A DNA stretch of 47,084 nt. It comes from Flavobacteriales bacterium. GTDB lineage: Bacteria > Bacteroidota > Bacteroidia > Flavobacteriales_C > GCA-002722245. A program made the position numbers and the translations under genes. A model generated the notes under the pieces. That model ran no database searches. It saw only the letters and a list, made by a program, of their open reading frames with translations, and was not told the origin of the DNA. Location of the stretch: the NCBI GenBank assembly GCA_029251005.1, contig JAQXEE010000074.1:1-47084 (forward strand). The letters run 5' to 3'. Of the stretch, positions 1-47,084 are shown in pieces (position 1 is the stretch's first letter; each line of letters starts with the position of its first letter).

Positions 1-27
1 TATCGGGGTAAAATAACAACTCACTTA

Positions 28-66
28 GAAACAGAAAAGGGAATTTTAGGATTTCCTTTCTGTTTT
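28..66 (+). terminator. possible terminator hairpin of an upstream gene
   Basis: An imperfect inverted repeat (AAACAGAAAAGGGAA and TTTCCTTTCTGTTTT, with small bulges) is followed by only a short T run. A plus-strand gene lying left of the window could end in frame 2 at the TAA at 14-16, so this could be its terminator. The T run is short and the structure was judged by eye, so the call is weak. Confidence 0.3.
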
Positions 67-131
67 GAATCTTATTCTCCCAATAAATCTAAAAGTTGCA
101 TTTGTTACTTGAATTCAAGAATTAATTTCAT

Positions 132-395
132 ATGAAAAAAATAAAACTTGCTGTTGCAGCCATTGCTGTCTCAGGATTGTTGGCTTCATGTCAATACCAG
201 GTTCTTCAAGTTACCAATAATCCAATCGGTACTAAGTCTGGAAAGGCAACTTTAAAACCATTCCAAAAAGATGGTGATTTTACATATAAAAAAGCTGCTG
301 AAAACGGGAAGATTTCTAAAATTGGAAGTGCTACTTTCACTATGAAATCATTTGTGATTTGGGGGACAATAACAACTGAAGTAACTGGAGAATAA
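132..395 (+). CDS. TRL-like family lipoprotein (first of three)
   Basis: A small secreted lipoprotein of 87 residues. It has a short signal peptide ending in the lipobox LLASC, so Cys20 would be lipidated and the protein anchored in the envelope. The mature part has the pattern seen in TRL-like proteins (named for a tRNA-associated locus): N-N-P-I-G-T-K-S-G-K-A near the start, then A-A-E-N-G-K-I-S-K-I-G, and an end in T-T-E-V-T-G-E. The molecular function of this family is not known to me. It is followed after 6 bases by a paralogue and then a third one, so the three are probably co-transcribed. No clear Shine-Dalgarno is present. A perfect 12-base palindrome (108-119) lies just upstream. Confidence 0.8.
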   Translation: MKKIKLAVAAIAVSGLLASCQYQVLQVTNNPIGTKSGKATLKPFQKDGDFTYKKAAENGKISKIGSATFTMKSFVIWGTITTEVTGE

Positions 396-401
396 AAGAC
401 T

Positions 402-731
402 ATGAAAGCATTTAAAAATATTACAATTGTTGGAGCTTTAGCCTTAGGTTTAGCTTCATGTTCAGTTACAAGACCTTTAGCTGTTACTGATAATAGTATT
501 GGTACAAAAGAAGGTAAATCTGCAAATATTTGCTTATTTGGAAACCCTGCAGCTACTGCGGCATCAGGAGGAACTGGTTTTATTATATCTAGTGGAATTT
601 GCTTGAATGGTAAATATGGAATTGTTGAAGCTGTTGAAAATGGTGGAATCAAAACTTTAGGAGCTATTGATTTAAAGGTAACTAATTATTATGTGTTCAA
701 AAAGTACGAGTTAATCGTAGCGGGAGAATAA
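402..731 (+). CDS. TRL-like family lipoprotein (second of three)
   Basis: The 109-residue paralogue of the preceding gene. The signal peptide ends in LGLASC (Cys20 lipidated). The TRL signature is present: V-T-D-N-S-I-G-T-K-E-G-K-S after the signal, A-V-E-N-G-G-I-K-T-L-G in the middle, and a glycine-glutamate C-terminus (I-V-A-G-E). It is longer than its neighbours because of a Gly/Ala/Ser-rich insert with two cysteines around residues 44-67 (cysteines near C-L-F-G-N and G-I-C-L-N-G). Those two cysteines could form a disulfide in the periplasm; that is inference. The gene starts 6 bases after its upstream neighbour. Function unknown; likely an envelope protein. Confidence 0.78.
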   Translation: MKAFKNITIVGALALGLASCSVTRPLAVTDNSIGTKEGKSANICLFGNPAATAASGGTGFIISSGICLNGKYGIVEAVENGGIKTLGAIDLKVTNYYVFKKYELIVAGE

Positions 732-752
732 AACAATTTAAAATTATTTAAA

Positions 753-1034
753 ATGAAAAAAGTATTATCAAGAATAAGTTTAATTGTTGCTGCTGGGCTG
801 GTTTTAACTTCGTGTGCTATTAGTGCGCCTTTAATGGTTACAAGTAACTCTATGGGGAGTAAAACAGGAGAGGCATCTTATAAAGTCGTTTTTGGAATAG
901 CACCTTTAAACGCTGATGCTGGGGCAATTAAAGCTGCAAAAAATGGTAAGATCACTAAAATAGCTACTGTTGATCAAACTGTAAAAGGAGGATTATTTTC
1001 TCAAACAGTAACGACAGTTGTTACTGGAGAATAA
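753..1034 (+). CDS. TRL-like family lipoprotein (third of three)
   Basis: A 93-residue lipoprotein with lipobox VLTSC (Cys21). The mature sequence has the same pattern as the two genes before it: V-T-S-N-S-M-G-S-K-T-G-E-A, then A-A-K-N-G-K-I-T-K-I-A, ending T-T-V-V-T-G-E, very close to the end of the first copy. The gene lies 21 bases after the second copy and is followed within 20 bases by a strong intrinsic terminator, which makes it the last gene of the cluster. TRL-like proteins often occur as tandem families; their biochemical role is not established. Confidence 0.8.
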   Translation: MKKVLSRISLIVAAGLVLTSCAISAPLMVTSNSMGSKTGEASYKVVFGIAPLNADAGAIKAAKNGKITKIATVDQTVKGGLFSQTVTTVVTGE

Positions 1035-1050
1035 GTATTTATTTGATTAA

Positions 1051-1083
1051 AAAAAGCCTCACAATTGTGGGGCTTTTTTTTTG
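1051..1083 (+). terminator. intrinsic terminator of the TRL cluster
   Basis: A stem GCCTCAC / GTGGGGC with loop AATT, flanked by an A run on the left and at least nine T residues on the right. It begins 16 bases after the stop codon of the last TRL-like gene and ends that transcription unit. Confidence 0.9.
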
Positions 1084-1458
1084 TAAATTTTGCAAAAACG
1101 GAAAACTTGTGAGGTCCTTTTTAACGACCTTAAAACTTGTTTCTGGGAACTAAATTTTCATAAACATTAGCGATTCATAGCTGCCTCAATTATTAAAATC
1201 TAAACTAAGCGTTCCATTTGAAATAGAGTAAGAACTTTAATCGTTGTTTGTGATTAATCTTAAAAGTATTTCTCTGCATTATTACGTATTCAATTTAAAA
1301 AATAGTTAAACCCTAAATGAGCCTTTACAGTAATCGATTAATTAAAAATTGAAGACAAGTTTTTTATTTAGATATAACGAATTGAATTGTTGAAAAATTA
1401 GTGAATTCTCAAAGGATTTTAGACACTGAAAAATATATTTTTACGCAAAAGAGATGAT
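1084..1458. other. intergenic region without a recognisable gene
   Basis: About 375 bases between the TRL terminator and ddl. It is AT-rich with stops in all frames. I see no RNA gene, repeat or clear operator. The ddl promoter presumably lies near the right end; an AT-rich patch (TATATTTTTA, about 1433-1442) could be a degenerate -7 element, but no convincing -33 partner was found. Confidence 0.5.
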
Positions 1459-2412
1459 ATGGCTTACGTCGCATTAGTGTACGGTGGATTTTCAGGGGAA
1501 GCAGAAGTTTCTAAAAAAAGTGCTAACGAAATATTTAATGCTTTTAACACATCTATTGGTACTCCTATTTTGGTCCGAATTATAGATAAGAATTGGACTG
1601 CCGAGTTTCAAGGTAAAGATTATGTAATTGATAAAAACGATTTTTCTTTTGTTTCTGATCAAGGAAAAATAGCGTTTAAATCAGTTTTTAATATTATTCA
1701 CGGGACTCCAGGTGAAGATGGGAAGTTATCCGGTTATTTTGATTTAATTGGAATACCTTACAATTCTTCTGGAGTTTTAGCGAGTTCTTTAACCTTCAAT
1801 AAAAATTGGTGTAATCGATTTTTGAGCACTTATGGAATTGCTGTTCCTAAATCAGTAGTGTTTTATAAAGAAGAAAATAATTTTGAATTATACAGTGAGT
1901 TAAGTTTTCCTTGTTTTGTGAAACCAAATAATGGAGGTTCATCCATCGGAACTCATAAAGTTTATGATAAAGAAGCGTTAGAAATTGCATTAAAGGACGC
2001 TTTTAAACACGATAAAGAAGTTATTGTAGAAGAATTCATAAAGGGGAGAGAGTTTTCAGTTGGCATCATTAAAACTTCTGAGGAAGACTTAGTAATGCCA
2101 TTAACTGAAATTATTGTTGAAACTGACTTTTTTGATTACAAACAAAAGTATTCAGATAACGGTGCGACTGAAATAACTCCGGCAGATATTGACCCTGAAA
2201 TGGCAAAAGAATGTCAAGCTATTGTTAAGAAGGTCTTTAAATTATTACGGCTTAAAAGAGTTGCTCGGATTGATTTTATACTTCAGGAAGGAATGTTTTA
2301 TTTAATTGAAGTAAACACAATCCCAGGAATGAGTTCAAAAAGTATTCTTCCTCAGCAAGCAAAGTATGCAGGCACAAGCTTTAGTGGGTTAATTGAAAAG
2401 TTAGGCGTTTAA
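1459..2412 (+). CDS. ddl: D-alanine--D-alanine ligase
   Basis: Joins two D-alanines using ATP in the cytoplasm, giving the dipeptide that ends the peptidoglycan stem peptide. At 317 residues it has the usual length. Visible ATP-grasp features are the N-terminal Y-G-G-F-S-G-E-A-E-V-S (substrate loop with the conserved glutamate), the G-T-P-G-E-D-G motif, K-P-N-N-G-G-S-S-I-G (nucleotide-binding loop), E-E-F-I-K-G-R-E-F-S-V-G, and the metal-binding D-F-I-L...L-I-E-V-N-T-I-P-G-M-S at the C-terminus. It stands alone on the plus strand; the next gene is convergent and their stop codons overlap by four bases. Start chosen at the ATG directly preceding the conserved YVALVYGGFSGE region. Confidence 0.95.
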   Translation: MAYVALVYGGFSGEAEVSKKSANEIFNAFNTSIGTPILVRIIDKNWTAEFQGKDYVIDKNDFSFVSDQGKIAFKSVFNIIHGTPGEDGKLSGYFDLIGIPYNSSGVLASSLTFNKNWCNRFLSTYGIAVPKSVVFYKEENNFELYSELSFPCFVKPNNGGSSIGTHKVYDKEALEIALKDAFKHDKEVIVEEFIKGREFSVGIIKTSEEDLVMPLTEIIVETDFFDYKQKYSDNGATEITPADIDPEMAKECQAIVKKVFKLLRLKRVARIDFILQEGMFYLIEVNTIPGMSSKSILPQQAKYAGTSFSGLIEKLGV

Positions 2413-5400
2413 AATAATAATTGAACTTGCATATTACCCGTATGAACTGTTTTAGCTGTTTCGGAAGCTCTTCCTTCATACATTAAAGTAAGTTGAAGGT
2501 TATTTTTGAAAGCACGCTGATAGCGTGTTTCCCAAGTGTAATTGGTTCCTATTTGAAACCCCTCTAACATATCAAATAAAAGGGGAGAGGTGTTGTTTTG
2601 ATCTCCAGAGAATGTTGTTGCGATATAATCAAAGCTTGCAGATGTTCTTCCTTTTGTAAGCATATTGTAAGTTAATTCAATACCTAGCTTATTAAATGTG
2701 GCTTTTTCTCCTCCTAATGATTTACTATTTAATTTGTTTTTTAAAGCTCCACTAACCGTTGTACGAAAGCTAGAACCTTTTTGATAACTCAATTTAGGTT
2801 CCAGTATATAGGAATCAATTTGATAATTCTGTTCGTCAAAATATTGTGATAATCTAGATTTTTGTCTAAGTTCAGTGGTGTTTTTTAAGGTAAACTTTTT
2901 AAGTAAATTCCACCTTAAATTAATCGAATGTGCTTTTAATTCTCTTGCTTCAAAACCACTTGTAAGAACCGATTTACTTTGGTTTTGTCTAAAGGAATAA
3001 TTTGTTCCAAAGGTTGGGTTACTTCTGTTGAAGTACACTGTATTTCTAACGGAGGAAGAGATGGAGATTAAACTAGTATCTGCAATATTATTTTGGAAAG
3101 GAACTTGAAATCTTTGCTCCTGATCTTTTGAGATTTTTTGATCTAATTTCATTATAAACTGGTTATTGAATCGTGTTAATAGTTTTTTAGTTTTTGTATC
3201 TCTTTTATAAAATCTTGCAGGACTAAGATTGAAGGATTGATTGAATTTGTTATTGTATGTCTTAATAAAACCAGTAGTTGGTAGGAATACCCTCGTAAAG
3301 TTAGCTTGATCAGAAAACTGGGCAATTTGAAACTCATTTATATCTTGAATTGAATCATTATCACTGTCGATCCATGTATACTGACCTTGCCCTGGATTAA
3401 CCTCTACATACTGATATTGCCTTTTTAACTCGCTTCCCGAGGCGATTTCAAAGAAAGAATTAGATTGTAACATTCCTTTCCATAGTTTGAATTTGTAATC
3501 AATTCTATTTAAAAAAGTGTTTTCGGGGTCTTGTAAAACCAATTCTGAGTTATTTATTTCGAGCTCTCTATAAGTAGAGTTCCATAAGAACTTAGTTCCT
3601 TTTTTGTTGCCAAATTGGAAGTTTACTCCAGCATTATTGGCTGTTGTTATTTTATTTAATTGGTTGTTAAACGGAGTGTAATCAGTTCGTTGATTCCAAT
3701 TTACATTAAAGGTGATTTTGTCACTTTTTTTAATTGCTAATTCAGATCCATAAACTGTATATCGGAATGAGGTTGGAGATAATGTATCTGGTATGATATT
3801 AACTGTTTGATTATTTTCCTCCTCTTCCCATATTTTAAGGGAAAGCCCTTTTTTGATCTGTTGGGTAATACTTATTTGGTGTCTTAAAAAAGAACTTCCA
3901 AGTGCAGATCCTTCCGAGTTTAAGAAGCTCCCTTTTCCTATGAGTTTAGCACTTTTCCAAAGTTTGGTGTTTAAGTTTGCTCCAGATTTTAATCCATAAT
4001 ATTCAGTTTTACGGTCTAAGTATGAAACGTTAATTCCAGCGATTTTTTTATTATTTAAAGCATAACTCCAATTCCAACCCAAAATTTGTTCGGTGTTTTT
4101 GGCTGATGTATTGTCTAAATTGAAGTCTCTAGTAAATTCAACATCACGAAATCGTTCAATTGATTTAAACTTTTTGTTGATGATTTGATAACTGATTTGG
4201 TGTTGCGATTTATACAAACGAGATAATGAATCTTTAGATTTTCCTTTAAAATATTTCGTGTTCTTTAAATGAGTCTTTAAAGCAATTCCTTGGTCGTCCT
4301 CCTTATGTTGTTTCGAAAACAGGTTTTGGTTTTGATTGCTAAAAGCAGTTTCAAGAAAGAGCGCTGTTTTTTCATTAAGATTATAATTTGTCCCAATTGT
4401 CAACATTTGTTGTTGTTTTGGAGCCATTAGCTGTGTTAATGGATCATAATCACCTTGTGGAACACCATCTATGGGAGGAACCCATTCATAAACTCTACCA
4501 TTTGCCGAAGTTGTATTTGATATTATGTAGTAACCATTACCCGTTCCAACATTGCTAAATCCGAGGGAATAAATAGCATTGTCAGGGTCTGTACTGTATT
4601 CATAATAAGTATAAAGGCTAGATGAAATTGTGGTGTCTTGACGTTTATAAAGAACTTGGTTTGTTGTATATTCTACTGTGTCAATTCTAAGTGAAATAGC
4701 TTTTTGCAAACTATCTCCTACATTCTTTAGTAAGGTTTTTTGTTCGCTGGAAAGACTCTGTTGTAGTTGTTGATATTTCATGTCTTGCTCAGAATAAAAA
4801 TTCACAAAGAATCTTCCTTTTTTATTTTTAATTACATTTGAAGCATTAAAAAGTGATCTTCCGTAATTTTGATCTGAGTATTGAAATTCAACAACAATCC
4901 TTTTGTCTTTTGTGATAATTTGATTGGTGGTAAAAGTTAATTCGGCAGAGTTATAATCAATAGTATAATCTCCATCCATTCCTCTTTGAAGTAATTTTCC
5001 ATCAATGTAAACTCGCTCCGTTCCTGATAAAATCATTATAAATCGTTCATTTTCCGTTCCTACTAATTTATAAGGCCCTTGGTTTCCTTCAATTCCAATA
5101 ATACTGTTTCGAGAAAATTTCCCACGAGATGATGCAATATCTGCTTTTACCTTATACTCGGCTTTTTTTCCAAATAGTTTAGTTTCATATAGTCCTTCGT
5201 AGCTTAATCCTTGTGCCTTCTTATTGAACTTTAAGAATTGATCTTCATTTTGCACTGTTTGGAAATCTCCAGCTATAAATTTGTGACCGTTTTTCGAAAA
5301 CTGAACAAAAACTTTGTCAAATTCCTGTAGTGTTTGTGTGTTTCCTTGTGGCTGAATAGGAATGTTGTTATCTGTTACAGCGGCTAATATTTCAACTCCT

Positions 5401-5909
5401 TGAAAGGTTCCTGATAGTTGAAGGTTTAGATTTGAATTTAGAGATAAATCACGGTTGTTTCCTATGTTTACTCCTCTCGAGATACTTCCTCCTTTTTTTA
5501 AACTACTTTCTCCAAATAAATCATTTCTGGTAATCTCATTCGAGTTATAATTATATGGATTTCGGGTTAGTAATTTTCTTTTTCTAGAGGTTGAATCACC
5601 TGGGAAACGATTTTGGACGGAACTAGAAAAGTTAATTGGGAAAACTTTGTAGGTAATAGTTACTGAATCTACAGGTGAGTTTTTGAAATTAAGTTGACCT
5701 TTAAAATCATCGATTTTGTAAAATAGGGTGTCTAAGTTTTTAATTTGAAGACTTCCTGGTATTATTGATAAAGAGTCAATCTTGATCGAATCACTGGTAG
5801 GTATTTTTTTAACACGAATATTGCTAAAGTCGTTCTGCCCAAAGCTTTCCGAAACCACTAGGATTATTAATAATATAAAGTGATATTTTAATTGTTTCAG
5901 ATAATTCAA
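2409..5909 (-). CDS. large conserved outer-membrane beta-barrel protein, function unknown
   Basis: A 1166-residue exported protein. It starts at TTG (5909); no ATG lies between this and the upstream in-frame stop, and the TTG is followed by a good signal peptide (hydrophobic F-I-L-L-I-I-L-V-V, cleavage near S-F-G-Q). The body is rich in alternating polar/aromatic strands and ends in L-L-F, as expected for an outer-membrane barrel. Residues about 140-230 hold a conserved-looking block (G-G-S-I-S-R-G-V-N-I-G-N-N-R, D-N-N-I-P-I-Q-P-Q-G-N-T, E-F-D-K-V-F-V-Q-F) that I associate with uncharacterised Bacteroidota proteins of about 1150-1250 residues. It is about half the size of the type IX translocon barrel SprA; a distant link cannot be excluded. 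It lies alone on the minus strand, divergent from the OmpA-like gene. Confidence 0.75.
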   Translation of the reverse strand: MNYLKQLKYHFILLIILVVSESFGQNDFSNIRVKKIPTSDSIKIDSLSIIPGSLQIKNLDTLFYKIDDFKGQLNFKNSPVDSVTITYKVFPINFSSSVQNRFPGDSTSRKRKLLTRNPYNYNSNEITRNDLFGESSLKKGGSISRGVNIGNNRDLSLNSNLNLQLSGTFQGVEILAAVTDNNIPIQPQGNTQTLQEFDKVFVQFSKNGHKFIAGDFQTVQNEDQFLKFNKKAQGLSYEGLYETKLFGKKAEYKVKADIASSRGKFSRNSIIGIEGNQGPYKLVGTENERFIMILSGTERVYIDGKLLQRGMDGDYTIDYNSAELTFTTNQIITKDKRIVVEFQYSDQNYGRSLFNASNVIKNKKGRFFVNFYSEQDMKYQQLQQSLSSEQKTLLKNVGDSLQKAISLRIDTVEYTTNQVLYKRQDTTISSSLYTYYEYSTDPDNAIYSLGFSNVGTGNGYYIISNTTSANGRVYEWVPPIDGVPQGDYDPLTQLMAPKQQQMLTIGTNYNLNEKTALFLETAFSNQNQNLFSKQHKEDDQGIALKTHLKNTKYFKGKSKDSLSRLYKSQHQISYQIINKKFKSIERFRDVEFTRDFNLDNTSAKNTEQILGWNWSYALNNKKIAGINVSYLDRKTEYYGLKSGANLNTKLWKSAKLIGKGSFLNSEGSALGSSFLRHQISITQQIKKGLSLKIWEEEENNQTVNIIPDTLSPTSFRYTVYGSELAIKKSDKITFNVNWNQRTDYTPFNNQLNKITTANNAGVNFQFGNKKGTKFLWNSTYRELEINNSELVLQDPENTFLNRIDYKFKLWKGMLQSNSFFEIASGSELKRQYQYVEVNPGQGQYTWIDSDNDSIQDINEFQIAQFSDQANFTRVFLPTTGFIKTYNNKFNQSFNLSPARFYKRDTKTKKLLTRFNNQFIMKLDQKISKDQEQRFQVPFQNNIADTSLISISSSVRNTVYFNRSNPTFGTNYSFRQNQSKSVLTSGFEARELKAHSINLRWNLLKKFTLKNTTELRQKSRLSQYFDEQNYQIDSYILEPKLSYQKGSSFRTTVSGALKNKLNSKSLGGEKATFNKLGIELTYNMLTKGRTSASFDYIATTFSGDQNNTSPLLFDMLEGFQIGTNYTWETRYQRAFKNNLQLTLMYEGRASETAKTVHTGNMQVQLLF

Positions 5910-6048
5910 ATTGCAAAAAAAAGAATAACGAAAATATACGTTATAAATTATAAGTAAAGTTACTGTATTACGATTTGAATCAATGAATTACACACTAGGA
6001 TGTTAGTAAGATATGAGTTTGACAAAATCTTTGTAGGTTTAAGACCGT

Positions 6049-6056
6049 TACATTTG
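6049..6056 (+). promoter_or_regulatory. -7 element (TACATTTG) of the OmpA-like gene
   Basis: An exact match to the Bacteroidota -7 consensus TAnnTTTG, ending 17 bases before the ATG of the OmpA-like gene. The nearest TTTG (6030-6033) gives a spacer of only 15 bases, shorter than the usual 17-23, so the -33 half is uncertain. Confidence 0.45.
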
Positions 6057-6073
6057 TAAAGTACAATTTTATA

Positions 6074-7099
6074 ATGAAAAATATATTTAAGGTATTAATA
6101 ATTTCAGGATTAGTAGTAACAGGAATACCTAGCTGTGTTCCTAAACGTAAATTGGACGATGTTACGGCAAACTACGATGCTGAAAAAGCAAAATCACAGG
6201 AGCTACATTCTCAAAACGTAAAACTTGAAGGAGAGAAGAACGAGTTAGATGCTCAGACATTGGATTTGAGTAAACGATTGAGTTATCTTAAAAAAGATAC
6301 CGCTATCCAAGGAGTATCTCTTCGCCAATTAACTAGAAATTACGATCAATTAAACAGCACATATAGAGAACTCTTATCATTAAAGGATCAAAACAAGAAG
6401 AAAGCTGAAGAATTGGTAAGTCGATACATGAGAGAAATCGAAGAAACAAGAATTACGCTTCAAACAAAAGAAGATAAGCTGAATGCTACGGAAAGATCTT
6501 TAGCTGAAAAGAAAGAAAATTTAAGATTAAAAATTGAAGAGTTAACTAAAGCAACCGCTGCTATTGAAGAAAGAGGTAGAAGAATTGCTGAATTAAAATC
6601 TGAAATTAACAGAAGAGATTCATTGGCAAAAGCACTTGAAGAAAAAATCAGACAAGCTTTGTTTGGTTTAGAAGAAGACGGAATTACGATGGAGATGAGA
6701 AACGGAAAAGTTTACATCTCATTAGATAACGAGTTATTGTTTAAACCTGGCAGTTATACTGCTGATGAGAAAGGTAAGCAAGCCTTAAAGAAGTTAGCAA
6801 AAGCGCTTAAAGGAAATGATGAAATTAACATAACTGTTGAAGGTCACACGGATTCTGATAAATATAGAGGAGGAGCACAGTTAAAAGATAATTGGGATTT
6901 AAGTGTAATGCGTGCTACCGAAATTGTTAAAGTCTTAGAATCATTCAAGATTGATGCTAAAAGATTAACAGCTAGTGGAAAAGGAGATAGTAATCCTTTA
7001 GACCCTACTAATACTAAAGAAGCCAAAAAGAAAAATAGAAGAACCGATATCATTGTCACTCCTCGTTTGGATATGATTGAAGATATATTAGGGAACTAA
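6074..7099 (+). CDS. OmpA family lipoprotein with long coiled coil
   Basis: A peptidoglycan-binding outer-membrane lipoprotein, 341 residues. The signal peptide ends in the lipobox GIPSC (Cys21). Residues about 30-195 are charged heptad-like sequence (Glu/Lys/Leu-rich, no proline) and should form a long periplasmic coiled coil. Residues about 205-335 are an OmpA C-terminal domain: I-T-V-E-G-H-T-D-S with the conserved aspartate, N-W-D-L-S-V-M-R-A, and N-R-R-T-D-I-I-V near the end. This layout links the outer membrane to the cell wall. The gene is a single transcription unit with its own strong terminator. Confidence 0.9.
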   Translation: MKNIFKVLIISGLVVTGIPSCVPKRKLDDVTANYDAEKAKSQELHSQNVKLEGEKNELDAQTLDLSKRLSYLKKDTAIQGVSLRQLTRNYDQLNSTYRELLSLKDQNKKKAEELVSRYMREIEETRITLQTKEDKLNATERSLAEKKENLRLKIEELTKATAAIEERGRRIAELKSEINRRDSLAKALEEKIRQALFGLEEDGITMEMRNGKVYISLDNELLFKPGSYTADEKGKQALKKLAKALKGNDEINITVEGHTDSDKYRGGAQLKDNWDLSVMRATEIVKVLESFKIDAKRLTASGKGDSNPLDPTNTKEAKKKNRRTDIIVTPRLDMIEDILGN

Positions 7100-7146
7100 A
7101 AACTCTTTCTATAAGGTGTTGGACTCCAACCCTGATTTTGCTAACC

Positions 7147-7179
7147 GAAGTGGTGTTTTCACACCACTTCTTTCTTTTT
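7147..7179 (+). terminator. intrinsic terminator of the OmpA-like gene
   Basis: A perfect 10-bp stem GAAGTGGTGT / ACACCACTTC with loop TTTC and tail TTTCTTTTT, 48 bases after the stop codon. Confidence 0.93.
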
Positions 7180-7276
7180 AGATTATTTTACAATAATTGT
7201 GAAGATACCTTTAACCTAAAAATTTTTACTTTAATTAAAGGTTATTTATGTTTAAAAGGATTCAAATATGATGGAC

Positions 7277-7723
7277 TTATAATATCTTTTTGACTTCCCA
7301 TAACTGTCCATTAAATTGAACCGATTCTCCCGCTTTTTTACCTTGTAACGCTTGACCGATTGGAGAGGCTAATGAAATACACATGATTTCTTTGTTTTTT
7401 AAAGAGATTTTCCCCAATGGTACAGCTATATACAAAGCGCCGTTGTTCGTTTCTACAAATGAGCCTAAGGTTATTTGATCGAAGTTTTTCTTAGGGTTCA
7501 CTTTTATTAATACTTTATTTAGTTGAATTAGCTGAGCTAGTTGTTTACCCAATTTTTCTTCCTCGATATGCATCATTGCTCTTGAGGTGTTGTGCTTATC
7601 ACCAGCAGAAGATTCTGAGGCTGTATTTAAACTTTCTTTCTGATTGCTTAAAGCCTTATGAATTTCTTTAACTCTAGAGCTAATCTCACTTTTTATTGTC
7701 TTGTATATTAACTCTTTATTCAT
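7277..7723 (-). CDS. GreA/GreB-like transcription elongation factor domain protein
   Basis: A 148-residue protein with a short N-terminal helical half (Lys/Glu/Ser-rich, residues 1-75) and a C-terminal half that looks like the FKBP-like domain of Gre factors: G-S-F-V-E-T-N-N-G, Y-I-A-V-P-L-G, and S-P-I-G-Q-A-L-Q-G-K-K-A-G-E. Gre factors bind RNA polymerase in its secondary channel and promote cleavage of backtracked RNA. The N-terminal coiled coil is not a clear match to classical GreA, so RNA polymerase binding is likely but cleavage stimulation is not assured. Homologues in Bacteroidota are often misnamed as 3-oxoacyl-ACP synthase. The start ATG overlaps the stop of the TPR gene by four bases (ATGA), which suggests translational coupling. 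Confidence 0.75.
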   Translation of the reverse strand: MNKELIYKTIKSEISSRVKEIHKALSNQKESLNTASESSAGDKHNTSRAMMHIEEEKLGKQLAQLIQLNKVLIKVNPKKNFDQITLGSFVETNNGALYIAVPLGKISLKNKEIMCISLASPIGQALQGKKAGESVQFNGQLWEVKKIL

Positions 7724-9534
7724 TGTCTATTTCCAAAATCGCCTCTTAAGGTTCTGTAATTTTTTCTGGCCTCAACCGAGTAAAAACTGTCTTGATGTTC
7801 CAATACGATTTCTTCAAAACATTCGATTGCTTTATCTGGTGAATTTAGAATGTTTTTATAAATAATTCCCATTTCAAATAGCGCGTCATCTTTTAATAAA
7901 TCGTTATAGTCTACTGCTCTCTGATAGCTTTTTAGTGCTAAATTCCATTTTTTATTTTGCGTATATATTTTTGCTTTCATAAAATAAGCATCGTCTAGTA
8001 AAGTAATATTTTCTGGAAAAGAGTCTATAACATTATCGCAGGCAAGAATCGCTAAGGAGTCGTTGTTTTGAAATTTATATAAATCTGCCAAGGCATAAAT
8101 TTTTAAAGCAGCTGTAGAAGTGTCCATTCCAAGGTTATCTGATATTAAAACCGACAATTGTAAGGCATTGTTGGCAATTAACTTGGTAGTACTCGCTTTT
8201 AAAACATCTAATTGTGATTTCGCCCATTCAAACTCTCCTGTGTAAAAATAGGCTTTTGCTGTTCTTAATTTTGCTTTGTGTCCAATGATGTCTTCTTTAA
8301 AGTCATGATTAACTTGTCCGTATAATAAGGCTGCTTCCCAAACTTCGTTTTCTTTAACGTAAATATCTCCTAAAATCAATTTGCAATTAGCAATTTCCTG
8401 AGGTTGTGCACGAGTGATATTTAAAGCAGATTCAAGCTGTTGTTTTGCTTTTTCAGTTTGGTTAAGCTTAAAAGCCAATAGCTGAGCGTAACCGGCTATT
8501 AAATCAATTGTGTAAGCGTTTCTTCCTAACTCGTCCAATGCGTCTTCATAGTTCTGTTTTAGACTTAGTATATCTTCGTTAGAGGACTGTGGGTCTTCGG
8601 TTATTTTAATGTTTAATACTTCAACTAATTTAGTTCTTGCAATTCTATAGAAATAAGAACCTTTGTCTTTTTTTAGCAAATAATTGTATGCTTTGACAGC
8701 AATTTCGTATTCTTTATTTTGGATACAAGTTTTAGCTAATTTTGCAATTCGATCACCTGCTTCTTTATTTCTTTTATCAAGTGCTTTGGAATGTATTAGG
8801 GCAGAGTTGAATTTTTTTTCTTGTAGAAAAAACCAAATCAGTAATTCGGTTAACGCAGTTTTTGAAGGGTTTTTTTGAACCTGTGTGAGCAATTCATCTT
8901 TAAAAATACTTTTTTTCTTTCTGCTAGTATCTTCGTAGAATAGCGTAGAAAGTGCGCTTTTTACTGATTCTAGATATTCATTGCTGTAGTGTATGATTCC
9001 AATAAGAACCTTGGACATATTGGTAAGGTCTCCTTTTGCTTCGTAGACTTTTGCTAATTCAAAGGAAAATGGATAATCACCATTTAGGAGTTTTGCTCCT
9101 TTTTTGTAAGCTTTAATTGCGTAATCATATTTTCCTTTTTGATAAAATCGATTTCCAACAGCAAGGATCGAGTTTACATTCGAAATCATCAACTTAATTG
9201 TGTTGTCGTAAGCTTGAGTTGCTTTTGTTTCCTTTTTTTCAGCTTCGTATATGTGGCCTAAGTCGATATTAAATTCAATTCGTTCAGGATTTTTTTTAAT
9301 GTGAACTTTCACTAATTTTTGAGCTTCTTTATATCTTTCAAGGAATAAATAAGATTTTAATAGCGGTCCGTAAAACCTCTTTTCAGGTGACGATTTGTGC
9401 AAGTCAGCGTATAAGGTAACCGCTTTTTCATATTGTTTACCTGAATAGTATTGATAGGCTAATTTTTCTTTTTGAGATTGCGAATATCCACCTAAAGAAT
9501 AAAAAAATATTAATAAGGTGAAAAAAAGTTTCAT
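7720..9534 (-). CDS. exported tetratricopeptide repeat protein
   Basis: A 604-residue protein with an N-terminal signal peptide (M-K-L-F-F-T-L-L-I-F-F-Y-S-L-G-G-Y-S-Q) and helical repeats along almost the whole length. TPR signatures are visible, for example Y-D-Y-A-I-K-A-Y-K-K-G-A (about residue 135), E-Y-E-I-A-V-K-A-Y-N-Y-L, and W-N-L-A-L-K-S-Y-Q-R-A-V-D-Y and A-I-E-C-F-E-E-I near the C-terminus. It is probably a periplasmic protein-protein interaction scaffold; no specific partner can be named. It is the first gene of a two-gene unit with the Gre-like gene, which it overlaps by four bases. Confidence 0.8.
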   Translation of the reverse strand: MKLFFTLLIFFYSLGGYSQSQKEKLAYQYYSGKQYEKAVTLYADLHKSSPEKRFYGPLLKSYLFLERYKEAQKLVKVHIKKNPERIEFNIDLGHIYEAEKKETKATQAYDNTIKLMISNVNSILAVGNRFYQKGKYDYAIKAYKKGAKLLNGDYPFSFELAKVYEAKGDLTNMSKVLIGIIHYSNEYLESVKSALSTLFYEDTSRKKKSIFKDELLTQVQKNPSKTALTELLIWFFLQEKKFNSALIHSKALDKRNKEAGDRIAKLAKTCIQNKEYEIAVKAYNYLLKKDKGSYFYRIARTKLVEVLNIKITEDPQSSNEDILSLKQNYEDALDELGRNAYTIDLIAGYAQLLAFKLNQTEKAKQQLESALNITRAQPQEIANCKLILGDIYVKENEVWEAALLYGQVNHDFKEDIIGHKAKLRTAKAYFYTGEFEWAKSQLDVLKASTTKLIANNALQLSVLISDNLGMDTSTAALKIYALADLYKFQNNDSLAILACDNVIDSFPENITLLDDAYFMKAKIYTQNKKWNLALKSYQRAVDYNDLLKDDALFEMGIIYKNILNSPDKAIECFEEIVLEHQDSFYSVEARKNYRTLRGDFGNRQ

Positions 9535-9626
9535 AGAGTAGATCTGAATAATTATTTGATATTGAATCTCAACGCATACAATTGCTTGAGATCATAAAAT
9601 AGGTAGTTTATCCAACCGTTTTATAT

Positions 9627-12344
9627 TTAATAATTTAAATTTGATGAAAGCCATTTTTCAATGAATTCAACTGACTCCCCTTTTCTTTCTGCATATTGAA
9701 CTACTTGATCTTTTTGAATTTTTCCGATTCCAAAATATTTCGACTCCGGATGAGCGAAATACCAACCGCTAACAGAAGCTGTTGGGTACATAGCCATACT
9801 ATCGGTTAACGTAATTCCTGTTTCTTTCTCGGCATTTAGCAACCTAAATAAAGTAGGTTTTTCTAAGTGATCAGGGCAAGCAGGATAACCTGGAGCTGGA
9901 CGAATCCCTTTGTAAGATTCTTTTATTAAATCAGCATTTGAAAGTGTTTCATTGGATGCGTAACCCCAAACATCCTTACGAACTTTTTCATGTAGGTATT
10001 CAGTGAAAGCTTCAGCAAATCTATCTGCTAATGCTTTTATCATAATTGAATTGTAGTCATCATGATCAGCTTCAAATCTCGCAATATGTGTTTCGATTCC
10101 TAAACCCGTAGTAACAGCAAATCCACCTATATAATCATTTAAACCAGTTTCTTTCGGAGCTATATAATCTGCTAAAGAGTGGTTAAAAGCTTTACTTGAT
10201 TTTTTTTGTTGTTGACGAAGCATAAAGAATTTTTCAATTACTTCATTACGATCTTCGTTTTTATAAACTTCAACATCATCCCCAGTAGCGTTCGCAGGCC
10301 AAATTCCTATTACAGCTTTATTTTGAACCCACTTTTCCTTACAAATTTGATCCAACATCTTATTGGCATCAGCAAAAAGTTTTGTTGCTTCATGACCAAC
10401 TATATCATCTTCTAAAATACGGGGATATTTACCATGTAAATCCCATGTTTGGAAGAAAGGAGTCCAGTCAATATAGTCCCTTAAATCGGACAATGGGACA
10501 TCGTTGTATACTTTTAAACCTGTAAACTTAGGAGCAATGATATCTTGAGATTTCCATTCGATTGGTTGTTTATTTTCTTGGGCTGTTTCAATTGAAACCA
10601 TCTCTTTTTTAGCGCGCTTATTGGCGTGGTGAAAACGCATTTTGGCGTAATCATCTTGTGTCTCTTTAATGAAAACATCTTTTTTATCACCTAATAATTT
10701 ACTTACAACAGTTACAGACCGTGATGCATCTAAAACATAAACAGCTTGTCCTGCTTTATAATGTTCTTCAATTTTAACAGCTGTATGAACTTTAGAGGTA
10801 GTTGCTCCTCCAATTAGTAAGGGAATATTAAACCCTTCCTTTTCCATTGCTTTGGCTACAGTAACCATTTCATCTAATGATGGAGTAATTAATCCGCTTA
10901 ATCCTATTAAATCAACATTATGCTCTTTTGCTGCGGCAAGAATCTTGTCTGGCGGGACCATAACTCCAATATCTATGATTTCATAGCCATTACACCCAAG
11001 AACAACACCTACTATATTTTTACCAATATCATGTACGTCTCCTTTAACAGTTGCTAAAAGGATTTTCCCTGCAGATTGTCTACCATCTTTATCAGCTTCT
11101 AAAAAAGGTAAAAGGTGAGCTACTGCTTTTTTCATTACCCGTGCTGACTTAACAACTTGAGGTAAAAACATTTTTCCGGCACCAAATAAATCTCCAACTA
11201 CATTCATTCCGTCCATTAATGGACCTTCAATGACGTGTAATGGTTTTTCGTGCGCTAATCTAGCTTCCTCTGTGTCTTCTATGATAAAGTCTGTAATCCC
11301 TTTTACTAACGCATGCTCAAGACGTTTTCCAACTGGATGATCTCTCCAGGCATGATCAACTTTTTTTTCTTTTGCTGTACCAACTACAGTTTCAGCAAAT
11401 TCTAATAATCGTTCAGTAGAATCTCCTCTTCGGTTTAGTAAAACATCTTCAACACGCTCCAATAAGTCTTTTGGGATATCATCGTAAATTTCAAGCATAC
11501 TCGGATTTACGATACCCATATCCATTCCTTCTCGGATTGCATGATATAAAAATGCAGAATGCATTGCCTCACGTACAGGGTTGTTTCCTCTAAATGAGAA
11601 TGAAACATTAGAAACTCCTCCACTAACATGTGCTCCTGGTAAATTTTCCCTCACCCATCTTGTTGCCTGGATAAAATCAATTGCATTTAATCGATGTTCT
11701 TCTATTCCTGTTGCAACAGGAAAAACGTTTAAATCGAAAATAATGTCTTGTGGAGGGAATTTTATTTTTGGTCCAGTTAAGATGTCGTAACTTCTTTGTA
11801 CAATTTCAACTCTTCTAGCATATGTGTCAGCTTGGCCGTCCTCGTCAAATGCCATTACAATAGTAGCGGCACCGTATCTTTTTATTTTTTTTGCTTGATC
11901 GATAAATTCTTCTTCCCCACCTTTAAGAGATATTGAGTTAACAACGCATTTCCCTTGAGCACATTTTAATCCAGCTTCGATGATATCCCACTTTGAGGAA
12001 TCAATCATGATTGGAACTTTTGAAATGTCAGGTTCCGACGCAATTAAATTAAGAAACTTTGTCATTGACTCGGCTCCATCAATCATCCCTTCATCCATAT
12101 TAACATCGATGATTTGGGCTCCGTTTTCTACCTGCTCTCTTGCTATAGCTAAAGCTTCATCAAATAATTCGTCCTTAATTAGACGAAGAAATTTTCTTGA
12201 GCCTGTAACATTAGTTCTTTCTCCAACATTAATAAAATTCAGCTCAGGAGTTACTATTAAAGGTTCCAATCCACTGAGTTTCATAAACGGCAAGTTATGC
12301 CACTTATATTCGTATCTACCTTTATAATCTGGATGTAAACTCAT
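9627..12344 (-). CDS. metH: cobalamin-dependent methionine synthase, pterin/B12/reactivation part
   Basis: The second half of a split methionine synthase, 905 residues. The N-terminal part is the pterin (methyltetrahydrofolate) domain ([13 protein letters not shown] at about 37, D-V-N-M-D-E-G). The middle holds the B12-binding region with the cobalt-ligand motif [10 protein letters not shown], followed by the [10 protein letters not shown] and G-G-A-T-T-S segments. The C-terminal part is the SAM-dependent reactivation domain with [11 protein letters not shown]. It takes a methyl group from methyltetrahydrofolate via cobalamin to homocysteine bound by the protein of the preceding gene. It starts 1 base after that gene's stop. 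The split is normal for Bacteroidota and not a frameshift. Confidence 0.95.
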
Positions 12345-12345
12345 A

Positions 12346-13344
12346 TTAGTTTGCGTTTCTAGGTTCGTAAGTTGAGGCTAAATCTGCAATCGCTTTAATA
12401 TGTTCAGGTGTTGTTCCGCAACATCCACCAATAATATTAATTAAACTTTCATCAAGGAAATTTTTGATTTGTGAAGCCATGTCTTCAGGAGTTTCATCGT
12501 ACTCGCCAAATTCATTTGGTAAACCAGCATTTGGATGGGCACTTACATTAAATTCAGTGTTTTTTGATATTACTTCTAAATATGGTTTCATCATATCTGC
12601 ACCTAATGCACAATTGAATCCAACGGATAACAATTCTAAATGTGATACAGATGCTAAAAATGCTTCAGCAGTTTGCCCGCTTAATGTTCTTCCCGAAGCA
12701 TCGGTTATTGTTCCTGAAACCATGATTGGAATATTAATTCCCTTTTCCTCAAACACCTCATCAATAGCATAAAGGCAGGCTTTTGCATTTAAGGTGTCAA
12801 AAATAGTCTCAACGAGCAAAAGGTCTGAACCTCCATCTATTAACGCTCTTGCTTGTTCTTTGTAAGCAATTAATATTTCATCCCATGTGACTGCTCTGAA
12901 ACCAGGGTCGTTAACATCAGGTGATATTGATAAAGTTCTGTTTGTAGGTCCAATTGAGCCTGCAACGTATCGTGGTTTGTTGGGGTTTTTGGCGGTGTAT
13001 TGGTCTGCTGCTTCTCTGGCTACTTTCGCTGATTCGAAATTGATATCGTATACAGCAAATTCAAGTGCATAATCAGCTTGTGCAATTGTTGTACCTGAAA
13101 ATGTATTTGTTTCTAAGATATCTGCTCCAGCTTCTAGGTAAAGACAGTGTATTTCCTTCAAAATATCTGGTCTTACTAATGCAAGTAAATCATTATTACC
13201 TTTTAAAGAATGTGTGTGATTTTTAAACCTTTTCCCTCTAAAGTCTTCTTCTTCTAATTTATAGGTCTGAATAAGTGATCCCATTGCTCCATCAAGGACA
13301 AGAATCTTACTTTTTAAAATATTTCTTATGTTTGGTTTATCCAT
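12346..13344 (-). CDS. metH: methionine synthase, homocysteine-binding part
   Basis: A 332-residue homocysteine S-methyltransferase domain protein, the first part of the split MetH. It begins with [10 protein letters not shown], has E-T-N-T-F-S-G-T, and carries the zinc-ligand cysteines in G-F-N-C-A-L-G-A and [10 protein letters not shown]. It binds and activates homocysteine for methyl transfer from cobalamin. The stop TAA is separated from the ATG of the second part by one base, so the two subunits are co-translated. The leader holds a terminator hairpin and an overlapping second hairpin (see separate entries), suggesting regulated expression. Confidence 0.94.
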
Positions 13345-13355
13345 TATTTTTTCAC

Positions 13356-13375
13356 TTTTTGGTAAATACCAAAAA
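13356..13375 (-). promoter_or_regulatory. second hairpin in the metH leader, overlapping the terminator tail
   Basis: A perfect palindrome, arms TTTTTGGTA and TACCAAAAA on either strand with a 2-base centre. On the metH strand its 5' arm uses the U tract of the terminator next to it (13371-13400). The terminator tail and this hairpin therefore compete for the same bases. It ends 12 bases before the metH start codon and could also affect ribosome access. Confidence 0.5.
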
Positions 13376-13400
13376 ACCCTCAGTAATTACTAAGGGTTTT
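13371..13400 (-). terminator. intrinsic terminator in the metH leader
   Basis: On the minus strand, AAAACCCTTAGTA pairs with TACTGAGGGTTTT around a short AATT centre, and six T residues follow. It lies about 133 bases after the last oxidase-operon gene and only 26 bases before the metH start codon. That leaves no room for a metH promoter between the two. It either ends the oxidase operon with partial read-through or acts as an attenuator of metH. Confidence 0.75.
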
Positions 13401-13532
13401 TATAGTGATATATTATTTATATAATTTCATCTTTTCCCTCGGTTTAAAGCTTACAAACTGTATTGGTTTTAGATTGCTTTTCTTTTGAGGTTACAGCGAT
13501 CTATAATGTAGATTAAAAAAGAACAAGTTATG

Positions 13533-13766
13533 CTACGAATTTACGAAATTCTTTATCCCTTCTCTAATTTTCCCCTTGAAACCTACTAAAACAATTAAGA
13601 CAAGTAATATATATGGAACAACCATTAATACGAGTATCCCCGAATTTAATCCATTACCCCATTGTCCACCGTTGTTTTCGACAACGGCTTTGCAATTTGA
13701 GCATAAAGCGAAACACTGTTCACTTATACAAAGTGTTAATAATGTAAATAAGACTTTTTTAAACAT
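13533..13766 (-). CDS. small membrane protein with CxxC, end of the oxidase operon
   Basis: A 77-residue protein with a cleavable-looking signal sequence (L-F-T-L-L-T-L-C-I-S-E-Q-C-F-A), a C-S-N-C pair right after it, a short soluble stretch rich in Asn/Gly, and one transmembrane segment (about residues 43-63) followed by a basic tail. The CxxC would face the periplasm. It begins 1 base after the DUF420 gene stop, so it belongs to the oxidase operon. Small proteins of this shape sit next to oxidase genes in other Bacteroidota; a role in copper delivery or complex assembly is possible but unproven. Confidence 0.7.
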   Translation of the reverse strand: MFKKVLFTLLTLCISEQCFALCSNCKAVVENNGGQWGNGLNSGILVLMVVPYILLVLIVLVGFKGKIREGIKNFVNS

Positions 13767-13767
13767 A

Positions 13768-14322
13768 CTACTTGTAATATGGTGAGAGCATTAAATATAC
13801 AATTGGACCCGTTATAGCAACATATAACCAAACTGGGTATGCGAACTTTACTATTTTTCGATGTTTAACAATATCCCCAATAAATCCTCTATAATACGCG
13901 AATAAGATAAATGGTAATGATACTCCTGACAGTATAATATGAGAAGCCAAAATAGTGTAATAAACTATTTTCATGTCGCCTTCGTATGAAACTTCTTTAT
14001 TTGTTACATGATACAATACATAGCTCAATAAAAAGAAAACAGAAAGTATCATGGCAAATGTGTTTAAGCGCATATGCATGTTCACATTTTTCTTTTTGAT
14101 CATTATAAGTGATCCTATTAAAGTTAAAAAGCAGCAGGTGTTAATTATTGCATTCAAAGCTGGTAATGCTTTTGTGAATGATGGAGCTATATCGGGTTTT
14201 GGTAATTTCCCCATTGCGATGACAAGGCCTAAAACTACAACCGAAAAAATCCAAATTGCCGCTTTTATTCCTTTTCTTTCTTCAAATTGTGGTGAATTTG
14301 AATTTATTGCTTGATTAGCCAT
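13768..14322 (-). CDS. DUF420 family membrane protein
   Basis: A 184-residue integral membrane protein with about five hydrophobic segments. It matches the DUF420 (YozB-like) type, commonly found beside cytochrome oxidase genes. Histidines lie within or beside membrane segments (M-H-M-R-L-N near residue 83, Y-H-V-T-N-K, A-S-H-I-I-L), consistent with haem or metal handling, though this is inference. Its start overlaps the end of the SCO gene by 19 bases and it is followed 1 base later by the small CxxC protein, so it is tightly embedded in the operon. Confidence 0.8.
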   Translation of the reverse strand: MANQAINSNSPQFEERKGIKAAIWIFSVVVLGLVIAMGKLPKPDIAPSFTKALPALNAIINTCCFLTLIGSLIMIKKKNVNMHMRLNTFAMILSVFFLLSYVLYHVTNKEVSYEGDMKIVYYTILASHIILSGVSLPFILFAYYRGFIGDIVKHRKIVKFAYPVWLYVAITGPIVYLMLSPYYK

Positions 14323-14924
14323 TTTGTATCGTTTATTAATTTGTCTACTTCAATTTTATCAGTACCGTCATACATGCCTCTTACTCTTGACTGCTTATCG
14401 ATAAGAACTAAGTATTCACTATGAACAAATGGAATTGGCTGGGATGTGTCTTCAATTGCAACAACTTGATATGAGGCTGCTTGCTTGTATATTTCCTGTG
14501 CATTTCCCGTTACAAAGTCCCAATTACTAAGATCAGCTTTCATTTCTTTTGAGTAGTCTAGTAGTACACTAGAGGAGTCATAAGATGGATTAACGGTATG
14601 CGATAATATTTTGTAATCTTCTCCTTTTAATTCCTGTTGTATTCTTGATAGTTGAGTTGTCATTTTAGGACAGATTGTTTTACACGTTGTAAAAAAGAAG
14701 TCTGTTATGTACACTTTACCTTCAAAATCTTTTTGGGTAACGAGTCTATTTGACTGATTAATAAATGAAAATTTAGAAATAGTATGATCTACATCAATTC
14801 CTTTATCATTCATTTGCTTTCTACCGTATACTGGTAAACTTTTTTTAGGTTGATTACATGCAACTAGAGTAAAGATTATAATACTAATCTTTAATTTGTT
14901 TAATATCCAATTTTCGCGGTGCAT
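14304..14924 (-). CDS. SCO1/SenC family copper chaperone lipoprotein
   Basis: A 206-residue thioredoxin-fold protein that inserts copper into the CuA site of cytochrome oxidase subunit II. It has an N-terminal hydrophobic signal ending in L-V-A-C (Cys23, probable lipid anchor). The copper ligands are all present: C81-K-T-I-C85 in the sequence F-F-F-T-T-C-K-T-I-C-P, and His168 in I-P-F-V-H-S-E. The ATG at 14924 lies inside the preceding gene (41-base overlap) but is the only suitable start giving a complete signal peptide. The operon context supports the assignment. Confidence 0.92.
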   Translation of the reverse strand: MHRENWILNKLKISIIIFTLVACNQPKKSLPVYGRKQMNDKGIDVDHTISKFSFINQSNRLVTQKDFEGKVYITDFFFTTCKTICPKMTTQLSRIQQELKGEDYKILSHTVNPSYDSSSVLLDYSKEMKADLSNWDFVTGNAQEIYKQAASYQVVAIEDTSQPIPFVHSEYLVLIDKQSRVRGMYDGTDKIEVDKLINDTKWLIKQ

Positions 14925-15555
14925 ATTGGTTACTTAAAAGTTTATACATTTTGGGGATATCTCTTGCGATTTTTGCATCGTTGATTGTACAATGTGCTCT
15001 TATATGCTCATCTTTATCAACTAAAACATAATCAAAAACACCGGTACTGTCGTTTAAGGTTAGTTTCAGGTCGTCTTTTATTCGATTGAATTTTTCACTG
15101 TCTGCATGTGCTAAATTCCATTTTATTGAAACTGAGTTCGCATATTCAATTGGAGACTCTTCCCAAACTTTCATTTCAGGATCACCTTCGAAGATACTAA
15201 TGACCTTAACGTTATTCGCTCTTTTAATAATTTGTTCTCCTACATACATTAAGTGTTTACTCCACTCTTTCGTATTACTTTTCGGGAAAAGTGTTATCAA
15301 GTAAAGAATTGAATCTTTATGCTCAAATTTGACTTTTTTTCCGTCAAATTTTTCTAATGAGAACTCTGGGATAGTATAATATTCAGGTGGGTTTTTATAC
15401 TTCATCTGAACGAATTTCCCGTTCATGTCCATAATAGGTAAAGTACCTAACCCTTTAGCCCAAAAGATAAGTGCCATTGCAATTAAAAATGGCACTATAA
15501 ATAATCCGATGTAAAGTAATTTTTTAATAGGAGATGAAATAGATTGCTCTCCCAT
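14884..15555 (-). CDS. membrane-anchored protein of the oxidase cluster, possibly thioredoxin-like
   Basis: A 223-residue protein with one N-terminal transmembrane segment (about residues 13-32, L-Y-I-G-L-F-I-V-P-F-L-I-A-M-A) and a periplasmic domain of about 185 residues. The domain resembles a thioredoxin/SCO fold in its spacing (L-Y-L-I-T-L-F-P after the first strands, D-Y-V-L-V-D-K-D-E-H-I-R-A near the end), but the CxxxC copper motif is missing: the matching position reads L-F-P-K-S-N-T-K-E-W-S. It may be a non-catalytic SCO relative acting as a partner in assembly. It starts 8 bases after the subunit IV gene and overlaps the SCO gene by 41 bases. Confidence 0.65.
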   Translation of the reverse strand: MGEQSISSPIKKLLYIGLFIVPFLIAMALIFWAKGLGTLPIMDMNGKFVQMKYKNPPEYYTIPEFSLEKFDGKKVKFEHKDSILYLITLFPKSNTKEWSKHLMYVGEQIIKRANNVKVISIFEGDPEMKVWEESPIEYANSVSIKWNLAHADSEKFNRIKDDLKLTLNDSTGVFDYVLVDKDEHIRAHCTINDAKIARDIPKMYKLLSNQYAPRKLDIKQIKD

Positions 15556-15563
15556 GGTTCTGA

Positions 15564-15941
15564 CTAATTAAGTGGAAAATTTACTTCAGTTACAGCTAAT
15601 GCTTCATTTATTACTATAAAGATCAAGTATATGATGAAGAAAATGTAAGGGACTAACACAGTTAGTTTAAAGCTTTTTCTTTCATGACCAAGGTGCATGA
15701 AAGATAAAACGATGTATCCAGCCTTTATCAAGGTTAATATAATGTAACCATACTTAATAAAAGCCCAAGTAGTACCATCTCCAATAACTGTTTTGCTCAA
15801 AGTAGCTCCAACAATTACCTCAAGTAAAGTGATAACTGATAATAATGCTGTTACTTTCCAGATATTCTTTCTGATTTTAGCACCATCTTCTTCAGAATGT
15901 TGTGCACCTAAGGAATATTCTATTATATCATCTCTTTCCAT
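15564..15941 (-). CDS. cytochrome c oxidase subunit IV family protein
   Basis: A 125-residue membrane protein with three hydrophobic segments (about residues 30-50, 60-82 and 95-117), the layout of the bacterial small subunit IV (CyoD/CtaF-like). The segment S-F-M-H-L-G-H-E-R-K-S between helices 2 and 3 is typical of this family. It stabilises the oxidase complex in the inner membrane. It is located between subunit III and the assembly proteins, in the same operon. Confidence 0.85.
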   Translation of the reverse strand: MERDDIIEYSLGAQHSEEDGAKIRKNIWKVTALLSVITLLEVIVGATLSKTVIGDGTTWAFIKYGYIILTLIKAGYIVLSFMHLGHERKSFKLTVLVPYIFFIIYLIFIVINEALAVTEVNFPLN

Positions 15942-15976
15942 GAGAATAAATTTTTAGTGTTATTAAACTAAGTTAC

Positions 15977-16708
15977 TTAGAGTAGGTAGAAGAATGTAAA
16001 TACAAAAACCCAGACTAAATCGACAAAATGCCAATAAAGACCACCTTTTTCAACCATTTCGTAGTGACCTCTTTTTTCGTAGGTACCTAAGATAACATTT
16101 ATCAAAATTACAATATTTATCATTACCCCTGAGAATACGTGGAATCCATGGAATCCGGTAACACAGTAGAAAATTTGCGCATATTGTTTAGGTCCTTCTA
16201 TTGGTGCTCCGTTGAGCCAACCTCCTAAAAAGTTGCTTTGCATCGTTGTGTCATCATAAGTTCCAAAAACCCCGTCAGGTCCAACAATAATTCCAGCCCA
16301 CTCCCAAACTTGAGATCCTAAAAACACGAATCCACCAATTACGGTTGCTATCATCCATTTGATAACATTTTTTTTATCATTTCTGTGTCCAGCCTCAACG
16401 GCTAAAACCATTGTTACAGAAGAAATGATTAAAATAAAAGTCATGAAGGCTACGTATGCAAGTGGGAATCCTTGTTCTGGAAGTTCGCTGTGTACGAAAG
16501 GTATGTGATAAAATACTTGATCAGAAACTGGCCAATAATCTGCAGTGTAACGAAACCATCCGAGTGTTACTAAGAATGCACCGAACGTTAACGCATCTGA
16601 AATAAGAAAAAACCACATCATGATTTTCCCGTAACTCATACTGAAGGGTGAACGACCACCTTCCCACAAATCTTTAGGTGGAATAGCTTTGCTTACTTCT
16701 CCTGCCAT
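15977..16708 (-). CDS. cytochrome c oxidase subunit III (second copy)
   Basis: A 243-residue polytopic membrane protein of the haem-copper oxidase subunit III family. The N-terminus has G-K-I-M-M-W-F-F-L-I-S-D-A-L-T-F-G, the central part Q-V-W-E-W-A, and the C-terminal half F-Y-C-V-T-G-F-H-G-F-H-V-F-S-G-V and Y-W-H-F-V-D-L-V-W-V-F-V, all family hallmarks. It is full length (seven predicted helices with some compression). It lies 26 bases after the other subunit III gene. The two share the fold but differ widely, so they are probably two different subunits and not a recent duplication. Confidence 0.92.
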   Translation of the reverse strand: MAGEVSKAIPPKDLWEGGRSPFSMSYGKIMMWFFLISDALTFGAFLVTLGWFRYTADYWPVSDQVFYHIPFVHSELPEQGFPLAYVAFMTFILIISSVTMVLAVEAGHRNDKKNVIKWMIATVIGGFVFLGSQVWEWAGIIVGPDGVFGTYDDTTMQSNFLGGWLNGAPIEGPKQYAQIFYCVTGFHGFHVFSGVMINIVILINVILGTYEKRGHYEMVEKGGLYWHFVDLVWVFVFTFFYLL

Positions 16709-16733
16709 TTTTTTTAGTTTTAATTTTTTTAAA

Positions 16734-17471
16734 TTAACCTATATAATACAATAGGAATAACAAATATAGCCACAAAAAATCTAAAAAATGCCAATATATG
16801 GAACTAACTTCTATACCAACAGTATCATTTTTTGTGTATAATCCGGCTAAACTCTTAAATGAAACGACTAGTAATGAGATTATCCCACCCAATAAATGCA
16901 ATAGGTGAAGCCCTGATAATAAATACATGTAACTACTTGCATTATTTTTTGCAGATAATTTAGGGATTATTTCATTTGAGTTATAATCGTCTCGAAGATC
17001 ATAAAATTTACCATCAACATATTTCAATTCATCGCCTTTATGAAAGATGGAGTAATCAACACCATATTCTCCTTTATTTCCATCTATTAAACCTTTAACA
17101 TGAATTGCGTCAACAAAGTTCATCCCTTTATTCATTAAATTATCCCAGCCTGTTAATTGAAACTTTACAAAGGCTAATCCCAGGATAAGAGTGATAATAA
17201 CAAAGATGGATGACACGATTTTCTTTTCTTTTTTTGCCAATTTAACGGCAATAAAGTAGGTGAGGCTACTTATTACTATTATTATTGAGCTTGTATAGAA
17301 TTCTTCAGGAATAGCAATGCTTACCCAAGTAGCATCTCCTTTGGCAACAACATAAGCACTTGAAAATCCAATAAACATCATAACAATTGATGTTATGGCA
17401 ATCCACATCATACTCTTGTGTGTCTTTTTCTTTACGTCTAATCTTTCTTCTTTAGGAATACTGTTAATCAT
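16734..17471 (-). CDS. cytochrome c oxidase subunit III-like (first copy)
   Basis: A 245-residue membrane protein related to subunit III. It has two N-terminal helices (M-M-W-I-A-I-T-S-I-V-M-M-F-I-G-F-S-S-A-Y), a third and fourth, a long hydrophilic loop of about 55 residues (about 130-185, with many Asp/Lys and Y-N-S-N-E), and a C-terminal half with L-L-S-G-L-H-L-L-H-L-L-G-G and Y-W-H-F-L-D-F-L-W-L. The extended periplasmic or cytoplasmic loop is unlike the next copy. It begins 3 bases after ctaB. Two adjacent subunit III genes are a known arrangement in Bacteroidota. Confidence 0.88.
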   Translation of the reverse strand: MINSIPKEERLDVKKKTHKSMMWIAITSIVMMFIGFSSAYVVAKGDATWVSIAIPEEFYTSSIIIVISSLTYFIAVKLAKKEKKIVSSIFVIITLILGLAFVKFQLTGWDNLMNKGMNFVDAIHVKGLIDGNKGEYGVDYSIFHKGDELKYVDGKFYDLRDDYNSNEIIPKLSAKNNASSYMYLLSGLHLLHLLGGIISLLVVSFKSLAGLYTKNDTVGIEVSSIYWHFLDFLWLYLLFLLYYIG

Positions 17472-17474
17472 ATT

Positions 17475-18419
17475 TTAAAAGTATTGATTGGCTAATAACG
17501 CTAATAAAACCAATGGTAAGTAAATAAATGATGCAAACATTAATTTTGTAGCCCATTTCTCCTCCAGAGTTTTAAAAAGCATAAAAGCTGGATGAAGCAT
17601 TATTACACCACATGCTAAAATGATAATACTTGCAGTTAATCCTGCTATTCCAAATGCTGGAAAACATGGTAGCATAGCAATGGGAACCATAAATAAAGTG
17701 TACAATAAAATTTGAAAAGCACTTTTTATGTCTTTACCACCCGCTGAAGGTAATAAGTGGAATCCAGCTTTTTTGTAATCGTCATGACATCTCCAAGCTA
17801 TTGCCCAAAAATGTGGGAATTGCCACATAAATTGTAGGAAGAATAACGATAATGCTGCAGGCGATATATAAATAGGTTCTTGTAAACTTGCCTCACAAGC
17901 TGCCCATCCTATTAAAGGAGGAGCTGCTCCAGGGAATGCACCTACAAAAACGGCCCAAGAAGATTTTTGCTTCATTGGAGTATAAATGAACGAATAGGAT
18001 ATTAAGCTAGCTAATCCTAAAATACCAGTAAGTGGGTTTAGCATGAACCAAAGAATTAAAGTTCCTACTATGCCATTAATTATTGTTATAATCCAAGCTG
18101 CTCTTACTGATAACCTTCCTGTTGGGAGGGGCCTATTTTTCGTTCTTGACATTAATTTGTCAAGATGCCTTTCAAAAATTTGATTAAATCCGTTTGAGCT
18201 CGCTGTAACTAACATTCCTCCAACACATAACCAACCTACTGCAAGCCAATCAAAATCAAAATTTTCTATTTTCTTTTCATAGAACTTTAATGCAGTAACG
18301 TAAGTTACAGAGGCTGAGAAAACAACTAATAATGCAAGACGCATTTTAGTGAAGGCCATAAAATCTTTGAACTTACTTGGGACTTTCTCCTGTTTTATTG
18401 TATCTAAATCTTCCGACAA
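17475..18419 (-). CDS. ctaB: protohaem IX farnesyltransferase (haem O synthase)
   Basis: A 314-residue integral membrane prenyltransferase that adds the farnesyl group to haem B to give haem O for the oxidase. The conserved allylic-substrate region reads N-G-F-N-Q-I-F-E-R-H-L-D-K-L-M-S-R-T-K-N-R-P-L-P (residues about 80-103), in which the first aspartate of the usual N-D-x-x-D is replaced by Gln/Glu, as seen in other Bacteroidota. A second motif lies around Y-T-P-M-K-Q-K-S-S-W-A and P-G-A-A-P-P-L-I-G-W. About eight to nine helices. Its start is a TTG at 18419; no ATG fits before the conserved K-F-K-D-F region. First gene of the oxidase operon. Confidence 0.94.
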   Translation of the reverse strand: MSEDLDTIKQEKVPSKFKDFMAFTKMRLALLVVFSASVTYVTALKFYEKKIENFDFDWLAVGWLCVGGMLVTASSNGFNQIFERHLDKLMSRTKNRPLPTGRLSVRAAWIITIINGIVGTLILWFMLNPLTGILGLASLISYSFIYTPMKQKSSWAVFVGAFPGAAPPLIGWAACEASLQEPIYISPAALSLFFLQFMWQFPHFWAIAWRCHDDYKKAGFHLLPSAGGKDIKSAFQILLYTLFMVPIAMLPCFPAFGIAGLTASIIILACGVIMLHPAFMLFKTLEEKWATKLMFASFIYLPLVLLALLANQYF

Positions 18420-18496
18420 AACCTTTAATAATTACTCATAAAGGTAACGCTTAAAGTTAAATTATGGATGATTATTTTGAAATATAAATAACCAAA

Positions 18497-19174
18497 TTAC
18501 CACATTCCTGCGGTCTGATGTCCACCTAATAAAAAGATCATTTTTATTTCTGGAATCTTTCGTTTATTAAACGACTTATAATACCATTGTAAATGAAGTC
18601 CACCCCACTTGTAAGATTTAGCGTAGAGTTGTTTTTTATTTTCTGAGTCTAATTTTTTTAATATATTTTTTGCGAAGTGAAAATAACTTAGGGGTTGAAT
18701 TTCTTTTCTAGTTTGATTTTTTGTGTTTTTATTTGGACGCTTCCCGTAAAAAAGCTTGAATTCTGATTTAGTTTCTGTTTTCATGATGAAGAAATCTTGT
18801 TTTTTATTGTAATCTAAAGCTTTTTCTTGAGCTGCTATAGGTAGGACTAAGCTTCCTTTAAATCCTGATTTTTTTGTCCGAGAGGAAAGCTGTTTGTTTA
18901 TTTTACGTTCAACTGATGGCGTGTTTTTAAATCTTCTAAATTCCAGTTCATCTTGATAATTTCTGCAGACGTTATTTAGCTCAGCTGAATACTCAAGTGT
19001 ATCGACTCCTTTTTTTCTTCTTTTTTCGTTAACCAACCTAAATACTGTTTGATTAAGAAATTCACCATCTAACGATAGAATTGATAATTTTTCGTTTTTA
19101 GCCTTTGTGTAATCGCTTGATTGTTTTAAGAATCCAGTTGTTAAAACAAGACAAATAATAAGTGTTTTAATCAT
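18497..19174 (-). CDS. secreted protein, weakly CAP/SCP-like
   Basis: A 225-residue protein with a signal peptide (M-I-K-T-L-I-I-C-L-V-L-T-T-G-F-L-K-Q). I do not recognise it with confidence. The stretch F-R-L-V-N-E-K-R-R-K-K-G-V-D-T-L-E-Y-S-A resembles the first helix of CAP/SCP domains, where a small secreted protein starts N-x-x-R-x-x-x-G-x-x-x-L-x-W/Y, but the usual metal-binding histidines are not evident, so a degenerate relative is possible. The rest is very basic and rich in Lys/Asn. It overlaps the LRR gene by 8 bases and is presumably co-expressed and co-secreted with it. Confidence 0.5.
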   Translation of the reverse strand: MIKTLIICLVLTTGFLKQSSDYTKAKNEKLSILSLDGEFLNQTVFRLVNEKRRKKGVDTLEYSAELNNVCRNYQDELEFRRFKNTPSVERKINKQLSSRTKKSGFKGSLVLPIAAQEKALDYNKKQDFFIMKTETKSEFKLFYGKRPNKNTKNQTRKEIQPLSYFHFAKNILKKLDSENKKQLYAKSYKWGGLHLQWYYKSFNKRKIPEIKMIFLLGGHQTAGMW

Positions 19175-21821
19175 TTTTTACTTTTTCAAAAGTGACTTTG
19201 TTACTAATACCCCAAGAACCGCTATATAACTGTCCATTTATTAGTGTGCTAATAGTGTAGATTCCTCTTTCTTTGGGAATCTGTTTTGGTTTACTCCAGA
19301 AACTGTAATTTTTGGTCAAATTGCTAATCAAAACTTTTTGTGGATGAAACCGTTTTCCGTGGATATAGAAAATTGGTTTTTTTAAAGCACCATTATTAAT
19401 CAATAATGGAATTGCCAATTGGTATAAACCTGGTTTAAATATAGTTAATTGTTGATTATTATTTACTTCTGTTTGTGATTGAACTATTTTGTAGTTAGCA
19501 TTTAGTTTTAATAATCTATAGGTTTCTAGTTTAACTTCAAAATCTTCATATTTATTTAAATAAGTGGTGTCCATTTTAAGCCATTTATCCTTTCTCCGAA
19601 GCAAAGATTTTTTGTATTTACGGTATTTCACTTTGTGCCATCGTTGAATTTTATGTGCTTTGTAAACCGATAAAAAAGGAAGGGCTTGTACCGAGAAGGT
19701 ATCGCGTCCTTGAATAAATTGAATTAAATAATTGTCCTCATTAGGATTCGGGAAAATACGAATGTCTTTTATATCAAGTACATATCCCTTTAAAGTACTG
19801 TATCTATTTAGTTTCTCAGCCTTAGCTTCATCTGATAAAAAATATATTTTTTTTAAGTCTCTTTCCAAACTATCGCCTACATATCTCCATTTTATTCCTT
19901 TGTAATTTTTTAATTCAGGATACCCTTTAATTTTATCACCAAATGGATTTAGTAATTGCTCTCGGTATCCATATTCAGGAGTTATTTCAAAATTAAGACG
20001 TAATTTATTCTTCCTTTTTCTGCGCTGGAGTTTAATAAAGACCTTGGAAACTTTTAATTTATAATCCATTCTTGGTATGTCTGGGTAGTATTCACATTCT
20101 GATTCTACAATTGTGGGTTGAGTGTTTGAACAAATATCATTTTTGTGATTAAGCCGTTCCCATTTTTGTTTGTAGTTATGGAAATAATACTTGTTTAAAG
20201 TATATCTTTTTTTGAATTTTGGTTCTATAATAATCGGTTTGTCGGATTTTATATAAACTTCTACACTATCTTGAAATGCATGTAATTCGATAGCATATTT
20301 TACATCAGAAACCTGATTAGTAGGTAAAAAGGTAGGATATTTTGTTTTGGCAAAATCAGCAGGTTTTATAATTTCTTTAATTTCTAATCGCACATCGTCT
20401 TTAACAATTAAGTTTCCCGTTTTAATAAATGCTTCAGGCTGAATTTCAATTTTAGTTCCTGATGGTAATGTGAAAATATCTCCAACTTCAGTATATATCA
20501 TTCGTTTCACGTTACTATTTGGTTGAATATATCGCCAGTTTTTAATTTCCTCGTCCGCATATAAAATGGTATTGTACGTTAATCCAATTATCGTCTTTGG
20601 TTTTTCCCATGTAATTTTATTTTTTGGAATTTTATTTCCAACTAGATTTAAAAGTCTGAGTTTTGGAAAGGATTTAGGTTGAATAGGTATATACGTGATT
20701 CCGCAATTATTAATGAAGATTTGTTCGAGATATTTAGAGGCGCCAATTTTCCAGTTTGATTGTCCAAATAAACAATTGTTAATATAAAGTGACTTTAATT
20801 TTTTTGCTTTTCCAACATGATTAAAGATGGTAGATGGATTTGAAAATCTACAGTTTCTAAAATGTAATGCATTTCCCCTGAACTTCGAAAATGAGCTTGA
20901 AAGCTTTTCAAAACATGCGTTATCAATTATTAAAGTTTGTATACTTTTAAGTTTAAAGATGTTGTAAGGTATTGTAGTTAGGTCTTGATGTCCAATTTTT
21001 AATTCTTTAATCGTTTTTTGAGCTCCTTTAATTGATTCAATAAATTCAGATATTTTTAAATTTTCACACCCTCTTAAATCTATTTTAGTCAACTGATTTA
21101 AGGCATTAAAGCTTTCAGGGAAATGATTAATAGAGCTATTAATTAGAATGATTTCTTCCAAAAAGGACAGTTTATCTATTTCAGAGGGAAGACTTTTTAT
21201 TCCTGACAGGTTTATAGATCGGAGATTTTTTAACAGGGCTAAACTGTAATAGTTGTATTTATTTTCACCTGCTGGATTGTAGCTGATATCTAGATTTGTT
21301 AAGGAATTCATGAATACGATTGAACTTGGGAGAGTGTCAATACAATTGTGTGAAATATCAAATTTCTCAAGACGTAAATATTCAAAAATAGGTGGGAGGT
21401 ACTTGATGTGATTATCTGATATTTCAACATCAACAAGCTTAGGAAGCCTACGTATTGAAACAGGTAAGTAAAACATGTTACAATGACTAGCCGAAATTTT
21501 CTTAAGATTGGGAAAAGCACTAATGATTGAGAAGGCTTGTTTAATGTTTAATCGACGGTTTCCATTTATATTAATTTCCTCCAAGTTTTCTAGCTCAGTT
21601 AACCATGTTGGAAGAAACGTGATTTGGTTGTTTTTAATCCAGAGCTTTTTGATTTTTTTACAAGAGCGAACAGAAAAAGGGATGTCAACCAGCCTTTCGT
21701 TCGATAAATTTAAAAATTCAATTCTATTGGCGCTTTTTTCAATATCCTTTAGGTGGTATTCTTTCTGTGTGAAACCAAAGAAAAATGAGCAGGATAATAG
21801 GAAGATTATACATAAACGCAT
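19167..21821 (-). CDS. secreted leucine-rich repeat protein
   Basis: A long exported protein (884 residues from the ATG at 21821; a TTG nine codons upstream is less likely since the ATG directly begins the signal peptide M-R-L-C-I-I-F-L-L-S-C-S-F-F-F-G-F-T-Q). Residues about 30-400 contain leucine-rich repeats of about 23 residues (for example I-K-K-L-W-I-K-N-N-Q-I, L-P-x-x-L-x-x-L-x-x-L). The C-terminal half is a lysine- and beta-rich region of unknown fold with Y-D-F-E-type segments and no repeat. LRR units usually bind proteins; the partner here is unknown. It overlaps the downstream CAP-like gene by 8 bases. Confidence 0.8.
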   Translation of the reverse strand: MRLCIIFLLSCSFFFGFTQKEYHLKDIEKSANRIEFLNLSNERLVDIPFSVRSCKKIKKLWIKNNQITFLPTWLTELENLEEININGNRRLNIKQAFSIISAFPNLKKISASHCNMFYLPVSIRRLPKLVDVEISDNHIKYLPPIFEYLRLEKFDISHNCIDTLPSSIVFMNSLTNLDISYNPAGENKYNYYSLALLKNLRSINLSGIKSLPSEIDKLSFLEEIILINSSINHFPESFNALNQLTKIDLRGCENLKISEFIESIKGAQKTIKELKIGHQDLTTIPYNIFKLKSIQTLIIDNACFEKLSSSFSKFRGNALHFRNCRFSNPSTIFNHVGKAKKLKSLYINNCLFGQSNWKIGASKYLEQIFINNCGITYIPIQPKSFPKLRLLNLVGNKIPKNKITWEKPKTIIGLTYNTILYADEEIKNWRYIQPNSNVKRMIYTEVGDIFTLPSGTKIEIQPEAFIKTGNLIVKDDVRLEIKEIIKPADFAKTKYPTFLPTNQVSDVKYAIELHAFQDSVEVYIKSDKPIIIEPKFKKRYTLNKYYFHNYKQKWERLNHKNDICSNTQPTIVESECEYYPDIPRMDYKLKVSKVFIKLQRRKRKNKLRLNFEITPEYGYREQLLNPFGDKIKGYPELKNYKGIKWRYVGDSLERDLKKIYFLSDEAKAEKLNRYSTLKGYVLDIKDIRIFPNPNEDNYLIQFIQGRDTFSVQALPFLSVYKAHKIQRWHKVKYRKYKKSLLRRKDKWLKMDTTYLNKYEDFEVKLETYRLLKLNANYKIVQSQTEVNNNQQLTIFKPGLYQLAIPLLINNGALKKPIFYIHGKRFHPQKVLISNLTKNYSFWSKPKQIPKERGIYTISTLINGQLYSGSWGISNKVTFEKVKND

Positions 21822-21922
21822 CACCTTGCAAAATAATAAGGGGATCAAAGCATATTTCGATTATCTACTATAGCTATTCCATAATCGAATGTTAACTTCT
21901 TAATAAAGCTTACCTTTAAACT

Positions 21923-23050
21923 ATGGCTGGAGTATATATTCACATACCTTTTTGTAAACAAGCGTGTCACTATTGTAATTTTTATTTTTCAACAACATTT
22001 GAGAAATATAGAAGCGAACTAGTTGCGGCCTTAGTGCAAGAAATGAAATTGAAAAGTTTGCTTTTTAAAGGGAAAGAAGTTGAAACTATATACTTTGGAG
22101 GAGGAACACCTTCGTTATTGATAGAAGAAGAGTTTAGGACAATATTTAACGGTTTAAAAGAATCGTTTAAAATTGGTAAAGTTGAAGAAGTTACAATAGA
22201 GGCAAACCCTGATGATGTAACTGTAGAGAATTTAGCGATTTGGCAGTCTTATGGAATTAATAGGATTAGTTTAGGTGTTCAATCTTTTTTTGAAGATGAT
22301 TTGGAACAAATGAATAGAAGTCATTCTTCTAAACAAGCGCACAACGCAATTAAACGAATTAAGGAAAGCGGAATAGATAATTATTCAGTTGATTTTATGT
22401 TCGCACTTCCTTTACTGTCCAATGAACAATTAGAGAAAAACCTTCAAATAGCTATAGACTATAAAGTCCCTCATGTTTCTTGTTATAATCTTACCATAAA
22501 AGAGCAAACGGCTTTGATGGCTTTAATTAAAAAAGGTAAAATTGAAGATTTGAGTGAGGAGAAATCAATTCAGCAATTTAAAATTGTAATGAATCGATTG
22601 GGTTCGAATCGGTATCATCAATATGAAATTTCTAATTATGCTTTAGAAGGATATCAAAGTAAGCACAATTCGTCTTATTGGTATCAAAAACCTTATTTAG
22701 GAATAGGACCTTCGGCACATAGTTTTTATGAGAGTAAAAGGTCTTTTAATATTTCTAGCATTAGTAAATACATAAAATTATTAGGTGAAGGAAAAGATTA
22801 TTTTGAAGTTGAAGAATTGACTGAGAAAGAGTTTTTTAATGAGTTTATTATGACGCGCTTAAGGACTTCAAAGGGTCTTGATAGGCGTGATCTTGAAATT
22901 ATTTTCCCGAAATTTGTAGATGCATTTAAAGAAAAAACATCTAATTATTTAAGGGGAGGGCAGCTTGCTTTTTTTGGAGATGAATATAGATTAACACCAG
23001 AAGGTAAATTAATGGCTGATTATATTACCAGTGAATTTTTCGAGGTTTGA
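21923..23050 (+). CDS. hemW: radical SAM haem chaperone HemW
   Basis: A 375-residue radical SAM protein of the HemN/HemW family. The iron-sulfur motif is C11-K-Q-A-C15-H-Y-C18-N-F20, with Phe where true coproporphyrinogen oxidases (HemN) carry a fourth Cys; this points to HemW, a haem-binding chaperone, and not HemN. Further matches are T-I-Y-F-G-G-G-T-P-S-L, I-E-A-N-P-D-D, N-R-I-S-L-G-V-Q-S-F and the HemW-type C-terminal region (L-R-T-S-K-G-L-D). It stands next to, but not in one unit with, the oxidase genes and may serve haem supply to them; this is inference. Confidence 0.9.
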   Translation: MAGVYIHIPFCKQACHYCNFYFSTTFEKYRSELVAALVQEMKLKSLLFKGKEVETIYFGGGTPSLLIEEEFRTIFNGLKESFKIGKVEEVTIEANPDDVTVENLAIWQSYGINRISLGVQSFFEDDLEQMNRSHSSKQAHNAIKRIKESGIDNYSVDFMFALPLLSNEQLEKNLQIAIDYKVPHVSCYNLTIKEQTALMALIKKGKIEDLSEEKSIQQFKIVMNRLGSNRYHQYEISNYALEGYQSKHNSSYWYQKPYLGIGPSAHSFYESKRSFNISSISKYIKLLGEGKDYFEVEELTEKEFFNEFIMTRLRTSKGLDRRDLEIIFPKFVDAFKEKTSNYLRGGQLAFFGDEYRLTPEGKLMADYITSEFFEV

Positions 23051-23104
23051 GAGAATAAATTTTAAGAAAAAATAAGATTTCTTAGAGTTTATAGTTAGAG
23101 CCAA

Positions 23105-23719
23105 TTATATTTTTAATTTTTTTCTTAGAGCAAAGTATAGTAACAAAGTAGTAAGTACACCGAGTAAAGATCCTGCAACAATATCCATTAAGAAATGAAA
23201 AGATAGGTATGTTCTTGAGAATCCAATTAGGCACGCTATTATCATATAAGCAATTCCTAGTTTCTTGTTTTTAGTTAGTAACGATAATCCTAAAAATATA
23301 CAAAAAGCAGTTGTAGTGTGTCCGCTAGGGAAACTGTAATACGCTGGCATCTCAATATCTGGCAGCCAGTTATAACCGGGGTGTCTAACAATTTCTTTTT
23401 CACCATGAGGACGATCTAATTGGTCAAACACTAATCTTTTAAAGAATTGCACCAGTAGCGTAGAAACTAGGTAAATTATCCCAATGAATAATGACTTTCT
23501 CCAACTGTAAATAACCAATCCAATTAATAATGGAATAGTAAACCAGCCTTCAGCTAAATGCGTGAAAAATAAAAAGATATTATTGGCTACGGGGTGGAAA
23601 AACTGATTGATATAAATCTGAATGTCATATTTGGAATATAACAAGGCTGGGATTAATCCGGCGATAAAAAAGAGAGCAAAAATACCTAATGCTCCAAGAT
23701 TTTTTCTAACTACATTCAC
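23105..23719 (-). CDS. PAP2 family membrane phosphatase
   Basis: A 204-residue integral membrane protein with six hydrophobic segments and all three PAP2 motifs: K94-R-L-V-F-D-Q-L-D-R103-P (with a spacing two residues longer than the classical K-x6-R-P), P131-S-G-H134, and S168-R-x5-H175-x3-D179. It probably dephosphorylates lipid phosphates such as undecaprenyl pyrophosphate or phosphatidate at the periplasmic face. The substrate cannot be read from sequence. It converges on hemW. Confidence 0.9.
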   Translation of the reverse strand: MNVVRKNLGALGIFALFFIAGLIPALLYSKYDIQIYINQFFHPVANNIFLFFTHLAEGWFTIPLLIGLVIYSWRKSLFIGIIYLVSTLLVQFFKRLVFDQLDRPHGEKEIVRHPGYNWLPDIEMPAYYSFPSGHTTTAFCIFLGLSLLTKNKKLGIAYMIIACLIGFSRTYLSFHFLMDIVAGSLLGVLTTLLLYFALRKKLKI

Positions 23720-23774
23720 TCTTACAAAAATAACCCGTTAAATAATATAATAAACATAAAGGCAGATTTTATTT

Positions 23775-24514
23775 TTAATAAATAACTCTTAATGAGAGAC
23801 TATGGGCATAGTTGTAGATTCTATTTTGTTTTTTTTGCCCAACTACATTAAATTCCCCTTGATAATATACTCCCATTTTCATTCCCCACTTTGGAACTAT
23901 ATACCCTATTTCATAATTAGGATTAAATAATTTTAAGACAGATCCATTATAGTTTTGAATTGGTCTATTGTCAGGTGTTTCTCCCGAAAATCTATCAAAA
24001 TGGCTGTTTAATAAGTTCGAGTAAATTGGAATTTGAAAATTTAAATCAATTCTTTTTTTTTTAGGTTACAAGAATTTAAGCTTGAAATTCCAACAGAGGA
24101 CTGGTTTTGCCAAATTAAATTCTTTTTGTCAATTTTAGGAAAAAAATTTAACTGGAATGAATTTTCAGTATAAACACCAAAGTAATGCTTTGATTTTTTG
24201 GTCCCGAAGGCCTTGAAGTTAATTTCATATGATACATCAATACTTGTTGCTGCTGAAATGTATGGAACATCTAACTCAAGTTCTCTATTAGAATTGGCTA
24301 TTTGAAATTGAAACTTTTGTTTTGCTTGCTTACCAAACTCATGGCTATAACCTCCATAAAAATATCTTCCAGAGTGGATATGAAAATCGTGGGATGTAAG
24401 ATTGTAAACTTTATATCCAGAACCCAATTTTATACTTTTCTCTCCAGCGAATAAAGCTGAAATAGAAAGGAATAGAATTCCTGTGAATACGATATTTTTT
24501 TTAATTTTTTTCAA
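23775..24514 (-). pseudogene. outer-membrane-like protein with a frameshift at A10
   Basis: The gene starts at TTG 24514 (M-K-K-I-K-K-N-I-V-F-T-G-I-L-F-L-S-I-S-A-L-F-A, a good signal peptide). The first frame stops at 24041 (157 residues) just after a run of ten A residues (24053-24062 on the plus strand as T). Adding one A at the run opens a second frame that continues without stops to 23775 and ends L-R-V-I-Y, a barrel-like end. The downstream part contains coherent sequence such as K-W-G-M-K-M-G-V-Y-Y-Q-G-E-F. The repaired protein would have about 246 residues. It could be a sequencing error, a true pseudogene, or a phase-variable gene. Function unknown. Confidence 0.75.
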
Positions 24515-24812
24515 TTGGTTAAACGATTTGGCCTTACTTTAATTACGGGATAGTATATGAATTGTTTCTGAATTCAAAAGGAGTTTTTGAACACAGTAAA
24601 AAAAGATTCTATTAATTCAATTTTTTTTTTACTGTGTCTAAAAAAAAACTAAAGCTTTGTTGTTCGCTAAATGCTTTTTTAAAAGTGAAACATACATCAT
24701 TATTAAAATGAATTGAACTCTGTTTTTTATTCCCCCCTTTTGTAAGTAATTAGCATTACGCAGAAATTAGTCTTTCTCATGTACAGTTTAGATTTTTTTA
24801 TTGTTTTAACAT
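24515..24812. other. intergenic region with a 14-bp inverted repeat
   Basis: About 300 bases, very AT-rich, without a gene. It holds a perfect inverted repeat: ACACAGTAAAAAAA (24591-24604) and its complement TTTTTTTACTGTGT (24624-24637), with a 19-base loop. It is not followed by a T run on either strand and so is not a classical terminator. No other element was found. The groEL terminator lies just to the right. Confidence 0.6.
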
Positions 24813-24844
24813 AAAAAAAGCTCGAATAAATCGAGCTTTTTTTT
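24813..24844 (-). terminator. intrinsic terminator of groESL
   Basis: On the minus strand, GCTCGA and TCGAGC pair around a TTTAT loop, extended by complementary A and T runs, with seven T residues as tail. It starts 16 bases after the groEL stop codon. Confidence 0.93.
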
Positions 24845-24859
24845 AATAGATTGGTCTAA

Positions 24860-26787
<1,928 letters not shown>

Positions 26788-26917
26788 TTACAAATAATTA
26801 TAAGATTAAATATATTAATTTCTTCTTTTGGTTTAACACTTTACGTGCCATTCGAATTATGGAACGAAAATACACTTTTTATGTGTCATTATAACAGAAT
26901 ACAGATGCCCAAAAACA

Positions 26918-26952
26918 AAAATTGTCAGCACTGATGACAGGCTGACAATTTT
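26918..26952 (-). terminator. terminator after secG
   Basis: A perfect 12-bp inverted repeat (AAAATTGTCAGC and GCTGACAATTTT) with an 11-base loop; on the minus strand the stem is followed by TGTTTTTGGG. It lies 17 bases after the secG stop codon, so it separates the miaB-secG unit from groESL. Confidence 0.85.
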
Positions 26953-26969
26953 AAATATATTGTGTAAGG

Positions 26970-27263
26970 TTATTCTTCTACTTCTTCGCTATCTGAGACT
27001 TGTTCTACTTGCGTTGGCGCATCTCCTAAGTCTTTGTCAGATCCGCCTGAGATAGATTTTGTCGAAATAATACAAAGTATTGCTAAAGCACCAATTAAGT
27101 ACCATGTTACCTTTTCTATAATTTCTGTTGTTTTTTTAGCACCGAAAGATTGATTTTGTGATGCTAGATTAGCATCTAAACCACCCCCTTTACTATTCTG
27201 TATTATTACTACTAAAATCAATAGTACCGCAATAATTATGATTAAAACACTTAATAAAGCCAT
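26970..27263 (-). CDS. secG: preprotein translocase subunit SecG
   Basis: A 97-residue membrane protein of the Sec translocase. It has an N-terminal transmembrane segment (L-S-V-L-I-I-I-I-A-V-L-L-I-L-V-V-I-I-Q), the conserved Q-N-S-K-G-G-G-L, a second segment (W-Y-L-I-G-A-L-A-I-L-C-I-I), and an acidic C-terminal tail (D-S-E-E-V-E-E). It supports protein export by SecYEG/SecA in the inner membrane. It is the last gene of the miaB unit, 9 bases after the TPR-like gene. Confidence 0.93.
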   Translation of the reverse strand: MALLSVLIIIIAVLLILVVIIQNSKGGGLDANLASQNQSFGAKKTTEIIEKVTWYLIGALAILCIISTKSISGGSDKDLGDAPTQVEQVSDSEEVEE

Positions 27264-27272
27264 ATCTGTATA

Positions 27273-28325
27273 TTATTCTGCCTGTAAATTCTTAATAAGG
27301 GATGCAAAGTAACTCTTTTTTTCTGGGAATTTCAAAATTAACTGTTCATAAATACTTTTTGCTTTCGATATATTTCCTTGGTCGGCATATACTTTAGCTA
27401 AAGTTTCGGTCACAATGTTTTCATTATCTATCAAACTTTTTTTAGCCATATTTTCTGGGGAGTAGAATTCTTTTTTTGGCTTTATCTTAGGTTGGTTCGT
27501 AATGAACTCATTAATTAAACTTTCGGCGCGCTTTTTAAAAGCTAGTCTTTCAGCTTGTTTAGGGCTTATTTTAGGATTCACTTCTGTCGCTGATACACCT
27601 ATCCATTCTAAAAAAGATTTTGGTTCGTTATTCTTTATTTGTTCTTCTTTTTGAGTTTGACTTTCTTCTAATTTAATTTCAGCAGATGTCTTATCGACCT
27701 CAAGTGATAAGGAGGCGTTAACTGCTGATGAAATGATTTGATTTTCAAGTTCCGGAATGACGGAGGTTGATGCTTGAATAGTTTCTTTTGGTGTTGAAGT
27801 TAATTCATCTTCTGGAACAGGTTTCTTTTGTGGCTCTTCAGTAAGTTTTTCTTCCGATTTTTGAGTTCTAGTATTTTCTTTTAGAATGTCAAGTTTGTCG
27901 TCCTTCGTTCCTGGTAAAACTTTAACTGTTGCTTTAACCGGTAATGATTCCTCTTCCTTAAAATCGATGCCTTTTTCGATTATCTCGGGGGAAGTTTGTA
28001 AAAGCTCTTCTGTTCCTGGAATTATTAATGATTCAGGTTCTTTTTGTTTAATATTTACTATTGTTTTATTTACGATGTAATCTTCCTTAGTATTTGGTTT
28101 GTTTATTAGATGGCGTAAAACTCTGCGGTCAGAAATATATCCAGCTGTTTTTTTTAGTTCTTCTTCGAAATGAATATCTGCATCGTTTAATAAAGCAGAA
28201 AGGTAAAGCAATCGAATATTTGCTGAATAAGGGAAGTCATCTACAAGATTTTTGAGTTCTTTCTTGTACTTAGGATCAACATTTGTAGGATCCAAAATTA
28301 GTGTATTGAAAATGTTTTTATTCAT
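27273..28325 (-). CDS. hypothetical protein with C-terminal TPR-like motif
   Basis: A protein of 350 residues starting at the ATG 28325, one base after the lptE stop; a TTG four codons upstream is a less likely start. The N-terminal region (residues 1-75) is helical, the middle (about 85-210) is low-complexity, rich in Glu/Lys/Pro/Thr and probably unstructured, and the C-terminus carries a TPR-like motif (T-L-A-K-V-Y-A-D-Q-G-N-I-S-K-A-K-S-I-Y-E-Q-L) preceded by E-R-L-A-F-K-K-R-A-E-S-L-I. No signal peptide, so it is cytoplasmic. Genes at this place between lptE and secG are common in Bacteroidota; function unknown. Confidence 0.7.
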   Translation of the reverse strand: MNKNIFNTLILDPTNVDPKYKKELKNLVDDFPYSANIRLLYLSALLNDADIHFEEELKKTAGYISDRRVLRHLINKPNTKEDYIVNKTIVNIKQKEPESLIIPGTEELLQTSPEIIEKGIDFKEEESLPVKATVKVLPGTKDDKLDILKENTRTQKSEEKLTEEPQKKPVPEDELTSTPKETIQASTSVIPELENQIISSAVNASLSLEVDKTSAEIKLEESQTQKEEQIKNNEPKSFLEWIGVSATEVNPKISPKQAERLAFKKRAESLINEFITNQPKIKPKKEFYSPENMAKKSLIDNENIVTETLAKVYADQGNISKAKSIYEQLILKFPEKKSYFASLIKNLQAE

Positions 28326-28326
28326 T

Positions 28327-28824
28327 TTACCAATCAACTAATACTTGATTATAAACTAAAGCTACCAGTTTTTCTGAAATTGATTCAATAAGATCTTCTT
28401 CTTTATTATTGAAGTCTTCTGTTGATTCAAAATCATCGTAACTAGTGAAAGTCTTGTCAAAATCTTGTTCGTTACTTACACTATTTGCGTAAGTAATCTT
28501 CAAGCTAATTGTTAATCTGTTTAACGCAACAGTTTCATTACCAGTCCCTTGTACAGGAGTAATCTTGTATTTGGTAATCATACCTATAAAGTGTGCATCG
28601 CCAATACCATCTGTATATTTTAAATTTGATTCATTGGTGAATCTATTTTGCATTGCGTCTTGAAGAGAAATGGAAAGATTTGGATTCACAATTGAAGCTG
28701 AGTTTGAAAAACTTTCGATGCTGAACGTTTCGCCTGGGATTTCTCCACCTCGAAATGAATAACTTGGAATTCCAGCACAAGCCGAAACAATTAAGACAAT
28801 AAGTATGATTAAAAAATTACGCAT
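28327..28824 (-). CDS. lptE: LptE family LPS-assembly lipoprotein
   Basis: A 165-residue outer-membrane lipoprotein with lipobox V-S-A-C (Cys16). The start of the mature part (Y-S-F-R-G-G-E-I-P-G-E-T-F-S-I) and the remaining layout (N-P-x-L-S-x-S-L-Q-D-A-M-Q-N-R-F, then a D-A-H-F-I-G-M-I strand) fit the Bacteroidota LptE type that plugs the LptD barrel in LPS export. Its start is 1 base after the stop of the sigma-54 activator gene, so expression is tightly linked to it. Confidence 0.85.
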   Translation of the reverse strand: MRNFLIILIVLIVSACAGIPSYSFRGGEIPGETFSIESFSNSASIVNPNLSISLQDAMQNRFTNESNLKYTDGIGDAHFIGMITKYKITPVQGTGNETVALNRLTISLKITYANSVSNEQDFDKTFTSYDDFESTEDFNNKEEDLIESISEKLVALVYNQVLVDW

Positions 28825-28825
28825 T

Positions 28826-30088
28826 TTATTGTATATCGTATTCTTTGATTTTTCGGTAAAGTGTACGCTCTGAAATTCCTAATTCCTGAGCGGCATTTTT
28901 CCTTCTACCTCTATGTTTTTCAAGTGCTTTTAAAATAAATTCTTTTTCTCTTTCCGCTAAAGATAAGCTTTCCTCTATAACTTCATGGCTGTCTTGGAAC
29001 TCATCAGCTTGACGGGTAGATGGGTAATTATTAGCAATGGGAACGGGGAAATTACTAAAATCTTGATCTGTTTTGGAGTCACTTGATAATTTTAATGGAG
29101 GAAATGGTTTGTCACCTTCAACTGTCCCTTGGTTTCTTATTAACCCAGCTACCACTTGCTTTAAATCACCCAGCTCTTTTTTCATGTCCACCAACGCTTT
29201 GTAAAAAAACTCACGTTCTTTTTTTAAATCGCTTTTTTGAGCATCTGTAAAACCTTCATCGTCACTACTTTCTTTTAAAACAACAGGTAAATTAGAGGAT
29301 GCAGCTCCTGGTAAGTACTTAAGAAGTTGGTTTTTGGAAACCAATCTACTTTCTTCAATCACAGAAATTTGCTCAGCAATATTTTTTAATTGACGAATAT
29401 TTCCTGGCCATCTATAATTTTCTAGGATACTTTTTGCCTCCTCATCTAATCGTAAGGGAGGCATTCTGTATTTTTCTGCTAAATCAACTGAGAATTTTCT
29501 AAATAATAAATAAATGTCTTCTTTTCTTTCACGAAGAGCAGGTATTTTAACGGGGATAGTATTTAATCTGTAGTATAAATCTTCTCTGAATTTTCCAGAT
29601 TTAATTGCTTTCGGAATATCTAAGTTAGTTGCTGCTACAATTCGAACGTTTGTTTTCTGAATTTTGGATGAACCTACTTTAATAAATTCCCCAGCTTCGA
29701 GTACTCTTAATAATCGAACTTGCGTATTTAATGGTAATTCTCCAACTTCATCTAAAAAAATGGTTCCTCCATTTGCAACATCAAAATAACCTTTACGATT
29801 ATCAACAGCACCAGTAAAAGCGCCTTTTTCATGGCCGAAAAGTTCCGAGTCAATAGTTCCGTCTGGAATTGCACCACAGTTAATGGCGATGTATTCGTTG
29901 TGTTTACGATTACTTTGAGAATGTATTATTTTTGAGAAAGCTTCCTTTCCAGACCCACTTTCTCCAGTTACTAAAACAGAGAGATCGGTAGGAGCAACTT
30001 GCATTGCGACATCAATAGCATCATTTAATAACTTTGAGTTACCAATAATACCAAAACGTTGTTTTATTCCAGTTAATGTTGCGCTCAT
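28826..30088 (-). CDS. sigma-54-dependent activator without receiver domain
   Basis: A 420-residue enhancer-binding AAA+ protein. The ATPase domain begins almost at the N-terminus: Walker A G-E-S-G-S-G-K-E (about residue 40), the sigma-54 contact loop E-K-G-A-F-T-G-A, and Walker B G-G-T-I-F-L-D-E-V. A linker rich in Asp/Glu/Lys follows (about 270-370), then a C-terminal Fis-type helix-turn-helix (R-K-N-A-A-Q-E-L-G-I-S-E-R-T-L-Y). There is no receiver or other sensory domain, so the signal is unknown; it may be controlled by a partner or by abundance. It lies between miaB (5 bases) and lptE (1 base). Confidence 0.9.
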   Translation of the reverse strand: MSATLTGIKQRFGIIGNSKLLNDAIDVAMQVAPTDLSVLVTGESGSGKEAFSKIIHSQSNRKHNEYIAINCGAIPDGTIDSELFGHEKGAFTGAVDNRKGYFDVANGGTIFLDEVGELPLNTQVRLLRVLEAGEFIKVGSSKIQKTNVRIVAATNLDIPKAIKSGKFREDLYYRLNTIPVKIPALRERKEDIYLLFRKFSVDLAEKYRMPPLRLDEEAKSILENYRWPGNIRQLKNIAEQISVIEESRLVSKNQLLKYLPGAASSNLPVVLKESSDDEGFTDAQKSDLKKEREFFYKALVDMKKELGDLKQVVAGLIRNQGTVEGDKPFPPLKLSSDSKTDQDFSNFPVPIANNYPSTRQADEFQDSHEVIEESLSLAEREKEFILKALEKHRGRRKNAAQELGISERTLYRKIKEYDIQ

Positions 30089-30093
30089 TCAGC

Positions 30094-31548
30094 TTAATAA
30101 TTTACTTTTTCTACGGCTTTCCCTAGTAAGGTTGCAGAAGTAGAGCTTTCAACCTTAACATTAACGTAGTCTCCAATTTTATAATCTTCTCTTGGGAAAA
30201 TAATCATTTTATTTTGACTCGTTTTTCCTCTTAATTCGTTTTCACTTCTTTTAGAAACACCTTCAATCAAAACTTCGAATGTTTGACCAATTGTAGCAGC
30301 GTGTTGTTCTTTGTTAACTTGAGTTTGAATTTCAATAATCTCAGAAAGTCTTTTTTTCTTGATTACCTCTGGTACATCGTCTTCAAATTTCTTTTGAGCT
30401 AAAGTACCTGGTCTTTCACTGTAGAAAAACATGTAGGCTAAATCATATCTTACAGTTTTCATTAAGTCAACCGTATCTGCGTGTTCTTTATCTGTTTCAG
30501 AACAAAAACCTGTAATAATATCTGTAGAAATAGCACACGTCGGAATTACTTCTCTAATTCTACTCACCTTATCGTCATACCATTCACGGGTATAAGTACG
30601 ATTCATTTTCTCTAAAATTCGAGTGTTTCCACTTTGTGCAGGAAGATGAATATAATTACAGATATTTTTATAATCTCTGATGGCAAATAATACATCATCT
30701 GTAATATCCTTAGGATGCGAAGTACTAAATCGAACTCTTAGGTCGGGTGCAATTTTTCCAACCATCACTAAAAGTTTTGCAAAGTCAACTACTTCATCTC
30801 TTGGAGCTTCTTTTAAAGCCCTACCTCTTAAGTTTTTATTTTCTGACCAACGGTATGAATCAACATTTTGACCAAGCAACATTACTTCTTTAAATCCTTT
30901 ACTGTAGAGATCTTCACATTCATTTAAAATTGAATTAGCATCTCTTGATCGTTCTCTCCCACGTGTAAATGGCACAACACAAAAGGTGCACATATTATCA
31001 CATCCTCTCATTATAGATACAAATGCTGCGATTCCGTTAGAATTGATTCGAACTGGTTCGATATCATCATATGTTTCTTCACGGGAAAGTAAAACATTAA
31101 CGGCTTTTTGTCCGTCTTCAATATCATCAATTAATTCAGGGAGTTTTCGGTAAGAATCAGGTCCGGCAACTAAATCAACTAATTTTTCTTCTTCGAATAA
31201 TTGACTTTTTAATCTTTCGGCCATGCATCCTAAAATACCAATTTTAACATTTTTCTTTTTCTTGTTGTTATGTTTAATGGAATTCAAACGCTTTCTAACA
31301 GTTTCTTCTGCTTTGTCTCTAATGGAGCAAGTATTTAAAAAAACTAAATCAGCATCTTCCATATTAGAGGTAGTTGTGTAACCTTCTTTATTTAATACAG
31401 ATGCAACAATTTCACTATCAGAGAAATTCATTTGACAACCATAACTTTCGATGTAAAGTTTCTTTCCTATTTTAGTCCCATCGTCAGCATTTAAGTTTAA
31501 GATTTCACCTTGACGACTTTCCTCTAATAAATCTTTTTTGTCTCCCAT
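30094..31548 (-). CDS. miaB: tRNA-2-methylthio-N6-dimethylallyladenosine synthase MiaB
   Basis: A radical SAM methylthiotransferase that adds the methylthio group to i6A37 of tRNAs reading UNN codons. From the ATG at 31548 it has 484 residues; an in-frame TTG 16 codons upstream is disfavoured. The N-terminal UPF0004 domain supplies auxiliary-cluster cysteines C38, C74 and C108 ([20 protein letters not shown]), the radical SAM motif is C183-x3-C187-x2-C190 ([10 protein letters not shown]), and a TRAM domain closes the protein. It is the first gene of a five-gene unit down to secG and is divergent from topA. Confidence 0.95.
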
Positions 31549-31769
31549 AATTGAAAAATGATTTGTAAAGGTACATTTTAATCGAATAAAGGACAATATG
31601 TCATATTGTTAAAAATCACTAACCTTATGAGGTCACAAAAACGAGTTAATTTATTGAGATTTAAAATGAATTTGGATTTTGTGAAATGAAATCCGTTATT
31701 TTGTAAATTAAAGAAAAGTGATTTTCTTCTAAAAATAGATATTGATCTTATTAATGTAGATATATAAGT

Positions 31770-34160
31770 ATGGCGAAGAATTTGGTAATTGTAGAGTCAC
31801 CGGCGAAAGCTAAAACGATAGAAAAGTATTTGGGTAAAGATTACACAGTACGTTCTAGTGTTGGGCATATTAGAGATTTGGTGAAAAAGGGATTGGGAGT
31901 CGATACAGAAAACGACTTTGAACCGAATTACGAAATATCTCCGGATAAAAAAACAATAGTTAAAGAGCTTAAAGCTTTAGCAAAGAAAGCTGAGATTGTT
32001 TGGTTAGCGACTGATGAGGATCGCGAAGGAGAAGCGATATCATGGCATCTATTAGAGGCACTAGATTTAGATGAGTCAAAAACACGAAGAGTTGTTTATA
32101 ACGAGATTACTGAAGACGCAATTTTAAAAGCGATTAATAATCCGAGAAGAATTGACTTTAACTTAGTAAATGCTCAACAAGCAAGAAGAGTTTTAGATCG
32201 TTTAGTTGGGTTTGAGCTTTCGCCAGTTTTATGGAGAAAAGTAAAGCCTAGTTTATCTGCAGGAAGGGTTCAGTCTGTAGCAGTACGATTAATCGTTGAA
32301 CGTGAAAGAGAGATTGAAGGATTTACTTCTGTGAGTTCATTTAGAGTAGTTGCTCATTTTGATTTGGATGGCAAATCAGTATTTCAGGCAACATTAACAA
32401 AAAACTTAAAATCGGAATCGGAAGCGCAAATATTTTTGGAAGAAAGTTCTAAGTCTAAATTTAAAGTTGAGAAACTAGAAAAGAGGCCAGGGAAGAAAAG
32501 TCCGGTTGCTCCATTCACAACCAGTACATTACAACAGGAGGCGAGTAGGAAACTAGGTTATTCAGTTGGTCAAACAATGTCTATCGCACAAAGATTGTAT
32601 GAAGCCGGTTTGATCACTTACATGAGAACGGATTCCACAAACCTATCTGAGTTTGCGAAGGAAGGGATTAAGAATGAAATAATCAGTTCTTATGGAGTAG
32701 AATACCACAAAGGACGAGATTATAGGACTAAAAATAAAGACGCTCAAGAAGCGCATGAAGCCATTCGCCCTACAACTTTTGACAAACATGAAATTGATGG
32801 GGAAAATCAAAATAAGCGATTATATGAATTGATATGGAAACGCGCTGTTTCTTCTCAAATGGCTGAAGCTCAACTGGAAAGGACTACAGTTACAATTGAT
32901 GTGTCTGAATCAAGTTTAAATTTAGTTGCAAAAGGTGAGGTTTTAAAGTTTGACGGTTTTTTAAAGCTTTACATTGAGTCGACTGACGATGAAAATGAAG
33001 AAGAAGATGGAATGCTTCCTGATTTATCAGAAGGGCAAGATCTGAACCTAACAAACATGAATGCAAGAGAGCGATTTACACATCATCCTGCACGTTTTAC
33101 TGAAGCAAGTTTAGTAAAAGCAATGGAAGAAAGAGGAATAGGGCGGCCTTCTACTTATGCTCCAACAATTTCGACTATTCAAAAGAGAACTTATATCTCA
33201 AAGGAAGAAAGGGAAGGGAAAGAAAGATCGTACAAACTAATTACTTTAGAAAACAGTTCTATTAACGCATTTTACAAGACTGAAATTACTGGTGCTGAGA
33301 AAAATAAATTATTCCCAACGGATATTGGGATATTAGTTAATGATTTCTTAGTTGAGAATTTCGGTAAAATTATCGATTTTAACTTTACTGCAAATGTTGA
33401 GCAACAATTTGACGAAATTGCTCAAGGTGGAAAAGAATGGAAAACGATGATTAGTAGTTTTTATACGCCATTCCATGAAAACGTGGAAGACACATTAGAG
33501 AACTCAGCTAGGATTACAGGAGAAAGATTATTAGGAATAGACCCGAAATCGGGTAAGAATATTTATGTAAGAATGGGGCGTTTTGGGGCAATGGCTCAAA
33601 TTGGAGAAACACCTAAAACCGATGACGATGAAAAACCAAAATATTCTGGTTTAAGAAAAGGTCAATCTTTAAACTTAATCACATTCGAAGAGGCGTTAGA
33701 GTTATTTAAATTACCAAGGACATTAGGTGAATTAGACGAAAAACCTGTTAAAGCAGCTGTTGGTCGTTTTGGACCTTATATTCAAAATGGGTCTTTATTC
33801 GCTAGTATTCCTAAAGATGAAGATCCTCTTACAATTAATTTTGAGAGAGCTCTCGAACTTATTGCTGATAAAAAGCAGGCTGATATTGATAAGTTTATTA
33901 ACTCTTTTGATCATGAAGATGGTGAAATTCAGTTGTTAAACGGAAGATGGGGACCTTTTATAAAGCAAAACAAAGTGAATTATAAAATTCCAAAAGAAGT
34001 TGAAGCGAAAGATTTAACATTAGAGGAAGTTTTAAAATTGATGAAAGCTGCACCGAAGAAAAAAGGTGTAGCTAAAAAGAAGGCCCCTGCAAAAAAAGCT
34101 ACTGCCAAGAAAAAAACAGTTTCTAAAAAAACTAGTACTAAAGCAAAGACTAAGAAGTAA
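31770..34160 (+). CDS. topA: DNA topoisomerase I
   Basis: A type IA topoisomerase of 796 residues that relaxes negative supercoils. The TOPRIM domain shows V-E-S-P-A-K-A-K-T-I-E-K-Y and D-E-D-R-E-G-E-A. The catalytic tyrosine is Tyr284 in L-I-T-Y-M-R-T-D-S. The C-terminal part carries two topoisomerase C-terminal repeats (G-R-F-G-P-Y-I-Q and G-R-W-G-P-F-I-K), then a low-complexity Lys/Ala tail of about 35 residues that probably binds DNA. Its stop overlaps the start of the next gene by one base (TAATG), which implies coupled translation with the arginase-like gene. Confidence 0.97.
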   Translation: MAKNLVIVESPAKAKTIEKYLGKDYTVRSSVGHIRDLVKKGLGVDTENDFEPNYEISPDKKTIVKELKALAKKAEIVWLATDEDREGEAISWHLLEALDLDESKTRRVVYNEITEDAILKAINNPRRIDFNLVNAQQARRVLDRLVGFELSPVLWRKVKPSLSAGRVQSVAVRLIVEREREIEGFTSVSSFRVVAHFDLDGKSVFQATLTKNLKSESEAQIFLEESSKSKFKVEKLEKRPGKKSPVAPFTTSTLQQEASRKLGYSVGQTMSIAQRLYEAGLITYMRTDSTNLSEFAKEGIKNEIISSYGVEYHKGRDYRTKNKDAQEAHEAIRPTTFDKHEIDGENQNKRLYELIWKRAVSSQMAEAQLERTTVTIDVSESSLNLVAKGEVLKFDGFLKLYIESTDDENEEEDGMLPDLSEGQDLNLTNMNARERFTHHPARFTEASLVKAMEERGIGRPSTYAPTISTIQKRTYISKEEREGKERSYKLITLENSSINAFYKTEITGAEKNKLFPTDIGILVNDFLVENFGKIIDFNFTANVEQQFDEIAQGGKEWKTMISSFYTPFHENVEDTLENSARITGERLLGIDPKSGKNIYVRMGRFGAMAQIGETPKTDDDEKPKYSGLRKGQSLNLITFEEALELFKLPRTLGELDEKPVKAAVGRFGPYIQNGSLFASIPKDEDPLTINFERALELIADKKQADIDKFINSFDHEDGEIQLLNGRWGPFIKQNKVNYKIPKEVEAKDLTLEEVLKLMKAAPKKKGVAKKKAPAKKATAKKKTVSKKTSTKAKTKK

Positions 34161-35326
34161 TGAGTTTAGGTATTTACTTAAATCCGTTAGACGAAAATCT
34201 TTCCATTTCCAAAAACTGGAACCGTAATACTGTTGGAGAAACGATCACGCATTATAATGATGAGGTGAAATTGTTTGAATTTGATATTGCAATTATCGGT
34301 GTAATGGAACAACGTGGAAATGTTGGGAATGATGGTTGTGGCTCAGCTCCAAATAGAATACGAGAGAAATTTTATGAATTATATAATCGCTTTGACAGTA
34401 AAGTGAATATTATAGATTTAGGAAATGTATTAGCAGGTAATACTTATAAGGACACTTATTTTGCGCTCACAGCTGTTATCACAGAGTTGGTGAAAAAAGA
34501 GGTTATCCCTGTTATTATCGGTGGTAGTCATGATTTGACTTATGCTAATTATCAAGCTTACGAAAACCTTGAACAGGTTGTCAATTTAGTAAACATAGAT
34601 CGATCAATCGATTTAGGATTAATTGAAGAAGAAATCACAGAAGAAAACTTTATTAATCATATCATAATGCATCAGCCTAATTATCTATTTAATTTTAGTT
34701 CGGTTGGTTACCAAAGTTATTTCGTAAATAAGGATATTGAAGCTATTGTGGAACGTATGCATTTCGATGCTTATCGATTGGGATCTGTACGTGCCGATAT
34801 TGAGGAAATGGAACCAATTGTAAGAAACGCTGACATTTTGAGTTTTGATGTAAATGCGATCAAAGGTTCTGATTTTTCTGGATATGCCAAACCCAATCCA
34901 AACGGATTTTTAAGTGATGAGATTTGTAGGATTTCTCGCTACGCAGGCCTATCTGATAAGCTTTCTTCATTCGGATTGTATAATTACAATCCTGTTCATG
35001 ATTCCACAGGAAATGGAGCGATGTTATTAGCGCAAATGATTTGGTATTTTGTTGAGGGATTTAAAGAACGAAAGGGAGATTATCCAGTTGCGAGTAAATC
35101 TAAATATAAAAAATACCATGTTGCAATGGAAACTGAAGAACATGAGCTTATTTTTTACAAAAGCGATTTTAGTGGAAGATGGTGGATGGAAGTTCCATTT
35201 CCATCGGATTTAAAAAGTAAGTTTATTCGTCATCAAATGGTTCCATGTAGTTATGCGGATTACGAACTAGCATTAAGCGGTGAGGTGCCAGATAGATGGT
35301 TCCAAACTTTTGAGAAATTAGCATAA
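34160..35326 (+). CDS. arginase/formimidoylglutamase-fold protein with altered metal ligands
   Basis: A 388-residue protein of the ureohydrolase (arginase, agmatinase, formimidoylglutamase) fold. The family landmarks can be placed: G-G-S-H124-D (usual G-G-D-H), N-I-D147-R-S149-I-D151 (usual D-A-H-x-D) and S-F-D230-V-N232-A (usual S-x-D-V/L-D). Two of the normal metal ligands are replaced (His to Ser149, Asp to Asn232), so it may bind one metal or none. Bacteroidota relatives are often named formimidoylglutamase, but no other histidine-degradation gene is here. It overlaps topA by one base and is followed by a DUF3109 gene after 21 bases. True function unknown. Confidence 0.75.
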   Translation: MSLGIYLNPLDENLSISKNWNRNTVGETITHYNDEVKLFEFDIAIIGVMEQRGNVGNDGCGSAPNRIREKFYELYNRFDSKVNIIDLGNVLAGNTYKDTYFALTAVITELVKKEVIPVIIGGSHDLTYANYQAYENLEQVVNLVNIDRSIDLGLIEEEITEENFINHIIMHQPNYLFNFSSVGYQSYFVNKDIEAIVERMHFDAYRLGSVRADIEEMEPIVRNADILSFDVNAIKGSDFSGYAKPNPNGFLSDEICRISRYAGLSDKLSSFGLYNYNPVHDSTGNGAMLLAQMIWYFVEGFKERKGDYPVASKSKYKKYHVAMETEEHELIFYKSDFSGRWWMEVPFPSDLKSKFIRHQMVPCSYADYELALSGEVPDRWFQTFEKLA

Positions 35327-35347
35327 TTTTTATTCAATACTCCTCCT

Positions 35348-35914
35348 ATGCAAGAAATTAAGGATACTTTAATATCAGATGATCTTTATGAACAAAAGTT
35401 CGTTTGTGATTTAAGTGCCTGTAAAGGGGCTTGTTGTGTAGACGGAGATAGCGGAGCACCCTTAAATGAGCAAGAATGTATGATTCTTGATGATATTTAC
35501 GATGAGGTTAAACCTTATATGCGTGCAGAAGGAATTGCAGAGGTAGAGGAAAATGGAACTTTTGTAATGGATATCGATGGTGATTTAGTTACGCCGTTGG
35601 TCAACAATAAGCAGTGTGCTTATGTTTTTTACGCTGAAGATGGTGGGACAAGGTGCTCAATCGAAGCTGCACATAGTGAAGGAAAGGTTGAATGGAAGAA
35701 ACCAATTTCATGTGAATTATTTCCAGTTAGAGTAAAGGAGTACGATAGCTTCACAGCCGTTAACGTACAGTTGTTGGATATTTGTAGTTGTGCTTGTGAT
35801 CTCGGGAAAAAGTTAGAAATCCCAGTTTATAAATTCCTAAAAATCCCTCTTACAAAAAGATTTGGTGAAGAATGGTACGCTCAAATGGAAAAAATAGGAA
35901 ATAAAAATAACTAA
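35348..35914 (+). CDS. DUF3109 family cysteine-rich protein
   Basis: A 188-residue soluble protein with a cysteine cluster near the N-terminus, C20-x4-C25-x3-C29-C30, further cysteines at C44, then single cysteines at about K-Q-C-A and T-R-C-S-I, and a closing group I-S-C-E-L-F-P and D-I-C-S-C-A-C-D. This layout fits the DUF3109/YkgJ type that coordinates zinc or an iron-sulfur cluster. The biological role is unknown. Being third after topA and the arginase-like gene, it is probably part of the same transcript. Confidence 0.8.
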   Translation: MQEIKDTLISDDLYEQKFVCDLSACKGACCVDGDSGAPLNEQECMILDDIYDEVKPYMRAEGIAEVEENGTFVMDIDGDLVTPLVNNKQCAYVFYAEDGGTRCSIEAAHSEGKVEWKKPISCELFPVRVKEYDSFTAVNVQLLDICSCACDLGKKLEIPVYKFLKIPLTKRFGEEWYAQMEKIGNKNN

Positions 35915-37317
35915 TCAATTTTGAACTGTTGGAATAGACACATTTATAGGTTATGTTTCATAAAGAGCAATCTGAATGTAGATGAGTGTTGCAAAATATG
36001 AAAAGAAAAACACTGATTTCTTGCTAAATATTGGGGTTGAAAATTATGTTACATTAGCTGATTTTTCTTATTGTTATAAAGTTCTTTTTTCCCGAAAGGC
36101 AGAAATTAAGTTTCGTATTATTTATCTCTTTCAACTTGGATTCGTAAAATAAAAAAGAACATGCTAAAAGTCTCAATTCCTTACTTTATTTATTCAAGCT
36201 TTATTAGTTGTAAATAGGTTTTAGCCTCACGTTTTTTAAATCCAAATTGAGGCTTAAAAAAAATAAAAATCGACTCGGGGATTTAGCTAATTATTAGTGA
36301 TTTCAGTTTTGATTAAATGTTTCTTTATCCTGCAGGAAGAGATCGCGACCAATATGTAGCTGTAACCATCTGAAAAAATAATTATTGGTTACCGATTTTT
36401 AGATATAAATTAAATGGGCGTGTTAATTTAGGCTCTTTCTTGAATTAGTTGTTTTTTTGAAACAAAATTTTATTTGCCTCTGGTCTGCTTTTCACAGGTA
36501 TGGACTTATATTTTTAATCTTATCGATTTTAATTTGATCGAGACTTTACTTTTCAAGTGATTTAATAACGGTGAAGTTTTAAAAATAGGATATAAAGAGA
36601 AAGGAGATTTTACAGCTTTTCTTCTTGCGCCCTAAAGATTATTAAATTGGAAAAAATTCTCATTAAATAAAGTAAACGTTTTTTTAGTCGAGAGTTTTTG
36701 AATAAAAAATTAGGGAAGTGTTATATAATACCTAAAGAAGCTAAGAAATAGCTTTGAAGGCTGCATTCTAAATATAACTTTTAAAAAAAGAGTGTGCCAA
36801 GTTTATTTGTTGTTGTTTTCATTTTTGAACAAAACCTTTTGAATCTGTTTTAAAGACTGATGTTTGGAGAAAGTTAGGTCGACTTTTCAACCGGTAGAGT
36901 GTGAATATCAAAATATTAAAACTTCTGTTTAGTGATTGAAATTACTGTAAATTAAACTCTCACTTAACAGTGAAATTAGTTCTTTTGAGGAAGATGAGGA
37001 GAATGAAAAAACAAGTTTATATCAATGTTAATTTTTTAACATCTGTTGTATAAAGTTGTTGGTACTATTGAGCTAATTAGTTAGCGAAGCCTACCTCTTT
37101 TCTTACTTTACTTTTATTGCGTAACGTTCATTATTTCAGTATCTTATAGTTAATGTTTAAAACTACCTTTTAATGTGAATATTAAAACATTGTTCTGTAG
37201 CAAAAAAAGACTCATTTTTGAACTCCGCTATTTTTTAAGGGTAAGATATTTATCCCCGATGATTTTATTTGAAGGGTACTCTATACAGTAAAATTTATTA
37301 ACAAGAAAAACTTTAAC
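35915..37317. other. 1.4 kb stretch without a recognisable gene
   Basis: An unusually long AT-rich gap with stops in all six frames; no open frame above about 60 codons. I found no tRNA, tmRNA, RNase P, SRP or 6S RNA features, no DnaA-box cluster and no mobile element. Small hairpins occur: AGCCTCA/TGAGGCT (36223-36229 with 36248-36254), TGTTAA/TTAACA (37026-37041) and GCTAA/TTAGC (37072-37085). The 11-mer CATTTTTGAAC occurs twice (around 36819 and 37213). It may hold regulatory sequence for nrdB or an undescribed RNA. Confidence 0.5.
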
Positions 37318-38373
37318 ATGCAGGATAATACTAAAAAATTCACGGAACAAGCTCAAGCAGATTTAAGCGAGATATTACCGGCCAATACCCAGGTTAATGA
37401 CGACACTATTGAACCGATTTTAAAATCAAGTAGCGATAGATTTGTATTGTTTCCAATTCAACATGATGATATATGGGAAATGTACAAGAAGCAAGAGGCT
37501 TCCATCTGGACAGCTGAAGAAATCGATCTAAGTGGAGACATAATCGACTGGGATAGCAAACTTAATGATAATGAACGTCATTTTATTAAGCATGTTTTAG
37601 CTTTTTTCGCAGCAAGTGATGGAATTGTGAATGAAAATTTAGCAGAAAATTTCTTGGCTGAGGTTCAATATACAGAAGCGAAATTTTTCTATGGTTTTCA
37701 GGTAATGATGGAAAACATTCACTCAGAAACTTACTCTTTATTAATTGATACTTTAATTAAGGACAAAAAAGAAAGAGAGTATCTATTTAATGCACTTGAG
37801 ACTATTGATTGCGTTAAGAAAAAAGCCGATTGGGCATTGAGATGGATTGACAATGGATCGTTTGCCGAAAGATTAATTGCTTTTGCAGCTGTTGAAGGTA
37901 TTTTCTTCTCAGGTTCCTTTTGTTCTATCTTCTGGTTAAAGAAAAGAGGTTTAATGCCAGGTTTGTCATTCTCTAACGAGTTAATTTCTCGTGACGAAGG
38001 GTTACATTGTGATTTTGCTTGTTTATTATACTCTGAGCATATAGTTAATAAATTAGATCCTGAAGTTGTAACAGGTATTATTACTGATGCAGTAGAGATC
38101 GAAAAAGAATTTGTTACAGATGCATTACCAGTTAAATTAATTGGAATGAATGCAGATTTAATGTGTCAATACATTGAATTCTGTGCTGATAGATTGTTGA
38201 TTGAATTAGGTTGTAAGAAAGTTTATAACGCAACGAATCCTTTTGACTTTATGGAATTAATTTCACTTCAAGGAAAAACGAATTTCTTCGAAAAGAGAGT
38301 TGGTGATTACCAAAAAGCTGGAGTTACTTCAAACAAAGAAGACAACGTATTTAAAATCGATGAAGATTTTTAA
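37318..38373 (+). CDS. nrdB: class Ia ribonucleotide reductase, small (radical) subunit
   Basis: A 351-residue di-iron protein that makes the tyrosyl radical. Ligands are placed by E. coli spacing: Asp101 (A-A-S-D-G, equals D84), Glu132 and His135 (E-N-I-H, equal E115 and H118), radical Tyr139 (S-E-T-Y, equals Y122), Glu193 (V-E-G-I-F-F), and E-G-L-H in R-D-E-G-L-H-C. The C-terminus K-I-D-E-D-F is the tail that binds the large subunit. It is the first gene of an nrdB-nrdA unit, in reverse order to E. coli, and preceded by the long gene-free stretch. Confidence 0.96.
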
Positions 38374-38449
38374 CCACGTGGCTAACTACTGAATAACTAC
38401 TTGCAAAAAAGACATCAGTTATTAACCCCAAAAAAAAATTAAATCCAGC

Positions 38450-40813
38450 ATGTACGTAATAAAAAGAGACGGAAGAAAAGAATCAGTTAAGTTTGATAAA
38501 ATCACAGCTCGTGTAAACAAACTGTGTTACGGATTGGACCCAATTGTAGATTCGACATCAGTAGCTATGAAAGTTATTGAAGGTTTATACGAAGGAGTAA
38601 CAACCGAAAAGTTAGATAATTTAGCATCAGAGGTGTCGGCTGCAATGTCAACAAAACATCCTGATTATGGTTATTTAGCATCTAGAATTGCTATTTCAAA
38701 CTTACATAGAAAGACCAAAAAGTCATTCGCTTCTACAGTAACCGATCTTTTTGAATACATCGATCCGAAAACAAATCAATCAGCAAAGTTAATTGCTGAT
38801 GATGTCTATGAAATTATTCAGAAAAATGCTGATCTTTTAGATTCAGCCGTTATTCATGATCGAGATTTCGGTTACGATTACTTTGGATTTAAAACATTAG
38901 AAAGATCTTATTTATTAAAAATAAATGGTCAAATAGTTGAACGCCCTCAGCACATGTTGATGAGAGTTTCAGTTGGAATTCATAAAGATGATATTCAGGC
39001 TGCCATTGATACTTACAACTTAATGTCTGAGAGATGGTTTACACATGCTACCCCAACTTTATTTAACGCAGGTACTCCAAAACCACAAATGTCATCATGT
39101 TTCCTTTTAACGATGAAGGAAGATAGTATCGATGGTATTTATGATACCTTAAAGCAATGTGCTAAAATTTCACAATCTGCTGGAGGTATTGGTTTGTCAA
39201 TTCATAATGTTCGGGCAACTGGTTCTTATATCAAAGGAACTAATGGAGAGTCGAATGGTATTATACCAATGTTAAGAGTATTTAATGATACTGCTCGTTA
39301 TGTTGATCAAGGTGGAGGGAAACGTAAAGGATCTTTCGCAATTTATTTAGAACCATGGCATGCAGATATCTTTGATTTCTTAGACTTACGAAAAAATCAC
39401 GGTAAAGAAGAAAGAAGAGCAAGAGATTTATTCTTTGCACTATGGACAAATGATTTGTTTATGCAAAGAGTTGAAGATGATGGTGAATGGACTTTAATGT
39501 GTCCAAGTGAATGTCCAGGTTTAGCAGATGTTTATGGAGCCGATTTTGATGCCTTATATACGAAATATGAAAAAGAAGGGAGAGGAAGAAAAACAATTAA
39601 AGCACAAGAGCTTTGGTTCGCAATTTTAGAATCTCAAGTTGAAACAGGTACCCCATATATGCTATATAAGGATGCTTGTAATTCAAAATCTAACCAAAAG
39701 AATTTAGGCGTAATTAAGTCTTCGAATTTATGTACTGAGATTATTGAGTATACTGCTCCTGATGAGGTGGCTGTTTGTAATTTAGCATCGTTAGCTTTAC
39801 CAATGTATGTAACTAAGGATGGTAAATTTGATTTTGATAAGTTATTTGAAGTAACGTATACAGTTACTAAGAATTTAAACAAGATTATCGATAATAATTA
39901 TTACCCAGTTGCTGAGGCTAAAAATTCAAATCTACGTCATCGTCCAATTGGTTTAGGAGTTCAAGGATTAGCGGATACTTTCATTAAAATGAGATTTCCT
40001 TTTACATCTGATGAGGCTAAACAGTTGAACAAGGATATTTTTGAAACAATTTATTTTGCTGGTTTAACAGCATCTAAAGACTTAGCTAAAATTGATGGTC
40101 CTTACCAAACATTTAAAGGTTCACCAGCATCTGAAGGAATACTTCAGTTTGATATGTGGGGAGTTCAACCATCAAAAAGATGGGAATGGGATGTTTTAAG
40201 AGAAGAAGTAATTGAGCATGGTATTAGGAACTCGTTATTATTAGCGCCTATGCCAACTGCGTCAACTTCACAAATCTTAGGAAATAATGAGTGTTTTGAG
40301 CCTTATACTTCAAACATTTATTCAAGAAGAACATTGTCTGGTGAATTTGCTGTAATTAACAAGCATTTATTAAGAGATTTAACAAAGTTAGGTTTATGGA
40401 ATGATGATATGAAGAACAGATTGATCGCAGCTAACGGATCGATTCAAGACTTCCCTGAAATACCGGAAAACGTCAAAGAACTTTACAGAACTGTTTGGGA
40501 AATCAAGCAAAAAGATGTTTTAGATATGGCAGCCGATCGCGGTGCTTATATCGATCAATCCCAGTCATTAAATATTTTCATGGATGCACCAAATTTTGGT
40601 AAGTTAACGTCTATGCATTTTTACGCTTGGAAAAAAGGGTTGAAAACAGGGATGTACTACTTAAGAACTAAAGCAGCAACTGATGCTATTAAGTTTACAG
40701 TAGATAAAACCACTTTAGGTGCTAAATCAGAAGCTGTAACTGCTGAACAAAGAGAAGCTGAAATAGCATGTTCAATTGATAATCCAGATGATTGCGAAGC
40801 ATGTGGAGCTTAG
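38450..40813 (+). CDS. nrdA: class Ia ribonucleotide reductase, large (catalytic) subunit
   Basis: A 787-residue catalytic subunit that reduces ribonucleoside diphosphates. An ATP-cone begins the protein (V-I-K-R-D-G-R-K-E). The active site shows N426-L-C428-T-E430 (thiyl radical cysteine C428), the redox pair in S-S-C-F-L-L and C-N-L-A-S-L, and a C-terminal C-E-A-C pair (D-D-C-E-A-C-G-A) that passes electrons from thioredoxin or glutaredoxin. It lies 76 bases after nrdB, with a CCACGTGG palindrome between them, and ends at a strong terminator. Confidence 0.97.
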
Positions 40814-40871
40814 TTACTAATTTACTAACGTGTTATTTTAGATAACTGAGTTTTCTCTGAATACTATATTT

Positions 40872-40907
40872 AAAAGGTTCCTCGTTGTATAACAGGAACC
40901 TTTTTTT
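40872..40907 (+). terminator. intrinsic terminator of nrdBA
   Basis: An 11-bp stem AAAAGGTTCCT / AGGAACCTTTT with an 11-base loop and a tail of seven T residues counted from the stem. It lies about 60 bases after the nrdA stop. Confidence 0.93.
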
Positions 40908-40946
40908 ATATATGTTTAAAATAAAGCTGTGGTTGCAATTATTCAC

Positions 40947-40977
40947 TGTGGTGAATGGCTAAAAAATGTTATTTTTG
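40947..40977 (+). promoter_or_regulatory. probable Bacteroidota-type promoter of mlaE-mlaF
   Basis: TGTG (40947-40950), a 19-base spacer, then TATTTTTG (40970-40977), an exact -7 match (TAnnTTTG) with a -33 that differs from TTTG at one base. The ATG follows only 4 bases later, so a transcript from here would be nearly leaderless. Confidence 0.5.
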
Positions 40978-40981
40978 AATC

Positions 40982-41725
40982 ATGTCTATTTTTGACCACT
41001 TAGGTAAATATTATATATTAATGTCTCAAGCTTTCGCAAAGCCTGACAAGTTTAAAGTGGTTTGGAAAAGAGTAATTGATGAAATGGAGTCTATAGGTTT
41101 AGGTTCATTGCCAATTGTTGGGATTTTGTCAATTTTTATGGGAGCTGTTACTCTTCTTCAAATGGCTTATAATTTCAGTAATCCACTAGTCCCTGTTTAT
41201 ACAGAAGGATTAGCAACAAGAGATACAATGATTCTGGAGTTTGCACCAACTATTATTTCACTTATTTTAGCGGGTAAAGTAGGGAGTTCTATTGCAGGTA
41301 ATTTAGGAACAATGAAAGTAACAGAGCAAATCGATGCTTTGGAAATCATGGGAGTTAATCCTAAGAGTTACTTAATCATGCCAAAGGTTGTTGCTGCGTT
41401 ATTTGTTTTTCCGTTTATTGTTATTGTTTCTATTTTTTTAGGAGTTACTGGTGGTTATATCGCTTCATTATTAACAGGAACGGTTTCCATTGAGAATTAC
41501 GTTTTTGGAATAAAATTTGATTTTGAACCTTTTTATATTACTTACGCTTTAATTAAAGCTGAGTTTTTCGCCTTAATTATTACTTCAATTGCTTCTTACC
41601 AAGGCTTTTTAACCTCTGGTGGGGCTAAAGAAGTAGGAGATAGTGGTACAAGAGCTGTTGTTTATAGTTGTATAATAATATTATTGTTTGATCTTATTTT
41701 AACTCAATTACTTTTAACTGTTTAA
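40982..41725 (+). CDS. mlaE: MlaE family ABC transporter permease (lipid transport)
   Basis: A 247-residue inner-membrane permease of the MlaE/YrbE type that moves phospholipids between inner and outer membrane. Visible features are the N-terminal amphipathic stretch, V-G-I-L-S-I-F-M-G-A-V-T-L-L-Q, the conserved E-F-A-P-T-I-I-S-L-I-L-A-G-K-V-G-S-S-I-A-G-N-L-G-T-M-K-V-T-E-Q-I-D-A-L region, and I-K-A-E-F-F-A-L-I-I-T near the end. About five helices. mlaF follows one base after the stop. The MCE substrate-binding subunit (MlaD) is not adjacent in this window. Confidence 0.92.
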   Translation: MSIFDHLGKYYILMSQAFAKPDKFKVVWKRVIDEMESIGLGSLPIVGILSIFMGAVTLLQMAYNFSNPLVPVYTEGLATRDTMILEFAPTIISLILAGKVGSSIAGNLGTMKVTEQIDALEIMGVNPKSYLIMPKVVAALFVFPFIVIVSIFLGVTGGYIASLLTGTVSIENYVFGIKFDFEPFYITYALIKAEFFALIITSIASYQGFLTSGGAKEVGDSGTRAVVYSCIIILLFDLILTQLLLTV

Positions 41726-41726
41726 A

Positions 41727-42491
41727 ATGATTGCAGTAAAAAACATATCAAAATCCTTTGGAACAAAAAATGTTCTGCAAGATATTAACCTCACACTTCA
41801 AAGAGGAAAGGTTAATATGATTATTGGTAAAAGTGGTGCTGGTAAATCTGTACTATTAAAATGTCTAGTAGGATTATTTGACATAGATGCGGGTTCTATT
41901 TTATATGATGAACGTCAGTTCTCTAAAATGGGTTATCAAGCAAAAAAGAAGGTAAGGCAAGAAGTTGGAATGTTGTTTCAAGGTTCTGCTTTATTCGATT
42001 CTAAATCGGTTATTGAGAACGTTATGTTTCCATTAACCATCTTTTCTGATAAATCGACAGAAGAGATTAAAGAGAGAGCAATATTTTGTTTAAGGCGTGT
42101 TAAAATAGATGAGACTGCCGATGATTCATTTCCGGCTGAAATATCGGGTGGAATGCAAAAACGTGTCGCAATTGCACGCGCAATTGCTTTACAGCCTAGG
42201 TATTTGTTTTGTGATGAGCCAAACTCTGGCTTAGATCCGCAAACATCTATTATTATTGATAATTTGATTAGAGAAATTACGGAGGAATTTGACATTACAA
42301 CGATTGTTATATCGCACGATATGAACAGTGTAATGGAAATTTCGGATACTATCTCATTTATCCATCAAGGACAAAAGTGGTGGGAAGGTTCTCGAGATGA
42401 TATTATGAATACAGAAAATCAAGAAGTTGTCGATTTCGTATATGCTTCCAATTTTATGAAGGCACTAAGAGCTTCATTCATAAAAAAATAA
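41727..42491 (+). CDS. mlaF: MlaF family ABC transporter ATPase
   Basis: A 254-residue ATPase driving the MlaE permease. It contains Walker A G-K-S-G-A-G-K-S, the Q-loop (G-M-L-F-Q-G-S-A-L-F-D-S, typical of the Mla group), the signature I-S-G-G-M-Q-K-R-V, Walker B Y-L-F-C-D-E-P-N-S-G-L-D-P, and H-loop V-I-S-H-D. The arrangement with mlaE (1-base gap) marks one transcription unit. Confidence 0.94.
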   Translation: MIAVKNISKSFGTKNVLQDINLTLQRGKVNMIIGKSGAGKSVLLKCLVGLFDIDAGSILYDERQFSKMGYQAKKKVRQEVGMLFQGSALFDSKSVIENVMFPLTIFSDKSTEEIKERAIFCLRRVKIDETADDSFPAEISGGMQKRVAIARAIALQPRYLFCDEPNSGLDPQTSIIIDNLIREITEEFDITTIVISHDMNSVMEISDTISFIHQGQKWWEGSRDDIMNTENQEVVDFVYASNFMKALRASFIKK

Positions 42492-42500
42492 TTTCACTAA

Positions 42501-42532
42501 AAGAAAAACGCCCTCAATCCTAGATTGAGGGC
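42501..42532 (-). terminator. intrinsic terminator for the minus-strand TerB-like gene
   Basis: A 10-bp perfect stem GCCCTCAATC / GATTGAGGGC with a 3-base loop. On the minus strand it is followed by G and TTTTTCTTTT, making it the terminator of the minus-strand unit; on the plus strand there is no T tail, though it lies just after mlaF and could still limit convergent transcription. Confidence 0.85.
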
Positions 42533-42540
42533 AGTTGAAC

Positions 42541-42939
42541 TTAATCTTGTTCCATAACTTCTTTGAAGTGATTTAATTCAATAACACTTCTTAGATGCCC
42601 TTTCATGTAAGTCACCATTTTTTCAACTTGAGCATTTGAGAAACCAATTCTTAAACCAATTTCTTTACAAAGTTTGATTTCTTCCTCATCGGCAACCATA
42701 TCCATTTTCATTACCTGTAGCGTTTGCCAAAAGTAAAAAACTTTGTTTTCTTCCTTTGGTGCTGTAAATGGAATTTTATCTAAATTATCGATAACGTATT
42801 TAAATTCCTGTGGAGTAATTCCTAGTTTAGCAACGATTAATTTGATGAACATGTCTTCAAAATAATTCACGTTTCCGTCCGAACTTGCCATTTTAATAAG
42901 GTTGGCAACTTGGCTACTCTTTTCGTCTAATCCTAACAT
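42541..42939 (-). CDS. TerB-like protein
   Basis: A 132-residue helical protein of the TerB (tellurite resistance B-like) type. Two acidic, metal-binding-like elements typical of the fold can be seen: S-S-D-G-N-V-N-Y-F-E-D near residue 20 and V-A-D-E-E-E-I-K-L-C-K-E around residue 80, each followed by a helix. TerB-like domains are thought to act in metal-linked stress signalling. Some relatives are misnamed as excinuclease ABC subunit B. It follows the giant ATPase after 35 bases and is probably its partner. Confidence 0.75.
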   Translation of the reverse strand: MLGLDEKSSQVANLIKMASSDGNVNYFEDMFIKLIVAKLGITPQEFKYVIDNLDKIPFTAPKEENKVFYFWQTLQVMKMDMVADEEEIKLCKEIGLRIGFSNAQVEKMVTYMKGHLRSVIELNHFKEVMEQD

Positions 42940-42974
42940 AATAATAGTCGTTTATATATTGATTTTAATTGATT

Positions 42975-45900
42975 CTAGTTTTTTCCTAATTCGTCTTTAA
43001 TTCCAAATATCCCTTGGGTAAGTAACTCTACTTTTTCAAGTAAAGTTCCCATTTGCTGGTTGGCCCCAAAGCCTTTCATTTTTTGTTGCTTTCGGTAAAC
43101 AGCAAGTATGTCTTCCCAGCGATGATTTTCTTCTTCTTTTCTCCATCCAGTCAATCCTTTAAATTTTAATAAGTTAGATTCTGCACTTGTAGTTAAAGTC
43201 TGACTTTCGTTTTCGTAATAACTTAACATCAATGTTTTAAGCTCATCGTTATTCATAATAGCGATGATTTTCTCGGCTATTCTGTTCATGTTTCGATACG
43301 AGCCTTGTAGCTTAAATGGAGGCTCATTTCTATACTGATCATCCATTGCTGCTGATTTAATGTACTCTTTGTTAACATCAAGAATAATCTTTCTTACTGC
43401 AATTATTTTTTCAAGAACACTAACATAATCTTTAATTTCTTCCGTAGTGTGGTTTGATTCAAATTCGATTCCTTCTGCCGAACCTGATTGGGCTATTTTA
43501 ACTAAGCTATATAAGTCGTTTTGAGACTTACCAACTAGGTTTCTAAGGATTACGTTAGATGTTAATGAATTCTCAATGTAACTCATTTCAAATACGTCCG
43601 CTTGATCTCCAATTATATCTCCAAGGTTATAAATGTCTGCCCTATTAGAAAGCATATCTGGTATTTGGAATTTATCTCCACTTTCGGTGAATGGATTTCC
43701 TGCCATTACAACACAAACCTTCTTTCCTCTAAGATCATAAGTTTTAGATTTTCCTTTATAAACTCCTTCAATTTTTCGTTGAGCATCACAAAGCGAAATG
43801 AATTTTTGAAGAAATTCAGGATTACAATGCTGAATATCATCTAGGTAAATCATCACATTGTCACCCATTTCTAATCCAAGATTTAGTTTTTCAACCTCTT
43901 CTTTAGCACTCATATTGGGTGCGTCTTCAGGATCTAGCGAAACAACATCATGCCCCAATGCAGGTCCGTTAATTTTTAAGAACACAACACCTAACCTACT
44001 GGCAATATATTCCATAAGGGTAGTTTTACCGTACCCAGGAGGAGATATTAAAAGAAGCATTCCCATTAAATCAGTTCTCTTATTTTCACCAGCCGAACCA
44101 ATTTGCTTGGCTAGGTTATCTCCGATTAATGGCAGGTAAACTTGATTGATGAGCTTGTTTCGAACAAAAGAAGACATTACTCTAGGTTTTAATTCGTCGA
44201 GTTTTAATTCGTCTTTAAAAGAGTTTATGAGTTCTTTTTTTAAATCGGTATATTTTTCAAATAATGGAACTGATGTATTACAATAGTGTTCCATTTTTTT
44301 TGAGAACGAGTGATAGCTTAAAGTGTATTTTCCTTTTTTGATTAAATTATGATCGCCAACTAAGGCTTCTAATTCTATGTTTAGAGAAAAGTTAATAAGG
44401 TTTATTCTACTTTTTTCAAGCATATAAAATGCTGCTGTTTCATCAATAAATTGAGAAAGATTATTCTCAAAAGTTTCTGTAAAAGCGGTTAACCAACTTA
44501 CTATTAATTTGTATTTTGAAAAAGGATCTTCAATCTGATTAGAAGATTTTTCAAATTGTACAGTTAGTTTGTTGTCTTTTAAGTATTTATTGAATTTATC
44601 ACCTAATTCAAAAGCCTCCTTTCCAATCGAAAAATTATCTTTTGAATCTAATTCTTCAATTAAGTATTTAGCACAAATAACGGCGTTGATTTCAAGTTTG
44701 TTTTTTGAAATGAAAGGGCGAAGCAATTGCACTAAATCTTCTTCTAAATTTGCTGTTTCATTCGTATTAGGGAAAGCTTGCTTTAAAACTCCTACAGCAT
44801 TAATTCTTTTTTGAATGATGCTTTTATCGTCTGCACTAATTTCAAATAACCAAGCGAAAATAGAGCATGACCGAATTGTAGGGTTATATTTTAAAACACC
44901 ACCGTTTAAATGCATTTCCATTACCTTTTTTAAGATAATAGCAGCATCTTTATCATGAATACCTTTAGAGTAACTTTCTTGGTATCGATTACCCATAAAA
45001 CTTGCCACATAATCAATTAGTTCCTTTTGAGAAAAGTTGATTATTTCGTGTTGATTTTTAGGTGATTGATTTTTTAGTGTCGAGAATAATAACCAGGCTA
45101 AATATTCACTTTTATATACTTGATTGGATTCGGAAACTACAGATTGACTCCAGACAGGAGTAGTGGTCATGAGTTCTTCGTCGTTTATTTTTTGGAAAAA
45201 GTTGGTGCCTGTAATATGGTAGTACTGTCCATCTTCTTTTGGAACAATGGTTAAATCTATATTTTGTTTATTCACTAGGAATTTATGTTTTCCAAGTGAA
45301 ATTACGTTCTCACTCTCGAATAATTCATTCTTATCCTTAAGTTGTCTTAACGCGTCTTCTTTAATTCTTTTAATGGAACTTTGAATCTCATCAGCTTTAA
45401 CAGTATCGCCCAATGTAATTAGCTCTTTAATTACATCTCTAACTTTATCCACCATTAAATCGGAAACCATATATCCATTAATCTCATTAACAGATTTCAT
45501 TCCTTTTAATCGATTGGTAATACCCTTTAAAATTCGATCAGCAGAAGATTTTAAGCTTGTTGATTTTTTATTTCTTTTTTCAATTAACTGAACCTTTTTA
45601 GCTTCGAAAGCATTGTATATTTCTTCTCTCTTTGCTGAGATTATTTCGATGAATTCATCAAACTCAGAAAATTTCCCACCTAACTCTTCTAATTGAATCA
45701 TTAGTTTCGAAAGGTATTCTTCACACTTATCAGGTTCGTCACATAAATCGAGATAATTAATTATCCCCTGAGAAATTAACTTGATTTGAGCATTAAACTC
45801 AGCTTTACCTTCATGACTTTGAAGCTCTTTTCTCTTCTTTTTTAGGTTGGCGTTAATTAAGTTGAATTGAGCGTATATTTCAGAAATACTATCAATAATC

Positions 45901-47084
45901 TTAGTAGTTTGAGTTGGATCCTCAATTTTTAAATTACTAACAACATCAATTAACATTTCTAATTCAGAAGAAATCATTTCGATATTTTCTTCTGCAGTAT
46001 TTGCGTCAGTAACCTTTTTTAAATTATCGACTTCAGTTTTTATGTTTTCTACTTTTTTAGCATAGGGTAGGAGTGCTTCTTTTTTAAGTAAAAACTTAAC
46101 ACAATTTTCACTTAAAACATTTCCTAATTTTTCTAGGTTAGCATTGATTTCTTCAATTCTAACAAGATTGATATATCTTTTGTCCTTTAAGGAAATTACG
46201 TTTCCTCTGATGGTTCTTAATTGAACAAGTAATCCAACGAATTTATCAATATTATCATTCGATGAATTATTAATCCCTTTGATTAGCGCTTGATATTCAA
46301 GCTCAACTTCTTCTAATGCTTGTGAGCTTGATAGTTTTATTTTGACAACCTTTTCAAATTCTTCGATTGCATTTGTCGAAGATTTTTTGATGTTTAATAA
46401 AGGCGCTTCTAATTCAAATCCTTCCTTTTTATTTAGCCAATAATAAGTGTCTAAAACATCAGTTGTTTTCCGAACAAGATCAACGTATAGATTATCGTAA
46501 GAATCTTCTTTCTCTATTAATTTGATAACCTCTTTACACTCCGACATTGCTCTAACAACTTCCTTATTTCCAACTTTGGTTAGGAAACTATCAGAAGTAT
46601 TTGCAACTAAAGATCCATCATCTAAAAACGGAGTTGTCCATATTTGAATTGAATGATGGGCTTGTACTTCGTTTTCAGATTTAAAAAAACATAGCTCTCC
46701 ATTTTTAAACAAAGAGTAACCATGACAAATAATTGGCTTACCAATCGTTTGCTCAATTAGGTTGTAAGAGAGCAGGAGGTAAACCCCATCTGGCTTATCG
46801 TAAAATATGTAAAGAAAATCCTCTCCATTAGGAGACGCTATCCTTTTTTCGAATAGCATTCGCTCAAGATCAAGGTTGAATAATCTAACCTCTCCCGATT
46901 GTAAATACATTCCTTGTGGGAATATTACACCATGATCATCCGGTAAAAGCGCGCAGCATTGTTCTATTCCATCAACTCTAGTAGCTTGTTTGATTTTATC
47001 GTTATAGATTATGAAACGGGCTTCTTTTTCCTTGTACGGAAGGATTTTTAGGAAGATTAAATTCTCTACGATTGCATAAGAAAT
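42975..47084 (-). CDS. very large DNA-repair-ATPase family AAA protein, partial
   Basis: The open frame continues to the right edge without an in-frame stop, so this is the C-terminal part (at least 1369 residues) of a longer protein; the ATG at 46910 is internal. The N-terminal part visible is the family-specific domain seen in DNA-repair ATPases (DUF3686 type). A long coiled-coil and helical middle follows (Glu/Lys/Leu-rich). The C-terminal third holds a AAA+ module: Walker A L-L-I-S-P-P-G-Y-G-K-T-T-L, Walker B V-M-I-Y-L-D-D-I-Q-H-C, and M-A-G-N-P-F as sensor 1. Despite the family name, its biochemical activity is not established. It is followed by the TerB-like gene. Confidence 0.82.
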   Translation of the reverse strand: MSYAIVENLIFLKILPYKEKEARFIIYNDKIKQATRVDGIEQCCALLPDDHGVIFPQGMYLQSGEVRLFNLDLERMLFEKRIASPNGEDFLYIFYDKPDGVYLLLSYNLIEQTIGKPIICHGYSLFKNGELCFFKSENEVQAHHSIQIWTTPFLDDGSLVANTSDSFLTKVGNKEVVRAMSECKEVIKLIEKEDSYDNLYVDLVRKTTDVLDTYYWLNKKEGFELEAPLLNIKKSSTNAIEEFEKVVKIKLSSSQALEEVELEYQALIKGINNSSNDNIDKFVGLLVQLRTIRGNVISLKDKRYINLVRIEEINANLEKLGNVLSENCVKFLLKKEALLPYAKKVENIKTEVDNLKKVTDANTAEENIEMISSELEMLIDVVSNLKIEDPTQTTKIIDSISEIYAQFNLINANLKKKRKELQSHEGKAEFNAQIKLISQGIINYLDLCDEPDKCEEYLSKLMIQLEELGGKFSEFDEFIEIISAKREEIYNAFEAKKVQLIEKRNKKSTSLKSSADRILKGITNRLKGMKSVNEINGYMVSDLMVDKVRDVIKELITLGDTVKADEIQSSIKRIKEDALRQLKDKNELFESENVISLGKHKFLVNKQNIDLTIVPKEDGQYYHITGTNFFQKINDEELMTTTPVWSQSVVSESNQVYKSEYLAWLLFSTLKNQSPKNQHEIINFSQKELIDYVASFMGNRYQESYSKGIHDKDAAIILKKVMEMHLNGGVLKYNPTIRSCSIFAWLFEISADDKSIIQKRINAVGVLKQAFPNTNETANLEEDLVQLLRPFISKNKLEINAVICAKYLIEELDSKDNFSIGKEAFELGDKFNKYLKDNKLTVQFEKSSNQIEDPFSKYKLIVSWLTAFTETFENNLSQFIDETAAFYMLEKSRINLINFSLNIELEALVGDHNLIKKGKYTLSYHSFSKKMEHYCNTSVPLFEKYTDLKKELINSFKDELKLDELKPRVMSSFVRNKLINQVYLPLIGDNLAKQIGSAGENKRTDLMGMLLLISPPGYGKTTLMEYIASRLGVVFLKINGPALGHDVVSLDPEDAPNMSAKEEVEKLNLGLEMGDNVMIYLDDIQHCNPEFLQKFISLCDAQRKIEGVYKGKSKTYDLRGKKVCVVMAGNPFTESGDKFQIPDMLSNRADIYNLGDIIGDQADVFEMSYIENSLTSNVILRNLVGKSQNDLYSLVKIAQSGSAEGIEFESNHTTEEIKDYVSVLEKIIAVRKIILDVNKEYIKSAAMDDQYRNEPPFKLQGSYRNMNRIAEKIIAIMNNDELKTLMLSYYENESQTLTTSAESNLLKFKGLTGWRKEEENHRWEDILAVYRKQQKMKGFGANQQMGTLLEKVELLTQGIFGIKDELGKN

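What the first reader, a model, noticed from the sequence alone, without database searches (positions are those of the whole stretch)
42541..47084. TerB-like protein next to a giant DNA-repair-family ATPase
A very large AAA protein (beyond 1369 residues) with long coiled coil is followed by a small TerB-like protein with its own terminator. TerB domains occur in ter-type stress systems thought to connect metal sensing with DNA processing, and DNA-repair-family ATPases have been proposed to act in such settings. The gene pair may form an undescribed stress or defence module whose further members lie beyond the right edge.
Basis: partly seen in the sequence, partly recalled or inferred. Interest (0 to 1): 0.6.

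Follow-up and report, generated by a model that had tools for sequence, protein, structure and literature searches.

The report
TerB partner of PspA–flotillin–AAA membrane-stress operon
The two genes are the tail of a known but little-studied bacterial membrane-stress operon (a membrane-repair protein, a membrane scaffold and a giant motor protein), to which some Bacteroidota have repeatedly added a small, probably metal-binding TerB protein; nothing found here supports a DNA-repair or tellurite-resistance system.

Summary
A TerB-domain protein (42541-42939, -) lies 36 bp downstream of a giant AAA+ ATPase (42975 to beyond 47084, -) and is followed by a strong terminator-like hairpin. The next contig overlaps the window's right edge and completes the operon: divergent XRE regulator // CesT/Tir - PspA - YqiJ/NfeD - flotillin - AAA (about 1,626 aa) - TerB.

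The core is already described (Ravi et al. 2024, PMC11237479). "DNA repair ATPase" is only a database label; the genome has no TerC or TerD.

Not found in that paper's main text: (i) TerB as a recurrent partner (after the AAA at 6 of 93 loci, needing at least 3 gains or losses on well-supported branches; also in YqiJ-flotillin-TerB rows without AAA, and once in a divergent XRE-PLD-TerB operon); (ii) a divergent XRE regulator with a non-catalytic S24-like domain, at all 31 CesT-PspA loci and none of 50 without; (iii) a phospholipase-D-like gene near that regulator at several loci.

Best reading: ATP-driven remodelling of a PspA/flotillin membrane assembly, with TerB as a metal-responsive adaptor. 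New variant of a known kind.

The parts
42541..42939 (-). TerB-domain protein, 132 aa, last gene of the operon
   Evidence: Pfam TerB 8e-7; profile matches solved TerB-family structures 2H5N and 2OU3 over both halves (E 0.004); D21, E28, D80, E87 invariant in 8 operonic copies
42975..47084 (-). C-terminal 1369 residues of the giant AAA+ ATPase (start lies on contig C157)
   Evidence: DUF3686, DUF7902 and AAA matches; continuation on C157
46440..47084 (-). C-terminal half of the DUF3686 region (predicted beta-propeller and start of helical region)
   Evidence: Pfam DUF3686 6e-84; model of a relative's N-terminus, pLDDT 87.7, Foldseek hits dominated by beta-propellers
45825..46079 (-). DUF7902 part of the region between propeller and AAA domain
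   Evidence: Pfam DUF7902 2e-26
43686..44057 (-). AAA+ ATPase domain
   Evidence: Pfam AAA/AAA_5; model pLDDT 78.5, nearest folds RuvB and NorQ/CbbQ (MoxR)
44019..44045 (-). Walker A (SPPGYGKTT)
   Evidence: invariant in 55 homologues
43827..43847 (-). Walker B (YLDDIQH); a predicted beta-hairpin lies between it and sensor 1
   Evidence: Y, both D, I, Q and H invariant in 55 homologues; strands 235-240 and 243-248 of the model
43692..43703 (-). sensor 1 (AGNP); candidate arginine finger at 43641-43643
   Evidence: AGNP and the arginine invariant in 55 homologues
42509..42533 (-). intrinsic terminator-like hairpin closing the operon
   Evidence: 1 found, 0.5 expected in shuffles; 11 bp stem plus T tail

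Best explanation
The pair is the 3' end of a membrane-stress operon: divergent XRE regulator // CesT/Tir-like chaperone - PspA - YqiJ/NfeD - flotillin (SPFH) - giant propeller/coiled-coil AAA+ ATPase - TerB. Proposed working: YqiJ and flotillin form an inner-membrane scaffold; PspA polymerises on damaged membrane with the CesT-like protein as its chaperone or regulator; the AAA+ protein docks through its propeller and coiled coil and uses ATP to disassemble or remodel the assembly, in the way Vps4 acts on ESCRT-III; TerB is an optional adaptor on the scaffold/ATPase side that ties its activity to bound divalent metal; the XRE protein, whose relatives have an S24-like C-terminal domain without the catalytic Ser and Lys, does not work by LexA-type self-cleavage. 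Shown here: gene order, families, conserved ATPase motifs, recurrence of TerB, the XRE association. Inferred: physical interactions, remodelling, metal binding, stress trigger.
For: Operon on C157 with gaps of -4, 6, 19 and 109 bp and families CesT_Tir_1 1e-54 and PspA_IM30 8e-20; YqiJ_N only weak (4e-3). Flotillin and YqiJ genes accompany the AAA at most loci, in several phyla. CesT, PspA and XRE occur together at 31 loci; XRE is absent from all 50 loci without CesT/PspA. TerB directly after the AAA at 6 of 93 loci, at least 3 gains or losses on starred branches; in G306 TerB sits in the divergent XRE-PLD-TerB operon beside cesT-pspA-yqiJ-flotillin; in G062 and G130 it directly follows a Band_7 protein (1.6e-28, tested in G062) without any AAA, which points to the flotillin side. 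ATPase motifs invariant. Published: Ravi et al. interpret the core as ESCRT-like membrane remodelling; in P. aeruginosa the related bacABCDEF operon is co-transcribed and loss of BacA (CesT fold) raises its partners; loss of the S. oneidensis YqiK homologue alters iron metabolism and peroxide sensitivity.
Against: No experiment on this operon or the DUF3686 ATPase was found. Most loci lack TerB, and more than half lack PspA, so PspA cannot be the only substrate. The AAA fold is nearer RuvB/NorQ than Vps4, with a hairpin before sensor 1 that classical AAA proteins such as Vps4 lack (general knowledge). The flotillin of the window's genome matches no Pfam model by itself; its identity rests on weak matches of homologues, gene context and reading of the sequence. 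Metal binding by TerB is inferred from residue conservation.
Confidence: 0.6

Rival explanations
1. A TerB-ATPase anti-phage module, comparable to Shango (TerB-like protein, ATPase, DEAD/DEAH helicase) or linked to Mokosh-like helicase/PLD systems, in which the PspA/flotillin part senses phage damage to the membrane.
For: TerB plus ATPase plus helicase is Shango. In G306 TerB lies between a PLD protein and a Mokosh-like SF1 helicase. The operon is patchy: 17 of 395 class genomes, 2 of 5 genus members, and different flanks in G000 and G004.
Against: No helicase in the window operon; flanks are nrdAB, an MlaE-type transporter, a cysteine desulfurase, ispG, dinB and dnaE, not a defence island. 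PADLOC finds no system component beyond generic P-loop/HTH matches. No phage record and only 12 plasmid records carry the ATPase.
Confidence: 0.13
2. A ter-type stress system: TerB acts with other Ter proteins in metal sensing and DNA processing, with the AAA protein as a DNA-repair ATPase.
For: TerB domain; Pfam and NCBI label the ATPase 'DNA repair'; RuvB among the nearest AAA folds; dinB lies about 5 kb beyond the operon's first gene.
Against: No TerD or TerC in the genome. The partners are membrane proteins. The RuvB likeness is confined to the AAA domain and shared with NorQ/CbbQ. The XRE regulators lack the S24 catalytic Ser and Lys, so LexA-like SOS cleavage is unlikely.
Confidence: 0.05
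3. TerB is a passenger: a common small TerB gene that landed behind the operon and has no functional tie to it.
For: Small TerB genes are common in the class (87 of 395 genomes), and most DUF3686 loci lack one.
Against: Repeated, oriented, close adjacency (0 to 174 bp) at several independent places in the tree, tandem copies in two genomes, and placement next to PspA/flotillin genes in other arrangements; chance expectation about 0.01 loci (own estimate).
Confidence: 0.2

Closest known systems
CesT/Tir-PspA - band-7/flotillin - YqiJ - propeller/coiled-coil AAA+ operon (Ravi et al. 2024, mSystems, PMC11237479)
   Same: Same five gene families and the same AAA architecture.
   Different: TerB as last gene, the conserved divergent XRE regulator and the Bacteroidota PLD partner are not in that paper's main text (TerB and XRE: 0 occurrences; PLD is mentioned only for some Proteobacteria). 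Supplements and web app were not read.
Pseudomonas aeruginosa bacABCDEF operon (PMC10948618)
   Same: CesT-fold BacA and PspA-family BacB, an NfeD and an SPFH gene, in one transcript.
   Different: YjfI-type (DUF2170) CesT; no DUF3686 ATPase or TerB reported; sigma-54 promoter proposed instead of an XRE regulator.
Shango anti-phage system (PMC10250203)
   Same: TerB-like protein plus an ATPase.
   Different: Shango has a DEAD/DEAH helicase and lies in defence islands; here the partners are PspA, flotillin, YqiJ and CesT.
Ter (tellurite-resistance) systems
   Same: A TerB domain.
   Different: No TerC or TerD in the genome.
ESCRT-III/Vps4 and SPFH-AAA (HflKC-FtsH) pairs
   Same: Membrane polymer or SPFH scaffold working with an AAA ATPase (by analogy).
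   Different: The AAA domain is RuvB/MoxR-like in fold comparison, with a propeller/coiled-coil N-terminus and no protease domain found.

Membership tests
CesT/Tir-PspA/band-7/YqiJ/AAA+ operon class (Ravi 2024) | CesT/Tir-like gene next to pspA | tested here: met
   CesT_Tir_1 1.4e-54 and PspA_IM30 8e-20, genes overlapping by 4 bp
[quoted passage not shown]
   723 aa with N-terminal hydrophobic stretch and long coiled coil; no Pfam hit, a homologue matches FloT only at 0.04; a more distant protein in the same position (L180) is Band_7 1.6e-28
CesT/Tir-PspA/band-7/YqiJ/AAA+ operon class (Ravi 2024) | YqiJ/YuaF-type membrane protein | tested here: inconclusive
   YqiJ_N 0.004, below cut-off; conserved gene at the same position in most loci
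CesT/Tir-PspA/band-7/YqiJ/AAA+ operon class (Ravi 2024) | AAA+ with N-terminal beta-propeller and coiled coil | tested here: met
   model of a relative's N-terminus pLDDT 87.7, Foldseek hits dominated by propellers; long helices follow
TerB family | PF05099 match above cut-off and paired acidic motifs | tested here: met
   29.8 bits vs 24.4; D..E pairs invariant in operonic copies and aligned to D/E of 2H5N and 2OU3
Ter stress system | TerC and TerD encoded with TerB | tested here: not met
   no match in the whole genome; control genomes ring
Shango | TerB-like + ATPase + DEAD/DEAH helicase | tested here: not met
   TerB and an ATPase present, no helicase among the neighbours on either side
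DNA-repair ATPase | role in DNA repair | not testable with these tools
   label only; context is membrane stress
classical AAA (Vps4-like) | classical-clade AAA domain without hairpin before sensor 1 | tested here: inconclusive
   PF00004 matches, but the model has a hairpin between Walker B and sensor 1 and nearest folds are RuvB/NorQ; Vps4 ranks 40th
LexA/CI-type S24 repressor (the XRE gene) | catalytic Ser and Lys for autocleavage | tested here: not met
   Ser position E/A/D and Lys position R or other in the aligned regulators; alignment judged by eye

The most novel reading that the evidence does not exclude
TerB and PLD proteins are exchangeable modules that couple PspA/flotillin membrane surveillance to Ter- and Mokosh/Shango-like anti-phage effectors, so this operon would be a phage-responsive membrane defence system.
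Probability: 0.1. Interest if true: 0.75.

Novelty: new variant of a known kind. Interest (0 to 1): 0.38.

Why it matters
If the reading holds, it gives a widespread, probably mislabelled family ('DNA repair ATPase', DUF3686) a testable role as the motor of a PspA/flotillin membrane-repair machine, and gives TerB domains, whose job outside tellurite resistance is unclear, a recurrent partner that can be tested biochemically.

Tried and rejected
PADLOC search of all operon proteins: only generic P-loop and HTH matches. Phage collection: no match; plasmids: 12 records, several of them very large replicons. DUF3686 and 'DNA repair ATPase' + flotillin in the held literature: no paper. Second copy of the operon as explanation of the 95% identical C157 overlap: rejected, only one N- and one C-terminal half in the genome and mostly synonymous differences. 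L071 TerB: some genes away on the other strand, lacks the second D, counted as chance. Solved relatives of the flotillin profile: none. The LexA-like SOS idea for the XRE regulator was dropped after the catalytic residues were found missing.

Full report
Observation. The window ends inside the large gene. On the minus strand TerB (42541-42939) follows the ATPase (42975 to the edge) after 36 bp, and a hairpin with a T tail follows at 42533-42509. Convergent to it lie a permease and an ABC ATPase gene (40982-42491; the permease matches the MlaE family, the ATPase matches many ABC models, MlaF among them), before that nrdB/nrdA. Pfam gives TerB 8e-7 for the small protein, and DUF3686, DUF7902 and AAA for the large one.

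Beyond the edge. The window is the whole of contig C75. Contig C157 overlaps its end by 778 bp at 95% identity and carries the ATPase's N-terminus; no further copy of either half exists in the genome. Differences in the overlap are mainly third-position and synonymous (34 of 41 changed codons), so the break looks like strain variation within one locus. C157 then reads, in the same direction and going upstream: flotillin-like 723 aa, YqiJ-like 229 aa, PspA 237 aa, CesT/Tir-like 131 aa; divergent to these an XRE regulator of 220 aa; then a cysteine desulfurase, ispG, dinB and a DNA polymerase III alpha-like gene. Gaps within the operon are -4, 6, 19 and 109 bp; XRE-cesT intergenic DNA is 207 bp.

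Distribution. DUF3686 occurs in 17 of 395 genomes of the class, in 2 of 5 of the genus and in none of 5 of the sister genus. A scan of species genomes returned 80 loci (more exist) from Bacteroidota, Planctomycetota, Verrucomicrobiota, Thermodesulfobacteriota, Calditrichota and Cloacimonadota. Neighbourhood analysis of these and the class loci: 82 loci contain the flotillin; 31 of them have cesT, pspA and XRE together, 50 have none of the three, one has pspA alone. TerB follows the ATPase directly in the window, L015 (same genus), L047 and L053 (two tandem copies each), L075 and L131. On a tree of 93 ATPase domains the TerB label needs 4 changes, at least 3 on starred branches; the largest cluster (window, L015, L047, L053, with L054 lacking TerB) has as sister the ATPase of G306, whose TerB lies in the divergent operon XRE - PLD - TerB - SF1 helicase beside cesT-pspA-yqiJ-flotillin. 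A profile search of TerB in 395 genomes found 87 carrier genomes and about 137 hits, of the order of 1e-4 per gene (own estimate), so 6 adjacent loci are far beyond chance. Looking at the surroundings of about 80 of these hits gave two further cases: YqiJ-like, Band_7 protein and TerB in a row without ATPase in G062 and G130.

Proteins. Operonic TerB copies share 26-38% identity with the window's outside the genus but keep D21, E28, D80, E87 (window numbering), and these align with D and E residues of the solved TerB-family proteins 2H5N and 2OU3; a metal site is therefore likely but untested. The ATPase model (window's own C-terminal 500 aa, 55 sequences, pLDDT 78.5) has Walker A, Walker B, sensor 1 and a candidate arginine finger invariant, with a beta-hairpin between Walker B and sensor 1. 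Nearest folds are RuvB and the MoxR-type NorQ and CbbQ, with low TM-scores; this does not make it a DNA enzyme. The N-terminal 560 aa of a relative (pLDDT 87.7) are a propeller followed by long helices, in agreement with Ravi et al.

Regulator. The 32 aligned XRE proteins share a nearly constant helix-turn-helix. In most the C-terminal region looks like the S24 fold (Peptidase_S24 6e-7 in L165), but the catalytic Ser position is E, A or D and the Lys position mostly R. The window genome's own copy has a diverged C-terminus. XRE-cesT intergenic regions carry an inverted repeat like GCTCAAA-n-TTTGAGC; the 8-mer GCTCAAAA occurs in 17 of 31, against at most 8 for any 8-mer in a shuffle (related species inflate this). 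A PLD-like gene adjoins the XRE gene in L047, L058, L070, L073, L074, L131 and L165, lies close to it in L068, L069 and L091, and is near the operon's start in several Planctomycetota (L078, L080-L082, L086); the window's genome has a PLD homologue elsewhere (C7).

Known and new. Ravi et al. 2024 describe the core operon and propose ESCRT-like membrane remodelling; their main text does not contain TerB or XRE (supplements not read). Related experiments: the bac operon of P. aeruginosa and the YqiK homologue of S. oneidensis. Shango shows that TerB plus an ATPase can be part of an anti-phage system, but its helicase is missing here. No TerC or TerD occurs in this genome.

Conclusion. The finding is real and its neighbours were correctly predicted; the system is a variant of a described membrane-stress operon. 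TerB, the XRE regulator and the Bacteroidota PLD gene are additions that I did not find described. Mechanism beyond gene content is inference.

Noticed in passing
L166:2353-10149 (genome G326): A 1381-aa DUF4011/SF1 helicase with C-terminal MTES_1575 nuclease (PADLOC PDC-S37 3e-184, Hhe 2e-89) is followed by a TerB protein and a 1030-aa DUF7932 protein: a possible TerB-containing defence locus.
   Followed up: partly
L180:4649-7264 and L191:3779-6313 (genomes G062, G130): YqiJ-like, Band_7 and TerB genes in a row, without any AAA ATPase.
   Followed up: partly
L165:4190-12411 (genome G306): XRE - PLD - TerB - Mokosh-like SF1 helicase genes, divergent from cesT-pspA-yqiJ-flotillin.
   Followed up: partly
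L244 (plasmid pQBR103): The flotillin-ATPase pair directly follows DUF2491, DUF350, DUF1190 and glutathionylspermidine synthase genes, joining two of the operon groups of Ravi et al. on one plasmid.
   Followed up: no
L246 (Streptomyces plasmid): A TerD family gene lies about 4 kb downstream of the flotillin-ATPase pair, on the other strand.
   Followed up: no
window 46307-47084 and C157 1-778: Contig ends overlap at 95% identity with mostly synonymous differences: the genome seems to mix two strain variants here.
   Followed up: yes
L015:13318-15518 (genome G004): Next to TerB lie genes that read like a peptide-release-factor homologue and RtcB (RNA repair), by reading of the sequence only.
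   Followed up: no
L053:15488-15952, L047:5133-5612: Tandem TerB copies behind the ATPase, the second with a C-terminal extension.
   Followed up: no
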